Position numbers and translations under genes: made by a program
NCBI GenBank assembly: GCA_029243395.1
Contig: JAQWSE010000002.1
Location: 186,001 to 250,000, forward strand
DNA from: Paracoccaceae bacterium
GTDB taxonomy: Bacteria; Pseudomonadota; Alphaproteobacteria; Rhodobacterales; Rhodobacteraceae
Direction of reading: 5' to 3'
DNA length: 64,000 nucleotides
The notes under the pieces: generated by a model
The model's input: only the letters and a program-made list of their open reading frames with translations
The model's database searches: none
Told to the model about the DNA's origin: nothing
Part shown: in pieces, positions 1 through 64,000 of the stretch
Position numbering within the stretch: the first letter of the stretch is position 1
Layout: every line of letters begins with the position of its first letter

Positions 1-1
1 C

Positions 2-1015
2 AATTCCCATATTGATGTTGTAGAGCCTGGATACGGATGGACAAAGGATCCATTCGCAGCTGTTGTCGAAAAAGATAGGATTTTTGGTCGCGGAACTTGC
101 GATATGAAGGGAGGTTTGGCATCAAGTATCATTGCTGTCGAGGCTTTTATTTCCGTTTGTCCAAGTTACTCTGGTGCAATAGAAATCTCTGCTACCGCTG
201 ATGAGGAGACAGGTGGCTTTGGTGGGGTGGCTTGGCTTGCAGAAAAGGGCTATTTTAGTCCGGAAAGGGTTCAACATGTGGTTATCCCTGAACCTCTCAA
301 CAAAGATAGGATTTGCCTTGGGCATCGAGGAGTGTGGTGGTCTGAAATAGAGACTAAGGGTCGAGTAGCCCATGGTTCTATGCCTTTTCTTGGTGATTGC
401 GCCATTAGGCATATGGGAGCAGTTCTCGATGAAATTGAACAATCGCTTTTGCCACAATTGGAGAAAAAAATTACAAGAATGCCTGTTGTTCCTGAGCAAG
501 CTAGAAAATCTACCCTAAATATTAATTCTATCCATGGTGGATTAGCTGAAGCAAGTGAGAGTTATAACGGCTACCCTTCTCCACTAGTTCCAGATAGTTG
601 TCGAATGATCTTAGATAGAAGATATTTAATGGAAGAATCGTTAGAACAGGTTAAGTCTGAAGTGTATGAGATATTAGATAAAGTAAAATTGACACGTCCA
701 AGCTTAGTTTATGAGATAAAGGATTTGTTTGAAGTTAAACCCTCTTATACTGACCCAACCTCTAGTATCGTTCAAACTGTTGGGGAGTCTATAAATCATG
801 TTCTTGGGGTATCACCCGAATATGTGGTATCACCTGGATCATATGATCAAAAACATATTGATAGGATTGGAAAGTTAAAAAACTGTATCGCTTATGGCCC
901 AGGTATCTTAGAGTTAGCTCATCAACCAGATGAATACATCTGTATTTCTGATATGATTGATGCTTCAAAGGTGATGGCTATGACGACCAATGATTTGTTA
1001 AACGGTGGAAGTTAG
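2..1015 (+). CDS. M20-family metallohydrolase (ArgE/DapE type), 5' end cut off
   Basis: The reading frame is open from base 2, so the start lies outside the window and about 337 codons are visible. It shows the M20 zinc-hydrolase signature: the HxD metal-ligand pair at visible residues 3-5, GRGTCDMKGG with the bridging Asp near residue 34, and DEETGG with the catalytic and ligand Glu near 68-69. A late His in ELAHQPDEY probably supplies the last ligand. The family removes acyl or aminoacyl groups from amino acids, such as acetylornithine or succinyl-diaminopimelate. The gene sits 27 bp before a peptide-type ABC transporter binding protein, so a catabolic amide hydrolase acting on the imported compound is more likely than a biosynthetic DapE or ArgE. 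The substrate is not determinable. Confidence 0.9.
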   Translation, partial: NSHIDVVEPGYGWTKDPFAAVVEKDRIFGRGTCDMKGGLASSIIAVEAFISVCPSYSGAIEISATADEETGGFGGVAWLAEKGYFSPERVQHVVIPEPLNKDRICLGHRGVWWSEIETKGRVAHGSMPFLGDCAIRHMGAVLDEIEQSLLPQLEKKITRMPVVPEQARKSTLNINSIHGGLAEASESYNGYPSPLVPDSCRMILDRRYLMEESLEQVKSEVYEILDKVKLTRPSLVYEIKDLFEVKPSYTDPTSSIVQTVGESINHVLGVSPEYVVSPGSYDQKHIDRIGKLKNCIAYGPGILELAHQPDEYICISDMIDASKVMAMTTNDLLNGGS

Positions 1016-1042
1016 TAAAAAAAACAAAAAAGGGAGATTACC

Positions 1043-2524
1043 ATGAGATTTTTAATAAACATATTTTGTGCTGCATCCGTATTATTTGGTACTTTAAATG
1101 CTGTTCACGCAGCTAGAAACTCAGTAGTGGTTGGAATGCAGTTAGAACCACCGAACCTCGATCCAACAGGAGGAGCTGCTGCCGCTATTGATGAAGTAGT
1201 TTACTCTAATATATTTGAAGGACTTACTCGATTTCAGGCTGATGGATCTGTTTCTTCTGGTTTAGCCAAATCTTGGAGTATTTCTGGAGATGGTTTGGTT
1301 TATACCTTCGAGCTTAACGATGGCGTAAAGTTTCATGATGGTAGTATTTTTGATGCGTCTGATGTGAAATTTTCTTTAGATAGAGCTCGAGCTGAAAATT
1401 CAACTAACGCACAAAAAGGTCTCTTCAAAGGAATAGAAGCTGTCAGTGTGATTAACCCATTAGTTGTTGAAATAAAACTATCTAATCCCAATGGGAGTTT
1501 CTTAAGGAATTTAGCTTGGGGTGATGCGATTATTCTTGACCAAGAAACGGCTGGGAAAGCAGCTACTGCGCCCGTTGGGACGGGACCATTCAAATTTTCT
1601 CAGTGGGTTAAAGGTGATCGGGTTGATTTAGTTAGAAACGAAGATTACTGGGGAAATTCTGTAGCACTAGAAAAGGCATCTTTTAAATTTATCTCTGATC
1701 CTACTGCTGCTTTTGCTGCATTGATGGCAGGTGATGTAGATGCTTTTCCAGTTTATCCTGCTCCAGAGACCCTAGCGCAATTTGATGCAGATCCTAACTT
1801 TAATGTCATAGTTGGTTCTACCGAGGGAGAAACTATACTTTCAACAAATAATCAGGCCGAGAATCTAAAGGATGTCAGAGTTAGGAAAGCAATCGCTCAT
1901 GCTATTAATAGACAAGAGATAGTTGATGGTGCGATGTTTGGATTTGGAACACCTATAGGAACTCATTTTGCTCCTCATCATCCTGATTATGTAGATTTGA
2001 CTGGGCAATCAAATTATGATCCAGATCGATCTATGGCATTACTTGCAGAGGCAGGACATGCAGGAGGATTAACCCTTTCGCTGAAGCTGCCACCCCCTTC
2101 CTATGCGAGGAGAGGCGGAGAAATTATAGCATCTCAATTAAGAGCGGTTGGCATAGAAACTAAGATGGAAAATTTAGAATGGTCACAATGGCTTGAACAA
2201 GTCTTTAAAGGGAAAGATTATGATTTAACAATTGTCAGTCATACCGAACCTATGGATATTGGAATTTATGGTAATCCAAAATATTATTTCCAGTATGATA
2301 GCCAGGAATTCAGAGACCTGATGACTCAACTTAATCTAGAAACTGATGCAAATAAAAGATCTAGTATTTTGAAGAATGCTCAAAAACTTATTTCGAAAGA
2401 TTATGTTAATGGGTATCTCTTTCAATTAGCTAAAACTGGAGTTGCAAATGCAAAGCTTGTTGGTTTGTGGAAAAACTCACCGACCCAGGCAAATGATTTA
2501 ACTGGTGTTAGTTGGAAAGAATAA
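1043..2524 (+). CDS. ABC transporter periplasmic binding protein, family 5 (peptide/nickel type)
   Basis: 493 residues with an N-terminal signal peptide (hydrophobic core about 5-20, cleavage near AHA-A at 21-24). The mature part begins like SBP family 5 proteins (VVGMQLEPPNLDPTGG) and keeps the YSNIFEGL and DGVKFHDG stretches typical of DppA/OppA-like proteins. It captures small peptides or related amides in the periplasm for the permeases encoded next. A good ribosome-binding site (AGGGAG) lies just ahead of the ATG. A 15-bp stem-loop follows the stop codon, which fits the usual excess of binding protein over permease. The ligand is unknown; the M20 and P1 hydrolases nearby suggest an N-acylated or peptide-like compound. 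Confidence 0.93.
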   Translation: MRFLINIFCAASVLFGTLNAVHAARNSVVVGMQLEPPNLDPTGGAAAAIDEVVYSNIFEGLTRFQADGSVSSGLAKSWSISGDGLVYTFELNDGVKFHDGSIFDASDVKFSLDRARAENSTNAQKGLFKGIEAVSVINPLVVEIKLSNPNGSFLRNLAWGDAIILDQETAGKAATAPVGTGPFKFSQWVKGDRVDLVRNEDYWGNSVALEKASFKFISDPTAAFAALMAGDVDAFPVYPAPETLAQFDADPNFNVIVGSTEGETILSTNNQAENLKDVRVRKAIAHAINRQEIVDGAMFGFGTPIGTHFAPHHPDYVDLTGQSNYDPDRSMALLAEAGHAGGLTLSLKLPPPSYARRGGEIIASQLRAVGIETKMENLEWSQWLEQVFKGKDYDLTIVSHTEPMDIGIYGNPKYYFQYDSQEFRDLMTQLNLETDANKRSSILKNAQKLISKDYVNGYLFQLAKTGVANAKLVGLWKNSPTQANDLTGVSWKE

Positions 2525-2556
2525 GAAAAAGAGTTATTCTTGAGTAATTATAACAA

Positions 2557-2598
2557 TTTTTCAGGCTAATCTTTCTAGTATAAGGTTAGCTTGAAAAA
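2557..2598 (+). repeat. Stem-loop between binding-protein and permease genes
   Basis: Bases 2557-2571 pair with 2584-2598 over 15 consecutive positions, including two G-U pairs, around a 12-base loop. No T-run follows, so it is not a standard intrinsic terminator. Its place directly after a solute-binding-protein gene resembles stabilising hairpins that raise binding-protein mRNA above permease mRNA. The pairing is seen; the role is inferred. Confidence 0.6.
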
Positions 2599-2663
2599 CC
2601 TCGGCAAATATAAATTGAAAGTTTATAGTAATTCTCTGATATTATTACCCATTTAAAGATACC

Positions 2664-3611
2664 ATGTTTTCTTACGTCTTTTCTAGAATGAGAGTATTAA
2701 TTCTAAGTCTTCTTTTTGCTTCTTTTATCATTTTTTTGATGATTGAAATCATTCCAGGAGACCCGGCATCTTTTATGCTTGGAATTAACGCTGAACCAGA
2801 GACTATTCAGGCACTTAAAAAAGAGTTAGGCTTGGATGTTTCCAAGTTTCAGAGATATCTAGACTGGATAACCGGTATGCTTGCTGGTGACTTCGGAGTA
2901 TCTTACACATATCGTGTTCCTGTATCGGAATTAGTTCTATCCAGGCTGGGGGTTTCTATCCCTTTAGCCTTATATGCAATATTGCTTTCCACAATCATTG
3001 CTTTACCTGTGGGACTTTTTGCTGCCGCAAATCACGGAGGATTCCGAGACTGGTCTGTCATGGGGTTTACTCAACTTGGCATAGCCATTCCTAATTTTTG
3101 GTTTGCTATGGTATTAGTATTAATCTTCTCCATTTATCTAAAGTGGTTTTCTGCTGGAGGGGTTCCTGGTTGGGAAAAGGGAATTTTACTAAACCTTAAA
3201 GCACTAACTTTGCCAGCATTTGCTTTAGCTCTACCGCAAGCATCTATATTGGCTAGGGTGATGCGATCGGCAATCATTGATACTTTGAGTCAAGATTATT
3301 TTCGGACTGCTAGGGCAAGTGGACTTACTTATGGCCAAGCTATTTTTAGACATGCCTTTAGAAATGCTTTAATTCCTGTCCTAACAATTATTGGATTACA
3401 ATTTTCTTTCTTAATAGCTGGCGCCATAATAATAGAGAACGTATTTTTTCTGCCAGGCCTTGGGCGTTTAATTTTTCAAGGCATTGTTCAAAGAGATTTG
3501 ATAGTGGTTGAAAGCGTTGTCATGTTGTTAGTGTTTGCTGTTGTCTTAGTTAATTTTCTTGTTGATATGGCCTATCTTGTGGTGGATCCTAGGCTGAGGG
3601 GGAACAAATGA
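2664..3611 (+). CDS. ABC transporter permease, DppB/OppB type
   Basis: 315 residues with about six membrane segments, opening with the DppB-like stretch FSYVFSRMRVLIL. It carries IPGDPA near residue 30, ELGLD near 55, and the cytoplasmic EAA-type coupling loop around 210-235 (YFRTARASGLTYGQAIFRHAFRNAL), here quoted in pieces: YFRTARASG, then HAFRNAL. The C-terminal DPRLRG is typical of the family. It forms half of the inner-membrane channel for peptide-type substrates. The stop overlaps the next permease start by 4 bp (ATGA), implying translational coupling. Confidence 0.93.
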   Translation: MFSYVFSRMRVLILSLLFASFIIFLMIEIIPGDPASFMLGINAEPETIQALKKELGLDVSKFQRYLDWITGMLAGDFGVSYTYRVPVSELVLSRLGVSIPLALYAILLSTIIALPVGLFAAANHGGFRDWSVMGFTQLGIAIPNFWFAMVLVLIFSIYLKWFSAGGVPGWEKGILLNLKALTLPAFALALPQASILARVMRSAIIDTLSQDYFRTARASGLTYGQAIFRHAFRNALIPVLTIIGLQFSFLIAGAIIIENVFFLPGLGRLIFQGIVQRDLIVVESVVMLLVFAVVLVNFLVDMAYLVVDPRLRGNK

Positions 3612-4429
3612 AAATTCCTCTCGCATTTATTATTGGCTGCATTTTATCTTTTTTATTTTTCGTAATGACGATCGTATCACTTTTTTGGATTCCTCATGAA
3701 GTAGAAAAGCTTAATATTTTAGAAAGATTAAAAGGCCCTAGTTATCAATATTTCCTAGGTACTGACCATTTTGGTAGAGATATTTTCTCAATGTTAATGG
3801 TAGGAGGACAGACCTCTATTACAGTAGCCCTTATAGCGGTCTCTGTGGGTATGATTTTTGGTATACCTCTTGGATTATTAGCTGCTGCATCAAGACAATC
3901 AATTTGGGATGACTTAATAATGCGAAGCAATGATTTGATTTTTGCATTTCCTTCTTTGGTCATCGCTATATTAATTACAGCGGTCTTTGGTCCCTCGGCT
4001 ATTAATGCTATTATAGCTATAGGCATATTCAACGTCCCAGTTTTTGCTCGAGTAACAAGAGGGGCCGCTTTGTCTATCTGGACATTAGATTTTATTTTAT
4101 CCGCAAGAATAGCAGGTAAGGGTTCTCTCAGGATTTCGGTAGAACACATTTTACCGAACATACTTAGCTTACTTATTGTTCAGGGTAGTATCCAATTCAG
4201 TTTGGGAATATTGGCAGAAGCAGGTTTATCGTATGTAGGCTTGGGGGTTCAACCTCCAACACCATCTTGGGGTAGAATGTTAGCCGATAGTCAGACTATG
4301 ATTTCGTTTGCTCCTAACTTAGCATTATTTCCAGGCATTACGATCATTTTGGCAGTTTTGGGACTCAATCTTTTGGGCGACGGGGCTAGAGATCTACTTG
4401 ATCCTAGGTTGCAGGACAAGATACGATGA
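3608..4429 (+). CDS. ABC transporter permease, DppC/OppC type
   Basis: 273 residues with about six membrane segments. Family marks are GTDHFGRDIFS near residue 51, the coupling loop with ARIAGKGSLRI, HILPN and GLSYVGLGVQPPTPSWG toward the C-terminus, and DPRLQ at the end. It pairs with the preceding DppB-type subunit to form the translocation pore. It overlaps both neighbours by 4 bp, so the transporter genes form one tightly coupled operon. Confidence 0.93.
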   Translation: MKIPLAFIIGCILSFLFFVMTIVSLFWIPHEVEKLNILERLKGPSYQYFLGTDHFGRDIFSMLMVGGQTSITVALIAVSVGMIFGIPLGLLAAASRQSIWDDLIMRSNDLIFAFPSLVIAILITAVFGPSAINAIIAIGIFNVPVFARVTRGAALSIWTLDFILSARIAGKGSLRISVEHILPNILSLLIVQGSIQFSLGILAEAGLSYVGLGVQPPTPSWGRMLADSQTMISFAPNLALFPGITIILAVLGLNLLGDGARDLLDPRLQDKIR

Positions 4430-6024
4430 ATATCCTGTCAGTATCCGATTTTAGCCTAACGTTTAAAAATAAGAACATTCTAAAAAATGTTCATTTGAAA
4501 GTTGCCCCTGGTCAAATAGTTGGTTTAGCAGGTGAATCCGGATCAGGTAAAAGTATGACAGCACTCTCCATACTGAACCTCTTGCCAAGCTATAGCAAAA
4601 AAACTGGGAAAATTTTCTTTAAGGATTCATGTATAAGTGACTTCTCTGATAAAGAAATGTGCAGAATAAGAGGTGATAAAATTAGTTTGATCTTTCAGGA
4701 GCCTTTAACGGCTTTGAACCCCTTAAAAACTATTCAATCACAGGTAGCCGAACCTTTACTAATTCATAAAAACTACACCAAAAGGGAGGCAAATCAGGTA
4801 GCTGCTGACACATTGCATAGAGTTGGATTGCCTAAGCATCTCCTTCATCGAGATGTTTACCCTCATGAAATTTCGGGAGGCCAACAGCAGAGAGTTTTAA
4901 TAGCTAAAGGCTTTGTCGCAAAACCAAACCTTATAATCGCTGATGAACCCACTACTTCATTGGATGTTACGACCCAAGCCGGTATTCTTAAATTGTTGGA
5001 AGACCTAGTTAAAAGTGAGGGTGTGTCCCTTTTGTTAATAACACATGATTTGGCAGTATTATCACAATGTGCGCATAGAGTTGCCATTATGAAGTCTGGA
5101 GAAATTGTTGAGGAAGGAGAAACTGAGGAAGTCTTTCGGCAGAGGAAAAGTCAGTATACAAGGAAATTACTAGATTCCGTAAATTATGCTCCAGCAAAGA
5201 AAAGTAAAGCATCTGGAAAGCTATTATTGTCGGTTGATAAAATTAGCTCCAGCTATGGCAGTAGTGAAAGTTTGTTTGCCAGCAAACAAGCTAAGTTTAA
5301 GGTCCTGAATAATGTGACCCTAAAGATTTTTGAAAGAGAAATTCTTGGAGTAGTAGGTGAGTCAGGTTCAGGAAAATCTACGCTCGTAAAGACAATATTG
5401 GGTGTTCACAAATATGAAAATGGCTCAATTATTCTTAATAACAAAAAGATAGATGCTGGTAAATACATAGACTCAGAAACCCGCTCTTTAATGCAGGTGG
5501 TTTTTCAGGATCCTTACGGTTCATTTAATCCGCGTCATAAGATAAGACGTTTGGTCGCAGAACCTTTTCATCTTGTTAAAGGGGTATTTACAAAAAAGGA
5601 CATAAATGACCGAGTTGATATAGCCCTCCGCGAGGTCGGTTTGTCACCAGACGATGCGAAAAGGTATATTCATGAATTTTCAGGTGGCCAACGTCAAAGA
5701 ATAGCTATAGCTAGAGCTTTGATTATTAAACCAAAGCTGATCATTCTAGATGAAGCTGTATCAGCCTTGGATGTTTCAATAAAGGCTCAAATACTGGATT
5801 TATTAGCAGAACTAGCACAAAGGCACGCCCTGTCTTATTTGTTTGTTAGTCATGATCTTTCTGTGGTACAAAATGTCTCCAATAGGGTTATAGTCATGCA
5901 AAAGGGTACTGTGGTTGAAGAAGGTACAGCGTCTGAAATTTTATCTTTTCCTAAGGCTGATTATACTAAGAAACTGGTAAAGGCTATACCAAAGATACCG
6001 GTTAGCTGGCTTTCGGGAGGATAG
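4426..6024 (+). CDS. Fused double ABC ATPase (DppD-DppF type)
   Basis: 532 residues containing two complete nucleotide-binding domains. The first has Walker A GESGSGKS near 37-44, signature SGGQQQR near 151 and Walker B LIIADEP. The second has Walker A GESGSGKS near 309-316, signature SGGQRQR near 420 and LIILDEA. Both resemble oligopeptide/dipeptide transporter ATPases, which in many bacteria are two separate proteins. One polypeptide can thus supply both ATPase sites that drive the DppB/DppC-type permeases encoded upstream. The start overlaps the DppC-type gene by 4 bp, and the stop is followed one base later by the aldehyde dehydrogenase start. Confidence 0.95.
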   Translation: MNILSVSDFSLTFKNKNILKNVHLKVAPGQIVGLAGESGSGKSMTALSILNLLPSYSKKTGKIFFKDSCISDFSDKEMCRIRGDKISLIFQEPLTALNPLKTIQSQVAEPLLIHKNYTKREANQVAADTLHRVGLPKHLLHRDVYPHEISGGQQQRVLIAKGFVAKPNLIIADEPTTSLDVTTQAGILKLLEDLVKSEGVSLLLITHDLAVLSQCAHRVAIMKSGEIVEEGETEEVFRQRKSQYTRKLLDSVNYAPAKKSKASGKLLLSVDKISSSYGSSESLFASKQAKFKVLNNVTLKIFEREILGVVGESGSGKSTLVKTILGVHKYENGSIILNNKKIDAGKYIDSETRSLMQVVFQDPYGSFNPRHKIRRLVAEPFHLVKGVFTKKDINDRVDIALREVGLSPDDAKRYIHEFSGGQRQRIAIARALIIKPKLIILDEAVSALDVSIKAQILDLLAELAQRHALSYLFVSHDLSVVQNVSNRVIVMQKGTVVEEGTASEILSFPKADYTKKLVKAIPKIPVSWLSGG

Positions 6025-6025
6025 A

Positions 6026-7480
6026 ATGCTTACTGATCATCTTTGGTACCCTACTGAGAAAATTTTTGTCAATGGTCATTGGAAAGAACCTGACTCAGGT
6101 AATCATGTAGAGTTAGTAAATCCATCGAATGGAGAGACCATAGCTAATATTGCCCAAGGTAATAGCCGAGATATTGAGAGTTCTGTTTCAGCGGCGCTGA
6201 ATGCACTGAAAGGTCCATGGGGAAAATCAACAGCAGTTCAGAGAGGTCGTCTTTTGCTAAGGTTATCAGATTTGGTGAAAAAGCGTTTGAATAATTTAGC
6301 TTATATTGAGTCTGTTGACGTTGGTAAACCGCTTACACAGTCAAAAAATGATGCTATTGCTTTGGCACGTTATTTTGAATTCTATGGTGGTGCTAGCGAC
6401 AAGATAACCGGGGAAACAATACCATATTTAAATGGTTATACAGTCTATACCCTTAGAGAACCTCATGGTGTCACTGGCCACATTGTTCCTTGGAATTATC
6501 CTATGCAAATTATTGGAAGAACTTTAGGAGCAGCTCTAGCTATGGGCAATGCTTGTATTCTAAAACCGTCAGAAGAAGCTTGCTTGACTGCTCTAGCTAT
6601 AGGAGAACTAGCAAGGGAGGCGGGTTTTCCAGATGGCGCAATTAATATTGTGCCTGGGCTAGGGACTGAGGCTGGACGGAATTTATCCCAACATCCTGAG
6701 GTAAGGCACCTATCATTTACTGGTTCTGTTGAGGTTGGACAGGCTATTCAAACTGAAGCGGCAAAAAACTTAGTACCTGTCACATTAGAACTAGGTGGCA
6801 AGTCTCCTCAAATAGTATTCGAAGATGCAGATCTAGATAAGGCTATGCCTTTTTTGGTAAACGCTGGAATACAGAATGCTGGTCAAACATGTTCAGCCTC
6901 TTCTCGTATTCTGGTATCTAAGAAAATCTACCCAGAGTTGGCGGCAAGAATGGCAGAAATTTATAAAAATTTGAGAGTAAGCCAGGCATTAGATGATTTG
7001 GAATTAGGTCCAGTCATTTCTCAGAGGCAGAAGGATGTCATTGAGAAGTATATTAAAAACGCCAGGGATTTGGAGGAGCTTTCTATAGGAAATGCCATGG
7101 ACGGTTTACCCGAAAAAGGTAATTATGTACTACCAAGACTTTTTGGTAATGTTCCTAATTCACATAAATTAGCTCAAGAAGAGATTTTTGGTCCAGTTCA
7201 GGTTATTATCCCTTTTGACGATGAAGAAGAGGCAATTAATATAGCAAACGATACTAAATATGGTTTAGTAGCGTCGGTTTGGACCAAAGATGGTGCAAGG
7301 CAGATGCGGGTAGCCAAGGCTATAAAATCTGGCCAGGTATTTATCAATAATTATGGGGCTGGGGGAGGTGTAGAACTTCCTTTCGGTGGGACTGGACATT
7401 CTGGGCACGGAAGAGAAAAAGGTTTTGAAGCCTTGTATGGGTTTTCAACACTTAAGACAGTGGCGGCTTTTCATGGTTAA
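6026..7480 (+). CDS. NAD(P)-dependent aldehyde dehydrogenase
   Basis: 484 residues, full length for the family. The catalytic Cys is residue 289 (GQTCSASSR) and the general-base Glu is residue 255 (LELGGKSP). The cofactor-binding PWNYP and KPSEEA motifs and the FTGSVEVG turn are present. It oxidises an aldehyde to the carboxylate in the cytoplasm, and overall it resembles the betaine-aldehyde/aminoaldehyde branch. It starts one base after the ABC ATPase stop, so the aldehyde probably arises from the imported compound. Substrate assignment by family similarity alone is not safe. Confidence 0.93.
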   Translation: MLTDHLWYPTEKIFVNGHWKEPDSGNHVELVNPSNGETIANIAQGNSRDIESSVSAALNALKGPWGKSTAVQRGRLLLRLSDLVKKRLNNLAYIESVDVGKPLTQSKNDAIALARYFEFYGGASDKITGETIPYLNGYTVYTLREPHGVTGHIVPWNYPMQIIGRTLGAALAMGNACILKPSEEACLTALAIGELAREAGFPDGAINIVPGLGTEAGRNLSQHPEVRHLSFTGSVEVGQAIQTEAAKNLVPVTLELGGKSPQIVFEDADLDKAMPFLVNAGIQNAGQTCSASSRILVSKKIYPELAARMAEIYKNLRVSQALDDLELGPVISQRQKDVIEKYIKNARDLEELSIGNAMDGLPEKGNYVLPRLFGNVPNSHKLAQEEIFGPVQVIIPFDDEEEAINIANDTKYGLVASVWTKDGARQMRVAKAIKSGQVFINNYGAGGGVELPFGGTGHSGHGREKGFEALYGFSTLKTVAAFHG

Positions 7481-7500
7481 TAAGAAATAAAGGGTTTGGT

Positions 7501-8241
7501 ATGAGGTTAGAGAATAAGGTAGCGATTGTAACTGGTGGTGGATCAGGCTTTGGCGCTGGAATAGTCAAGAAGTTTTCCGAAGAAGGAGCTAAAGTCGTTG
7601 TAGCAGATATTAATATTACTGCTGCTGAAGAAATTGCAAATTCTTTTAAAAGCTTTCCAATTGAGGTGGATGTTTCAAAATCTGAGAGCTTTAAGAATAT
7701 GATTAATAAGACATTAGGGCATTTTGAAAGAATTGATATCATAGTAAATAATGCTGGTATCACCCACTTACCAAAAAATATGGAAGAGGTTCAGGAATCA
7801 GAGTTCGATAGGATCTTTGCCGTAAATTCTAAATCAGTTTATTTTAGTGCAAAGTACTTAGTACCACTCATGACTGCAGGCGAAGGAGGTGTTATTTTAA
7901 ATGTAGCTTCGACTGCAGGAATTTCACCAAGACCACATCTTAGCTGGTATAACGCTTCAAAGGGTTGGATGATCAGTGCAACTAAGTCTATGGCTGTAGA
8001 ACTTGCCCCAAAGGGAATTCGGGTTAATGCTATAGCTCCCGTTGCAGGAGAGACTCCGCTGTTAAAAAGTTTTCTTGGCGAAGATACTCCTGAAAGAAGA
8101 AAGAAATTCTTGGCGACTATTCCCATTGGACGGTTTTCTACCCCAGAGGATATGGGTAATGCTGCTTGTTTTCTCTGTTCTAATGAGGCTTCTATGATCA
8201 CAGGAACTATCTTAGAAGTTGACGGGGGACGTTGTATTTAG
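7501..8241 (+). CDS. SDR-family oxidoreductase
   Basis: 246 residues, a classical short-chain dehydrogenase/reductase. It has the Rossmann glycine motif TGGGSGFG near 12-19, NNAG near 87-90, and the catalytic Ser and YxxxK (YNASKG near 151). The C-terminal EVDGG is typical. It interconverts an alcohol and a ketone or aldehyde using NAD(P). It follows the aldehyde dehydrogenase by 20 bp, and its stop overlaps the next gene's preferred GTG start by one base, so it belongs to the same operon. Pairing with the aldehyde dehydrogenase suggests alcohol to aldehyde to acid oxidation of one moiety (inference). Confidence 0.92.
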   Translation: MRLENKVAIVTGGGSGFGAGIVKKFSEEGAKVVVADINITAAEEIANSFKSFPIEVDVSKSESFKNMINKTLGHFERIDIIVNNAGITHLPKNMEEVQESEFDRIFAVNSKSVYFSAKYLVPLMTAGEGGVILNVASTAGISPRPHLSWYNASKGWMISATKSMAVELAPKGIRVNAIAPVAGETPLLKSFLGEDTPERRKKFLATIPIGRFSTPEDMGNAACFLCSNEASMITGTILEVDGGRCI

Positions 8242-9254
8242 TGGAATTTTTCAAACCGGGACCAAAAAACCTAATATCTGACGTTGAAGGCATCCTTGTT
8301 GGGAACGCTGAAGATCAGTTAGTTAATACGGGAACTACAGTACTAACTAGCAAGAAACCATTTGTAGCAAGTTATAAAGTTTTAGGTGGAGCTCCAGGAA
8401 CCAGAGAAACTGATTTACTTGAGCCAGAAAAGTTAGTTGAGAAAATAGATGCTATTGTTTTATCTGGAGGATCAGCTTTTGGATTAGAAGCAGCTTCGGA
8501 AGTGACTAACCAACTAAGGTCACATGATAGGGGTTACCCTGTAGGAGAACATAGAGTGCCGATTGTGCCTGGGGCCATAATTTTTGATCTAACCAATGGA
8601 GGTAAAAAGAATTGGGTAAAAAATCCATATGTTGATCTCGCTAAGAAGGCTTATTCTAATATTTCAGATGACTTTAAAATAGGATCCTATGGTGCTGGAA
8701 AGGGTGCCGTTTCAGGCAATATAAAAGGGGGTCTGGGTTCTGCCTCGATTGTAGTAGTAAATAAATTTACTGTTGGTGCGCTCATTGTTGTGAATTCTTT
8801 TGGCAGTACTGTTGTTGAAGACGAACCCCATTTTTGGGCTGCTCCATTTGAAATTGGGAATGAATTCGGAGGGCTTGGACCAGCAAGTAAATTCAATTCT
8901 ATTCAGAAAATCAGAAAGGCATCTCAGGAAGATTTTTCAAAAAACACCGTAATAGGAATTATAGCTACAGATGCCAAACTTTCAAAATCACAGTGTAAGT
9001 TTTTGGCAACAACTGCCCATGATGGTATAGCGAGGGCAGTTTTCCCATCACATACAAGTTTTGATGGTGATCTTATTTTTTCTGTTTCAACTGGGAATAA
9101 AGATTTGTCTGATGATCCAAATGAAATATTGATGATTAATCATGCCGCTTCTCTATGTGTTTCGAGAGCTATAGCAAGAGGAGTATATCATGCTACTAAT
9201 AGTGGCAATGATTTGTTCCCATCATTTCAAAGAAAATTTTTTTTCAAGGCATGA
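8241..9254 (+). CDS. P1-family self-processing hydrolase (NylC/DmpA-like)
   Basis: 337 residues from the GTG start at 8241, which overlaps the upstream stop (TAGTG) and has a G-rich ribosome-binding site 12 bases away. An in-frame TTG at 8232 is possible but is only three bases from that site. The fold signature is clear: LSGGSAFGLEAA and the GxGKGA stretch (GSYGAGKGAVSG). At residues 235-236 lies an Asn-Thr step (KNTVIGIIATDA) that matches the autocleavage site of P1/NylC-type N-terminal nucleophile hydrolases, where the new N-terminal Thr becomes catalytic. Relatives cleave beta-amino or omega-amino amides or N-terminal residues of peptides. Here it probably opens an amide brought in by the ABC transporter. 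Confidence 0.85.
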   Translation: MEFFKPGPKNLISDVEGILVGNAEDQLVNTGTTVLTSKKPFVASYKVLGGAPGTRETDLLEPEKLVEKIDAIVLSGGSAFGLEAASEVTNQLRSHDRGYPVGEHRVPIVPGAIIFDLTNGGKKNWVKNPYVDLAKKAYSNISDDFKIGSYGAGKGAVSGNIKGGLGSASIVVVNKFTVGALIVVNSFGSTVVEDEPHFWAAPFEIGNEFGGLGPASKFNSIQKIRKASQEDFSKNTVIGIIATDAKLSKSQCKFLATTAHDGIARAVFPSHTSFDGDLIFSVSTGNKDLSDDPNEILMINHAASLCVSRAIARGVYHATNSGNDLFPSFQRKFFFKA

Positions 9255-9257
9255 GTA

Positions 9258-10490
9258 TTGTTTAGGAATTTTTCCCAGGACAGTTTTTATGCATGGTTTA
9301 GACTCTTGATCACCTTGTTAGTCGGAACTTCTCTTAATATTGGTATGTGGGCTATAGTCATAGTGTTACCGGAGATCCAGAATGAGTTTAATTTTACTCG
9401 GGCAGAAGCTTCAATACTGGTAGCCTTCACAATGTTAGGTTTTGCATTAGGTAATTTTTTCTTAGGTAAGTTAGTAGATCGTCATGGCATAGTTTTTACC
9501 TTAATATTTTCTGCACTCATGGTATCGCTGGGTTTTTTTATTTCAGCAAAAACAGATTCATTTTTTGTATTAGGCTTTTGCCATATTCTGATCGGCTTCG
9601 GTACGGCAGCTGGTTTTGGGCCTTTAATGTCAGATATATCATTTTGGTTTTCTAGAAATCGCGGAATAGCAGTCGCAATAGCAGCTTCAGGAAATTATTT
9701 TTCAGGAATAATTTGGCCTTCATTAGCTTCATTAGTTGCTTTTGAAATGACAGTGAATTGGCGGTCACAGTACATTTTTTTTGGCATAATTGCAGTGAGC
9801 CTTAGTATTCCTCTAGCAATACTCTTGCGTAAAAAGATAGACGAGAAATTTATTAAAAAAGATGCACAAGAGGCGGCACAGAATTTGTCGGGGAAACTCA
9901 TCTCCCCTAGAATTTTAATTTTTATTTTAGTGCTAGCCAGTGTTTCCTGTTGTGTTGCCATGTCTATGCCCCAGATTCATATAGTCGCCTTGTGTGTAGA
10001 TCTTGGATTCGGCCTTCTAGTGGGAACAAACATGCTATCAATTATGCTTTTTGGTGGTGTGATCTCGCGGGTTTTGTCAGGAATTGCCGTAGATTATTTT
10101 GGTGGACTAAAAGTTTTATTTGTGGGATCAAGTTTGCAATGCTTAGCATTATTTTTATATTTACCCTTTGAGGGATTGAACCCACTATATGCGGTCAGCT
10201 TAATTTTTGGATTAGCTCAAGGTGGAATCGTTCCAAGTTATGCAGTTATTATCAGAGAATATTTGCCACCTAAGAATGTAGCCTCAAAGGTTGGGTTAGT
10301 ATTGATGGCAACCATTTTTGGTATGGCATTCGGTGGTTGGATCTCGGGATATATTTATGACCAGACTGGATCATACCAGTTGGCCTTTTGGAATGGAATC
10401 ATTTGGAATATGTTTAATATAGGTCTGGTTATTTTTCTCTTATTAAGGGGTAATACGAGGACATATCAGCCGCCAGCAGATGAAAGCTAA
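9258..10490 (+). CDS. MFS transporter
   Basis: 410 residues with about twelve predicted membrane segments and the MFS loop motif GKLVDRHG near residue 73. The TTG start at 9258 follows the P1-hydrolase stop by three bases. This places it as the last gene of the catabolic operon. It resembles the oxalate/monocarboxylate-type branch in general layout, but the substrate is not identifiable. Its stop codon overlaps the end of the convergent aldo/keto reductase gene by 4 bp. It may import a related substrate or export a product. Confidence 0.85.
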   Translation: MFRNFSQDSFYAWFRLLITLLVGTSLNIGMWAIVIVLPEIQNEFNFTRAEASILVAFTMLGFALGNFFLGKLVDRHGIVFTLIFSALMVSLGFFISAKTDSFFVLGFCHILIGFGTAAGFGPLMSDISFWFSRNRGIAVAIAASGNYFSGIIWPSLASLVAFEMTVNWRSQYIFFGIIAVSLSIPLAILLRKKIDEKFIKKDAQEAAQNLSGKLISPRILIFILVLASVSCCVAMSMPQIHIVALCVDLGFGLLVGTNMLSIMLFGGVISRVLSGIAVDYFGGLKVLFVGSSLQCLALFLYLPFEGLNPLYAVSLIFGLAQGGIVPSYAVIIREYLPPKNVASKVGLVLMATIFGMAFGGWISGYIYDQTGSYQLAFWNGIIWNMFNIGLVIFLLLRGNTRTYQPPADES

Positions 10491-11488
10491 CAGTATTTTT
10501 CAGGTCCAATCCATTGGTTTGTCGAATACCTGTCCCCATGAGCCCAACCGACGGGCAGTATCTGTTCAATCGCAATCATATCTTCTTTGGAGAGTTTGAA
10601 TTCGGCGCCTTTTATCATTTCCTTTAAGTGGCTAACTGATCTTGTTCCCGGTATTGGGATAATGTGCTTGTCTTTGGCTAAAAGCCATGCAATTGCCAAG
10701 CCTGCGGTACTGAGGCTATAGTCTCTGGCAAGTTTTTGGAATTTTTCAATTATCTTAATATTCTCTGCTAAGTTTTCTCCTATGAATCTGGGGTTTACTT
10801 TTAGGAATGGGCTAGCAAGCACTCTTTCCTTCGTTGGGGGTGTATCGGTTAGAAGCCCTCGACCCACTGGCGAAAAAGCAATTAGGGCAGTTTCTAGTTC
10901 TTTAGTTTTTTGTAAAAGACCAAGTTCAGGATACCTTGTCGACAAGGAATATTCTGACTGTACGGCGCCAACGTGATGAATTTTATTTGCTTTAGTAAGA
11001 GAGACTGGAGAAATTTCCGAGAATCCAAATTGATTGATCTTCCCTGCTTTTTTAAACTTTAGGAGCGTTTCAACAACTTCTTCGATCGGTATATTTTCAT
11101 CCCACCGGTGGACATAATATAAATCAATATTTTCTAAGCCCAGTCGCTTGAGAGATTCATCTAATTCTTTACTAAGATATTCTTCACTATTATCAAAAGT
11201 TGGTGGTCCACCAGGCAGAGTTTTAATGCCCCCCTTTGACGCTATATTGAAGAACTGTCTATCTTTTTTATCTAAGGAGGAAATGAATTCACCTATGCGA
11301 CTTTCAGAAAGACCCATCCCATACATATTGGCCGTATCAATATGATTGAGGCCATGGTCCATCGCGCAACCAAGTATTTTAAAAGCATCTTTTGCATCAG
11401 TTGGACCATAAAAATCGGTGAAAGACATTGCTCCAATTCCTAATGCAGAAATAGCTGGCCAATATTTTCCTGGGCGACGTGTTAACAT
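10487..11488 (-). CDS. Aldo/keto reductase
   Basis: 333 residues. An AKR (beta/alpha)8 enzyme with GIGAMSF near the start, DTANMYG holding the conserved Asp and Tyr, KGGIK with the catalytic Lys, and YYVHRWD with the His. IPIPGTRS near residue 277 contributes to NADPH binding. It reduces carbonyls to alcohols, or the reverse, in the cytoplasm. It is convergent with the MFS gene and divergent from ytoQ, so it is not in the catabolic operon, although a functional connection cannot be excluded. Confidence 0.92.
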   Translation of the reverse strand: MLTRRPGKYWPAISALGIGAMSFTDFYGPTDAKDAFKILGCAMDHGLNHIDTANMYGMGLSESRIGEFISSLDKKDRQFFNIASKGGIKTLPGGPPTFDNSEEYLSKELDESLKRLGLENIDLYYVHRWDENIPIEEVVETLLKFKKAGKINQFGFSEISPVSLTKANKIHHVGAVQSEYSLSTRYPELGLLQKTKELETALIAFSPVGRGLLTDTPPTKERVLASPFLKVNPRFIGENLAENIKIIEKFQKLARDYSLSTAGLAIAWLLAKDKHIIPIPGTRSVSHLKEMIKGAEFKLSKEDMIAIEQILPVGWAHGDRYSTNQWIGPEKYC

Positions 11489-11597
11489 ATTATGTATCCT
11501 TTTGAATAAATCTTTCTATAACTCAAGCAAAGGTGTATACCAGAACAAAACTATCGATAGCAAGCAAATTGATTATATGTGGTGAGGTGTTTATCGA

Positions 11598-12053
11598 ATG
11601 GAATGGAAAGTTTATTTATCTGGAGAAATACACTCCTCCTGGCGCCAGGACATTGCAAGCTCTGTCAAGAGTGAAAAGTTGCCAGTGACCTTCATGGAAC
11701 CTGTCACGGATCATGGTGCATCTGATGATTGTGGTGTAAACATCTTAGGGAAGGAGGAACAAAAGTTTTGGCATGATCACAAGGGTGCAAAAATTAATGC
11801 TATTCGATCAAGAAAGGGCATTCAGGAATCTGATATTGTAGTAGTTAGATTTGGGAATCAATATCGACAGTGGAATGCTGCATTTGATGCTGGCTATGCA
11901 GTAGCGGCGGGCAAAGCACTTATTGTTATGCACGATATCGAATTTCAGCATGCATTGAAGGAAGTTGATGCTTCGGCTCTTGCCGTGGTGGAAAATAATG
12001 AGCAACTTTTAGGTATATTAAGGTATGTAACAACCGGAAAGTTAAAAACTTAG
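11598..12053 (+). CDS. ytoQ: YtoQ-family protein
   Basis: 151 residues matching the YtoQ family across its length, beginning MEWKVYLSGEIH. Other marks are EPVTDHGASD near 35 and VVRFGNQYRQWNAAFDAGYA around 81-100. The fold resembles nucleoside 2-deoxyribosyltransferase-like proteins, where the xGExHS and D-A-G-Y-A regions line the active site, but no activity is established for YtoQ. It stands alone, divergent from the aldo/keto reductase with a 109-bp shared upstream region. Confidence 0.8.
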   Translation: MEWKVYLSGEIHSSWRQDIASSVKSEKLPVTFMEPVTDHGASDDCGVNILGKEEQKFWHDHKGAKINAIRSRKGIQESDIVVVRFGNQYRQWNAAFDAGYAVAAGKALIVMHDIEFQHALKEVDASALAVVENNEQLLGILRYVTTGKLKT

Positions 12054-12126
12054 ATTATTTAAGTTGAATGCCTAGTCGAATTAGATTAGCGTTGGATTCC
12101 CTAAAATTAGGCTGATTCTTTCGATC

Positions 12127-12504
12127 ATGGTAAAAAAATTATTTTGCTTTTCTATTGTAGCTATATTGATTTCTTGTAACAGTATCGTCAATAATACTTC
12201 GGTACAGGGGTCTGTGCCTGAAAGTTCTTACCCACTCAGAGGCTTTAGTAAAGTATCTGTTCATCCAGATAAAGTGCTCAAAATGCGAACTAGTTGTGAC
12301 TTGTCTATGCGAATTGAAATTGTACAAGCAAAAAACTATGCTGAAACTATCGTAGAATTGAAAAATCGTGCTCTAATAATTGGTGGTAACGCGGTATCCC
12401 TTTCTAAATGGAAAGAAACGACTAATTCAACTTACTTAGTGGGAAAAATTTATCTGTGCCAGACAAAGCCTTTTCATCTGCATCCACATCCAATAGGGAT
12501 TTAG
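12127..12504 (+). CDS. Small lipoprotein, DUF4156-like
   Basis: 125 residues. A lipoprotein signal is visible: a charged MVKK start, a hydrophobic core and a lipobox-like LISC with the Cys at residue 17. The mature region has ELKNRALIIGGNAVSLSKWKE and a final VGKIYLCQ, a pattern (helix, gGNaV, then a closing strand with Cys) like DUF4156 lipoproteins. It is predicted to be anchored in a membrane on the periplasmic side. Function unknown. The gene lies alone before the convergent lepA. Confidence 0.65.
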   Translation: MVKKLFCFSIVAILISCNSIVNNTSVQGSVPESSYPLRGFSKVSVHPDKVLKMRTSCDLSMRIEIVQAKNYAETIVELKNRALIIGGNAVSLSKWKETTNSTYLVGKIYLCQTKPFHLHPHPIGI

Positions 12505-12527
12505 TTTGTAAAACTCACAAAAGCTCA

Positions 12528-14327
12528 TTATTCTTTTATTTTGAGGGCATTAATAAAGGCCTCCTGTGGAATTTCCACTCGCCCAAATTGTCTCATTCTT
12601 TTTTTTCCGGCTTTTTGTTTATCCAGTAACTTTCTTTTTCTTGTAATATCTCCACCATAACATTTTGCTGTGACATCCTTTCTAAGAGCAGAGATTGTTT
12701 CTCTAGCAATTATCCTCCCCCCCAGAGATGCCTGGATAGGTATTTTAAATAGATGTTGAGGAATAAGCTCCTTTAACTTTTCGCACATACTTCTGCCGCG
12801 CATTTCTGCTCGATCTCTATGAACGATTATTGATAGCGCATCTACAGGTTCATCGTTTACTAATATTTGCATTTTTACCAAATTATCTTGAACATATTTA
12901 GAGATCTCATAATCGAAACTAGCATAACCTTTTGTAACGGATTTTAGACGATCATAAAAATCAAAAACAACTTCATTTAAGGGTAGGTCATAAACCACCA
13001 TAGCCCTGGATCCTACATAGGTAAGATCTAGTTGGATACCTCGACGATCCTGACACAACTTTAATACCTCTCCCAGAAAATTATCTGGAACCAGTATAGT
13101 AGCCTTAATTCTCGGTTCCTTGATGTGATTAATTTTGACAGCTTCCGGCAAGTCTGCGGGGTTATGGATCTCCAATATTTCGTTGTCTGTCTTTGAAACT
13201 TGGTAAATAACTGATGGTGCGGTTGTTATTAAATTGATATTATATTCTCTTTCAATTCGATCACGTATTACTTCTAGGTGGAGTAGGCCTAGGAACCCGC
13301 ATCGAAACCCAAATCCCAAGGCAGCGGAGCTTTCCATTTCATAGCTGAATGAAGAATCATTTACGGCTAACTTATCAATTGCTTCCCTTAGTGCTTCAAA
13401 TTCAGAACTATCCACTGGGAATAGTCCACAAAAGACCACTGGCTGAGAGGGTTCATAGCCTTCAAGTGGTTCTGTGCATCCTTTATGCAAATGTGTTATG
13501 GTATCACCAACCCGTGTATCTCGTACTTGCTTTATAGAAGCGGTAAATACGCCAATTTCTCCGGGGCCTAATTGATTTATATCCACCATGTCTGGTTTAA
13601 GTACTGCTAGCTTATCTACAGAATAGTTTGCATTGGTTTGCATGAGCTTAATTTTGTCTCCCTTTTGAAGAATGCCATCATGGATTCTTACTAATACAAC
13701 AACACCCAGATAAGCATCATACCAACTATCGACAAGACTCGCTTTCAGAGGTGACTTGGAGGATCCTTCCGGACAGGGAAGTTTGCTTACTATTTCTTCA
13801 AAAACCTTACTTATACCTTCACCAGTTTTTGCTGAGATATTAATAGCTTCTGATGCATCGATCCCAATTACATCTTCAATCTGGGTTTTGACCCTAGCCA
13901 CATCAGCAGCTGGTAAATCTATCTTGTTTAGAATTGGTATTATTTCATGATCTGCTTCAATTGCCGTATAGACATTGGCTAATGTTTGGGCTTCAACCCC
14001 TTGGGAAGCATCAACTACGAGTAAAGATCCTTCAACCGCATGCATTGATCTAGAAACCTCATAGGCAAAATCAACATGGCCAGGGGTATCAATCAGATTT
14101 AATATGTATTCTTCGTTTTTGCTATCGGTGTATGTTAGTCTAACGGTATTAGCCTTGATCGTGATACCTCTCTCACGTTCTATATCCATTGAATCTAGTA
14201 TTTGCTCCTTCATATCTCTTTCAGCTACAGTATTAGTAGACTGAATCAATCTATCGGCTAAGGTGGATTTACCATGGTCAATATGAGCGATAATTGAGAA
14301 ATTTCTTATTTTCTTTATGTCAAGCAT
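12528..14327 (-). CDS. lepA: Elongation factor 4 (LepA), ribosome back-translocase GTPase
   Basis: 599 residues, the normal length. G-domain motifs are AHIDHGKST near 14-22, [18 protein letters not shown] and NKIDLPAAD. The LepA-specific C-terminal domain follows, ending near [10 protein letters not shown]. It binds the ribosome and helps rescue or remodel stalled elongation complexes. The gene is convergent with the lipoprotein gene and is transcribed away from rpmB with a 125-bp gap. Confidence 0.98.
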
Positions 14328-14452
14328 AGGAAGTAAAAATTTGAGAATTTCCTGAAAGAAATTTTAGATTCCAGAAACAAACAAGAGTATAAAATTTAAA
14401 AATCAAAGAACTTGATAGGATTTGCTTTCTCTCAAAATCATTAGCTAATGGA

Positions 14453-14743
14453 TTATTGAGGAGTAGTTTGGAAACTTTCAAGGTCTTTCTTTACCTTAAG
14501 TGCAGATCGCGACAGTTTTTTTTCGTCAGCTTTCAACAAAAACAAATCTAAACCACCTTTTTTATCCACTGTTCGCAGTGCAGCTGCTGAGGCTCTGAAT
14601 TTGAAAGTTTTTTCTAGCTTCTCAGAGGTTAATGATACCATACCTAAGTTAGGAAGAAATCGTCTCTTTGTTTTATTCTTAGCATGACTAACATTATTAC
14701 CACTAAGAGCCATCTTTCCTGTTAATTCGCATCGTCTGGTCAT
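14453..14743 (-). CDS. rpmB: 50S ribosomal protein L28
   Basis: 96 residues, typical for alphaproteobacterial L28. Starts [20 protein letters not shown] and continues with [10 protein letters not shown], both family signatures. It is part of the large ribosomal subunit. The Cys seen here is the single one of the zinc-free form. A T-rich 104-bp region separates it from meaB on the same strand. Confidence 0.97.
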
Positions 14744-14847
14744 TTTTTTTCCTAAGCCAAAATTTACCTAACTGTTCGAGCTGGTTTGTAACGGCTATAG
14801 ACAAAACCGTCAAGAGCTCTGAGCATTGAAAAAAGAAATTAGCTAGG

Positions 14848-15837
14848 TTAATGTTCCCAAAGGTTTTGGGATAGGTATGAATTTAGAGTCTCAATAGCCT
14901 CTAATACCGACAAATCTTCGTTGATTATTCTACTTTCTAATTTTGCCTGGATACCAACTAGGTTTGTGTTTTTTGTCAGTACGTTAAATAAAGCTGTTTG
15001 GGTTCTTTCCTTAAACCAAGCCAGTTCCTGAGATTTTCTTCTTTTTTCAAATAAACCAGATGTTCTTTGTAACTTAACAAACTCAAAGATTTCATGGCAG
15101 ATTTCATTTAACCCATTACCCCTAGTGGAAGATACCATTGTAGCTTTTGGATAATCTATGTGGGTATGCTCTTTTTTGCCCAATAACCTAAGTGCAGCTG
15201 AATATTGAGCCACTGCCATGTTTGCGGCATTAACTAGTTCACCATCGGCTTTATTCACTATTATCAAATCAGCATTTTCAGTAATGCCTCTTTTCAAACC
15301 TTGTAGTTCATCACCTCCAGCAGGAGTTATAACCAGGCAGAAAATATCGGTCATTTCACTCGCTGCTATCTCAGATTGGCCAACTCCGACAGTTTCAACT
15401 ATGACAACATCGTATCCGGCCATTTCACAAAGCAATATTACTTCCCTTGTTTTAGATGTGACTCCTCCTAATGCGAGTTTACTTGGAGATGGTCGAATAA
15501 ATGCATTTGGTTCTTTGCTAAGTTTTTCCATTCTAGTTTTGTCGCCAAGTATAGAACCTCCAGTTTTTTTTGATGAAGGATCTACTGCTAGCACCCCTAT
15601 TTTGTGACCTTTTGCTATTAATTTGTTACCTAATGCCTCGATGAAGGTTGATTTTCCTGCACCAGGTGTTCCAGATAGACCTATTCTGATAGTGGACTTT
15701 CTTTTTTTGGCTAATATTTTAAGAATTAAGTCATTTGCTTCTTTCTGGTGATCTTCACGAGACGACTCGATCAAAGTAATTGCTTTTGCAAGTCCTTGCC
15801 GGTCTCCATTCAAAAGCTTTTTCAATAAATCAGTCAT
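14848..15837 (-). CDS. meaB: MeaB/ArgK-type GTPase, methylmalonyl-CoA mutase chaperone
   Basis: 329 residues. The P-loop GTPGAGKST lies near 57-65, followed by GVLAVDPSS, a switch region with DVVIVETVGVGQSE, and NKAD for guanine specificity. MeaB protects and reloads B12-dependent acyl-CoA mutases such as methylmalonyl-CoA mutase during propionyl-CoA breakdown. No mutase subunit is encoded in this window, so the partner must lie elsewhere. It is divergent from glmS. Confidence 0.93.
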   Translation of the reverse strand: MTDLLKKLLNGDRQGLAKAITLIESSREDHQKEANDLILKILAKKRKSTIRIGLSGTPGAGKSTFIEALGNKLIAKGHKIGVLAVDPSSKKTGGSILGDKTRMEKLSKEPNAFIRPSPSKLALGGVTSKTREVILLCEMAGYDVVIVETVGVGQSEIAASEMTDIFCLVITPAGGDELQGLKRGITENADLIIVNKADGELVNAANMAVAQYSAALRLLGKKEHTHIDYPKATMVSSTRGNGLNEICHEIFEFVKLQRTSGLFEKRRKSQELAWFKERTQTALFNVLTKNTNLVGIQAKLESRIINEDLSVLEAIETLNSYLSQNLWEH

Positions 15838-16043
15838 TTTAGTGTATGCTAATCATTTTACTCAAATAGAATATATTGAGAGTCGTGTAATTCTTATGAT
15901 TAAGCCAAGATTGGGGATCAATGTAAACACAAAATCTATTCCACACAAATTTAAGAAATAGGCTAAACACATATCAGAAACTAGTTTGAATATTGGAATT
16001 TTCTGTTAAACAGGCGCTAGGAGTAACAAATTGGTTTCAGGAC

Positions 16044-17867
16044 ATGTGCGGAATAATCGGAATGATTGCTCAAGAAGAAGTTACACCGACTATGTTGGAA
16101 GTCCTCAAAAAGCTTGAATATCGAGGTTATGACAGTGCGGGGCTTGCTACAATTCAGAATTCCAAAATTGAACGCCGCAGGGCTCAGGGAAAAATTGAAA
16201 ACTTAGAATTGTTGATCAAAGAAAAACCCTTGTCAGGTCATATTGGGATAGGACATACCCGCTGGGCTACTCATGGTGTGCCTAGCGAAAGTAATGCTCA
16301 CCCTCATCAGAAAGGAGATGTGATAGGAGTTCATAATGGTATAATAGAGAATTTTAGAGAAATTAAAGCCGAATTAGAAAGTAAAGGGTACCAATTTACT
16401 TCTGAAACCGATACAGAAGTAGTAGTCCAGCTGTGTGCTTCTTATTTGGATTTGGGGTACACTATTGAGAAGGCATTTGAGAGTACATTATCCCGCCTAG
16501 AAGGTGCCTTTGCCTTGTGTTTCATGTTTCAAGTCAATGCTGACAAGCTCCTTATTGCTAGGCGTGGAGCCCCTTTAGTAGTTGGATATGGGAATTCAGC
16601 AGTGTTTGTTGGTTCAGATGCAGTTAGCCTTTCTCATTTAATAGATGATGTTATTTTTCTTGAAGAAGATGATTGGGCAATAGTTGAAAGCAAAAGTCTT
16701 AATATATTTAATAAGTCTGGTGTAATAACAAACAGGGAGAAGAAACGAATAGAAAGAAATTTTGGGGAAATAGGAAAAGGTAATTACCAACATTTCATGT
16801 TGAAGGAGATTAACGAACAGTCTGAAGTTCTCAGCTACGCTACAGCAAGTTTTATTGATCACAAATCGTCAAGAGTGGAAATGCTACATGGCTTTAATGA
16901 AATCAAGTCCATAAGCAGGTTAATCTTGATAGCATGTGGAACCGCTTACTATGCGTGTGCAGTAGCAAAGTACTGGTTTGAAAAATATGCCAAGATACCA
17001 GTAGAAATTGATGTAGCTTCGGAATTCAGATATCGGGATTCACCATTTGAAGATAAAGATCTAGTGATATTGGTTAGTCAATCTGGAGAAACAGCTGATA
17101 CTTTGGCAGCTTTGCGAAAGGTTAAAGGCAAAGTAAAGAAAATAATTTCCATAATTAATGTGATGGAAAGCTCTATAGCTAGGGAGTCTGATTTTGTTCT
17201 CCCCATAAAGGCTGGACCTGAGATAGGTGTTGCCTCTACAAAGGCTTTCACATCTCAGTTGGCAGTTTTGGCTTCGGTGGTAATTTATTTTGCTAGTATT
17301 AGACAAATTTTGTCTAATAAGGAAATTTCCGAACTCATTGATGCTTTGATGAGTGCTCCTCGTTTAATTGCAGATGTCTTGGCTAAAGAGGAAGAATTCA
17401 AGAACTTTGCTTTGAAGCTTGAGAATGCTACTAGTGCTTTATTTCTTGGTCGTGGTAGTTTGTACCCGTTGGCTCTTGAAGCTGCACTAAAACTTAAGGA
17501 AATTAGTTATATACACGCGGAGGGTTATCCAAGTGGCGAATTAAAGCATGGACCGATTGCATTAGTTGACTCAAATATGCCTATAGTTTGCTTTGCTCCC
17601 TATAATGACTTATTCGAAAAGGCTATTTCTAATGTTGAAGAAGTATTAGCTCGTTCTGGTAATGTTTTACTAATTACTGATCAAGAAGGAGGAGATCGTT
17701 CACCGCAAAATCATTTACCTAAGATCATAATGCCCAAATGTCATAGCTTTATCGAACCCATAATTTATGCTTTACCTTCCCAATTGATAGCTTATCACAC
17801 CGCAGTTATAAAGGGGACTGATGTGGATCAACCAAGAAATTTGGCGAAATCCGTCACAGTCGAATGA
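16044..17867 (+). CDS. glmS: Glutamine-fructose-6-phosphate aminotransferase (isomerising)
   Basis: 607 residues when started at the ATG at 16044. This is the right start because the class-II glutaminase needs Cys as residue 2 (MCGIIGM); an upstream in-frame codon would bury it. The glutaminase domain has ILEYRGYDSAG-like and GHTRWATHG motifs. Two SIS sugar-isomerase domains follow (CGTAYYA, SQSGETADT, and EGYPSGELKHGP near the C-terminus), and the protein ends in KSVTVE. It makes glucosamine-6-phosphate for peptidoglycan and lipopolysaccharide. No glmS ribozyme or glmU neighbour is visible. Confidence 0.97.
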   Translation: MCGIIGMIAQEEVTPTMLEVLKKLEYRGYDSAGLATIQNSKIERRRAQGKIENLELLIKEKPLSGHIGIGHTRWATHGVPSESNAHPHQKGDVIGVHNGIIENFREIKAELESKGYQFTSETDTEVVVQLCASYLDLGYTIEKAFESTLSRLEGAFALCFMFQVNADKLLIARRGAPLVVGYGNSAVFVGSDAVSLSHLIDDVIFLEEDDWAIVESKSLNIFNKSGVITNREKKRIERNFGEIGKGNYQHFMLKEINEQSEVLSYATASFIDHKSSRVEMLHGFNEIKSISRLILIACGTAYYACAVAKYWFEKYAKIPVEIDVASEFRYRDSPFEDKDLVILVSQSGETADTLAALRKVKGKVKKIISIINVMESSIARESDFVLPIKAGPEIGVASTKAFTSQLAVLASVVIYFASIRQILSNKEISELIDALMSAPRLIADVLAKEEEFKNFALKLENATSALFLGRGSLYPLALEAALKLKEISYIHAEGYPSGELKHGPIALVDSNMPIVCFAPYNDLFEKAISNVEEVLARSGNVLLITDQEGGDRSPQNHLPKIIMPKCHSFIEPIIYALPSQLIAYHTAVIKGTDVDQPRNLAKSVTVE

Positions 17868-18273
17868 TGGTGTAGGTGGGTATTTTTTGAGGGTCTTCCC
17901 TTCTTAACAGATGGGAGTTTTTCCTCTAAATCCATGTTGCCTTTTTTAACTGAATAACCCTACCAAGATTTCAAGGATTGGGTGGTTCTCTGCGGAAAGT
18001 GTCTGATCGAGGTAAAAACAATGTTTGAGGATACCTAGCAATACGGTGGCACTTGGAAGAGTAAGAAGAAATAACCCGTCTAACTTGTTCATTCAGAACC
18101 AGTAATTTTCGGAGTGTCCCCCTACAAATTTTTGTCAAATTGTCCAATTGGTTTGTCATTTTATCCAAAAACAATATATCTTACTTTATTTAATTCATCA
18201 ATTCTTTTCAAAATTCGTTTTTATTAAAAATGTATATACCGAATTATAAAATATCTATATATTTTTTACATAT
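17868..18273. other. Gene-free stretch after glmS
   Basis: About 400 bp without a recognisable gene. The first 300 bases have ordinary composition; the last 100, leading into the MFS gene, are almost only A and T. A 67-codon minus-strand frame at 17971-18174 has no family resemblance and no ribosome-binding site. No inverted repeats marking an insertion sequence were found. It may be decayed sequence at the edge of an acquired segment. Confidence 0.5.
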
Positions 18274-19497
18274 ATGAATCTTACTGCATTAAATTCCCCA
18301 AACTTTAGATTATATTTATTTGGAAGTTTTATAGCTCTTAATGGTCTATGGGTTCAAAGGATTATTATAGGTTGGCTTGCTTGGGAGATTACCAATTCAC
18401 CATTATATGTTGGAATTGCAGCCTTTCTTAGTCTAGTTCCAACTATTTTTAGCGGACCAATTTTTGGAGTTCTTATTGATAGAGCAAATATAAGATTTGC
18501 TTTCTTTTTATCATATAGTGCAATGATTTTATGTTCTTCAACATTATTTTTTCTCATTTTAACTGATTTTCTAACTATAAAATCGTTACTGTTAATTTGT
18601 TTATTTATTGGAATTATTGCCTCAGCAACCCACCCAATACGAATGTCTCTAGCACCTAGACTAATTGATGAATCTCAAGTTCCTTCACTTGTTGCACTAA
18701 CCGCTGTTAATTTTAATACATCAAGGCTAATTGGACCAGCAATTGGAGGTTTTTTAATACAATATTTGGGAGCTAGTGGCACTATTCTCATTTCGATTTT
18801 TGCTTACTTGCCAGTAATGGTTTTTATCATGTTTATCAAACCTAGAGATTTGGTTTCTGATGATAAAAATAGATCTCTAATTTTTGATTTTTTAGAAGGA
18901 ATAAAACTTATTTTCTCTAACTCTGTTATTAAATTTTCAATAGTTCTCAGTGGATTAACAGCTTTTGTGGGTAGGGGTGTTTTAGAAACTTTGCCTTTAA
19001 TATCTGAAGGAGTATTTAATCAAGGTCCATCAGGATTAGGATTAATAACTGCAACTGCTGGAGCGGGTGCACTTTTTTCTTCTATAGCAAAAGTTCTCGG
19101 AAAAGCAGAAACTTCAGGTACAAATATTTCAAATAATACCCTTTTTGTAGCTTTAGCAATTCCTCTCGTTGTTTTATCAATAGGACATGTAAACAACTTT
19201 TTAATTTCATTATTTTTAATTTTTATTTTAGGTTTTTTAGCAACAACTATTGGTATCTCTATACAGTCCAAAATACAACTTGAGCTAAAAGATATTTTTA
19301 GAGGAAGAGTAATGAGTATATGGATAATGATTAATATGGGATCTGCAGCATTAGGATCTATTATATTTGGTTTGGTTAGTGATTATTTAGGCATTCAAAT
19401 GAGTCACACTTTATTTGGTTATTCATTTATATTTTTAATTGTAATTTTAATCCTATTTAATAAGATCAGTATTAAAACTAGAACTGCATTAAAATAG
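18274..19497 (+). CDS. MFS transporter, MFS_3/EntS-like, probably acquired
   Basis: 407 residues with about twelve membrane segments. The N-terminus (NFRLYLFGSF, then WVQRIIIGWLAWEITNSP in parts) matches the MFS_3 branch that includes enterobactin exporter EntS and many unassigned exporters. Other marks are GPIFGVLIDR and NTSRLIGPAIGG. The gene is distinctly more A+T-rich than its neighbours, with codon choice dominated by ATT, TTA, AAA and TTT, and it is flanked by very A+T-rich non-coding DNA. This suggests horizontal acquisition from a low-GC marine lineage. Cargo unknown. Confidence 0.88.
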   Translation: MNLTALNSPNFRLYLFGSFIALNGLWVQRIIIGWLAWEITNSPLYVGIAAFLSLVPTIFSGPIFGVLIDRANIRFAFFLSYSAMILCSSTLFFLILTDFLTIKSLLLICLFIGIIASATHPIRMSLAPRLIDESQVPSLVALTAVNFNTSRLIGPAIGGFLIQYLGASGTILISIFAYLPVMVFIMFIKPRDLVSDDKNRSLIFDFLEGIKLIFSNSVIKFSIVLSGLTAFVGRGVLETLPLISEGVFNQGPSGLGLITATAGAGALFSSIAKVLGKAETSGTNISNNTLFVALAIPLVVLSIGHVNNFLISLFLIFILGFLATTIGISIQSKIQLELKDIFRGRVMSIWIMINMGSAALGSIIFGLVSDYLGIQMSHTLFGYSFIFLIVILILFNKISIKTRTALK

Positions 19498-20081
19498 AAT
19501 AAATTACAATGAATACTGAAGAAATTTAACGAGAATTAACAATTCCAGAAAATACAAGGTGATAGAAGGTAGAAAAACTGATACAACTAATGAAGTTATG
19601 AAGTTTGTTTCTGAAAGAAAAAGAGTAAAAAAAAGCAGAGGATTGCGTAAGTGAAAATGAGAACAACTTGTTTCATCAGTTCAATCCAATCTGTGACTGT
19701 GGAGTGAGCTCTAGTGGTGATTTAACTTTCACCAATCTATCAAAAAGTGATTTAACAAATGGGTATTCTTATCACCTATGTTTTACCATTACCCAACGAA
19801 CCAATAAATTAATGTTTAATCAGAATGATCGTTATTCTCACGATCAAAAACAAACTTAAAATTATTTAGACACTTTTAGGGCTGGGAATTATAAACATTA
19901 ATTACTTCATTTATTTCGAAAATTTTTTAAATTGAAATATTAAGTTCTATATTAGGACCTAAAATAGAGAATGAATGAGTAAACTTTCAATATTTGGCCA
20001 AAAACATTTTCATAAATTTGACAATTGATTTAGTTCAAGAATGAGACTAAATGCGAAGTAATTAAACTGCAGGAGGATAAG
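19498..20081. other. A+T-rich region without intact genes
   Basis: 584 bp after the MFS gene with no intact conserved gene. A possible frameshifted 48-codon ORF lies at 19509-19654 (listed separately). A 63-codon frame at 19668-19859 has no recognisable family. The last 150 bases are A+T-rich and contain TTGACA at 20018-20023, a possible -35 element for the downstream DsrE-like gene, without a convincing -10 partner. Confidence 0.45.
19509..19654 (+). pseudogene. Possible decayed or frameshifted small ORF
   Basis: An ATG at 19509 opens five codons (MNTEEI) before TAA. In the frame one base back, an uninterrupted, strongly basic reading runs to TGA at 19652-19654, ending with EVMKFVSERKRVKKSRGLRK. 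Restoring one T in the TTT at about 19524-19527 joins both into a 48-residue basic protein. No family is recognised. It could equally be chance; the support is the continuity across a single missing T. Confidence 0.3.
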
Positions 20082-20444
20082 ATGTCTAAAGTATTGGTTC
20101 ACATTCATAGTGATCTAGAATTTAAAAACAAAGTAACATTAGGGTTAATGGTTGCCCTTGCTGCGATAAAAAACAATCATGAAGTTACTCTCTTCTTGGC
20201 AGCAGATGGGGTCCATATATTAAATTGTAAAAGCACTGGTGAAATAGTTGGACAGGGTACGGGAGATTTATATGAGCATCTTCTTAATTTGAAGGAAACA
20301 AATGCCACCATACTTGTTTCGGGTATGTCTGCAAAGGCAAGAGGGTACGACGCGTCACTTTTAGATGGGTATCATGCAGAATTTGCTATGCCAGACAAAT
20401 TAATTGAAGCGTCGTTACAATCAGACAGTGTTCTCTGTTATTAG
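20082..20444 (+). CDS. DsrE-family protein
   Basis: 120 residues, preceded by a strong ribosome-binding site (AGGAGG, 20072-20077). The DsrE/TusD fold is indicated by MSKVLVHIHS, a helix with LALAAIKNNHEVTLFLAADGVH-like spacing (here VALAAIKN and VTLFLAADGV), then ILVSGMSAKARGY. A Cys sits near residue 50 and another as the penultimate residue (LCY). DsrE-like proteins often carry or sense sulfane sulfur, but many have no known role. The sox region is 25 kb away, so a functional tie is speculation. Confidence 0.8.
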   Translation: MSKVLVHIHSDLEFKNKVTLGLMVALAAIKNNHEVTLFLAADGVHILNCKSTGEIVGQGTGDLYEHLLNLKETNATILVSGMSAKARGYDASLLDGYHAEFAMPDKLIEASLQSDSVLCY

Positions 20445-20475
20445 AATTTAAATGGCATTGCCATTGGAGAATTAG

Positions 20476-20901
20476 ATGACAGTCATTCGCCAATATAACG
20501 AAAGAGATAGAGAGCAAGTTATTGAGTTATGGAAAACTTGTAATTTAACTCGTCCATGGAATGACCCAAACAAAGATTTTGATAGGAAAAAGAGAACTGG
20601 GGAAGAGCTATTTATAGTTCTTGAATATGAAGATAAAATCATTGGTACTGTTATGGGCGGATATGACGGTCATCGTGGCGTTATGAATTATTTGGCAGTG
20701 AGTCCCAAATTTCGGGGAAATGGTTTTGGGAAAATGTTGGTAGTAGAAGTTGAGAATAAACTTAGACAATTAGGCTGTCCTAAAGTTAATCTGTTAGTTA
20801 GGTCAGATAATGTTGAAGTTAGTCATTTTTACGAAGGTATGAATTATAAAAAACAAGATGATGTCTCAGTTTTTGGGAAAAGACTTATTCCCGATGATTG
20901 A
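20476..20901 (+). CDS. ypeA: GNAT-family acetyltransferase, YpeA-like
   Basis: 141 residues, full length. Matches YpeA: ELWKTCNLTRPWNDP near 17-31 and the acetyl-CoA-binding loop SPKFRGNGFGK near 78-88. VSHFYEGMNYKKQDDVS ends the GNAT core in the usual way. It transfers an acetyl group from acetyl-CoA to an unknown amine. It follows the DsrE-like gene by 31 bp and overlaps the next start by 8 bp, so the three probably form one operon. Confidence 0.85.
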   Translation: MTVIRQYNERDREQVIELWKTCNLTRPWNDPNKDFDRKKRTGEELFIVLEYEDKIIGTVMGGYDGHRGVMNYLAVSPKFRGNGFGKMLVVEVENKLRQLGCPKVNLLVRSDNVEVSHFYEGMNYKKQDDVSVFGKRLIPDD

Positions 20902-21340
20902 AAGAAAGGACAGTCGCTCTGGAGCTTGGTTCATACTGAGCGTTATTGAGGCATTAACTTTGTTCTTGGGCGCAACTTTACCAATCGCCAAAACCAGTGA
21001 GTTTTGGATTTTTGAGAATGAATTTTCGCTATTAAGCTTAACCCTGATTTTATTTTCATCAGGAGAGATTTTGCTTGGGACTATTTTGATTTTGTTTGGA
21101 TTTTTCATTCCAATTATAAAAATACTTTTGACACATTTTGATTTACCTAGCTTTTATCGTATGAATTTGCATAAATTCAGTATGTTAGACATATTTCTTC
21201 TCAGTTTTTTGGTATACTCAAGCAAAATCTCTAACGTCTTTGCGATGGAATTAAAAGTTGGTTTTTATTTCTTGTTAATTTCTGTTGCGGTTGGATACTC
21301 ACGGATTTTCTTTACCGAGAAATTGAGAGCCAATCAGTAA
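20894..21340 (+). CDS. Paraquat-inducible protein A (PqiA)-like membrane protein
   Basis: 148 residues from the ATG at 20894, which overlaps the ypeA stop; an ATG at 20858 would overlap more deeply and adds a polar tail without support. Four membrane segments are apparent at about 10-30, 50-75, 92-110 and 120-140. The layout SVIEALTLFLGATLPI with IPIIKI resembles single PqiA domains, which act in lipid-related envelope transport with MCE proteins. No mce gene is next to it, so its partner is unknown. Confidence 0.7.
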   Translation: MIERKDSRSGAWFILSVIEALTLFLGATLPIAKTSEFWIFENEFSLLSLTLILFSSGEILLGTILILFGFFIPIIKILLTHFDLPSFYRMNLHKFSMLDIFLLSFLVYSSKISNVFAMELKVGFYFLLISVAVGYSRIFFTEKLRANQ

Positions 21341-21634
21341 AAACATTATTTAATCAGAATTAAGCTAATCGATCCAAAACTTTAATATAGAAAGTCAGAT
21401 GTGATTTCCTGGTAGATTTTTTTCTCTTTGTTATCGTTATTAACAACCAAGATAGATTGATGTAAGATTGAAAAGAAAAATAGCTTTAGATATGCTTAAA
21501 TAATAACATAATAAAATCAATATGATTAAAAGACATGAAATGGCGTATCAAATATAACTGCTTCAATAATAGAGTTTTATATGATTTATATAGTTGTGAG
21601 AAGATAATATTCCTAATGATGAAATGAAATATTA

Positions 21635-21835
21635 ATGGATGATGACCAAGTAAAACGCCAACTAAGTAAGTTTAAGGCTGAACAAAAAGCAAAGTCTAAG
21701 CAAAGTGATCAACTAAAATCTTTTTTTGCTACTAATTCAAGAAAATTCGAAGATAAATTAACGGCAATTAAAGTGACCCATAAGGCCGATGATGGTCTAT
21801 TTACTTCTGCAATAAGAAAGCTAATGAAGGATTAA
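21635..21835 (+). CDS. Small charged hypothetical protein
   Basis: 66 residues, rich in Lys, Asp and Gln, with no membrane segment and no family recognised. It reads MDDDQVKRQLSKFKAEQK at the start and ends AIRKLMKD. The gene lies in an A+T-rich 570-bp stretch between the PqiA-like gene and another small gene. It may be real because codon use looks ordinary, but the ribosome-binding site is weak. Confidence 0.45.
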   Translation: MDDDQVKRQLSKFKAEQKAKSKQSDQLKSFFATNSRKFEDKLTAIKVTHKADDGLFTSAIRKLMKD

Positions 21836-21915
21836 CTACGTATTATTGTTCTAAAGACAGGCCTTCTATTGACGGGTGTGTTTGTTGGAACCCAAGCAAA
21901 TAAAGATAATGAGGT

Positions 21916-22182
21916 ATGAATCTAATGGAGAACAAGAAAAAGGGCGTGGGGCATAAACATCAATTAGATGGGATGAAATATACAGAGGATTCAGTTAAGG
22001 AAACTGAGAGAAAAAAACTGCAAGATTTTTATTCCTCTGTACTAGGTAGTGATCCTGAGGAAGTTAAAATTAATTCTTTAGCGATGCGTCGCAAGATATA
22101 TTCGTTCGGTTTGATTCTGTTAGTAGGTGCCTGCATATTCTATTTTCTTGTCCTAGGTAAGATAAGTTTCGTTACGTCATAA
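21916..22182 (+). CDS. Small single-pass membrane protein, unknown
   Basis: 88 residues. A polar, charged N-terminal part (residues 1-60) with EETERKKLQDFYSSVLGS-like helical content is followed by one membrane segment at about 63-83 (IYSFGLILLVGACIFYFLVLG) quoted only by position. It is predicted to be a tail-anchored or bitopic inner-membrane protein. An ATG four codons in gives a shorter alternative start. No family recognised. Confidence 0.55.
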   Translation: MNLMENKKKGVGHKHQLDGMKYTEDSVKETERKKLQDFYSSVLGSDPEEVKINSLAMRRKIYSFGLILLVGACIFYFLVLGKISFVTS

Positions 22183-22323
22183 TTAAACATTGGTAATTTT
22201 GTCTTTGGGAGAACTAATTTGATCTAGTGACCATGTTACAAGAACTGTAGTCATGAATAATGTGAAATAATGTATCCTTAGGATGATAATTTTTTAGACC
22301 TGAGGTGAGGTAGAAAAATAAAT

Positions 22324-22956
22324 ATGAATAAGAAATTTTTGGATAGGATCTACAAATCAGATTTGGATTTATCTATTAACCAACTTTATAAAGAATGGGC
22401 TTCGTCCTATGAGGATGAACTCAATGGTAATAAGTATGTAACGCCAAGAAGGTGTGCTGATATGTTAATGAAGTATTGTTCAAATCCTAGGATTAAGGTG
22501 CTAGATTTAGGGTGTGGAACTGGGTTATCAGGAGAGGCTCTCCATGCTCGTGGCTTTCACCAAATAGATGGGTTAGATCTCTCCTCAGAAATGCTTACTT
22601 TGGCAAAAGATAAGGCCATATATTCAAGGTTAATTAATGATGACCTAAATACTTTAGTTAAGCTTGATCAAAAATATAATGGAATGATTGCAGCAGGTGT
22701 AATCAGCCCAGGACATGCAAATCCAGAAACCATCAATGTAGCTCTTTCTCTACTACAATCACCAGGTATTTTTGTTTTTTCATTAAATGATCATGCTTTG
22801 GCAGATAGTGCTTTTATTAAAGAAGTTGAAACCATTTTATCAAGCTCATCGGTGGAGATTCTGGAGGAGGAATACGGTGACCACATAATTGATATAAATC
22901 TTAAGGCTAAGATCTTTGCTATAAGAAGTAAGTACTGGAATGCATCTACAGATTAG
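22324..22956 (+). CDS. Class I SAM-dependent methyltransferase
   Basis: 210 residues. Motif I, VLDLGCGTGLSGEAL, lies near 60-74, and motif II-like IDGLDLSSEML near 81. It uses S-adenosylmethionine to methylate an unknown substrate; the family includes Williams-Beuren/UbiE-like small-molecule enzymes. A GAGGTGAGG stretch upstream of the ATG supplies the ribosome-binding site. It stands alone ahead of dnaE. Confidence 0.85.
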   Translation: MNKKFLDRIYKSDLDLSINQLYKEWASSYEDELNGNKYVTPRRCADMLMKYCSNPRIKVLDLGCGTGLSGEALHARGFHQIDGLDLSSEMLTLAKDKAIYSRLINDDLNTLVKLDQKYNGMIAAGVISPGHANPETINVALSLLQSPGIFVFSLNDHALADSAFIKEVETILSSSSVEILEEEYGDHIIDINLKAKIFAIRSKYWNASTD

Positions 22957-23029
22957 AAGCTTTTTAGGTTAAGCATTTACTGGTTTTCTAACTGCTTCTA
23001 TTTGAAACTCAAAAATTTAATAAATAAGA

Positions 23030-26000
23030 ATGCATAAAATGAAAAAGCCTAATCCTTTCATCCATTTAAGATTACATTCATCTTATTCGCTTCTTAAGGG
23101 AGCTATTCGCCCAGAAGAATTGCCGGCCCTATGTAAAGAAGCGTCGATGCCGGCTGTTGGAATTACTGACAGCGGTAACCTATTTGGTGCTTTAGAAATT
23201 TCGGAATTATTAATAAAAAATGGTGTTCAACCCTTGATAGGGTGTGAATTCAAATTCAAATTCAATATCGATAGTGAAGATCAGGCAAGGGGATCAGATT
23301 ATTCTACGTTGGTCTTGTTGGCTCAGAGTGAGCAGGGTTATCTGAACCTATTGAAATTATCCAGCCATTATTTTTTAAGATCTAACAATTCAGTTTTGGC
23401 ATTAGACTCTGTCCAAGTGGCGAACCATGCAGGAGGTTTAATAGCTTTGTGTGGAGGAACAAAGGGCTCATTAGGTTTAAATATTCTTAAAAAAAATATA
23501 AACGCTGCGAATGTTGCAGCGAATTGGTTTAAGAAAATTTTTGGTGACAGATTTTATATTGAAATACAGAGGCATGGTTCTGGTAAAAGTGTAAGAACTA
23601 AAGAGCAAGAGCTAACTGAGAATGCTCTACTGGAATTAGCCTACAAGAATGAAATACCAATTGTAGCGACAAATGATGTTCATTTTAGGGACAGGGATAC
23701 TTTTGAGGCACAGGATGTATTATTATGCATAGCCCAAAATGCTTATGTAGATCAGGAAACTGAGCGGGAGAAATTAACTCCTGAGCATTATTTGAAATCA
23801 AGTGAGGAGATGAGAGATCTTTTTGAGGATTTACCTGAAGCATTCGATAATACCCTGGAAATAGCTATGAGGTGTATTTTTAGACCTGAAAAAAGATCAC
23901 CAATATTGCCTAAATTCGCAGATAACGAAAGAGAAGAACTTAGGAAGCAAGCATCTGAGGGGCTGAAAAACAGAATTGAAAGTGGCTCTTTAGCCACTTC
24001 TGTTGCTAATTATGAAAAACGCTTGGAGCAAGAATTAGACATAATAGAAAAAATGGGGTTCCCAGGCTATTTTTTGATAGTTGCTGACTTTGTTCAATGG
24101 GCAAAAAAGAATTACATACCAGTCGGGCCTGGTAGAGGTTCTGGGGCGGGTAGTTTGGTAGCATATAGCTTAACGATTACAGATTTGGACCCTATTAAAT
24201 ATGGGTTGCTTTTCGAACGATTTCTAAACCCCGAAAGGGTTTCAATGCCAGATTTTGATATCGATTTTTGTCAGGACAGGCGAGAAGAGGTGATTAACTA
24301 TGTGCAAAGGAAATATGGATCGGATCGGGTAGCACAAATTATCACTTTTGGAGCCCTATTATCTAGAGCGGCCATTAGGGATGTTGGACGAGTTCTACAG
24401 ATTCCTTATCCTCAGGTAGATAGAATAGCAAAACTGGTTCCGGTTGAAGCTAATAAACCTGTTCCTATTGCAAAAGCACTTAAAGATGAACCACGTTTAC
24501 TTGAAGAAAAAAACTCCAGTGAAACAGTAAGTCGCATGCTAGATTATTCAATAAAGGTAGAGGGATTATTAAGGAATGCGTCCACGCATGCAGCTGGCAT
24601 AGTTATTGGTGACAGACCATTAGAGGAATTGGTTCCTCTATATCAAGATCCAAGGTCGAGCATGCCAGCAACTCAATTTAGTATGAAATGGGCAGAGGCT
24701 GCTGGTCTAGTAAAGTTTGATTTTCTAGGATTGAAAACACTAACAATTATACAAAATACGTTGAATTTACTGAAAGAACGGGATGTGATTGTTGACATCA
24801 ATAAAATTCCTTTAGATGATTTAAAGACATATGAGTTATATTCCAGCGCCCAAACTATGGCTGTGTTTCAAGTTGAAAGTTCAGGGATGCGTTCAGCATT
24901 GGTTCAGCTTAAACCTAACTGTTTAGAAGATATAATTGCTCTTCTGGCCTTATATCGCCCTGGGCCAATGGAGAACATTCCTAAGTTTTGTAGAGTGAAG
25001 AATAATCTTCAAGAGCGAGAGTTAATTCATTCTTCAATTGATAGTATTCTGGATGAGACTCAGGGAATAATTGTCTATCAAGAACAAGTAATGGAAATAG
25101 CCAGAAAGATGGCAGGTTATACTTTAGGGCAGGCTGATTTATTAAGGCGTGCTATGGGAAAGAAAATAAAGAAAGATATGGATGCAGAGAGACCAAGATT
25201 CATTTCAGGATCGATAGAGAAAGGTGTTGATCAGTCTCTAGCTAGCAGAGTTTGGTTGTTATTAGAACGATTTGCTAATTATGGCTTTAACAAATCCCAT
25301 GCCGCTGCTTACGCCTTGGTAAGTTATCAGACATGTTGGTTAAAAGCCAACCATCCTGTCGAATTTATGGCTGCAGTTATGAATAATGATCTCAATTCTA
25401 CTGACAAGTTAAGTCTGTACAAACAAGAAGTGGATGACTTAAAAATTCAGGTTTTACCTCCATCTATTAATCATTCCAATAACGTTTTCAGTGTCAGCAA
25501 AGGAATGATAAATTATGCACTTGGGGCTTTAAGGAATGTGGGAACGGAAGCTATGAGAGTGATCATTACGGAAAGACAATCGAATGGTGGATTTCAAGAC
25601 ATTTTTGATTTTTCGAGCCGTATTGATTTACGGAAGATAGGAAAACGTTCTTTAGAGATGTTAGTTTCGGCTGGAGCTTTTGATGAACTCATAAGTAACC
25701 GTAAGCAAGTTTTCGTGTCCATTGAAAGATTAGTTGAATTTTCTACGGCATGTCTTATTGAAAGAGAAACGGGCCAAGATAATCTTTTTGGGGACGGGAA
25801 TGATGGATTACCCCTGCCGGAACTTCAAAATGTCGATGATTGGACAAAGAGTGAAAAATTGCGAAAAGAGTATGAGTCTATTGGTTTTTATTTGTCTTCA
25901 CACCCTTTGACAGAATATGCGGAACTTTTTAGTTCGCAGAATATTATTAAAGCTTCTGAGTTGAGGGTTGTATTGAGTTCACAACCCAAACTGATTAAGA

Positions 26001-26506
26001 TTTCAGGATCAGTACTTAACAAGCAAGAAAGAATTTCTAGTAGGGGGAACAAATTTGCTTTTGTCCAATTCTCTGATCCGACAGGCATTTTTGAAGTGAC
26101 GGTGTTTTCAGAGATTTTACAGGAATTTAGAGAGAATTTTCAACCTGGTCAGAACTTGTTGCTAACTTGTGAGGCCTCTTTAGAAGATAATCAGCCGAGA
26201 ATTTTAATAAGAAAGGTTGAAAAGATTGAGGAAGTTCTTCTTTTGGCCGAGGATCTGGGGACAAAAATTTTTATGGATAATGAGAAAGCTGTTACCAGAA
26301 TAAAGGATCAACTCGAAATACTCCAAGGTAGTAATATTAAAAAGGGCCCTGTTAAGTTGGTCGTGATAGATAATGAATTTGATGTTGAGTTAGAACTCCC
26401 AAACTCTTATAGAATAAACCAAGACGTAGTAAATTCTATTAATCATATCCCAGGAGTGGTACAAGTCGAAAGATTTGAAACTAAGATATCTTCTGGTTCT
26501 CTTTGA
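23030..26506 (+). CDS. dnaE: DNA polymerase III alpha subunit
   Basis: 1158 residues, normal for DnaE. Domains in order: PHP (HLRLHSSYSLLKGAI, residues 9-23), the C-family polymerase core with GPGRGSGAGS and the catalytic DFDIDF near 410, the tandem HhH region, and an OB-fold near 1000 (ISGSVLNKQERISSRG, in part). It is the replicative polymerase. Starts at 23030 and 23039 are both possible; neither has a strong ribosome-binding site. It is followed by hisS after 49 bp. Confidence 0.98.
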   Translation: MHKMKKPNPFIHLRLHSSYSLLKGAIRPEELPALCKEASMPAVGITDSGNLFGALEISELLIKNGVQPLIGCEFKFKFNIDSEDQARGSDYSTLVLLAQSEQGYLNLLKLSSHYFLRSNNSVLALDSVQVANHAGGLIALCGGTKGSLGLNILKKNINAANVAANWFKKIFGDRFYIEIQRHGSGKSVRTKEQELTENALLELAYKNEIPIVATNDVHFRDRDTFEAQDVLLCIAQNAYVDQETEREKLTPEHYLKSSEEMRDLFEDLPEAFDNTLEIAMRCIFRPEKRSPILPKFADNEREELRKQASEGLKNRIESGSLATSVANYEKRLEQELDIIEKMGFPGYFLIVADFVQWAKKNYIPVGPGRGSGAGSLVAYSLTITDLDPIKYGLLFERFLNPERVSMPDFDIDFCQDRREEVINYVQRKYGSDRVAQIITFGALLSRAAIRDVGRVLQIPYPQVDRIAKLVPVEANKPVPIAKALKDEPRLLEEKNSSETVSRMLDYSIKVEGLLRNASTHAAGIVIGDRPLEELVPLYQDPRSSMPATQFSMKWAEAAGLVKFDFLGLKTLTIIQNTLNLLKERDVIVDINKIPLDDLKTYELYSSAQTMAVFQVESSGMRSALVQLKPNCLEDIIALLALYRPGPMENIPKFCRVKNNLQERELIHSSIDSILDETQGIIVYQEQVMEIARKMAGYTLGQADLLRRAMGKKIKKDMDAERPRFISGSIEKGVDQSLASRVWLLLERFANYGFNKSHAAAYALVSYQTCWLKANHPVEFMAAVMNNDLNSTDKLSLYKQEVDDLKIQVLPPSINHSNNVFSVSKGMINYALGALRNVGTEAMRVIITERQSNGGFQDIFDFSSRIDLRKIGKRSLEMLVSAGAFDELISNRKQVFVSIERLVEFSTACLIERETGQDNLFGDGNDGLPLPELQNVDDWTKSEKLRKEYESIGFYLSSHPLTEYAELFSSQNIIKASELRVVLSSQPKLIKISGSVLNKQERISSRGNKFAFVQFSDPTGIFEVTVFSEILQEFRENFQPGQNLLLTCEASLEDNQPRILIRKVEKIEEVLLLAEDLGTKIFMDNEKAVTRIKDQLEILQGSNIKKGPVKLVVIDNEFDVELELPNSYRINQDVVNSINHIPGVVQVERFETKISSGSL

Positions 26507-26555
26507 GGGAATTCCTTTAATTTATTTAGCTAACAAACCATGCTAGGTCCAGACT

Positions 26556-28055
26556 GTGCCAAAGAAGAAATCGAAAATGAAGCGGCCTAAGGCTATTACC
26601 CCGAAAGGATTTAGAGACTATTTTGATGAGGATGTTGTCAAACGCCAGGCTTTGATAGAATCTATTTGTGAAATTTATAAACTGTATGGATTTGAAATAT
26701 TAGAAAGTTCGGCTGTAGAGACAGTTGGAGCTCTGGGTAAGTTTTTACCAGATGTGGATCGCCCCAACCAAGGAATATTTTCTTGGCAAGATGAGGAAAA
26801 TGAGTGGTTGGCTCTCAGGTATGATTTGACGGCTCCATTAGCCAGGGTTTATGCTCAGCATAGAAATGATTTACCATTACCTTATAAAAGGTATTCCTTT
26901 GGACCAGTTTGGAGGAATGAAAAACCGGGGCCAGGAAGGTTTAAGCAGTTTTACCAGTGTGATGCAGACACCATTGGGGCTCATTCTACTATTTCTGATT
27001 CAGAGATGTGTACGATGTTGGCAAGTATCTTTGAGACAATTGGGTTTTCCAAAGATCAATACACTATCCACCTGAATAATAGAAAGATACTCGATGGCGT
27101 GTTAGAGGAAATAGGAATTCTGAATAATTCAGAGTCAGATCGACACAAGGAAACTCGTGGAATAGTTCTGAGATCTATAGACAAAATTGACCGATTAGGA
27201 CATCGAGGGGTCAGGGACTTGCTTGGTTCAGGAAGATTAGATGATAGCGGAGATGTTACTGAAGGAGCGATGCTGTCAGAGAATCAGATAGATGTTATCA
27301 TGAAATTTATTTCCCTTCATGAAAGTAGTAATAAGAAAACTCTTGAAGAATTGCAATATTTGGTTAGCAAATCAGCAATAGGCTTATTAGGAATAAAAGA
27401 GCTAGAGCTCATTGTAGAGTTGACTGAAGCTGCTGGATATCTTGAAGATAGAATAAGAATTAACCCTGGAATTGTAAGGGGTCTTGGTTATTACACGGGA
27501 CCCGTATTTGAGGCTGATCTCAATATGAGAGTTCTTAATTCAGACTCTACAAATACAGAAATTGGCTCAGTAGCTGGTGGGGGAAGATATGATGATCTAG
27601 TGAAACGTTTCACTGGGCAGGAAATTCCAGCAACTGGATTATCAATTGGAATTGATCGGTTGGGATTTGCACTTAACCAATTGGATAAAAAACAAGAAAT
27701 GAAAAGGAATGGTCCTGTTATAGTAACAATAATGGATATGGAAAACATATTGGAGTATCAGAAAATTGTTATTGAGTTGAGATCTTCTGGGATCAGAGCA
27801 GAGCTTTTTCTGGGAAATCCCAAAGATTTGGGAAAACAACTCAAGTATGCTGATCAAAGAAATAGCAAGTTTGCAATAATTGCAGGCTCACAAGAATTTG
27901 CGAAGGGAAATGTTCAGATTAAGGATTTGGAATTAGGATCTAGAATATCCAGCACTATAAAGACTAATCAGGAATGGAAAGGTCAGCCTGCTCAAACAGA
28001 AGTATCACGAAGTGATCTAGTTGAGCATATTAAAAAGTTAATTATAACCTCATAG
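26556..28055 (+). CDS. hisS: Histidyl-tRNA synthetase, alphaproteobacterial type
   Basis: 499 residues. Class II motif 2 reads GPVWRNEKPGPGRFKQF, which differs from the usual FRxERPQxGRxRQFHQ, and is the form known from alphaproteobacteria. The HisA-type RGLGYYTGPVFE and GGGRYDDLV motifs and the C-terminal anticodon-binding domain are present. It charges tRNA-His. The start chosen is GTG at 26556; ATG at 26577 is an alternative. Known biology links this HisRS form to tRNA-His without the extra G at -1. Confidence 0.96.
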   Translation: MPKKKSKMKRPKAITPKGFRDYFDEDVVKRQALIESICEIYKLYGFEILESSAVETVGALGKFLPDVDRPNQGIFSWQDEENEWLALRYDLTAPLARVYAQHRNDLPLPYKRYSFGPVWRNEKPGPGRFKQFYQCDADTIGAHSTISDSEMCTMLASIFETIGFSKDQYTIHLNNRKILDGVLEEIGILNNSESDRHKETRGIVLRSIDKIDRLGHRGVRDLLGSGRLDDSGDVTEGAMLSENQIDVIMKFISLHESSNKKTLEELQYLVSKSAIGLLGIKELELIVELTEAAGYLEDRIRINPGIVRGLGYYTGPVFEADLNMRVLNSDSTNTEIGSVAGGGRYDDLVKRFTGQEIPATGLSIGIDRLGFALNQLDKKQEMKRNGPVIVTIMDMENILEYQKIVIELRSSGIRAELFLGNPKDLGKQLKYADQRNSKFAIIAGSQEFAKGNVQIKDLELGSRISSTIKTNQEWKGQPAQTEVSRSDLVEHIKKLIITS

Positions 28056-28198
28056 TACTTTGAGGTAAGTTTGGAAAGTTTAGAACTACTTATCACTAGG
28101 TTGAAACTATTTCTTTCGTAGGATGAATGGGGCGTAATCTTGTTAGATGTCCTGAAACAGTTTTGTCATAAAATTTCTATTAGTTTTTTTGCTAAAAA

Positions 28199-28642
28199 TT
28201 AGAAAATCCCAATCTCATGAAGGTCTCTTTCTAAGCTTGCTGGGAGTTGAATATCTCCCTCAGAAAAAAGTCCTAGATCTCTAGGTGCTTCATTAATTTT
28301 TAGATATCGCCATCCTTGAAAGGGTCTTTTTCTGTAAGGTTCTGTTAGGACTATCTGGCGGCTCAACATTATTGAACAGCGCATAATGCCATCAGTTCCT
28401 ACAGTTTCTTCTAGGCCTAATATTTGTTGCCTTGCAAGAGTAAAACCTTTGAACACCCAATACAGCGAGCCTCCATTCAGGATTTCCTCTGCACGTTTTG
28501 GGCGCATCCTTGTAACATGCCTAGCAAAAGGTCCATTGGAATTAATACCTTTCACTAACCTTGTTGATTGCCAATCATATAGATCTGATACAGTGTGGGC
28601 TCCAACACACATCTTTATCAAATTAATATGCTTCTCCTTCAT
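28199..28642 (-). CDS. DUF1489-family protein
   Basis: 147 residues. Matches DUF1489, a family nearly confined to alphaproteobacteria: LIKMCVGAHTVSDL near 8-21, TRMRPKRAEEIL near 64, GSLYWVFKG near 78, and the ending with ERDLHEIGIF. Function unknown. It is divergent from rpsD with a 235-bp intergenic region, and convergent with hisS. Confidence 0.9.
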   Translation of the reverse strand: MKEKHINLIKMCVGAHTVSDLYDWQSTRLVKGINSNGPFARHVTRMRPKRAEEILNGGSLYWVFKGFTLARQQILGLEETVGTDGIMRCSIMLSRQIVLTEPYRKRPFQGWRYLKINEAPRDLGLFSEGDIQLPASLERDLHEIGIF

Positions 28643-28745
28643 ATCTTGAACTCAAATGCTAAATTAAATGTACCAAGAATACTGTAAAATCTTGCGGAAG
28701 AAAATCTAATATTACTATTAAAAAAAAACGCCTTTAAAATTTGTC

Positions 28746-28877
28746 TTGACTTTCTCGCAGTATATAAATACTTCCTTCTTGTTTGGTGTTTGTGGCCCTC
28801 GTGAGAGGAAGCCTGTCGCCTGGGATATAAAGCCAGGAAAGGAAAGCATCTTTCATAAACGTTGAAAGGAACCAGCC
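28746..28877 (+). promoter_or_regulatory. rpsD promoter and structured 5' leader
   Basis: TTGACT at 28746-28751 resembles an alphaproteobacterial -35 element, with A+T-rich DNA where a -10 would lie. The transcribed leader holds two stem-loops: 28797-28808, CCTC-GTGA-GAGG closed by a GNRA-type loop, and 28819-28837, CCTGG paired with CCAGG. A leader of this kind is a candidate site for S4 autoregulation, as known for rpsD mRNAs in other bacteria. The hairpins are seen; the regulation is inferred. Confidence 0.45.
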
Positions 28878-29498
28878 GTGAGCAAACGCACCGCTGCCAA
28901 GCATAAAATAGATAGACGAATGGGCGAAAACCTTTGGGGTAGGCCAAAATCTCCTGTGAATAGGAGAGAATATGGACCAGGTGAGCATGGCCAGAGGAGG
29001 AAGGCTAAGCTTTCTGATTTTGGAATTCAGTTACGTGCTAAGCAAAAACTTAAGGGTTATTATGGAGATTTGACCGAAAAGCAGTTTAGGAGAATTTTTT
29101 CTGATGCTGAGAGACAGAGGGGTGATACGGGAGAAAACCTAGTAGGTCTATTGGAGAGAAGGTTGGATGCAGTAGTATATCGTGCTAAATTAGTACCGAC
29201 AATCTTTGCATCAAGACAGTTTGTCAATCATGGTCATATCCTAGTGAATGGTAAAAGTGTGAACATACCATCGTATAGGGTGAATGAAGGTGACACAATT
29301 GAAATAATTGAAAAATCAAAGCAGTTGCCACTAGTCATCGAGGCAGTTTCTCTACCAGAAAGAGATGTTCCAGATTATTTGGATGTTAATCATGGAAAAC
29401 TTCAGGCCAAGTTTGTGAGGGTTCCTTCGTTAGATGAAATTCCATATGCTGTGGTGATGGAACCAAACTTGGTAGTTGAATTTTACGCTAAGAATTAA
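28878..29498 (+). CDS. rpsD: 30S ribosomal protein S4
   Basis: 206 residues from a GTG start with GAAAGGAA upstream. S4 marks: [20 protein letters not shown] (in part) near 14-34, the [10 protein letters not shown] region near 90, and the S4 RNA-binding domain around 94-155 ([16 protein letters not shown]). It nucleates 30S assembly by binding 16S rRNA. Its gene stands alone, outside the alpha operon, as in other alphaproteobacteria. Confidence 0.98.
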
Positions 29499-29520
29499 AC
29501 TAAGAAAGACTACGGTAGAA

Positions 29521-29556
29521 TTGACATCAAATTTGTCTATCCTCATTTGATGTCAA
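29521..29556. repeat. Perfect 12-bp inverted repeat after rpsD
   Basis: TTGACATCAAAT (29521-29532) is repeated exactly in inverse orientation at 29545-29556, with 12 bases between. It begins 22 bases after the rpsD stop and 80 bases ahead of the next MFS gene. No T-run follows, so a standard intrinsic terminator is doubtful. It could end or stabilise the rpsD message or be an operator for the downstream gene. Confidence 0.6.
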
Positions 29557-29636
29557 AGCTGAATTGGCCTGGTCGTTCTAGGTTATATTTTCTAAACTTT
29601 ATTGGTAGCAGAATTTTGGCAAAGTAAGGGAGAATT

Positions 29637-30842
29637 TTGGCCTTTAGGTTTGAAATTTTAGGAAAATTGAGGACCACCTCTTTTAATGGGCCCATAATCT
29701 TTCTGACACTTATGGCTATAGCAATGCCAATTTCATATGCAACTTGGTCAGTTTTAATTAATAATTTTGTTGTTGAAACAGCTAATTTTTCCGGAATAGA
29801 GTTTGGATGGCTGCACAGCATAAGAGAAATTCCAGGATTTTTAGCAGTAGGTGTTATATTGGTCCTCCTCTTTTGGCATGAACAGACTGTTGCTTGTCTG
29901 ACACTGCTTCTCCTTGGTTTTGCCACTGCTATTACGACCCTTCTGCCTAGTTTTCAAGGACTTTTGTTAACTACTTTATTGGGCTCTATAGGTTTCCATT
30001 ATTTTGAAACGGTCAATCAGAGTTTGCAATTGCATTGGTTAAATAAGAAAAAAGCGCCCGTTATTCTGGGTGTATTAATTTCTGTAGGTTCTTTGACCTC
30101 TCTCGTAATTTATTCAGTAATAGTTTTTGGTTGGAAGCCTTTGAATTTTTCTTTTGCTTTCATTTTTAGCACTGCAGGTATTGTGACTTTCATCATTTCA
30201 ATTATTGCTTTGTTAGGTTTTAAACAGTTCGAAGTTCCAAAAAAGTCAAAGCCCAAATTTGTATTACGAAAAAAATATTGGCTTTATTATGTGCTTGAAT
30301 TTTTAGCGGGTGCTCGCAGGCAAATCTTTATTGTATTTGCTGTTTTCATGATGGTCGAAAAATTTGGATTAGAAGTAAATGAGTTGACTGCATTATTCCT
30401 TATTAATTTTGTTTTGAATATCTTCTTTGGTCCAGTCATTGGTCTTTTTGTGAAGAGTTCTGGTGAAAGAATAGCTTTAATTATAGAGTATTCTGGTTTG
30501 ATTCTAATTTTTTTGGCATATGCTGGAATTTATCTTTTTGACTTTAGCGTAGCTGTGGCTTGTTGTTTATATGTTTTAGACCATTTGTTTTTTTCAATGG
30601 GAATAGCAAAGAAAACTTACTTCCAAAAGATTTCAGATCCTGAAGACATTTCTCCGACTACGGCAGTGGCTTTTACAATTAATCATATAGCTGCAGTCTT
30701 CCTCCCCCTCTTTTTGGGATACATATGGGTATTAAATCCTGAGGTAGTCTTTTTAGTGGCTGCTGGACTAGCATTTTTTTCATTAATTTTTTCCTTTGTT
30801 GTACCATCAAATCCTAAACCAAATAAGACTACAATTTTTTAA
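29637..30842 (+). CDS. MFS transporter
   Basis: 401 residues with about twelve membrane segments. The start is TTG at 29637, five bases after AAGGGAG. The first helices carry the MALMAIAMPISYATWSVLINNF-like pattern (only parts quoted) and IREIPGFLAVGVI follows. Midway is a basic loop around 200-215 (KKSKPKFVLRKK), as usual between the two six-helix halves. Substrate unknown. It is transcribed in the same direction as rpsD but separated by a 138-bp gap with an inverted repeat. Confidence 0.85.
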   Translation: MAFRFEILGKLRTTSFNGPIIFLTLMAIAMPISYATWSVLINNFVVETANFSGIEFGWLHSIREIPGFLAVGVILVLLFWHEQTVACLTLLLLGFATAITTLLPSFQGLLLTTLLGSIGFHYFETVNQSLQLHWLNKKKAPVILGVLISVGSLTSLVIYSVIVFGWKPLNFSFAFIFSTAGIVTFIISIIALLGFKQFEVPKKSKPKFVLRKKYWLYYVLEFLAGARRQIFIVFAVFMMVEKFGLEVNELTALFLINFVLNIFFGPVIGLFVKSSGERIALIIEYSGLILIFLAYAGIYLFDFSVAVACCLYVLDHLFFSMGIAKKTYFQKISDPEDISPTTAVAFTINHIAAVFLPLFLGYIWVLNPEVVFLVAAGLAFFSLIFSFVVPSNPKPNKTTIF

Positions 30843-30923
30843 AAGCATCTAGGTGAGTTATTTTAGGTGACCTGAGTCATCACTTATTGTAAGATTAAAT
30901 CTTTTATATATGTTGGAGAACAA

Positions 30924-31559
30924 ATGCTGGAAACACAGAGACTTCCAAAAAATAGTAACACCTTTGTACAAGCAAAAAACTTAATGGTTTTTGATCTGAT
31001 TGATAGCCACCTAAAGCATTATGTTTTTGGAAAACCTTTGGCAGTGCAAGAAAGTTTACACTCGAAAATGATAATGTTTGGGATGGGATGTTTCTGGGGA
31101 GTTGAAAAATTATTCTGGAATATTGATGGAGTATTGATGACTGCTGTTGGTTACTCGGCTGGTTCATCTGAATTTCCAAACTACAAGTCTGTGTGCTCTC
31201 AGACAACAGGTCATAGCGAGGTTGTCTTAGTTCATTATAGGCCTGGTACAATTTCTTTTGGTGAATTATTGACAATGTTTTGGGAGTCACATGATCCAAC
31301 GCAAGGAATGAGACAGGGAAATGATATAGGTTTACAATACAGAAGCGGAATTTACACGTTTTCTGAAAACGATCTATCTATGGCTTTGGAAACTAAAGAA
31401 CAGTATTCTGGTAAACTAAAGTCAGCAAGATTTAGCTCTATAACAACAGAAATTTTACCTGCTACCAAGTTCTATTATGCTGAAGAATATCATCAGCAGT
31501 ATTTGGCAAAAAATCCTATGGGTTATTGTGCTTTGCAAGGTACGGGCGTAAATTTTTGA
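30924..31559 (+). CDS. msrA: Peptide methionine sulfoxide reductase A
   Basis: 211 residues. The catalytic Cys is residue 56 in GMGCFWGVEKLFW. YSAGSSEFPNYKSVCSQTTGHSE (quoted in part: GHSEVVLVHY) and FWESHDPTQG complete the MsrA active site. The protein is the long form with an N-terminal extension of about 45 residues like the Escherichia coli enzyme. It repairs methionine-S-sulfoxide in oxidised proteins, using thioredoxin. It precedes prmA by 56 bp of A+T-rich DNA. Confidence 0.95.
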   Translation: MLETQRLPKNSNTFVQAKNLMVFDLIDSHLKHYVFGKPLAVQESLHSKMIMFGMGCFWGVEKLFWNIDGVLMTAVGYSAGSSEFPNYKSVCSQTTGHSEVVLVHYRPGTISFGELLTMFWESHDPTQGMRQGNDIGLQYRSGIYTFSENDLSMALETKEQYSGKLKSARFSSITTEILPATKFYYAEEYHQQYLAKNPMGYCALQGTGVNF

Positions 31560-31615
31560 TACAAAGATATAATTAAAAAAAGTTATTATAGTTCTTTAAT
31601 TAAGGGATATATTAT

Positions 31616-32494
31616 TTGACTACTTATGTTTTGACTGGATTGGTTAACAGTGAAGACTCTGCCCGCAAAATCTGCTCACTAATTGAGAACATTTACCCAT
31701 GTCCTTTGGGAACAGGGTTTTTTGAACTTGATGAGAGAAACTCTACCTGGGAAATAGAGGCATACTTTCAACAGAAGCCTAAATTGGGTGATATAGCCTT
31801 GTTGGAGGGAATTTATAGTACTGAGTTAAGAATCTCTGCTGTGGAAAAGGTTGATTGGGTTTCTGAAGTTCAGAGAAATCTAACCCCGATAGCTATAGGT
31901 AACATTTATATACATGGGGTACATCACAGGGATAAACTCGATCTTAATAAGAAGAATATAGAAATTCAGGCTGCGATGGCCTTTGGTACAGGGCATCATG
32001 CAACTACACGGTCTTGCATTGATTTGTATGTGCACCTCTTAAGAAAAAGATGGGAATTTAGAAATGTGTTAGATATAGGGTCTGGTACTGGGATTCTTTC
32101 AATGGTAGCTGCCAGAACTAAGAAGACAGTTGTTACTGCAATTGATAATGATTTAATAGCTGTTGAAACTACCAGGACCAATTTTTCTAAGAATAAGATT
32201 TCTATAGGGAATTTGGTTTTGAGATCAAACGAATTAAGAAACCCTCTAATTTTTTCAAGGGGAAAATTTGATTTAATTTTTGCAAATATTCTATTCTTAC
32301 CACTAAAAAATATGGTTAAAAGCGTTAGTAGGAATTTAAGAGCTGGTGGTGTGATCATATTGTCGGGTATGTCGCATAAGCAATCAATCCTAGTCGAAAA
32401 GGTTTATGCTAATCATAACTTCAGACGAGTTAAGATAGTTAAAGAAGGACCTTGGACATCCTTGGCATTAAGGTATTTCACAAAGAATAAATAA
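31616..32494 (+). CDS. prmA: Ribosomal protein L11 methyltransferase
   Basis: 292 residues from a TTG start at 31616. PrmA features: AMAFGTGHHATTRSCI near 120-135, motif I VLDIGSGTGILSMVA near 154, DNDLIAVE, and FDLIFANILFLPL near 220. It trimethylates lysines and the N-terminus of L11. The N-terminal substrate-binding domain is shorter and less conserved than in E. coli. The weakly conserved start could allow a later codon. Confidence 0.93.
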   Translation: MTTYVLTGLVNSEDSARKICSLIENIYPCPLGTGFFELDERNSTWEIEAYFQQKPKLGDIALLEGIYSTELRISAVEKVDWVSEVQRNLTPIAIGNIYIHGVHHRDKLDLNKKNIEIQAAMAFGTGHHATTRSCIDLYVHLLRKRWEFRNVLDIGSGTGILSMVAARTKKTVVTAIDNDLIAVETTRTNFSKNKISIGNLVLRSNELRNPLIFSRGKFDLIFANILFLPLKNMVKSVSRNLRAGGVIILSGMSHKQSILVEKVYANHNFRRVKIVKEGPWTSLALRYFTKNK

Positions 32495-32595
32495 CGCACT
32501 TCACAAATAGTATAGCAGTCAACGATTATTCTATTCTTTATACTTTCTTTTTATTATGCTAGCTATATAACAAAACAGACGGTTATCGAGGCAGA

Positions 32596-33117
32596 ATGAG
32601 GATCATTGGAATTGATCCCGGCTTAAGGAAGACTGGGTGGGGAATAATTGAGGCAAATGGTGATGATATTTGCCAAATAGCAAATGGGATTTGTGAAACC
32701 AAAGCCTCAGATGATCTGGCCTATAGATTAAAGACAATTTTCGAAAAGTTGACTAAAGTAGTTGACCTGCATTATCCTGACCAGGCTGCTGTAGAGAAAA
32801 CTTTTGTAAATAAAGATGCAGCAAATACTTTGAAATTGGGTCAGGCTAGAGGAATATGCATGGTTGTCCCCGCACTTGCCGGTTTGACGGTTAAAGAATA
32901 TGCCCCAAATGCAATAAAGAAAGCGGTGGTAGGGATTGGTCATGCCACAAAAGATCAGATAGAATATATGATAAATTTGCAATTTCCTAATACGAAACTC
33001 TATGGAGCTGATGCGACCGATGCCTTAGCTGTGGCTATTTGTCATGCTAGTCATGTCAGATATTCAATGCAGATGCAGAGGAAGTTGATTTCTGTGAGCG
33101 AAGCAAATGATAGGTAA
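32596..33117 (+). CDS. ruvC: Holliday junction resolvase RuvC
   Basis: 173 residues. All four acidic catalytic residues are visible: D7 (IGIDPGL), E67 (AAVEKTF), D139 and D142 (GADATDALA). It cuts Holliday junctions in pairs during recombinational repair. Its 3' end overlaps ruvA by 11 bp, so the ruvCAB genes are one transcription unit. Confidence 0.97.
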   Translation: MRIIGIDPGLRKTGWGIIEANGDDICQIANGICETKASDDLAYRLKTIFEKLTKVVDLHYPDQAAVEKTFVNKDAANTLKLGQARGICMVVPALAGLTVKEYAPNAIKKAVVGIGHATKDQIEYMINLQFPNTKLYGADATDALAVAICHASHVRYSMQMQRKLISVSEANDR

Positions 33118-33799
33118 GATTACGGGAGTAATTGATCATGTCTCTACAGACCACATTTTGGTTGATGTTTCTGGCATTGGCTATGTTATATTTGTAACAG
33201 GCACTACCCTTAATAAACTTCCAGTGGTTGGTCAGAAAATATCCCTATTCACAGAACTAGTCGTGCGAGAAGATCTATTGCAGTTGATAGGCTTTGTTAC
33301 CCCTATTGAACGCGAATGGTACAAACTATTGACTTCAGTACAAGGGGTGGGATCTAAAGCTGCCCTAGCGTTATTAGGGCATATACCAATAAAAACACTT
33401 TCAAGAGCAATTTTGCTTGAAGATTCGGAAACAATTAAAGCAGCCCAGGGAATTGGTCCAAAGATAGCTAAGAGGCTGGTTCTCGAGCTAAAGGGAAAAG
33501 TTCCAAGCATGTTAACATTAGCCGGGCAATCAACTACCATGTCAACCAATGAGCAGGCAATCCTGGAGACACAAGGTGTAGGGAACACATCTGTATTAAG
33601 TGTCAATCAAATTGACCAATCAGAAATAGGCGAACTCGGAAATGCAGAGTTGGATGCTATTTCAGGTCTTGCTAATCTAGGATATTCTCAGATTGATGCA
33701 GCAAAAGTCGTTGCTGAAATTTTGAATCAGTCTAACAGTACTATTAAGGTTGAAGAGTTAATTAGATTGGCCCTCAAAATCTTGGCAACAAAGGGATAA
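33107..33799 (+). CDS. ruvA: Holliday junction DNA helicase subunit RuvA
   Basis: 230 residues. Begins [23 protein letters not shown]-like (in part), with the OB domain, then HhH motifs around 75-130 ([15 protein letters not shown] and [19 protein letters not shown], in parts). The C-terminal domain that contacts RuvB spans about 175-230 ([16 protein letters not shown]). The linker between is longer and Ser/Thr-rich. It binds the four-way junction and targets RuvB. ruvB starts two bases after its stop. Confidence 0.96.
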
Positions 33800-33801
33800 A
33801 T

Positions 33802-34836
33802 ATGGTCAATAGTGATCCGTTACTTAAAGACATTCATGAAAGAGAGGAAAAGCTTTCTTCGACCAGGCCCAAGAGTTTTAGTGACTTCATTGGGCAAAAT
33901 GACATTAAGCGGAATCTTTCTGTCTTTGCAGAGTCTGCTAAACAACGTGATAGTGCAATGGACCATGTGCTATTTTATGGTCCTCCGGGATTAGGTAAGA
34001 CAACTTTAGCTCAGATTATTGCTCATGAATTAGGGGTGAATTTTAAAACATCTTCTGGGCCAATATTAACTAAATCTGGAGATCTTGCTGCTTTGTTGAC
34101 TAACCTAGAACCTAGGGATGTTTTGTTTATTGATGAAATCCATCGACTTAACCCAATAGTTGAAGAAATTCTTTATCCTGCTTTGGAAGATTTTGCACTG
34201 GACTTGATGATTGGAGAAGGCCCTGCAGCTAGATCTGTCAGAATTAACTTACAACCATTCACCCTAATAGGTGCTACTACAAGATTAGGACTTTTGACTA
34301 CACCTCTGAGGGATAGATTTGGTATACCTACCAGATTACAATTTTATCAGGCAGATGAATTGATGCTGATCATAAGGCGGCTAGCAAGTCTATTAGAATG
34401 CCAGATCACAGAAACGGGAGCCTTAGAGATTGCAAAACGTGCCAGAGGCACTCCTAGGATAGCTGGCCGATTATTGAGACGAGTGGTCGATTTTGCTATT
34501 GTTGAAGGTAATGGAGAAGTAACTCGAGATATCGCAGATTTAGCGCTGAGTAGGTTAGGAGTAGATACCTTAGGATTAGATGCTGCTGATCGAAGGTATT
34601 TGCTTTTCCTAAGTGAGCATTACAATGGCGGACCTGTAGGAGTAGAAACTATAGCAGCCGCACTTTCAGAACCTAGAGATGCTATAGAAGAGGTTATTGA
34701 ACCATTTTTGATCCAAGAGGGTCTATTGCAGAGGACTCCTCGTGGTAGAGCTTTAGGTCCATCTGCTTGGTCTCATCTTGGACTAGAAAATCCCAAGTCC
34801 ACAGAGGTGAGTAATGAAGATCTTTTTTCAAAATAA
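33802..34836 (+). CDS. ruvB: Holliday junction branch-migration ATPase RuvB
   Basis: 344 residues. Walker [10 protein letters not shown] near 56-64, Walker [10 protein letters not shown] near 109, the sensor [17 protein letters not shown] near 155 (in part), and the arginine finger region. The C-terminal winged helix ends with RTPRGRALG. It forms hexameric rings that pump DNA through the junction. The gene is 2 bp from ruvA. Confidence 0.98.
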
Positions 34837-34883
34837 AGTCTTGGGTAATAATAGGGCTATAATCCATTGGGGATGAGGGAGAT

Positions 34884-35282
34884 ATGAATATCTTTAATTG
34901 TAGGGTTTATTATGAAGATACTGATGCGGCTGGTATCGTTTATTATGCAAATTATCTAAAGTTCATTGAGAGAGCTAGGACTGAGGCTTTAAGGGATTTG
35001 GGTGTTTCTCAAAGTTTTGTTCAAAAAGAATATGGATTAGTTTTTGTGGTGAAGAAAATTTTTGCTGAGTATTGTATGCCTGCAAAGCTAGATGACTTTT
35101 TAAAGATAAAAACAGTGTCACGCAAAATAGGAAAGGTAAGTTTTCAAGTTGAACAGGAAATATTTATAGGGGAAAAAACGACTTTTAAGGCGGAAGTCAA
35201 ACTAGGAGTCATTGATTCCCAAGGTAAACCAAAACAAATACCTGTTAGTATTAAGGATAAAATAGGCCTTTTAGGCAAATAA
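34884..35282 (+). CDS. ybgC: YbgC-type acyl-CoA thioesterase (hotdog fold)
   Basis: 132 residues. The YbgC signature YYEDTDAAGIVYYANYLKF (residues 9-27, in part) contains the active Asp. Later RTEALRDLGVSQ matches the family. It hydrolyses short or medium acyl-CoA esters and in proteobacteria is encoded at the head of the tol-pal cluster. Spacing to tolQ is 66 bp. Confidence 0.95.
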   Translation: MNIFNCRVYYEDTDAAGIVYYANYLKFIERARTEALRDLGVSQSFVQKEYGLVFVVKKIFAEYCMPAKLDDFLKIKTVSRKIGKVSFQVEQEIFIGEKTTFKAEVKLGVIDSQGKPKQIPVSIKDKIGLLGK

Positions 35283-35348
35283 GTGTATTAAAATCTCCAA
35301 TTAAATGTATACTTGCCAAAAATAAAAAAATGATATTGAGGTAAGAGC

Positions 35349-36059
35349 ATGGTTTCGGAGGCTGCATCAACAGTCCAGCAATTGGATTTTTCTTTAATGG
35401 CACTATTTATTAGGGCTACATTAACTGTTAAGCTAGTGATGTTAATTTTATTGTTATCTTCTGTGTGGTCTTGGTCCATTATAATTCAAAAATTTTTTGA
35501 TTACTCTAAGGCTAAAAGAGAAACAAAGTATTTCCAAGATGCTTTTTGGTCTGGTGAGCCACTTGAAGAATTGTCTGAACGCTTAGGTTTTGAACCTAAA
35601 GGTGATAGTGAGAGGGTTTTTGTGGCAGGGATGACCGAATGGAGAAGATCTTATAGACCTGATGGAGAGCTAATTACTGGAGCACAGGCTAGGATTGATA
35701 GAGCAATGAACGTTGCATTGACTAGGGCTAGCGATAAATTAAATTCAGGACTTTATTTTTTGGCTACTGTGGGTTCAACAGCACCTTTTGTTGGTTTATT
35801 TGGAACTGTTTGGGGTATAAAGAATGCTTTCGAAGAAATCGCCCTTCAACAAAGTACAAATTTAGCTGTCGTAGCCCCAGGGATTGCTGAGGCACTGTTG
35901 GCAACGGCTTTGGGCTTGTTGGCTGCAATTCCGGCAGTAATATTTTATAATAAGTTGTCGGGAGACTCTGATAGGATTATTGCGGAGCAAGAGAGTTTTG
36001 CAGACGAATTTCTTCTGATATTATCTCGCCAGTTAGAAAGTAATGGCCGTAGGGACTGA
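35349..36059 (+). CDS. tolQ: Tol-Pal system proton channel subunit TolQ
   Basis: 236 residues, three membrane segments at about 14-37, 140-163 and 176-197. The MotA/TolQ/ExbB domain shows GLYFLATVGSTAPFVGLFGTVWG (quoted in part: TAPFVGLFGTVWG) and EALLATALGLLAAIPA. With TolR it uses the proton motive force to energise TolA at the division site. tolR begins two bases after its stop. Confidence 0.97.
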   Translation: MVSEAASTVQQLDFSLMALFIRATLTVKLVMLILLLSSVWSWSIIIQKFFDYSKAKRETKYFQDAFWSGEPLEELSERLGFEPKGDSERVFVAGMTEWRRSYRPDGELITGAQARIDRAMNVALTRASDKLNSGLYFLATVGSTAPFVGLFGTVWGIKNAFEEIALQQSTNLAVVAPGIAEALLATALGLLAAIPAVIFYNKLSGDSDRIIAEQESFADEFLLILSRQLESNGRRD

Positions 36060-36061
36060 TT

Positions 36062-36529
36062 ATGGCTGGAGGCGCTGCACAAAAAAATATTCAAAGAACG
36101 AGAGGGAGAAGATCCTCCAAAAGAAATGGGCATCGATTAATATCAGAGATCAATGTTACTCCTTTTGTGGATGTAATGTTGGTACTTTTAATAATATTTA
36201 TGGTCGCAGCGCCTTTATTGACAGTGGGGGTTGAAATAAGATTGCCAAAGACAGCTGCTAAAGCATTACCATCAGAGAAAGAGCAGCCCTTAACGTTAAA
36301 TTTAACTAGGGAGAAAGAATTAATACTTCAGGAAAGTGAAATAGAATTCACTGAATTGATTCCGAAACTCAAACAAATTGCCAAACAACGGACAGATGAC
36401 CGGATTTTTCTGAGAGCTGATGGTGAGAATAATTATTCGATTGTCATGCAGATTATGGGGGCTTTGAATAAAGCAGGATTCAATAATATATCGCTGGTTA
36501 CAGAAAGTGGCGGACCTTCATTAGATTAG
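36062..36529 (+). CDS. tolR: Tol-Pal system protein TolR
   Basis: 155 residues. A basic N-terminus (about residues 1-24) precedes one membrane segment with the conserved Asp in INVTPFVDVMLVLLIIFM (near 32-49, Asp near 40), which conducts protons. The periplasmic domain follows. It works with TolQ and TolA. tolA begins 15 bp later. Confidence 0.96.
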   Translation: MAGGAAQKNIQRTRGRRSSKRNGHRLISEINVTPFVDVMLVLLIIFMVAAPLLTVGVEIRLPKTAAKALPSEKEQPLTLNLTREKELILQESEIEFTELIPKLKQIAKQRTDDRIFLRADGENNYSIVMQIMGALNKAGFNNISLVTESGGPSLD

Positions 36530-36544
36530 GGAGAGAAAATCGCT

Positions 36545-37732
36545 ATGAAAAGTGGGTTAGTCATATCGGGATCTGCACACAGCCTATTGCTTATTGTAAT
36601 TTTTACTAAAGGAATATTCTTATTGTCCGACAATCCAAAGTTGTCTGCAAAGAATATGGATGTTTATATCATTTCAGAAGCTGAATTTGATGCTGAAATT
36701 TCAATTCCACCTACTATCAATACTGACCACAAGGTTGATGATCAAAAGTTAGACTCCTCAATAGTAAATTCTCTTGAAGTACTAGCAGACAATAAAATCG
36801 ATGAAATTGAACAACATGAAGTAGATAAAGGACTGGAATCAAAAGCTATGGATACCAAGTCCTTAAATCTTTTGATGGTTGAACCACCAAAAGATGACGA
36901 AAATGAGAACAAATTAGAACCTGACCTGATCTTGGTTAATAATGATATAAAAAAACTGGAAGAGAAAATTATACCAAATTCTAGTGCCTTAGGAAACGAG
37001 GTTAAATCGGTGCAAAACCCGTCGCTTTCAGTACCTATCGCGAGGAATGAAGATAGAATTGATCGAATTGCTTCAGATAATAAGAGTGCTGATAGCATCA
37101 GTGATGCAAATACCCCTGATACTACTGATCCAATTGATGAGGTGCCGGATAAAAATACGGATACTCTGACTGCATCAGAGAACAAGGCAGCTACAACCGA
37201 AATCACTCCAGACGGTGTTAAAGATGCGCCTATAGTTGTTTCAGGCGCATTAGAAAATACTGTGATTCCTCCATCTAGGGAAATAGTCAGAAGTGCTGAA
37301 GAAAATCAATCGGATGAAAAAGAAAATGAACAACTTCACATTGATAAGCTGGTAGCTGCTCTTAATGAGGATCAGGTGCCAAGTCAAACTCCAAAGAGTA
37401 TAGAAATATCCACTATGGAGAAGCTCAAGCTACGAAGGAATATAAACCAATTAATTGGAAGGTACTGGAACAAAGGAATCCTTATTGGAGGTTCAGATTT
37501 TGAGAACCTAGTGATAAGAATAGAAATACTACTTGACAGCAAGGGAAATATAATAGGTGATGTCCGTCCAATTAAACCAGCCGATCCATCTGGACGATAT
37601 CTTATAGCATTTAGGGAAGCAAGTAATGCGATTAAAGCAGTTGGCAGGATACCAATTCCTTCTGAGAAGTATACTAACGGTTTAAGATTAAAATTAACTT
37701 TTGACCCCGCATCAGGAATTAGATTTGATTGA
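36545..37732 (+). CDS. tolA: TolA-like energy-transducing protein
   Basis: 395 residues. One N-terminal membrane segment at about 8-27 and a conserved C-terminal TolA domain at about 300-395 (IGRYWNKGIL, LDSKGNIIGDVRP). The middle, about 60-290, is rich in Asp, Glu, Asn, Ser and Ile, unlike the Ala/Lys-rich long coil of E. coli TolA. It spans the periplasm to reach Pal and TolB. Assignment rests on position between tolR and tolB and on the C-terminal domain. Confidence 0.88.
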   Translation: MKSGLVISGSAHSLLLIVIFTKGIFLLSDNPKLSAKNMDVYIISEAEFDAEISIPPTINTDHKVDDQKLDSSIVNSLEVLADNKIDEIEQHEVDKGLESKAMDTKSLNLLMVEPPKDDENENKLEPDLILVNNDIKKLEEKIIPNSSALGNEVKSVQNPSLSVPIARNEDRIDRIASDNKSADSISDANTPDTTDPIDEVPDKNTDTLTASENKAATTEITPDGVKDAPIVVSGALENTVIPPSREIVRSAEENQSDEKENEQLHIDKLVAALNEDQVPSQTPKSIEISTMEKLKLRRNINQLIGRYWNKGILIGGSDFENLVIRIEILLDSKGNIIGDVRPIKPADPSGRYLIAFREASNAIKAVGRIPIPSEKYTNGLRLKLTFDPASGIRFD

Positions 37733-37782
37733 TTGATTCAGAAAGTTAACCATCACATGATAAGAAGGAAAAAAAATATCTC

Positions 37783-39111
37783 ATGATTATGAGTAAATTT
37801 TCACCACTAATTATAGCCATTTTTTTGGTTGTCTATAAGCCACTTTATTCAGAGCAGGTGGTGCCTGAAATAGATATAGAGGTAACTGATGGTGTTGTAG
37901 ATCCAATACCGGTTGCTATGCCAAAATTTGTGATTGAAAATTATTCTAGTTCATCAGTGGCAAGAGAAATTGGACAAATTATTAGAGATAATTTAATTCA
38001 AACTGCGCTCTTTCGTATTATCCCTGATGATGCTTATATCTCCAATTTAACAAGTATTGATGCGCCAGTTCGTTTTGCGGATTGGCGAGCAATAAATTCA
38101 GATTTATTGATTACGGGTCATGTAGAAGTAAATGGAAACATGACTACCGTAAAATTTAGACTTTGGGATGTTGTTGGACAGAATGAGATTTTTAAAGGCG
38201 TTCAATTTACTGGCCCCACCAGTAGTTTAAGAAGAATAGCCCATAAAGTATCGGACTTAATTTACTCAGGTATTACTGGTGAGGGACCTTACTTTGATAC
38301 CAGAATTGCTTTTATCTCGGAAAGGGGAGCAAAAAATGATCGAACAAAAAGGCTTGCTGTAATGGATCAAGATGGGGCTAATTTAACTTTTTTAACAGAT
38401 GCCAAGTCCATAGTATTAGCACCAAGATTTTCACCAGATGCAAAACAGATATTGTATACTAGTTACGAAACGGGTAGGCCAAGAGTTTATCTATTAAATC
38501 TGATCAGCAAAGAGGTACGGACTTTTCCTAATCTACCTGGGATGACCTTTGCACCAAGATTTTCTCCAGACGGAGATAGTGTGATATTATCGATAACTGA
38601 TAAAGGTAATACAGATATCTATATTGTGGATCTTGAGAGAAATACTAAGCAGAGGCTTACGAAAAACAAAGCCATTGATACGGCTCCAAGTTTTTCTCCT
38701 GATGGGAAATCTGTGGTTTTTGAAAGTGACAGGGGGGGGAGTCAGCAGATTTATGTTATGCCTTCAAAAGGAGGAAAAGTTAGGAGAATTAGTTTTGGTA
38801 AGGGTAGATATGGAACACCAGTTTGGTCTCCTAGAGGTGACATGGTAGCTTTTACAAAAATGTATCAGGGTAATTTTCATATTGGAGTTATGAGACAGGA
38901 TGGCTCCCAAGAAAGGTTACTAACTAAGGCATTTATCGATGAAGGTCCCACCTGGTCCCCTAATGGGAGAGTCCTTATGTTTTTCAGGGAAACAGCTGGA
39001 GTCAACGGTGCTCCTGCTCTATATACGGTGGAAGTTACAGGAAGGAATTTAAAGAAAATCGCGTTAAGCTCCTTTGCTTCTGATCCTTCTTGGTCTCCAT
39101 TATTAGATTAA
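37783..39111 (+). CDS. tolB: Tol-Pal system beta-propeller protein TolB
   Basis: 442 residues with a signal peptide (about 1-24). The N-terminal domain contains [18 protein letters not shown]-like sequence and GHVEVNG; the C-terminal half carries repeated WD40-like blades with F-S-P-D-G motifs ([36 protein letters not shown]). It is periplasmic and binds Pal. pal follows after a short gap with a clear GAGGTG ribosome-binding site. Confidence 0.97.
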
Positions 39112-39177
39112 ATTATTAGGCGGTATAATTTTAATGGAATGTATGCTAGAGAACGTAACTTAAAGAGAGGTGAAAAG

Positions 39178-39666
39178 ATGAATAAATTTAAGGTTATAAT
39201 AATTCTTGCAATGTTATCTACTATCACTGGTTGCTCTGAGACCTCAGGATTATTTGGTAAGCCAGGTGAAGGCAATGATCCATTTGCAGAGATTTCTAAA
39301 AGTTCTCTTGATTATTTCTCGTCAAATGTTGGGGACACTACTTTATTCAAAGTTAATCAAAGCGTGATTGAGCCAGAATATCGTACTTTATTGGATTCTC
39401 AAGCTAAGTGGATAAAAGAAAATTCCATTGCTTCAGTGACTATTGAAGGGCATGCTGATGAACAAGGGACAAGAGAATATAATTTGGCATTAGGCGCACG
39501 GCGAGCAACAGCTGTAAGGAATTATCTGGTAAGTAACGGAATTTCTGAGTCTGTCTTAAGTGTTGTCACTTATGGAAAAGAGCGACCGCTCAGAATTTGC
39601 TCAGAAGAGTCGTGTTGGTCAAAAAATAGAAGAGCGATCACCATTATAAAAGGTATTGCTCCCTGA
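39178..39666 (+). CDS. pal: Peptidoglycan-associated lipoprotein Pal
   Basis: 162 residues from the ATG at 39178, chosen because it follows AGAGGTG and begins a proper lipoprotein signal (MNKFKVIIILAML, lipobox ITGC with Cys near 19); an upstream in-frame ATG at 39139 would add a charged leader. The OmpA domain has VTIEGHADEQGTREYNLALG (in part), the usual peptidoglycan-binding site. It ties the outer membrane to the wall as part of Tol-Pal. Confidence 0.97.
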   Translation: MNKFKVIIILAMLSTITGCSETSGLFGKPGEGNDPFAEISKSSLDYFSSNVGDTTLFKVNQSVIEPEYRTLLDSQAKWIKENSIASVTIEGHADEQGTREYNLALGARRATAVRNYLVSNGISESVLSVVTYGKERPLRICSEESCWSKNRRAITIIKGIAP

Positions 39667-39677
39667 GAAATGATAAA

Positions 39678-40502
39678 ATGAAAACTTGTTTTTCAATCAT
39701 TTGCATATTCTGCATTTTCTGTTCAGGGGTCCTTGCCCAGGATGGGCATTTCGTAAGGGAAAAGAAAATTAGAAAGTTTTTGTTAGAATTAAGTGCAAAA
39801 GTACAGGACTTGGAGTCCATATTCTTAGTGCCTGATAACATGCATATTGAGAATGGTGATGCCTCTTATGCTCTTGTGGAGTTGGAAAAAATCCAGGTTC
39901 TTATCAAAAAGCTAGAGGGTCGAATTGAAAATATGGAATACCAAATGCGTTTGAAATTAAGCGCCATAAATAAATTGAATCAAGAGTTGTCAAGTGTAAT
40001 TGGGGAGGAAGGGAGTATTACTGGTTTAGCGGTGAAAGAAAAGAAAGTGATGGTTGACCAGGAAAGTCATAATAGTTTATCAGGCCAAGTATTGTTTGAA
40101 CAAGATGAAAGTTTTTCAGAATTGGAGGCAATGCAACTCGGTAAGACATTGTTGGAAAATGGTGATGTTGCAGATGCAAGGAACCATTATAAAAATTTTA
40201 CAGAAAATTATCCAAATAGCTCATTCTTGCCAGAAGCATTTTTTTTGTTGGCAGAGTCTCAATACAAAATGTCAGAATGGAAAAATGCAGCAAATTCTTA
40301 TTTGGAAGGATTTAGTCTGAGCCCAAATGGGATCTTCGCACCACCAGCTTTGTTTGGTCTAGCAATAAGTCTCGGAGCACTCAAAGAATTTGAACAAGCA
40401 TGTCTTACTTTGGAAGAAGTGCAACTGAGGTTTCCCAGTCAAGATGTGATTGCCGAACAGGAAATCGTAGAGGCAAAGGTACTCTTGAACTGTCATCATT
40501 GA
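39678..40502 (+). CDS. cpoB: CpoB (YbgF), Tol-Pal associated periplasmic TPR protein
   Basis: 274 residues. Signal peptide about 1-20 (FSIICIFCIFCSGVLA), coiled coil about 50-105, and TPR repeats from about 148 (QLGKTLLENGDVADARNHYK, in part). In E. coli, CpoB couples Tol activity to penicillin-binding protein 1B. It ends where the tilS coding region begins. Confidence 0.92.
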   Translation: MKTCFSIICIFCIFCSGVLAQDGHFVREKKIRKFLLELSAKVQDLESIFLVPDNMHIENGDASYALVELEKIQVLIKKLEGRIENMEYQMRLKLSAINKLNQELSSVIGEEGSITGLAVKEKKVMVDQESHNSLSGQVLFEQDESFSELEAMQLGKTLLENGDVADARNHYKNFTENYPNSSFLPEAFFLLAESQYKMSEWKNAANSYLEGFSLSPNGIFAPPALFGLAISLGALKEFEQACLTLEEVQLRFPSQDVIAEQEIVEAKVLLNCHH

Positions 40503-40519
40503 TAACAAGAAAAATTTCT

Positions 40520-41809
40520 ATGACGTGTAATTCACAGAAAATAGTAGAAATGGAAAAAAGATACTGCAACGAAATGGAAACAATTTCTGCAACCGAAATT
40601 GGTTTAGCTGTTTCTGGAGGAGGAGATTCTTTGGCACTTTTATTGATGGCATCAAAATGGGCAAAATCTTCAAATAGGTCTTTGAATGTTGTGACCGTTG
40701 ATCATCATCTCAGGCTAGAATCTAGAGGTGAAGCTATCCATGTTGGACTTATAGCAAATAAACTAGGACATCCTCATCAAATATTAGACTGGAACTTTGA
40801 TCGTAGAAAGGGAAATTTACAGGCTGAGGCAGCATTAGCAAGAAAAAAGTTGATCAGTCAATGGGCTAAAGAAAGGTCTATTAAGACAGTTCTTTTAGGT
40901 CATACCCTAGATGATCAAGCGGAAAACTTTCTGATGAGATTGGCAAGAGGATCGGGAGTTGATGGGCTGGCTGGTATGAAGAGCATTAAAAGGCTTTATG
41001 GGATAAACTGGTATAGACCTATGTTAAGTTTCTATCGTAAGGATTTGAGAGATTATCTAAGTCATGGAGAAGTTAACTGGATTGATGATCCTTCAAATGA
41101 AGACACAAAGTATACACGTGTGAAGGCAAGGAGAGTTTTAAGAGAATTACAAGCATTAGATATCAATCCTATGGTACTTGTGGAAACTTCAAAGCGTATG
41201 GAGAAAGCTGCAAAGGTTTTAAACGATGTTGCAGTTCAGGCAGGAGAAAAATATCTGAAGTTAAGAGAGTGGGGAGATATTGAAGTTGATAGAAAGTTAT
41301 TCAAACTCACTAGAGACGAGACATATCTACGCTTAATAGCGCATTTAATAAAATTTATATCTGGTAGTAGTTATAGACCCAGGTATCAGGAATTGATAAG
41401 ATTTGCTTCAGCATTAACTCTTCCTTCTTTCAAAGCTAGAACTATTGGTGGTGTTATAGCCCGTTCATTAAGTGAAGACATATTGGTTCTAAGGAGAGAA
41501 CCAAGCGTTCCGAGTTTTATAACTGACATACCTTCAAAACAATTCATTTGGGATGGTCGTTGGGAGATAACGGTTGGGGCTGATCGGTTAGGTAATTTGG
41601 AAAAAATTGGACCATTAGGCGAGGTTGGACTAATTCAAATTCAAAAAAAATCTTCTACTTTACTACCGAAAGAAAGTCTTAAAAGTGTACCAACTCTGTT
41701 TTATAAAGAAGAAGTTCTTGCTTCCCCTATTCTTAATTTTGGCAAAGGATTGACTTGTAGGTTAGCTTACACCAAATGTGATCTAATTAATAGTTTGGCC
41801 ACAGATTGA
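40520..41809 (+). CDS. tilS: tRNA(Ile)-lysidine synthetase
   Basis: 429 residues from the ATG at 40520. The PP-loop ATP-binding motif is LAVSGGGDSLALLLM near 32-46. HTLDDQAENFLMRLARGSGVDGL (quoted in part: GHTLDDQAENFLMR) is the TilS-specific block. It makes lysidine at the wobble position of the AUA-reading tRNA-Ile. The upstream frame extension into cpoB is not needed. It lies between cpoB and ftsH, the common alphaproteobacterial order. Confidence 0.93.
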   Translation: MTCNSQKIVEMEKRYCNEMETISATEIGLAVSGGGDSLALLLMASKWAKSSNRSLNVVTVDHHLRLESRGEAIHVGLIANKLGHPHQILDWNFDRRKGNLQAEAALARKKLISQWAKERSIKTVLLGHTLDDQAENFLMRLARGSGVDGLAGMKSIKRLYGINWYRPMLSFYRKDLRDYLSHGEVNWIDDPSNEDTKYTRVKARRVLRELQALDINPMVLVETSKRMEKAAKVLNDVAVQAGEKYLKLREWGDIEVDRKLFKLTRDETYLRLIAHLIKFISGSSYRPRYQELIRFASALTLPSFKARTIGGVIARSLSEDILVLRREPSVPSFITDIPSKQFIWDGRWEITVGADRLGNLEKIGPLGEVGLIQIQKKSSTLLPKESLKSVPTLFYKEEVLASPILNFGKGLTCRLAYTKCDLINSLATD

Positions 41810-41873
41810 ATTTGCCTAAGAGAGTAATTATCTATAGAGTCCACTGAAAAAAGTTAAACTAGAGGGCATTAAA

Positions 41874-43802
41874 TTGGGAAACACCAGAAATATTGCATTT
41901 TGGATTGTTCTATTTTTATTAATAGTAGCACTGTTTAATGTTTTTGGCTCAGGTAAAAACTTGTCTTCTACAAAGGAGGTATCATTCTCTGAGTTCTTGA
42001 AAGCGGTAGAGAAAGGCAGCGTTTCCTTCGTCCGACTTGACGGTGAAAAAATCACTGTCAAGGAGACTAATGGTACTACTTATCAAGTTATTCAACCTGC
42101 GGGAGCATCCATAGTGGGTCAGTTGCAAGCTTCAGGGGTAGAAATTCAGGCAGTTAAACAGGAGAAATCAGGACTGATTTCATCTTTGAGTCTATGGCTT
42201 CCTTTCATTTTAATTATAGGAATTTGGATTTTCCTAATGAATAGAATGCAAGGAGGGGGACGTGGTGGAGCCATGGGATTTGGAAAATCAAAAGCCAAAT
42301 TACTGACTGAGAAACATGGCAAAGTGACGTTCAATGATGTTGCAGGTATCGATGAGGCAAAGGATGAGCTTGAGGAAATTGTTGAATTTCTTAAGGATCC
42401 TCAGAAATTTGGTAGGCTGGGGGGGAAGATACCTAAGGGTGCTCTTTTGGTTGGCCCTCCTGGTACTGGTAAGACTTTGTTGGCGAGAGCAATAGCCGGT
42501 GAAGCCGGTGTGCCGTTTTTTACAATATCCGGATCAGATTTTGTGGAAATGTTTGTTGGAGTTGGAGCTAGTAGGGTCAGAGACATGTTTGATCAAGCAA
42601 AGAAGAATGCACCCTGTATCGTTTTTATAGATGAGATCGATGCTGTAGGGCGTCATCGGGGTGCTGGATATGGTGGCGGTAATGATGAAAGAGAACAAAC
42701 TTTGAACCAGTTGCTTGTTGAGATGGATGGGTTTGAAACTAATGAGGGAGTTATTCTCATAGCAGCGACTAATAGACCTGATGTTCTTGATCCAGCGCTG
42801 CTCCGACCGGGAAGGTTTGATAGGCAGGTTCAAGTTCCCAATCCAGATATAACAGGTAGACAGAAGATACTGCATGTGCATGCAAAGAAGACAGTTCTTG
42901 GCCCGGATGTGGACTTAAGGATCATTGCCAGGGGAACGCCAGGTTTTTCAGGAGCTGATCTTGCTAACCTCGTTAACGAAGCAGCATTAATGGCTGCCAG
43001 AATTGGTAAAAGATTTGTGGGTATGGAAGATTTTGAAAATGCAAAAGATAAGGTTATGATGGGTGCAGAACGTAGATCCATGGTTATGACTGAGGATGAA
43101 AAAAAGCTAACAGCGTACCATGAGGCTGGACATGCAGTAGTAGGACTGCATTTGCCTCATCATGATCCGATACATAAGGCCACGATTATTCCCAGAGGGA
43201 GAGCTCTAGGGTTAGTACTTAGTTTGCCAGAAAGAGACCAACTTTCAGTGACTAAGATGAAGTATAAATCGAAAATAGCTATGGCAATGGGTGGAAAAGT
43301 TGCAGAAGAATTAATTTTTGGACCTGAGAACGTTACGTCTGGGGCTTCCTCCGACATTCAGCAAATAACCAAAATTGCCCGAGCCATGGTCACTCAATTT
43401 GGCATGTCAGATGAATTAGGTAATATAGATTACATTAATGAGCAACAGTCATTTTTGGGTCCAGCGTCGAACAATATACAGGCTGGCCCAGAAACCCAAG
43501 AGAAGATAGATTTTGAGATCAGGAAAATAGTAGATGAAGGTTATGAGACAGCCAAAAAAATTCTGACTAAAAATAAGAAAAAATTAGATAATTTGGCTTT
43601 AGGCCTTTTGGAATATGAAACGCTGACAGGTGATGAAATTGCCAAGGTCATGAAAGGAGAAAATCTGAATAGGGAAGACGACGGGCTAGATGACTTAGAT
43701 GGCGACGATCAGGGCCCTAGTCTCGCTGCAGTTCCCAAGTCGGGCGGTGACAAGCCTAATAATAAAAGAGGGGGCGGGCTCAAGCCTCAGCCACAGAATT
43801 AA
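41874..43802 (+). CDS. ftsH: ATP-dependent zinc metalloprotease FtsH
   Basis: 642 residues from a TTG start at 41874 with AGAGGG upstream. Two membrane segments (about 5-22 and 100-121), AAA domain with Walker A GPPGTGKT near 195, Walker [35 protein letters not shown] (in part), and the zinc motif HEAGH at residue 416. It degrades membrane and regulatory proteins. Its C-terminus is Gly/Asp-rich. Confidence 0.98.
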
Positions 43803-43835
43803 TGGTCTTCTGAAGATACTTGACCTTTTTAAAAC

Positions 43836-45143
43836 TTAATAAACTAGTTTACCCCATAAGTCGTATTCGTTAGACTCATCGACTTTAACTTTCACTATTT
43901 GACCCTGCTTAAGATTCGAAAAATTCTGATCGATGAATAAATTTCCATCTATCTCAGGAGCATCCGCCACTGTTCTACAAATTGCTCCCTCGGTATCTAC
44001 CTTGTCTATTATGACTTCCTGTGTCGTTCCTAATTTAGTTTCAAGTTTTGCTTTAGAAATTTGTTGAGCCTTAATCATAAATCTATTCCATCTGTCTTGT
44101 TTAGTTTTTTCATCGATATGACCTGGAAGGTTATTTGATTTGGCTCCTCTAACATTCTCATATTTAAAACATCCAACCCTATCTAATTTAACTTCTTCCA
44201 TCCAATCGAGCAGATGTTGGAACTCTACCTCAGTTTCTCCTGGGTATCCAACTATGAACGTTGAACGAATAGCAATACCTGGCTCTTCGCTTCTCCATGA
44301 TTCTATAAGTTTTCTGCCATTACTATTGTGTGCAGGCCGTTTCATTCGCTTTAATACATCAGGATGGCTATGTTGAAAAGGAATGTCTAGATAAGGTAAA
44401 ATCTTCTTGCTTGCCATTAAGGGTATAATTCTTGAGACGTGTGGATAAGGATAAAGGTAGTGCAAACGGATCCAAACACCTAACTTTCCCAGTTCATCAC
44501 AAAGATTAAAAATATTGGATTCTTTTTCAAGGTGATGATCAGACTTTAAATCTAATCCATATGCTGATGTGTCTTGCGAAATAACTAGCAATTCCTTTGT
44601 TCCCGCTGCTACCAGATTTCTTGCCTCTATCAAAATTTTGTCTATCCGCTGAGACTTTAGGTTACCTCTTAGGTCGGGAATGATGCAAAATTGGCACTTG
44701 TGGTTGCATCCTTCAGCTATCTTCAGGTAACTATAATGCTGGGGCGTTAGTTTTATTCCTATAGGGGAAAGAAAGTTTCTCAAATGTGTTGTACTTGTAG
44801 GGAATTTTTTTTGAACCAGTCTTAACACTTGGTTAGGTTCATTAGGTCCTGTAATACCTAGAACTTTTGGGCATGCCTTGAAAATCGTTTTTCTATCAAC
44901 TCCCAAGCAACCAGTGACAATTACTTTACCATTTTTCTTTAATGCTTCACTTATCGTATTCAAACTCTCTTTCTTTGCAGAGTCGAGGAAGCCGCAGGTA
45001 TTAACAATTACTAAGTCTGCATTATTGTGATCTCTTTTTATTTTGTAACCATGATTTTTCAGCGAAGTCAGTATTCTCTCGCTGTCAACGAGAGCTTTGG
45101 GGCAACCAAGGCTAATGAGCCCTATTTCAGGTTCTTGTGTCAT
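43836..45143 (-). CDS. rimO: Ribosomal protein S12 methylthiotransferase RimO
   Basis: 435 residues. MTTase domain with Cys 14, 50 and 79 for one 4Fe-4S cluster, then the radical-SAM CNHKCQFC with Cys 146, 150 and 153, and a C-terminal TRAM domain. It methylthiolates an Asp of ribosomal protein S12. It is convergent with ftsH and precedes the DMSP/sox region on the same strand. Confidence 0.96.
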
Positions 45144-45234
45144 TCAACTGCTGTTATATTAATAAATTAAAATATGGTATTAATTGTAACCATTTACCTT
45201 AGATTAAATAAAGTCATGAAGGTCTTTATATTGT

Positions 45235-46347
45235 TTAGATAAAAGGTTTTTCCTCGATTTGAATTGTATATTTCTTATTATTGATGATTGTGTACATAGT
45301 TTGTTCTTCTTCTATAGATTGGGTGTTAATCATACCTAGTGCCACAACTTTTTGAAAATCAGGTGAGTAGGCAGCTGATGTGATTTGTCCAATTTTCTCA
45401 TTTTTTATATCATAAATTTCCCAGGGCTCTTCACAGTATATTCTTTGCTTATGGTCAATACTCAACGATTTGATGATCTTACTAGGTGATCGTACCTTGT
45501 TCGAATTTAGTGTTTGAGCTCCGATGCAATGATTTGCCACCACTTTTGGCATGAACTTTCCAAATCCGCATTCAAAGGGGGTGTTAGCAAGGGTCATATC
45601 ATTTCCATATGATAACAAACCACCTTCAATTCTTTCTATAAGATTAGGACATCCTGCTCTGACATTTAAATCATAGCCTGTCTCAAAAAGTTTATCCCAC
45701 AAGGTTTCTGCTAATTTTGGTCCATTTACATAAATTTCATAACCACCCTGCTTTGACCAACCTGAACGGGAAATTATAAAGTTAGAACCTAAAAATTGGA
45801 ATTCAGCCACCCCAAAGAATTTCAATTTTTCAATTTCACTTCCAAATAATCTTTTCATAAGAGTTTTTGACTTGGGTCCTTGAATAGCCAGAGGTGAAAC
45901 ATCAGGTTCAAAAAGGGACACGTTTAACTGGAGACCAGTGGATATCCCCATAATCCAAAGTAAGGCATCACTATCAGAAATAGATATCCAGTATCTATCT
46001 TCTGCTAGCATGAGAATTATGGGATCATTAATCATTCCCCCGTTTGAATTTACTAATGGAGCATAACAGCACTTTGTTTTAGTTAGTGGAACAAGGTCCC
46101 TGGGTGTGATTTTTTGAATTAGTTTTTTTGCATCTGGGCCACTGATCTCAACTTGTCGTTCACATGAAACATCCCAAATTTGAACTTCTTTCTTAAGGTG
46201 GTGATAATCCTCTTCTACACTCTTGAAAACGGTGGGTAATAGCATGTGATTATATACAGTAAAGGCTTTGACCCCAGCAGCTATCACTTTTTTGGTGAAA
46301 TGAGTTTTCCTAGTTCGGCGGGATAATGACAGAAAATGCGGAGACAT
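45235..46347 (-). CDS. dmdA: DMSP demethylase-like, tetrahydrofolate-dependent (GcvT family)
   Basis: 370 residues, the length of DmdA. It follows DmdA closely: SRRTRKTHFTKKV near 9-21, FTVYNHMLLPTVF near 29-41, IWDVSCERQVEISGPDA (near 57-73), ARSGWSKQGGYEIY-like (here ISRSGWSKQGGYEIYV), and NVRAGCPNLIERIEGGLLSYGNDMT (quoted in part: RAGCPNLIERIEGGLLSYG). DmdA moves a methyl group from dimethylsulfoniopropionate to tetrahydrofolate, giving methylmercaptopropionate. Its start is only 29 bp after the soxD stop, on the same strand, so it should be cotranscribed with sox. Other GcvT-family demethylases are the alternative; the DmdA match is stronger. Confidence 0.8.
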   Translation of the reverse strand: MSPHFLSLSRRTRKTHFTKKVIAAGVKAFTVYNHMLLPTVFKSVEEDYHHLKKEVQIWDVSCERQVEISGPDAKKLIQKITPRDLVPLTKTKCCYAPLVNSNGGMINDPIILMLAEDRYWISISDSDALLWIMGISTGLQLNVSLFEPDVSPLAIQGPKSKTLMKRLFGSEIEKLKFFGVAEFQFLGSNFIISRSGWSKQGGYEIYVNGPKLAETLWDKLFETGYDLNVRAGCPNLIERIEGGLLSYGNDMTLANTPFECGFGKFMPKVVANHCIGAQTLNSNKVRSPSKIIKSLSIDHKQRIYCEEPWEIYDIKNEKIGQITSAAYSPDFQKVVALGMINTQSIEEEQTMYTIINNKKYTIQIEEKPFI

Positions 46348-46376
46348 TCCTTAACCTTTACTTTTGTGAATAAGAA

Positions 46377-47399
46377 CTAATTTCCTGACGACGCTATAGA
46401 TTTAATATACTCTAGTAATGCATTTCTATCAGTACTCTTTTTAATTCCTTTAAAATTCATTTTTGTGCCAGCAAGATACTTTTTTGGGTTTTCTATGAAA
46501 CTAGAGAGAGTTTCCGAATCCCAAATGAGGCCATTATTTCCTGCATTTATGATATTTTTTGAGTATTTTTTATAATCGCTTAGGCTACCGGCTATTCTTC
46601 CATAAATATTATTGAGATGCGGACCTGTTCCATGTTTTGCTTTAGCTCCAATTTTATGACAAGCTTTACATTTTTTGAACACTTTTTCGCCGTCTTTGAC
46701 TAATTGTAGATTTAGACTGGCTGTTTCTTCTTGGATTTCCACTTTAGGGACTGATTGCTCCGTTTCAATTTCAGTGTCTGGGGTAACGTCGAGTACCACA
46801 GCTCTTTTTGTAATTTTAACGTCTGGTTTACAGTTTTGCATGCACCTTTTTACAAACTGCTTGTTTTCTAGAGTATTTCTATTGTCATGAAAGAAGTTGT
46901 TTTCATTGGGTAAAGAAATTGAAGAAAAGTTTTTGTTGGAAAGTTCGAAATCTTCTTCTACTAAATCATTTAAGTATAATATATAGGCAGTAATTGAGTA
47001 AACATCATTGTCTGTAAGTGATTGTGCATTGCCAAAAGGCATGGCCCGGTGCACGTAATCCCACACAGTTGATAGATAAGGCCAATATGACCCTATAGTT
47101 TTTACGGGATCCTCACTATCTAATGTATCAAAACCACCTGCCAGTTCTGGCCAGCGATCAATACCTTCACCAAAATCACCATGGCAACTTGCACAATTCT
47201 CTGTGTAAGTTTCTTCCCCTGACAATACCGAACCTGAGCCAGCTGGTAGCCCTGCTCCATCTGGACGAATATCAATATCCCATGCTTTTAATTCATTTTC
47301 AGTTGCCACTCTTCCCAGGCCTAGGGTCTCAGACTGGCCAGTATGAGCAAACAATATTAGAGAAAACTGGATCAGAGCTAAGTTAAGATACTTCAACAT
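46377..47399 (-). CDS. soxD: SoxD, diheme cytochrome c subunit of sulfane dehydrogenase
   Basis: 340 residues with a signal peptide (about 1-23). Two CxxCH heme sites: CASCH at 69-73 and CKACH at 244-248. The region between is longer and charged. SoxD accepts electrons from SoxC, which oxidises SoxY-bound sulfane sulfur, in the periplasm. Its start overlaps the soxC end by 17 bp. Confidence 0.95.
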   Translation of the reverse strand: MLKYLNLALIQFSLILFAHTGQSETLGLGRVATENELKAWDIDIRPDGAGLPAGSGSVLSGEETYTENCASCHGDFGEGIDRWPELAGGFDTLDSEDPVKTIGSYWPYLSTVWDYVHRAMPFGNAQSLTDNDVYSITAYILYLNDLVEEDFELSNKNFSSISLPNENNFFHDNRNTLENKQFVKRCMQNCKPDVKITKRAVVLDVTPDTEIETEQSVPKVEIQEETASLNLQLVKDGEKVFKKCKACHKIGAKAKHGTGPHLNNIYGRIAGSLSDYKKYSKNIINAGNNGLIWDSETLSSFIENPKKYLAGTKMNFKGIKKSTDRNALLEYIKSIASSGN

Positions 47400-48648
47400 T
47401 TTCTGTTATACCATTTCTGTCAACTGCCCAGGTTTGAATACCATTATTATGATAGATAGAATTTTCTCCACGGATAGATCTCAGCTGATCTTTAGTTGGC
47501 TGAACATATCCGGTGTCATCTTGTGCTCGACTCTGCAAAAGTAACTGTTGACCATTCCAATCAAATTCATAGTAGAATCGGTGCATTGATTTTGAATTAG
47601 CTGGGCCGTTTATTCTTGCTTCATTCCAACTTATTCCACCATCAATACTAACGTCAACGCGTGAAATCTTTCCGCGTCCAGACCAGGCAACCCCTGTTAA
47701 TACCATAGGACCTCGCCCATGCAGCACTGGAGCTTGAGGACTTGGGTTCGTAATAACTGACTTTGCATCCATTTCCCAGGTAAATTTTCTAGCATTTCCG
47801 TCTTCAAACAAATCTGTATATTTAGAGGTTTCTTCTCTGTGGTGCCAGGGCTTGTCTCCAACTTCAATTCTACGAATCCACTTGATCCACATATTTCCTT
47901 CCCAGCCTGGAACGACTAATCTTACGGGGTAGCCTTGTTCTGGTCTCAGAGACTCACCATTCATTTTAAATGCTATCAAACAATCGTCCATGGCTTTTTC
48001 AATGGGGATGGAACGTGTCATTGCCGAAGAATCGGCTCCTTCAGCCAAAATCCATTTGGCTGATTGCTTTAGGCCTACCTCTCTTAAAATATCCTTTAGC
48101 TTAATTCCAGTGTACAGCACGTTGTGGATCATTCCATGTGTAAATTGACACCCATTTAGCTGTGCCCCTCGCCACTCCATTCCAGAATTGGCAGCGCATT
48201 CCAGAAAATAAAGTCGGTTTGTTCGAGGAAATCGCATCAAATCAGATAAATCGAATACAGTATTCTGATTGATCAATCCATTTACCATTAGACGGTATTT
48301 ACCTGGATTTACTATTGCAACCCCGCCATGATGCCTTTCAAAACAGAGGCCATTTGGCGTTATTGTTCCATCTAATGCATGTAGTGGAGTAAAATTTACT
48401 GAACTTGTTGGATCAGCTGTTAGCCATGAAACATTTCTCCTGATTACATGCTTTTCAAAGTCACTGGGTTTACCATAAGGGCTAGCATCAACTCCGTCCC
48501 CAAGTTCGCTTGCCCAAGGTTGCAATTCTGTAATAGCAGGGTCGTCATGTGCAGTTGCTTTAGTAGCATTTCCTGCAAAAACCGTACTTCCGGCTGCTAA
48601 CGATCCTATGACAAAATTTCTTCTCGCACTAGCAAATTTTTTTGACAT
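47383..48648 (-). CDS. soxC: SoxC, molybdenum sulfane dehydrogenase subunit
   Basis: 421 residues with a twin-arginine signal (ARRNFVIG near 8-15). The Mo-ligand Cys is residue 151 in FLECAANSGMEW, and the sulfite-oxidase fold continues with GADSSAMTRSIP (in part), then LVVPGWEGNMWIKWIRRIEVG. SoxCD oxidises the outer sulfur on SoxY, giving full oxidation to sulfate rather than sulfur globules. Confidence 0.96.
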   Translation of the reverse strand: MSKKFASARRNFVIGSLAAGSTVFAGNATKATAHDDPAITELQPWASELGDGVDASPYGKPSDFEKHVIRRNVSWLTADPTSSVNFTPLHALDGTITPNGLCFERHHGGVAIVNPGKYRLMVNGLINQNTVFDLSDLMRFPRTNRLYFLECAANSGMEWRGAQLNGCQFTHGMIHNVLYTGIKLKDILREVGLKQSAKWILAEGADSSAMTRSIPIEKAMDDCLIAFKMNGESLRPEQGYPVRLVVPGWEGNMWIKWIRRIEVGDKPWHHREETSKYTDLFEDGNARKFTWEMDAKSVITNPSPQAPVLHGRGPMVLTGVAWSGRGKISRVDVSIDGGISWNEARINGPANSKSMHRFYYEFDWNGQQLLLQSRAQDDTGYVQPTKDQLRSIRGENSIYHNNGIQTWAVDRNGITENVEVS

Positions 48649-48682
48649 TCTGGATACCTTATCTCAACAAATATTTTTTCGA

Positions 48683-50374
48683 CTAAGTAGTGATCACTTT
48701 TACCGAATTGTTGGGATCTAATTCAATAAGTTTTTTTCTTTTTATGTATCTTTCGACAATTTCCCAAACTGGTGGCCCCTCAGTATTTTCATTAACTGAT
48801 GCCCATCCCCCAACTTTATATTTTTTTCCAGATTCAAGTTTTTTCCCAGTTTTTAGAATAGTCATTTCTGAAATTCTTTTCCCTTGAGGCTTGTTTACTT
48901 CGATCCTATAGCTCATTCCTCCTACTCGTACCATATCACCACCTTGTTGATAGTATGGGTCTGGATTGAAGAGGTTATCTGCAACATCTTCGAGAATTAT
49001 TTTTAATGTTTCACCAGTCATTTCAGTGAGATACACTTCAGGATAACTCATTGCAGTAGCATTAAAAATGTCCTCTCTTGTTATTCTGCTACCTGCAGGT
49101 AAGGTAGGCCCCCATCTAAACCCAGGGGATAAGGCTATATCTGCCCCCCTTTCTTCTATTATTGCCTGACAGATCAAATCATCCCAAGTGCCATTGAAAT
49201 TGCCTCGGCGATATAATAATGATTTGGTTTCACCTATGGTTTCTTCAAGATCAGTTAGATAAGGTTCTCTTTCCTGATTTATCAGCGCACGCATAGCAGG
49301 ATCTGGTGAAATTACATCTGAAAATATGGGAATTAACTTGTGTTTAAAACCTTTCACACCCTTATCCACATCTAGATCTATTCTACTTATAAATTTCCCA
49401 TTGCTACCTGATGCAATCAATATAGTATTGTTAATGATGGTTGGCGAAGGTAGAGCGTCGTGAGTATGACCACAAAGGATAATATCAATGCCATTCACTC
49501 GTGAGGCTAGTTGTCTGTCAACATCAAAGCCATTGTGAGAAAGTAGAACTACTAGATCAGCTCCCTTTTCTCGAATTTCTGTAACAAGTTCTGAAATGTT
49601 CTTCTCTCGAATTCCAAATGAAAGACCAGGAAACATCCAAGATGGGTTTGCTATTGGCATATATGGAAAAGCTTGTCCAATGATTGCTATGAGCTTCCCA
49701 CCTTTTTCGATAAAAGTGTAGGGCTCAAAGGCTCTCTCATCCCATTCTGTGTCGAAAACATTAGCACCAAGGAACGGAAATTTAATGTGGTTTTCAACTA
49801 AATCCATTACGCGTTCAATGCCAAGTGTAAATTCCCAGTGGCTTGTCATGGCATCTGTTCCAAGCATGTTAAATGCTTTGACCATATCCATCCCGTCTGT
49901 CTTTAGAGCCGTGTAACTCCCTTGCCATGTATCTCCTCCATCTAAAAGAATGGCATCAGGCCTGTCAGCTCTTATGGCATTGATCACCGTTGCCAATCGA
50001 TCCAAGCCGCCCATTTTCCCGTAAGATTTAGCTAGAGAATTAAAGCCTTCTGAGGACAGTGAATAAGCATCGGGGGTGCCAGACTCAATATTGAAGTGTT
50101 TGAGAAACTTTCTACCAGTAATATGTGGCGGGAGTCCTTTGACATTGCCAACTCCAATATTCATATCTGGTTCTCGAAAGTAAATCGGTTTTAGCTGACC
50201 GTGAACGTCAGTAATATGTATAAGAGTGAGGTTTCCAAAATCATCAAAATCAAGCAAATGTTGCTGGGATAATTTCTGTTGAGCTAGTAGACGAGTTGAA
50301 TTTTGCAATCCGGATGAACCAAAAATAAAAGAGGCTGCTATTGAAGCTTGTACGAAATGCCTTCTAGAAATCAT
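48683..50374 (-). CDS. soxB: SoxB, sulfate thiol hydrolase
   Basis: 563 residues from the ATG at 50374, chosen because it begins a Tat signal (MISRRHFVQAS) and has AGGAG ten bases upstream; the longer frame to 50410 adds a doubtful leader. Metallophosphoesterase motifs DVHGQ, LDGGDTWQGS and GHTHDALPSP coordinate manganese. It hydrolyses SoxY-bound thiosulfonate to release sulfate in the periplasm. Confidence 0.96.
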   Translation of the reverse strand: MISRRHFVQASIAASFIFGSSGLQNSTRLLAQQKLSQQHLLDFDDFGNLTLIHITDVHGQLKPIYFREPDMNIGVGNVKGLPPHITGRKFLKHFNIESGTPDAYSLSSEGFNSLAKSYGKMGGLDRLATVINAIRADRPDAILLDGGDTWQGSYTALKTDGMDMVKAFNMLGTDAMTSHWEFTLGIERVMDLVENHIKFPFLGANVFDTEWDERAFEPYTFIEKGGKLIAIIGQAFPYMPIANPSWMFPGLSFGIREKNISELVTEIREKGADLVVLLSHNGFDVDRQLASRVNGIDIILCGHTHDALPSPTIINNTILIASGSNGKFISRIDLDVDKGVKGFKHKLIPIFSDVISPDPAMRALINQEREPYLTDLEETIGETKSLLYRRGNFNGTWDDLICQAIIEERGADIALSPGFRWGPTLPAGSRITREDIFNATAMSYPEVYLTEMTGETLKIILEDVADNLFNPDPYYQQGGDMVRVGGMSYRIEVNKPQGKRISEMTILKTGKKLESGKKYKVGGWASVNENTEGPPVWEIVERYIKRKKLIELDPNNSVKVITT

Positions 50375-50482
50375 AAGAAAATTTGCTCCTACTAAACAAA
50401 AACCCAACACCAGAAATTTTCCGATATTGGGATTTTAAGCCTTTTTCACTTTATATTAAGGACTTGGTCCTCAATTCTTAGC

Positions 50483-51331
50483 CTAGTTTCTGACGGAAGG
50501 AGCTTCTGAAGAAAGACCATTTCCTCTCGAAGCTACGTATAACTCTAAGGCTCTAAATTCATCCCCACCCACTTCGTATGGAGTTGCTCTAATATTTTTC
50601 ATGCATCCTTTAAACCGTGCATGGATTGAATTTAGTTTTGCATTTTTTAGCCTATAGGCAGGGAATCCATTGATTTGGCCTTGGCTAAGATGATCAGCTC
50701 TAATCATTATACCATAATTGTCCTCATGGCAGTTCGAACATGCCATATCCAATTGTCCTACCCGAGTGTAAAATAATTCTTTTCCGATCTCCCATAGTGG
50801 CGCTACGGCACCATTAATTTTTACATTCATTGGCATGCCTCTCGATTGAAGGCTGATCACCGCTATTAGAGAGTCCATCGGAGCTGCCCCCCATTTTAAT
50901 GGTTCAGCACCCATTTGCTCAGTACGGCAATTATTAACGTGATCTTCCAATGACCAAAGAGCATTTGCAGATTCATTCCACCTTGGCATCACCGTTCTCA
51001 GCCCCTTGAATTCAGAGGCATCATCATGACATGAAGCACAAGCCTTGTTCTTTGAACCTTCTACCTTATTCCATAGATCCAGGCCTTTATCTACAAAAAT
51101 CATACCTGGGTTTTCAAAGTCATCCATCTGTAATGATTGGGTCTCTTTTATACGAAAAGTCCATCCTGATCTAATTTCATCCACATTTTCCATATGGCTG
51201 GGAGCTTTCACTCTCGTGATCATGGGTTGGCCCTCAACCACTAATTTTGCACTCTCATCAGCTAAGGACACTGTAGAAAATCCTAACATTAATAACAATG
51301 AACCAACAAATATCTTATTGAAAAAACTCAT
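50483..51331 (-). CDS. soxA: SoxA, diheme cytochrome of the thiosulfate-ligating complex
   Basis: 282 residues with a signal peptide (about 1-24). Two heme motifs, CASCH at 98-102 and CSNCH at 198-202, so this is the diheme form. The C-terminal Cys 243 in RFKGCMKNIRA is the persulfide heme ligand and active site. With SoxX it forms the S-S bond joining thiosulfate to SoxY. Confidence 0.96.
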   Translation of the reverse strand: MSFFNKIFVGSLLLMLGFSTVSLADESAKLVVEGQPMITRVKAPSHMENVDEIRSGWTFRIKETQSLQMDDFENPGMIFVDKGLDLWNKVEGSKNKACASCHDDASEFKGLRTVMPRWNESANALWSLEDHVNNCRTEQMGAEPLKWGAAPMDSLIAVISLQSRGMPMNVKINGAVAPLWEIGKELFYTRVGQLDMACSNCHEDNYGIMIRADHLSQGQINGFPAYRLKNAKLNSIHARFKGCMKNIRATPYEVGGDEFRALELYVASRGNGLSSEAPSVRN

Positions 51332-51343
51332 AACAACACCTTA

Positions 51344-51673
51344 TCAAGTTACAGTAATTTTTTTTGCTTTCTCATACACAGATCCATCGTCGTCATACCA
51401 TGTGAAATTAAATTCTCCACTTTCTGGAACAATTGCGTTAAATTGAAAGTAGGGATTCACCGAGATTGCTGGGTCTAGCCCTACATCCACAACATTTTCT
51501 CCATTGAAGTCACATGTGAAACGGTTAATGATCGATCTTGGTATCTTATTCCCATCAGAGTCTTTTCTAAGGCCAGTTTCCATTTTGTGGCTTATAAGTG
51601 TTTTAATGGTTATCATATCCCCGGCGCTAGCTTGCTTAGGAACTTTTATTCTTGGTTTTACGCCTTTAGCCAT
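51344..51673 (-). CDS. soxZ: SoxZ, sulfur-carrier complex subunit
   Basis: 109 residues, cytoplasm-like N-terminus (MAKGVKPRIKVPK) because it is exported in complex with SoxY. LISHKMETGLRKDSDGNKIPR (in part) is the family block. It pairs with SoxY, shielding the carrier arm. It starts 25 bp after soxY ends. Confidence 0.96.
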   Translation of the reverse strand: MAKGVKPRIKVPKQASAGDMITIKTLISHKMETGLRKDSDGNKIPRSIINRFTCDFNGENVVDVGLDPAISVNPYFQFNAIVPESGEFNFTWYDDDGSVYEKAKKITVT

Positions 51674-51698
51674 TATCCTTCTCCCAAAATTCTAAATA

Positions 51699-52118
51699 TT
51701 ATCCGCCACAGCCGCCAATAGTTACCTTGACTGTTTTAACATCTTTCGTGAAGCTTCCGTCTTCCAACTTTGCAATCGCAACGACTTCTTGAGTTTTTCT
51801 CAAACGTATTCTCGTTGAGGTCATTCTACTACCAGAAAGAGGACCAAAATTGATTGTTGCTACGTTTGGATTTGGATTCCCTAAAGCCAGTAAAAGAATC
51901 GATGAAGCTTTGCCTGATTCCACACTAATGGGCACGGTATTACCATTTTCTGCAATTTCAGGTGTTGTTAGAGTTATTCCACCAGTCCCAATATTTGCTC
52001 CTCCGGTGAACTTAGCTATGGCTTCATCTGTTTCTGATGCTATAGCCTTAAAAGGAATCAGAGTAGTACACGCCAAGCTCCCACCAACTGCCAACAAACC
52101 ACGTCTATCGATTTTCAT
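51699..52118 (-). CDS. soxY: SoxY, sulfur-carrier protein
   Basis: 139 residues with a Tat signal (MKIDRRGLLAVGG). It ends in GGCGG with the carrier Cys at residue 137, which holds thiosulfate and intermediates on a swinging arm. The export signal carries SoxZ with it. It is next to soxX (25 bp). Confidence 0.97.
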   Translation of the reverse strand: MKIDRRGLLAVGGSLACTTLIPFKAIASETDEAIAKFTGGANIGTGGITLTTPEIAENGNTVPISVESGKASSILLLALGNPNPNVATINFGPLSGSRMTSTRIRLRKTQEVVAIAKLEDGSFTKDVKTVKVTIGGCGG

Positions 52119-52143
52119 TTTTCGACTCTCCTAAACTAGTATA

Positions 52144-52605
52144 TTATTGTTTTAATGTGAGAAGATAGGCAACAACGTCCTCGACTTGTTGGGCCTTGAG
52201 GATTGTTTTACCCTGAAATTTTTTCAATATTCTCGTGAAACCACTATCTCTATAGAAAGCTGGCATAATAGTGCCTTCAAACACGTTTTTTGAGTTTATA
52301 ATCATACCGCGTATCTCGGCTTGGGTCCATCGGTCAGCCACACCATCCAGAACAGGACCAACTTCTCCATGAAATGTCTGTTCAGACATTTCAGAGTTAA
52401 CATGACAAGCTAGGCAATTACCTTGCTTCCTATTCATGAAAACCTTTCTTCCGTTCGTAGGATCACCAGGTACTCCGGTTAATGATGCAGTCACGGCACC
52501 ATATTCATCGGCTATAATTTTTGAAGGGGCTATTTCAGCATGAGCAGTTTGCACGTATAGTAACCCAAAAAGAATTATTATGACATTTTTTATAGAATTA
52601 ATCAT
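52144..52605 (-). CDS. soxX: SoxX, monoheme cytochrome c
   Basis: 153 residues with a signal peptide (about 1-23). One heme site, CLACH at 64-68, and a candidate axial Met 114 in EGTIMPAFY. It receives electrons from SoxA and passes them to a cytochrome of the respiratory chain. It follows soxW by 66 bp on the same strand. Confidence 0.95.
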   Translation of the reverse strand: MINSIKNVIIILFGLLYVQTAHAEIAPSKIIADEYGAVTASLTGVPGDPTNGRKVFMNRKQGNCLACHVNSEMSEQTFHGEVGPVLDGVADRWTQAEIRGMIINSKNVFEGTIMPAFYRDSGFTRILKKFQGKTILKAQQVEDVVAYLLTLKQ

Positions 52606-52671
52606 GCTTAGAACCTCGGCTACCTAGAAATTTACAACAGTTGCTTCCATCTTACTCTTAAGAATGCAATT

Positions 52672-53229
52672 CTAGTCAACATTAAGATTTCTTGCAATGA
52701 ATTTTTGTAAATGTTCATCGCCGTTGTAGCCTTCCAATAAAACCCAATCAAGAAGCAGGTTTGTCGTTCCTTTTGCAAAGGCACCGGGCATAGTAACTAC
52801 GGCTGCCTTAGGAGCTGTCAAGTTCACTGGAACATTTTTTGGAAAAAACATCATTGTTGGAGTGAACATAACACCCCATTTCTGAACAATTTCTTTTTCT
52901 GGTAGCGTTTGGCCATCAAAGTCAGTGACCTCTAGGTCTCCAAAGATATTGATTCTTATAACAAAAAAATCTTGTTGAAGCTTGCTTGCTATTTCAGGCA
53001 CCGAATATACTTTCTCATGCATTCGCTTGCAGTACCCGCAGCCCTTTTGTTCAAATAAAATGAGCAACCTTTTTTGATTATCGCTAGCTTCCTCTAAATC
53101 TTCGCGAAGATCCATGAAGGTAGTAGTTATCCAAGGCTCTTCATAGAGTCCATCTTCTCCAAGTTTTGCACCATGAGCAGTCCAGGCTAAGAAAGAAATT
53201 AGAATAGTTAGTTTTAAGAATCGAAACAT
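52672..53229 (-). CDS. soxW: SoxW, periplasmic thioredoxin-like protein
   Basis: 185 residues with a signal peptide (about 1-20). The active site is CGYCKRMH near 64-71, in LILFEQKGCGYC. It receives electrons from SoxV and keeps Sox proteins such as SoxY reduced. It lies between soxV and soxX. Confidence 0.93.
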   Translation of the reverse strand: MFRFLKLTILISFLAWTAHGAKLGEDGLYEEPWITTTFMDLREDLEEASDNQKRLLILFEQKGCGYCKRMHEKVYSVPEIASKLQQDFFVIRINIFGDLEVTDFDGQTLPEKEIVQKWGVMFTPTMMFFPKNVPVNLTAPKAAVVTMPGAFAKGTTNLLLDWVLLEGYNGDEHLQKFIARNLNVD

Positions 53230-53267
53230 TTTTTCTTATTGAAGTAAATCTAGAATTTCCTGTAAAT

Positions 53268-54008
53268 TTAACCTATCTTAGCGAAAATAGGAAATGATTC
53301 CATTAACCATATGGAAATAATTGACACGTTATTGCTAGCAATCAATGCTGCAAAGACTAATAGAAAGACCCCCATACTTTTTTCCAGATATGCTAACGAA
53401 GATCGGTTTCGTTGAACAAGTGACAGAAAAGGCTGAGAAAATAGCGAAGCTAAAACGAAAGGGAAAGTCATAAAAATTCCATAAGTTGCTAGTAATAAAG
53501 CACCGTGCAAGAGGCTATCTTTGTCAGCAGCGATGAACAAAACAGCGGCGAGGGCCGGACCGACACATGGAGTCCACCCAAACCCAAAAACTAAACCCAT
53601 GACATAACTTCCCAAAAACCGAGAAGGGGCTAGACTGCTAGAGAAACGAAACTCCCTGTGGAGGAATGAAAACTTTAGCAAACCAAGGAAATGTATCGCA
53701 AAAATAGCCAATATTGTGGCAGCTAGAATGCTGAGCTCAGATCTGAATTCTCTGAAAATTTGTCCGATAGTTGAGGCAGCGAGTCCCATCATCATGAATA
53801 TCGTAACTATCCCGAGGGAAAAAAATACTGTGTTTAATAGGAGTTTTTTCCTAATGGTATTGGGAAGGGCCCCCTCATTCCTGAATTCCTCCATAGTGAT
53901 TCCTGCAAGATAGCAAAGGTAAAATGGCACTAGCGGTAACACACAGGGGGAAAAAAAGGAGAGTAGTCCTGCTAAGGCTGCACCACCATAGCTAATACTG
54001 AAATCCAT
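53268..54008 (-). CDS. soxV: SoxV, CcdA-type thiol electron carrier
   Basis: 246 residues with six membrane segments. It opens with SFFSPCVLPLVPFYLCYLAG (in part), holding one of the two redox Cys, and the other is in GWTPCVGPALAAV. It moves reducing power across the inner membrane to SoxW. It is the first gene of the sox operon, divergent from soxS with an 84-bp intergenic region. Confidence 0.94.
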   Translation of the reverse strand: MDFSISYGGAALAGLLSFFSPCVLPLVPFYLCYLAGITMEEFRNEGALPNTIRKKLLLNTVFFSLGIVTIFMMMGLAASTIGQIFREFRSELSILAATILAIFAIHFLGLLKFSFLHREFRFSSSLAPSRFLGSYVMGLVFGFGWTPCVGPALAAVLFIAADKDSLLHGALLLATYGIFMTFPFVLASLFSQPFLSLVQRNRSSLAYLEKSMGVFLLVFAALIASNNVSIISIWLMESFPIFAKIG

Positions 54009-54092
54009 TGTTCCCTCAGATTTTTTATTTCGCTGGTCTATAGTGGCTGATATATAATATCTTTAAAGTGATAAACAATAGGTCTCCTAATT
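54009..54092. promoter_or_regulatory. Divergent soxV-soxS promoter region
   Basis: The 84 bp between the divergent genes is very A+T-rich around 54050-54080. TATAAT at 54054-54059 fits a -10 element for soxS, though a matching -35 is weak. On the minus strand, TTGTTT (54078 to 54073) with A+T-rich DNA below it could serve soxV. No operator motif could be identified. Calls here are tentative. Confidence 0.35.
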
Positions 54093-54482
54093 ATGATTTC
54101 AAATGTTTCTAGGGTTAGGACTTTATTTTTATCTTTCTTGATGGCGTTAAGCTTAATAGAGGCTATGCGTGCCGAAAGTCCTAACTTAGGTTTATTGATG
54201 ATTGATGACACGGCTTGCCCTTATTGTGAGCTTTGGGATGAGGAAATTGGTTATATGTACTTTAAAACCCAAGAAGGTAAATTGGCCCCATTGATCAGAC
54301 ATCATTATGGCGAAAAATTACCGCAAAACATAGAATTGCTGTCAGAACCAGTTGTTACCCCGACCTTTATATTGCTGGAAAACAATAAAGAACGTTTTAG
54401 AATTGAAGGGTATCCAGGAGAGGAGTTTTTCTGGTCTTTTCTAGCGGAATACATCCTTAGGATAAAACAAAATAAAAATTAA
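54093..54482 (+). CDS. soxS: SoxS, thioredoxin-like Sox-associated protein
   Basis: 129 residues with a signal peptide (about 1-27). The redox motif is CPYC near 43-46 (DTACPYCELWDEEI), and the ending RIEGYPGEEFFW matches SoxS. In Paracoccus it keeps SoxYZ active by reducing its cysteine. It is divergent from soxV and followed by a 65-residue ORF. Confidence 0.88.
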   Translation: MISNVSRVRTLFLSFLMALSLIEAMRAESPNLGLLMIDDTACPYCELWDEEIGYMYFKTQEGKLAPLIRHHYGEKLPQNIELLSEPVVTPTFILLENNKERFRIEGYPGEEFFWSFLAEYILRIKQNKN

Positions 54483-54558
54483 TGAAGAAATTTTCTTTTG
54501 CTTAGAAGATTGGTATCTTTCTTGCAAAATCTGCTCAATACTACAGGAGATATCACCG

Positions 54559-54756
54559 ATGAAAACAAGAGAACCCTCAAATTTAATAGTAGAAGTTTTT
54601 GCTGTCGCAGTTTCAGAACTAGTTGCCCTTGGCCTTTCAAGAGAAGAAGCGGTCTTGGGTTTGTTGAGTCAAGCTGCTGTGCAAGCTAATCCACGAGCAA
54701 TGGTGCACGCTGCAGTGTTACACCAAAAGTTTCATTCTGATTTTGTTGATAGTTAG
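54559..54756 (+). CDS. Small helical protein after soxS
   Basis: 65 residues, mostly helical and Ala/Val-rich, with no membrane segment or signal peptide. CAGGAG 13 bases ahead of the ATG supplies a ribosome-binding site. It begins MKTREPSNLIVEVFAVAVSE and ends HQKFHSDFVDS. No family recognised. The 76-bp spacing from soxS leaves open whether it is in the same transcript. Confidence 0.6.
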   Translation: MKTREPSNLIVEVFAVAVSELVALGLSREEAVLGLLSQAAVQANPRAMVHAAVLHQKFHSDFVDS

Positions 54757-54849
54757 GTTGGACCACTTATTGTAGTGAGCTCCAGACTGTTCTAAAAAAC
54801 TAGACCTGGTGTTCAATTTTAACGAAGCATTTTCCTAGGAAAGGAAGTA

Positions 54850-55533
54850 TCAAAACCCTATAAAATCAGCTATTTCCGCTATAGAAGCCCGTTCGGTCCT
54901 TAGAGTATTTATCCGGTTATTATTGTCCATATAACCCATCGCAATTCCGCAAAATAACATTAGGTTTCTTGGTGCACTCACATGTTTCTGCACCAATTCA
55001 TGAAATACAGCCCAAGATTCTAGTGCACAGGTATCCAAACCATATTCTTTTGCAAGCAGAAAAATGTTTTGTAAATACATTCCTACGTCTGACCATTGAG
55101 GTGGCCCCATGTTTCTATCAATGAAAACAAACAAACCAACTGGGGCGTCAAATAATTTAAAATTTTTGGCAAATTGTTCCTTGCGCTTTTCTTTTTGTTC
55201 CCGGCCAATATTAAGAATTGAGTACAGATCCTCTCCGCATTTAAATCGTCTTCCCTTGTAGGGCTCTGCTAATTCTTTTGGATAAACAGGATATTCAGCT
55301 GTATGGCCTTTAGGAAATAACTTTAGTTCTTGTTCAACTTCTATCAACAAATTTTTTAATGCATTTCCACTTACAGCAAATAAATGCCAAGGTTGTAAAT
55401 TACCTCCCGACGGAGATCTTGTAGCTTTTTCCAGAATGGTTTTTATTTGACTTAGGCTTACGCATTTTGATGAAAAAGCTCGACAACTTATTCTTTTTTC
55501 AATTGCTTGAGACACTCGCATGAAATTTTGCAA
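54850..55533 (-). CDS. Nitroreductase-family flavoprotein
   Basis: 227 residues. The FMN-binding N-terminal RISCRAFSSK near 13-22, SPSGGNLQPWHLFAV near 37-51, and GLDTCALESWA near 160 mark the family. It reduces nitro compounds or quinone-like molecules with NAD(P)H. An alternative start is the Met at residue 5. Neighbours give no substrate clue. Confidence 0.9.
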   Translation of the reverse strand: MQNFMRVSQAIEKRISCRAFSSKCVSLSQIKTILEKATRSPSGGNLQPWHLFAVSGNALKNLLIEVEQELKLFPKGHTAEYPVYPKELAEPYKGRRFKCGEDLYSILNIGREQKEKRKEQFAKNFKLFDAPVGLFVFIDRNMGPPQWSDVGMYLQNIFLLAKEYGLDTCALESWAVFHELVQKHVSAPRNLMLFCGIAMGYMDNNNRINTLRTERASIAEIADFIGF

Positions 55534-55632
55534 CCCGATTAGAGCTAATTTGCAACAACAGTTATTAAACTAAAGATAGCGAAGGTGCAAACCGACTTTT
55601 ATTAATTCTTAATTAGTAGGCTATTAATTAAT

Positions 55633-56529
55633 TTATTTAAACTGGAGTTCTCTTACATCCCAATAACCGTCTGTCGCTTTAAGTCTGATATTTGACTCAA
55701 TGATTTCAAATATATCAGAACCTTTATGATCGAAGGCAAAAATATCAGCTCCATTATCGATAAGAGTAAAAATTATTGAAGAATGTTTGTTCCATTTTGC
55801 AGCCTCGTGAAGGGGAGTTCTCCCCATATCTGCTCCGGCATTAACTTCGCCACCTGCATTTATTATAGATTCAATAACTTGAGGATTTGTATTCCAGCCG
55901 GCTGCTCCATGAAGAGGCGTAATTCCATAGGTGGTTTTTGCATTAGCATCAGCACCTGCATTCAATAGGAGCATAATTTTCTGTAAAGAACCAAATGGGG
56001 CAGCCAAATGTAGAGGAGTTCTATTCATGTCATCTACAGCATTTATCGTAGCTCCAGATTGTATGAGCAATTTGACTACATTGTCATTTTTGTTGAACTT
56101 GGTACTATGTAGAGGAGACCAATCATTCTTATTCTTGGCATTGATATTGGCCCCTGCTCTTATAAGGGTCTCTAAGACTAAGGGATTTGGATTTCTCATA
56201 GCCGCATCGTGAAGAGGGGTACCTCCCGAAGCATTTCTGGCATCCAAATTAGCCCCAGCCTGAATTAATAATTTGATCACCTTTGGATTTTGATTGTATT
56301 GAGCTGCTAAATGGAGTGGTGTTCTTCCCATAGAATCTCTTGTTTTTAGGCTCTTTCCTTCGCTAAGACAGGCAATAATTTTTTCTGACCTTACTGTTTC
56401 CCAATAGGGCTTAATTTGAAGGATTGGATTGCCCTCTGTCCACTCGGAACAAGGCTCCGATTTAGCTGCCCCGAGAAACAAAGGGTTGAAGAGCAGTAGC
56501 GTACTAAGAATCAATTTTTTAAATGTCAT
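55633..56529 (-). CDS. Exported ankyrin-repeat protein
   Basis: 298 residues from the ATG at 56529, chosen because it begins a signal peptide (MTFKKLILSTLLLFNPLFLG, core about 6-20); the frame extends further upstream to 56640 but only through low-quality sequence. Six or so ankyrin repeats with GxTPLHxAA motifs (MGRTPLHLAA, GGTPLHDAA, WSPLHSTK, MNRTPLHLAA, YGITPLHGAA, MGRTPLHEAA) cover about 60-270. A protein-binding scaffold in the periplasm or outside; partner unknown. It is divergent from the thiamine operon. Confidence 0.85.
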   Translation of the reverse strand: MTFKKLILSTLLLFNPLFLGAAKSEPCSEWTEGNPILQIKPYWETVRSEKIIACLSEGKSLKTRDSMGRTPLHLAAQYNQNPKVIKLLIQAGANLDARNASGGTPLHDAAMRNPNPLVLETLIRAGANINAKNKNDWSPLHSTKFNKNDNVVKLLIQSGATINAVDDMNRTPLHLAAPFGSLQKIMLLLNAGADANAKTTYGITPLHGAAGWNTNPQVIESIINAGGEVNAGADMGRTPLHEAAKWNKHSSIIFTLIDNGADIFAFDHKGSDIFEIIESNIRLKATDGYWDVRELQFK

Positions 56530-56656
56530 TTCTACACTTTCAACACAGTATACCACTGAATGAACGACACAGGAGGTTATTCTTTTAATAGTAAACAAGC
56601 AATTATTTGATGATAAAAAGTAGTTGAAAATTTTGTTCAAGTAGATTATGTGACAA

Positions 56657-56794
56657 CTAACCTCGGGGTGCCTCTATACTGGCTGAGATGAAAATTTCAA
56701 ACCCGTTGAACCTGAACCGAGTAGTATCGGCGTAGGAAAGGTTTCAAACCCTAGCTTCCGTCCATACTGAGTAATTTTATTGTTAGGGGTTTTG
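56657..56794 (+). promoter_or_regulatory. TPP (THI-box) riboswitch upstream of thiB
   Basis: The thiamine pyrophosphate aptamer spans about 56657-56744. Conserved blocks are CTCGGGGTGCC near 56662, GGCTGAGA at 56681-56688, CCGTTGAACCTGA near 56703, and GCGTAGGAAAGG ending near 56741, with a closing AACC/GGTT pairing. Downstream, AAACCCTA (56746-56753) can pair with the sequence overlapping the thiB ribosome-binding site (AGGGG, 56785-56789), suggesting translation is blocked when TPP is bound. The aptamer is clear; the mechanism is inferred. Confidence 0.92.
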
Positions 56795-56796
56795 TA

Positions 56797-57786
56797 ATGC
56801 ACAAAAACAAAATATTACTGTCAATAATTTTTCTATTTGTATTTAATTTTACCGCCCAGGCTTCATCAATTTTGACTGTTTATGCACCTGATTACTTTAC
56901 TTCCGAATGGGGTCCAGGGCCCAAGATTAAAAAAGCTTTTGAAAATGTTTGTAGTTGTGAATTACAATTTGTTCCAGGTGATCCACTGTCACGCCTTGGG
57001 TTAGAAGGAAGTAAAACCAAAGCAGATATTCTGATTGGTTTGAATTCTGACATTACTTTGAAAGCCAGAAATTTAGAATTGCTAGCCCCCCACAATATTT
57101 TAGATCCAATGCCAGAGCTTCCAATTAATTGGGAGGACAATCTGTTCTTACCTTTCAATTGGAGCTATGTTTCATTTGTCTTTGACAACACTAAAATTGT
57201 TGACCCGCCAAAAACATTTGTTGATCTTGCCAATGATCCTCGAGATTATAAAATCATAATACAAGACCCTAGAACATCACCAGCTGGATTAGCACTAATT
57301 TTATGGATTAAGACAATTTATGGTAATAAGGCTTCTGAGATTTGGTCTAATTTATCAGAAAAGATTTTGACAGTAACAAAAGGTTGGTCTGAAGCTTATG
57401 GAATGTTCACAGCTGGTGAATCTGAGATGGTACTATCTTTCTCTACATCACCAGCATATCATCAAATCATAGAAAATGATAATACAAAGTCCGCTCTGAT
57501 TTTGGAGGAAGGTCATTATGTTTATCTCGAGCTTGCAGCTAAGGTTAAAGGATCCAAAAACTCTGATTTAGCAGATAAATTTATGAAATTCATTTTATCA
57601 CCGGATTTTCAAAGCATAATTCCACTTACAAATTGGTCATATCCAGTCAAGCTTCAGGAAAGCAGCTGGCCACCAGAGTTTCAAGATTTACCCTATCCCA
57701 CCAAAGCTTTGTTCTTGAATGAGGATGAAGCCAGTAAACTCATTGAAATTGCGTTAGATGAATGGCTCACCATAATGTCAAGATAA
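56797..57786 (+). CDS. thiB: ThiB, thiamine-binding periplasmic protein
   Basis: 329 residues with a signal peptide (about 1-22). ThiB marks: LTVYAPDYFTSEWGPGPKIKKAFE (in part) and CELQFVPG near 50, GLEGSKTKADILIGL. It captures thiamine and its phosphates in the periplasm. It lies directly after the TPP riboswitch and overlaps thiP by 25 bp, consistent with thiamine uptake. Confidence 0.94.
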   Translation: MHKNKILLSIIFLFVFNFTAQASSILTVYAPDYFTSEWGPGPKIKKAFENVCSCELQFVPGDPLSRLGLEGSKTKADILIGLNSDITLKARNLELLAPHNILDPMPELPINWEDNLFLPFNWSYVSFVFDNTKIVDPPKTFVDLANDPRDYKIIIQDPRTSPAGLALILWIKTIYGNKASEIWSNLSEKILTVTKGWSEAYGMFTAGESEMVLSFSTSPAYHQIIENDNTKSALILEEGHYVYLELAAKVKGSKNSDLADKFMKFILSPDFQSIIPLTNWSYPVKLQESSWPPEFQDLPYPTKALFLNEDEASKLIEIALDEWLTIMSR

Positions 57787-59339
57787 ACGCTAATAATATA
57801 GTTTTTACACTATCGCTCCTATTTCTCACATTCATGACAATAGGTGCCATGGCCGTTACACTTGTATGGTCTGGGGAAAGACTAGTTTTATTATCCAGTT
57901 ATGAACTTACTGTTCTTATTTTTACCCTGAAACAAGCCATATTGTCTTCAACTTTAAGTTGCTGTTTGGCAATCCCCATTTCTAGGGCGTTATTCAGAAA
58001 AGATTTTTTATTAAAAGAATATTTAGTCAGTTTTTTAGGAATTCCTTTTATTTTGCCGACCATTGCTGCAATTTTTGGTCTCATCTTAGTTTTTGGCAAT
58101 AATGGTCTCTTAAACTCCTTACTAGTTTTCCTAGGCCTACCCAAACTAACAATTTATGGGTTACCAGGAATTCTCATAGCGCATGTTTTTTTTAATTTAC
58201 CTCTAGCTGTTAGAATATTGTTACTTGCCTGGAATGAAATTCCAAACGAGCAATTCAAACTTGCAGCTTCTCTAGATTTTACAAGAACTGATTTTTTCCG
58301 TCACATTGAATTACCCATGTTAAAATCTGCTCTTCCTAGGTTATTTCTTTTAATATTTTTGATTTGTGTCACGAGCTTTTCTATAGCTCTGACTTTGGGT
58401 GGTGGCCCGAGCTCAACGACATTGGAGGTTGCAATTTATCAGGCAGTACGTTTTCAGTTAGATTTTTCTAAAGCTGCCTCTTTAGCTTGTTTTCAGTTTA
58501 TGATGTGCGGCTCAGTCGCTTTTCTTTTGTTGATGGTAGGTAAAAGAAATTCGTCATTCAAGGCTTTGGATTTAAAAGTTAAGATCAATAATGCTTCATT
58601 CTTTAACCAAGGAATATTTGACTACGTGTGGATTTTTCTAATCTTTTGTTTTTTGTTAGTTCCACTCTTGCTACTATTTTACCATGGCTTAGGTGGTTTT
58701 TTTGAGCTCCAAACTACCGTTTATTTGGCTGCATTAAATTCACTGGTTCTATCTCTTCTATCAGGGTTTTTTGGAGTTCTCATAGCATTTTCTATTTCGT
58801 TATGGGTTGCTACTCCAGTATCTAATTCTTACAGCAAATACATAGAAATTCTTAGTATCTTCATTTTGGCCTCTTCCCCTATAGTAATGGGAACTGGTAT
58901 CTTTCTTATGTTAAAACCAATCATTTCTTATGAATATCTTACCCCATTACTAGTTATCTGCGTGAATGTGACTATGAGCTTACCTTTCATGCTACGCGCA
59001 TTAATCCCTGCAGTAAGTGCAGTTGAACAAGATCTAGGTAGATTGGCTGATAGCTTAAACATCGTGGGAGTTGATAGGATTAGAAATATCATTTTTCCGA
59101 GGGTGTCTTCAGCTATGGGGCTCTCTTTTGGGATAGGTTCAGCTTTATCTATGGGAGATTTAGGGGTGATAACATTTTTCTCATTTGGTGAATTCCAGAC
59201 ATTGCCTCTAGCAATATATAGATTGATGCTGTCCTACCGCATTGAACATGCATTTAGTGCTGCCTTATTGCTTGTTATGATTTGTTTCCTCCTTTTCCAT
59301 TGCTTTGACCTGTTGGGGAAATATTATGCTTCGCGTTAG
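57762..59339 (+). CDS. thiP: ThiP, thiamine ABC transporter permease
   Basis: 525 residues with two fused permease halves and about twelve membrane segments. EAA-type loops are visible near 165 (AASLDFTRTDFFRHIELP, in part) and near 425 (DSLNIVGVDRIRNIIFP). It forms the thiamine channel with ThiB and ThiQ. It ends 14 bp into thiQ. Confidence 0.93.
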   Translation: MAHHNVKINANNIVFTLSLLFLTFMTIGAMAVTLVWSGERLVLLSSYELTVLIFTLKQAILSSTLSCCLAIPISRALFRKDFLLKEYLVSFLGIPFILPTIAAIFGLILVFGNNGLLNSLLVFLGLPKLTIYGLPGILIAHVFFNLPLAVRILLLAWNEIPNEQFKLAASLDFTRTDFFRHIELPMLKSALPRLFLLIFLICVTSFSIALTLGGGPSSTTLEVAIYQAVRFQLDFSKAASLACFQFMMCGSVAFLLLMVGKRNSSFKALDLKVKINNASFFNQGIFDYVWIFLIFCFLLVPLLLLFYHGLGGFFELQTTVYLAALNSLVLSLLSGFFGVLIAFSISLWVATPVSNSYSKYIEILSIFILASSPIVMGTGIFLMLKPIISYEYLTPLLVICVNVTMSLPFMLRALIPAVSAVEQDLGRLADSLNIVGVDRIRNIIFPRVSSAMGLSFGIGSALSMGDLGVITFFSFGEFQTLPLAIYRLMLSYRIEHAFSAALLLVMICFLLFHCFDLLGKYYASR

Positions 59340-60021
59340 AAACTTACGAACAGGTTATAAAGACTTTCAACTTTCCGCAAATTTTGCAGTCCAGGAGCGT
59401 TCGCTAGTAGCCATTGTTGGTCCTTCTGGGTCAGGAAAAACAACTTTAATAAATACTATTGCGGGTTTCTTACCTGTTAATATTGGTGATGTGGAATGGA
59501 AAGAAGGAAGTATCACTAGTTTATCTCCTGGAAGGAGACCTGTTAGTGTATTATTTCAGGATCACAATTTATTCCCGCATCTTAATGTTGAAAGAAATGT
59601 TTCAATAGGATTGAAGGCCAACCTAAAATTAGATCCTAGCGAAAAGGAGAAAGTATTTGAAACTATTAGAAAAGTGGGATTAGAGAAATATATCACTAAA
59701 AAGCCTTCTGAACTATCAGGTGGACAAAGAACTCGGATAGCGCTGGCTAGAGTTATGCTTCGATGCAAACCATTACTGTTATTGGATGAAGCTTTTTTAG
59801 GTTTAGGTCCGGCATTACGTTTAGAAATGTTGGCTTTGATAATGGATTTTGTGCACGAAGAGAATATGACACTTTTGATGGTTACTCATGACATTAATGA
59901 TGCCATCAAATTAAACCAGAAAATCATCTTTACACATGATGGCCAAGTTATTGGTCCCATGGACATAGCTGAATTCCTGGGATCTTCTGATTTGAGGTTT
60001 AGACAATATTTGGGAAGTTGA
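59326..60021 (+). CDS. thiQ: ThiQ, thiamine ABC transporter ATPase
   Basis: 231 residues from the ATG at 59326 (a start at 59305 lies too deep in thiP). Walker A GPSGSGKTT at 32-40, signature LSGGQRTR near 128, Walker B LLLLDEAFLGLGP. It powers thiamine import. The 14-bp overlap with thiP implies coupled translation. Confidence 0.94.
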   Translation: MLRVRNLRTGYKDFQLSANFAVQERSLVAIVGPSGSGKTTLINTIAGFLPVNIGDVEWKEGSITSLSPGRRPVSVLFQDHNLFPHLNVERNVSIGLKANLKLDPSEKEKVFETIRKVGLEKYITKKPSELSGGQRTRIALARVMLRCKPLLLLDEAFLGLGPALRLEMLALIMDFVHEENMTLLMVTHDINDAIKLNQKIIFTHDGQVIGPMDIAEFLGSSDLRFRQYLGS

Positions 60022-60070
60022 AAAAAGAAATCTAATTTTTTGCCGTAAACTAACCTTATTTTAAATAGTG

Positions 60071-60676
60071 TTATTTCAGGTGAATTTTCAAGAGAGTTTT
60101 AGAGAATTCAAAATTTTTAAACTTATTCAATAAATCCATACCGAGCAAGGATTTATTGGGACCCTCAAAATTCTCGGAAACGACCAACAATTCTGATGGA
60201 CCGAGTTGGTGATTATATACTTTCACATCTTCAATGGTTACCTGTTTTGCAAAAATAGAACCATTTGCTGTATCAAGCTGTGTTATTTCGGGTTCAACTT
60301 TGATATTCTGACCCAGGTAGGTTAGATCCTCTTTAGAAAGTAGAGTGCGTGTTGCTCCCGTATCGACGAGGAATGTTATTGGTTTTTTATTTAATTCTAG
60401 GGTCAAATAAAAATGACCATCAGGGGCTTTTTGAATGATCAAGTTGCCATTAGAGGATGCTTGTAATTCGTATTGCTTATGGAGAATATTTAAGCGAATA
60501 TCAGCCCAAATATAGTAGCAGGCTATCGCTCCAAAAAATATCAGAAACCAAATTGATAAATTTTGTAGGTTTTTATTCAAGTGTCTTCTGTTAGATAAGA
60601 GAAATAGCACTAGCAAGATTACTAATATTACCACTAAATATAATAGACTAGAAAAATTAATATTAGAAAAGCTCAT
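60071..60676 (-). CDS. Membrane retropepsin-like aspartic protease
   Basis: 201 residues. Two membrane segments at about 10-28 and 42-58, then a periplasmic aspartic-protease domain with the single catalytic FLVDTGATRTLLS (Asp 105) and the GMDLLNKF turn near 187. It matches the clan AA TIGR02281-type proteins, which act as dimers. Substrate unknown. It is divergent from the dehydratase, separated by 232 bp that contains a 26-bp palindrome. Confidence 0.85.
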   Translation of the reverse strand: MSFSNINFSSLLYLVVILVILLVLFLLSNRRHLNKNLQNLSIWFLIFFGAIACYYIWADIRLNILHKQYELQASSNGNLIIQKAPDGHFYLTLELNKKPITFLVDTGATRTLLSKEDLTYLGQNIKVEPEITQLDTANGSIFAKQVTIEDVKVYNHQLGPSELLVVSENFEGPNKSLLGMDLLNKFKNFEFSKTLLKIHLK

Positions 60677-60767
60677 ACGAAATCTTAGGGTATTTTTAGG
60701 AATATTAATAGTGGAAGTGAGTTTTATAAGTATGGGTAGGTTTTGAGTAAAAATGGGAGGATTCAGG

Positions 60768-60793
60768 TATTTAGTTTAACGTTAAACTAAATA
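60768..60793. promoter_or_regulatory. Perfect 26-bp palindrome, candidate operator
   Basis: TATTTAGTTTAAC (60768-60780) is followed directly by its exact inverse complement (60781-60793), with no spacer. It lies between the divergent retropepsin and dehydratase genes, 92 bp from the former start and 115 bp from the latter. A no-spacer dyad of this size suits binding of a dimeric regulator. No matching regulator gene is adjacent. Confidence 0.55.
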
Positions 60794-60908
60794 AATAGTG
60801 TGATTTTAATAATCATAGATTTAGCCTTAGATTTTTTCAGTTTGTCAGTTACTACTTGATGATGTATAAGACTATTGTCAAGGGTAGCATATATGGTGGT
60901 AGGTAGTT

Positions 60909-61877
60909 TTGAGTAAAGATCTGGATTTAAAGGCAATGCAAGAGTCGAGGAATTTTCTTGTAGGCAAAATAGTGAACACACCTATGTTAGAGCTTTCTGG
61001 CACCAAAATTAAAAATTTTATGCCAAAGAACACTGATGTCAGGATGAAGCTAGAGTTATTTCAGCATACTGGATCCTTTAAAAGCAGAGGGGCACTCCTA
61101 GCTGTGAACAAACTTTCAACAAAACAAAAAAAAATTGGAGTAGTTGCTGTCAGTGCAGGAAACCATGCGTTGGCTGTATCCTGGGCTGCAAATTGTGCTA
61201 ACTTACATGCAAAAGTTGTGATGCTTGAAAAATCAGATCCCATTCGTATACAGGGGTGTAGGAACTTTGGAGCTGAGGTAATTTTATGTTCCGACGTAAG
61301 AGAAGCTTTTTCTACGATGGAAGGCATCGCCAATTCAGAAGGTAGGGTCATTTTGCAACCTTTCGATTCCAAAGAAATGATCCTCGGTTCAGCTTCGTGC
61401 GGCCTCGAAATCATTGAAAATTTCCCAGAACTTGAAGTGGCAATAATACCGGTTGGTGGCGGAGGTTTAATTTCAGGAATTGCGGCAGCAATCAAGCAGT
61501 CAAAACCCTCAACAATTATTTATGGGGTAGAACCTGAAGGAGCTGATTCTATGTATAGGAGTTTTCAAAGCCAAAAAGCACTCAAACTGGACACAGTGGA
61601 TACAATTGCTGATAGTCTTGGTGCTCCTATGGCTATGAGTTATTCTTTTGGAATAGCCCAAAATTTTGTTGATGCTATTGTCCGGGTTAGGGATGAAGAA
61701 CTTGTTTCAGCAATGAAACTTATGCGGGACAATTTGAACTTTATGGTTGAACCTGCTTGCGCAGCATCTTTAGCTGGGCTTTTAGGGCCATTGAAAGAAA
61801 TGGTTGGGGAGAAGGCCATTTCTATAATAGCATGTGGCTCGAATATTTCTTACGAGCGTTATCAAAAGTTGGTCTAG
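60909..61877 (+). CDS. PLP-dependent threonine/serine dehydratase-like enzyme
   Basis: 322 residues from a TTG start at 60909. The PLP Lys is residue 58 in TGSFKSRGA, and the phosphate-binding GGGGLISG lies near 185. Family members deaminate threonine, serine or 3-hydroxyaspartate; the EutB hydroxyectoine branch is also similar. No ilv or ectoine genes are next to it. It is too short for the regulatory domain of biosynthetic IlvA, so it is catabolic-type. Confidence 0.85.
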   Translation: MSKDLDLKAMQESRNFLVGKIVNTPMLELSGTKIKNFMPKNTDVRMKLELFQHTGSFKSRGALLAVNKLSTKQKKIGVVAVSAGNHALAVSWAANCANLHAKVVMLEKSDPIRIQGCRNFGAEVILCSDVREAFSTMEGIANSEGRVILQPFDSKEMILGSASCGLEIIENFPELEVAIIPVGGGGLISGIAAAIKQSKPSTIIYGVEPEGADSMYRSFQSQKALKLDTVDTIADSLGAPMAMSYSFGIAQNFVDAIVRVRDEELVSAMKLMRDNLNFMVEPACAASLAGLLGPLKEMVGEKAISIIACGSNISYERYQKLV

Positions 61878-61973
61878 GGCCGTTAGGATTATCGAATTTT
61901 TCCGTAAAGCGTAGGATCGTGTTTAAGGAAAAGTCTTTAACTGGGTATAGCATCAAAAAATATTGGAGCATGT

Positions 61974-62788
61974 GTGAATTTAGCAAGAAAAAACATTGTG
62001 GTCACCGGAGCCGCTAGTGGAATAGGTGAGGCATTGGCTAGGCATTTTGTCAAGTTGAAGGCAAACGTTTTTTAGCTGACATAGACCAACCGAGATTAAG
62101 TCTTGTTGCGGAGACATTGAGCTGCTCCTATTATGTATGTGACGTAGCAAATGAGGAGAATATCCTTGCGCTAGTGAATCAGGCAGATACTGAATTAGGC
62201 CAAATAGACCTATTTTGTTCTAATGCCGGAATCCTTTTTAAGGGTGAAGCAGCCCCTCTAGCGTTAGATGAGCAATATTGGATGAAATCTTGGTGTGTTA
62301 ATGTTATGTCACATGTTTATGCAGCTCGGTATGTTTTACCTCAAATGATACAAAGGCAATCAGGTTATTTCCTTCAGATAATATCAGCTGCAGCTTTGCT
62401 ATCACAGATAGGAGCACCAGCTTATTCTGCTACCAAAAGCGCTGCATTGAGTTTTGCAGAGTCATTAGCAATTAGTTATGGTCATAAGGGGATTAAAGTT
62501 TCTGCAGCATGTCCCCAGTACGTGGCAACACCCATGCTTGGTTTTGAAGACACCAAGCTACCGAGAGATGCTAAGAACTTAATTTCTGCCGATGAAGCAG
62601 CACTACGAATTATTGATGGGGTGCTCCAAGAAAAGTTCTTAATCCTTACAGATTCCGATTTAATAAAATTCTTTGAACGAAAACGCAAAGATTACGATCA
62701 ATGGATAATCGGAATGCAAAGGTTGCAAAATAAAATTGCTCATGAAACAGGAGAAATAAATTTAGACCATATGTATAAATTTATTTAG
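61974..62788 (+). pseudogene. SDR oxidoreductase broken by a single-base frameshift
   Basis: A GTG start at 61974 with GGAG five bases upstream opens a good SDR N-terminus (IVVTGAASGIGEALARHFV), but the frame ends at TAG (62072-62074). One base back in register, the family continues (ADIDQPRLSLVAE), then NAGIL near 80, YSATKSA (the YxxxK site) and ACPQYVATPM. Adding one T to the T6 run (62068-62073) restores VFLADID and one 271-residue protein. It may be a real pseudogene or a sequencing/assembly homopolymer error. Confidence 0.85.
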
Positions 62789-62842
62789 GTGAGGTCTATC
62801 AATATAAAAACGGGTGTTTTTCACGAACATTCAGAAATCATT

Positions 62843-63700
62843 TTATTCAAGGCTTAAAATATTATTTCTTAACACACCAATATTTGAAATTTCAATTTCT
62901 AAAAAATCCCCATTTTGTAGAAATTGATGAGGGTCTTGGCTCATTCCAGAGCCTTCTGGAGACCCAGTGGCAATAATGTCGCCTGCTTTTAAAGTAAAAA
63001 TTGTGGAAATATAAGCAATTATTTCCGCAGACTTAAATATCATTTTTCCAATTTTTGTTTTTTGGACCAGTTGATTATTTAGTTTTGTAGTAAGTAGAAA
63101 ATTTTCTTGTTGAAGTTCCTTTTGATTAACGAGGACACATGGCCCACAGGAGCTAATATATTCAAAATTCTTTCCAGCAAAAATGCTATGTTTCTGCCAA
63201 TCACGAATGGAACCATCATTTACGATAGTAAATCCAAAAATATGCTTGTGAGCGTCTTCACGTCTTATATTCTTACCTGATTCTCCAATAATGAGGCCTA
63301 ATTCTCCTTCATAATCAAGTGATTGTCCTGCACGTCCCTTTGGAACAATAATGGGGGAATCAGAACCAACAAAACAATCTGGTCCTTTAGAGAAAAGAAT
63401 CATTTCAGTGTTTTCGCTTAATGAGGAATCCAGTACATATTTTTTAGGATAATTTAACCCAACGCAGATAATTCGACTGCTTCGACAAATCGGAGGTAAC
63501 ATTTCTACATGCTGAACCCAGTATCCTTGCTCATTTTTTTTTATACTGTGTCTTAAATCATCAACGGCATTTTTTTCTATTACAGATCTAATACACTGAT
63601 GCTCCAGTCTAAATTTTTTTGAAACGGGATAAACTTTTCCTTCACGGTATTCGCCAAAGGTATTATAACCATTAATTCTAAAATTTGAGATTCTTAACAT
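62843..63700 (-). CDS. Fumarylacetoacetate hydrolase-family enzyme
   Basis: 285 residues. ICVGLNYPKKY near 78-88, LDYEGELGLIIG with the metal-ligand Glu pair near 128-139, and NDGSIRDWQKHSI near 160 mark the FAH fold. IIATGSPEGSG near 243 closes the site. Members cleave C-C bonds of diketo acids or act as hydratases/decarboxylases in ring-breakdown paths. It is convergent with the SDR gene; the two could share a pathway. Confidence 0.9.
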   Translation of the reverse strand: MLRISNFRINGYNTFGEYREGKVYPVSKKFRLEHQCIRSVIEKNAVDDLRHSIKKNEQGYWVQHVEMLPPICRSSRIICVGLNYPKKYVLDSSLSENTEMILFSKGPDCFVGSDSPIIVPKGRAGQSLDYEGELGLIIGESGKNIRREDAHKHIFGFTIVNDGSIRDWQKHSIFAGKNFEYISSCGPCVLVNQKELQQENFLLTTKLNNQLVQKTKIGKMIFKSAEIIAYISTIFTLKAGDIIATGSPEGSGMSQDPHQFLQNGDFLEIEISNIGVLRNNILSLE

Positions 63701-63753
63701 TATTCTAAGTATTAATCGTCTTTCTTATATACAGAGCCTAATAGTAATCAATG

Positions 63754-63957
63754 CTAATCCATATACTTGTTCGCATTCAATTTAGTTCGTATTCCTTCGA
63801 TTATCTTATCAATTTTGGTAGTGTCTGACTTTGTTTTCTCAATTAATGTGGCCAATTTTTCTATTTCATTAGAAAAATCTTGGCTTTGAGTATTTGAGTC
63901 CATTAGCCTCAGTTGCGTTTTTCGTATTATGGCGGCTAGCGCTGTGTCCTTTTCCAT
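63754..63957 (-). CDS. Small helical hypothetical protein
   Basis: 67 residues, rich in Lys, Thr and Ile with heptad-like spacing (EIEKLATLIEKTKSDTTKID, in part), suggesting a coiled coil. It starts MEKDTALAAIIRK. No ribosome-binding site is obvious and no family is recognised. It is in line with the FAH-family gene, 53 bp before it. Confidence 0.4.
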   Translation of the reverse strand: MEKDTALAAIIRKTQLRLMDSNTQSQDFSNEIEKLATLIEKTKSDTTKIDKIIEGIRTKLNANKYMD

Positions 63958-64000
63958 AAGCTGTAAGAAACTTATCTTAGGTATATAACTGGCGAAGACT

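Follow-up and report, generated by a model that had tools for sequence, protein, structure and literature searches.

Besides the MarR-family operators in general, two regulators are close to the system described here. In gamma-proteobacteria, pyruvate dehydrogenase genes are controlled through palindromic operators by PdhR, a GntR-family regulator dedicated to pyruvate metabolism, according to the excerpts of the source considered (PMC5343134). In alpha-proteobacteria, control of central carbon metabolism is attributed to the LacI-family regulator CceR, which also affects MaeB, as stated in excerpts of a second source (PMC11323563). Searches of the open-licence PMC literature found neither a link between MarR-family regulators and pyruvate dehydrogenase nor a regulator of pyruvate dehydrogenase for Rhodobacteraceae, and a query with the operator string returned no paper on such an operator among the matches listed. 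The system presented here would be an uncharacterised MarR regulon.

The control of pyruvate dehydrogenase decides the entry of carbon into the TCA cycle. Starting from a palindrome in a 64,000-nucleotide stretch of DNA (hereafter the window) of a Paracoccaceae bacterium, we consider it likely, judging from comparative sequence analysis, that this palindrome serves as operator for a dimeric MarR-family regulator controlling the pyruvate node in Rhodobacteraceae.

The palindrome and its surroundings

The features relevant to the palindrome are the following.

60768..60793, no strand: 26-bp perfect palindrome (13+13, spacerless)
60771..60790, no strand: conserved 20-bp core TTAGTTTAACGTTAAACTAA, predicted operator
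60071..60676, minus strand: clan AA aspartic protease (TIGR02281), divergent neighbour and possible second target
60909..61877, plus strand: PALP-fold Ser/Thr-dehydratase-like gene, probable target
62117..62788, plus strand: short-chain dehydrogenase frame, downstream; start uncertain
60842..60870, plus strand: possible sigma-70 promoter of the dehydratase gene, read by eye (TTGTCA at 60842-60847, 17 nt, TATAAG at 60865-60870)

The palindrome (60768-60793, TATTTAGTTTAACGTTAAACTAAATA) consists of two 13-nt arms that are 100% complementary, with a spacer of 0 nt. It is the longest spacerless palindrome within the window; the runner-up has arms of 8+8. In 60 copies of the window generated with a third-order Markov model, a 12-nt arm arose once in total and a 13-nt arm never. 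The initial annotation had described a perfect palindrome with arms longer than chance, located between divergent genes for a membrane protease and a PLP dehydratase, and these statements hold.

The conserved unit among relatives is a core of 20–22 bp (TTAGTTTAANNTTAAACTAA) with half-site arms TTAGTTTAA; its 22-bp matrix match begins at 60770. Among relatives, the outer pairs and the CG at the centre vary; the perfect symmetry over 26 bp is thus partly luck and, in the sequences compared, not what is conserved.

The protease gene, presumably with an N-terminal membrane segment as read by eye, starts with ATG at 60676, 104 bp from the palindrome centre. The TTG start of the dehydratase gene, at 60909, is 128 bp away on the other side. 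Its top NCBIfam match is threonine ammonia-lyase (TIGR01127), below the cut-off of that model, and none of the best 25 of 38 matching models was above its cut-off. The short-chain dehydrogenase frame possibly belongs to the same operon as the dehydratase. Immediately to the left of the protease, at 56797-60021, is an operon resembling thiBPQ, for a thiamine ABC transporter, and no operator was noticed there. PdhA uses thiamine diphosphate as its cofactor.

The hexamers of the putative dehydratase promoter are conserved in genomes G000, G001, G002 and G009 and largely in G008. A consensus promoter scanner omitted this promoter, its rule requiring a T at the end of the second hexamer; it reported a single promoter near the site, on the minus strand, below the mean of 2.1 for shuffled sequence. 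The palindrome is about 60 bp upstream of the putative -35 hexamer, away from the position typical of the other targets described below (mostly 24–50 bp before the start codon).

Conservation and recurrence of the predicted operator

The genus sample comprised 12 genomes; the window's own genome has 13 contigs and a size of 2.49 Mb. Eight of the 12 have a close dehydratase orthologue, with 68–100% identity. One of them, G009, was set aside, as its contig begins 81 bp upstream of the gene. In all seven genomes with upstream DNA the dyad is in place, while most of the spacer around it differs. Such retention upstream of orthologues amid diverging flanks is the behaviour of an operator. Counted from the centre, the pairing is perfect over 10 pairs in G002 and 7 in G008, and in others it breaks at or near the centre. 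No such site was found in the four genus genomes without a close dehydratase orthologue.

In the own genome, the 22-mer had a single match at up to three mismatches. A copy upstream of pdhA escaped this strict search because both its flanks and its centre are different; it was recovered with the 20-bp core once the centre was left unconstrained. Weaker 16-mer look-alikes in this genome were rejected as background, with 15 matches against 40 for the reversed control. Across the genus, the core at up to two mismatches yielded 25 forward matches compared to 12 for the reversed control (row sums, 12 genomes), and 21 of the 25 fall on three targets: the dehydratase (7), pdhA (8) and htpG (6). The remaining four are off target (L159 and L160, both inside frames, and one match each in G004:C57 and G011:C22).

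The pdhA site lies in the ftsB-pdhA gap, 13–17 bp before pdhA, in 8 of the 12 genomes (G000, G001, G003, G004, G005, G007, G008 and G011). PdhA was identified by TIGR03182, above the cut-off, and HtpG by NF003555. The centre of the pdhA sites reads TA, TG or CA, in contrast to CG in the window copy. The copy in G000 (L148, G000:C11:88262-88281) is perfect over 22+22 bp and reaches into the start codon, and that in G001 (L136) is perfect over 20+20; their outer arms differ by symmetric base changes. A hairpin might form over the pdhA start. The htpG site lies in the pdxA-htpG gap in 6 of the 12 genomes (G003, G004, G006, G007, G010 and G011; loci L139, L140, L142, L143, L145 and L154). HtpG is an Hsp90 chaperone.

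Among 390 genomes belonging to the order, the exact core turned up only twice. The reason is that the family consensus is ATAGTTTAAcGTTAAACTAT; allowing three mismatches solved this: of 120 family genomes, 78 had a match, compared to 37 with a control match (row count). In other genera, 48 of the 56 loci examined, among the matches listed, are pdhA (21), maeB (14) or lpd (13). The distance from the dyad centre to the aligned start at these 48 loci is 12–66 bp, and 24–50 bp in 44 of them. The other eight are L186, L197, L208, L214, L217, L220, L240 and L239, the last being aceE for a homodimeric-type E1. Of the listed matches that had no locus assigned, 28 were retrieved and about 21 omitted; the latter are mostly AT-rich look-alikes (six in G000, five in G001, eight in the AT-rich G425 and one each in G480 and G410). 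Lpd scored above the TIGR01350 cut-off in the NCBIfam/Pfam comparison. The malic enzyme (MaeB) fell below the NF009501 subfamily cut-off, with malic and PTA domains present.

The consensus of the 48 other-genus sites is AATAGTTTAACGTTAAACTATT. A matrix built from them scores the window site at 33.1 and the next site in the window at 13.2; the maximum in 20 Markov copies of the window was 17.2. Within the genus, maeB is present in 9 of 12 genomes, and none of the nine carries an operator site upstream of it (best matrix score 3.6). With maeB lacking the site and the dehydratase and htpG carrying it, the genus has a target set of its own. The recurrence before functionally linked genes, including the pdhA copy in the own genome, is the pattern of a regulon.

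Three readings were weighed against these data. The window is AT-rich (GC 0.377), and the arms at some copies exceed what an operator needs, as might be seen if AT-rich symmetry had arisen by chance or as a DNA-structure artefact of template switching. We regard this as next to negligible: such arms are improbable in the Markov copies, the dyad is kept in place in seven of seven genomes and, in genera richer in GC, identical letters precede the same small set of genes, so that conservation already contradicts it.

Alternatively, the dyad could work as RNA, forming a leader hairpin or terminator, with no protein site involved. Several copies directly follow a stop codon (ftsB/pdhA, pdxA/htpG), the symmetry at pdhA of G000 runs into the start codon with symmetric outer-arm changes in G001, and locus L083 shows a long palindrome between convergent genes. 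However, letters of the core are kept across genera beyond what mere pairing demands (48-site matrix), and the window copy lies between divergent genes, upstream of a likely plus-strand promoter. A terminator-like site was sought in 60600-60960, and no G+C-rich stem with a T run was found. The presence of the dyad also follows a DNA-binding protein (see below), and an RNA function is therefore very improbable.

The sequence comparison gives good support to the third reading, that of a dimeric regulator's binding site, since the dyad is kept amid drifting flanks, recurs before a few genes and follows a MarR orthologue. Concerning the proposals of the initial annotation, the conservation test set beforehand found the dyad present upstream of orthologues in all seven genomes that reach the region, and the suggested genome search uncovered a second core, perfect over 20 bp and with a different centre, before pdhA. 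Its idea of a dimeric-regulator site is strengthened; its idea of joint control of both divergent genes is not, as the site goes with the dehydratase.

In a wide contig collection, the exact core occurs in 89 genome stretches. The Rhodobacteraceae/Paracoccaceae records among them are mostly upstream of maeB (ten, L134 by eye) and pdhA (six, L135 by eye). Two Rhodobacteraceae-type records (L083, L084) carry, between folD and a gene convergent with it, a long palindrome that contains this core and may be a terminator or an operator. The core precedes a glyoxalase-fold dioxygenase-like or a YceI-like gene in records of Balneolaceae and other Bacteroidota types (L050, L058, L064, L068, L121, L122, L126; L063, L111, L118, L127; genes were named by eye and grouped by blastp, except L127, which was placed by eye).

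The candidate MarR regulator and its co-occurrence with the predicted operator

MarR genes were sought because MarR-like genes of other phyla carry the core before their own start, 27–29 bp upstream in loci L048, L071, L082, L093 and L125, all outside the family (the L093 protein is slightly below the Pfam cut-off). In the genus, a single MarR orthologue stands out, detected by two Pfam models in 11 of 12 genomes.

G000:C4:66986-67423: candidate MarR, 146 aa, PF12802 and PF01047 above cut-off

Its neighbours, as we read them by eye, are presumably a carbon-nitrogen-hydrolase-like gene on one side and, on the other, a short gene with a ubiG-like one beyond it. Weaker MarR-like matches in the genus are G000:C2:106874, barely over the PF12802 cut-off, and short frames over a MarR Pfam cut-off in G003:C19 and G006:C2. 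The nearest solved chains to the candidate are of MarR type (best 2a61, E 1.6e-8). Against NCBIfam no equivalog was found, the top model being SlyA with 32 bits at a cut-off of 120. The DNA-recognition segment is nearly invariant across 43 aligned loci. Genome G002 has the operator, with no MarR in its 1.0 Mb at 73% completeness.

No operator was found upstream of the MarR gene in any of the 43 loci (41 distinct; best matrix score 1.3), and these regions serve as a fair null for the matrix. Likewise, among the targets seen, none had the MarR gene next to it. MarR genes usually lie beside a target or are autoregulated, not obligatorily so. A search for an adjacent or autoregulated transcription factor as the regulator failed.

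In the family, the MarR orthologue (E 1e-33 or better) is present in 100 of 120 genomes. The motif was found in 73 of these 100 compared to 5 of the 20 genomes without MarR (Fisher p 8e-5). Restricted to genomes at least 90% complete, the numbers are 69 of 92 and 1 of 15 (Fisher p 6e-7). The lone well-covered genome with the motif and without MarR (G442) has 3 matches versus 14 for the control. The other four (G425, G446, G453 and G466) are 74–83% complete; the pdhA site is real in G425 and G466, which are exceptions if MarR is truly absent there.

The region upstream of pdhA was scored with the matrix in all 15 well-covered genomes without MarR and in 15 of the 27 genomes with MarR and no motif match. 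A pdhA of this type (E 1e-80) was absent from seven of the former, and in an eighth (G459, set aside) the contig begins inside pdhA, leaving seven informative genomes. The dyad was present in 14 of the 15 genomes with MarR (scores 9.5–30.3) and in 0 of the 7 without (best -4.2; p 5e-5). In the remaining genome with MarR, G415, the site is poor at most (-1.1). A score cut of 9 was chosen after the scores were known, with a wide gap between 9.5 and -1.1. The sites in these genomes with MarR are 25–50 bp from the start, and 114 bp in G017.

In a pdhA protein tree (n=43), genomes without MarR are scattered: parsimony requires 8 changes, of which at least 4 are forced by well supported branches, with a warning of long branches for G000, G425, G404 and G457. 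Shared ancestry is thus no explanation for the link between operator and MarR. As far as these genomes tell, operator and MarR were lost together repeatedly. The operators are present or absent together with the regulator, as in a MarR regulon, except in the incomplete genomes G425 and G466.

The operator could still be that of a regulator from another family, of LacI type (e.g. CceR) or TetR type, that happens to have been lost along with MarR. A central CG is usual for LacI-type operators, and the window copy has one. Joint loss with another factor is also compatible with the co-occurrence analysis, which among transcription-factor families covered MarR only. Furthermore, MaeB falls upon deletion of cceR in Paracoccus denitrificans, as reported in the part of the source considered (PMC11323563). 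On the other hand, the pdhA copies of the genus centre on TA, TG or CA, and the targets here are pdhA, maeB and lpd, whereas those given for CceR in that part are Entner-Doudoroff, Embden-Meyerhof and gluconeogenic enzymes (PMC11323563). Given, in addition, that operator and MarR are repeatedly absent together, we judge a regulator of another family unlikely. We conclude from these distributions that one so far unnamed MarR-type regulator probably binds the dyad.

This conclusion concerns Rhodobacteraceae. That the exact core marks one regulator everywhere was considered for the 89 stretches and dropped; SAR11, Balneolaceae and gamma-proteobacterial copies precede other genes. All 11 Pelagibacteraceae (SAR11) exact-core records have TTAGTTTAAATTTAAACTAA 22–40 bp before a proteorhodopsin gene (L055, L056, L062, L065, L079, L089, L096, L098, L099, L101 and L131; the gene was identified by Pfam in L062, blastp grouped ten of the records and L131 was assigned by eye). 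In the 10 records that include the opposite side, an acyl-CoA-synthetase-like gene runs divergently. A search for the Rhodobacteraceae MarR in 11 SAR11 genomes gave 0 matches. With an identical core and no such MarR in SAR11, the core sequence alone does not name the regulator, and the SAR11 core is likely to be served by another one.

Proposed regulon and comparison with known systems

In the mechanism that we propose, a MarR dimer would bind the 20–22 bp dyad. At pdhA, maeB and lpd, a dimer bound mostly 24–50 bp before the start codon would block RNA polymerase; owing to this position near the transcript start, repression relieved by a signal is the likeliest mode. The signal might be a small ligand from pyruvate metabolism or a redox signal. 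The window site is upstream of the likely dehydratase promoter, so that activation, or repression of another promoter including that of the protease, could apply there. The deamination of an amino acid to a 2-oxo acid would then be tied to how much the pyruvate dehydrogenase complex can handle. The 2-oxo acid would be pyruvate if the substrate of the dehydratase is serine.

The best reading of the genus data is that a Ser/Thr-dehydratase-like gene and htpG were recruited into a MarR-type pyruvate-node regulon and that maeB lost its site. Beyond the genus, we lean towards the view that in Rhodobacteraceae a MarR-type regulator, not PdhR, is the master switch of pyruvate dehydrogenase and that its operator set is evolving: the small-genome lineage would have lost the maeB site and gained those at the dehydratase and htpG, and regulator and operators would have vanished jointly in several lineages, some of which would also have lost the pdhA of this type. 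The analysis points to one small candidate protein and gives its predicted operators, and rewiring of a regulon becomes visible within one genus.

The letters of the PdhR operator motif are presumably unlike those of the dyad described here. The candidate regulator belongs to the MarR family and not, as PdhR, to the GntR family, its gene is not beside the targets, and maeB is a frequent target. The likeness to PdhR, for which palindromic operators at pyruvate dehydrogenase genes are described (PMC5343134), is that such operators are predicted here as well. With CceR, the system would share the control of central carbon metabolism in the same family and the effect on MaeB; it differs from this LacI-family protein, for which the excerpts give a broad regulon (PMC11323563), in that the pdhA sites have no constant central CG. 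The operators of MarR, SlyA, HpaR and OhrR resemble the one described here as symmetric AT-rich dyads of about 20 bp. Compared to the MarR family in general, the system is distinguished by a MarR gene without an operator of its own and by targets that are core enzymes of pyruvate metabolism.
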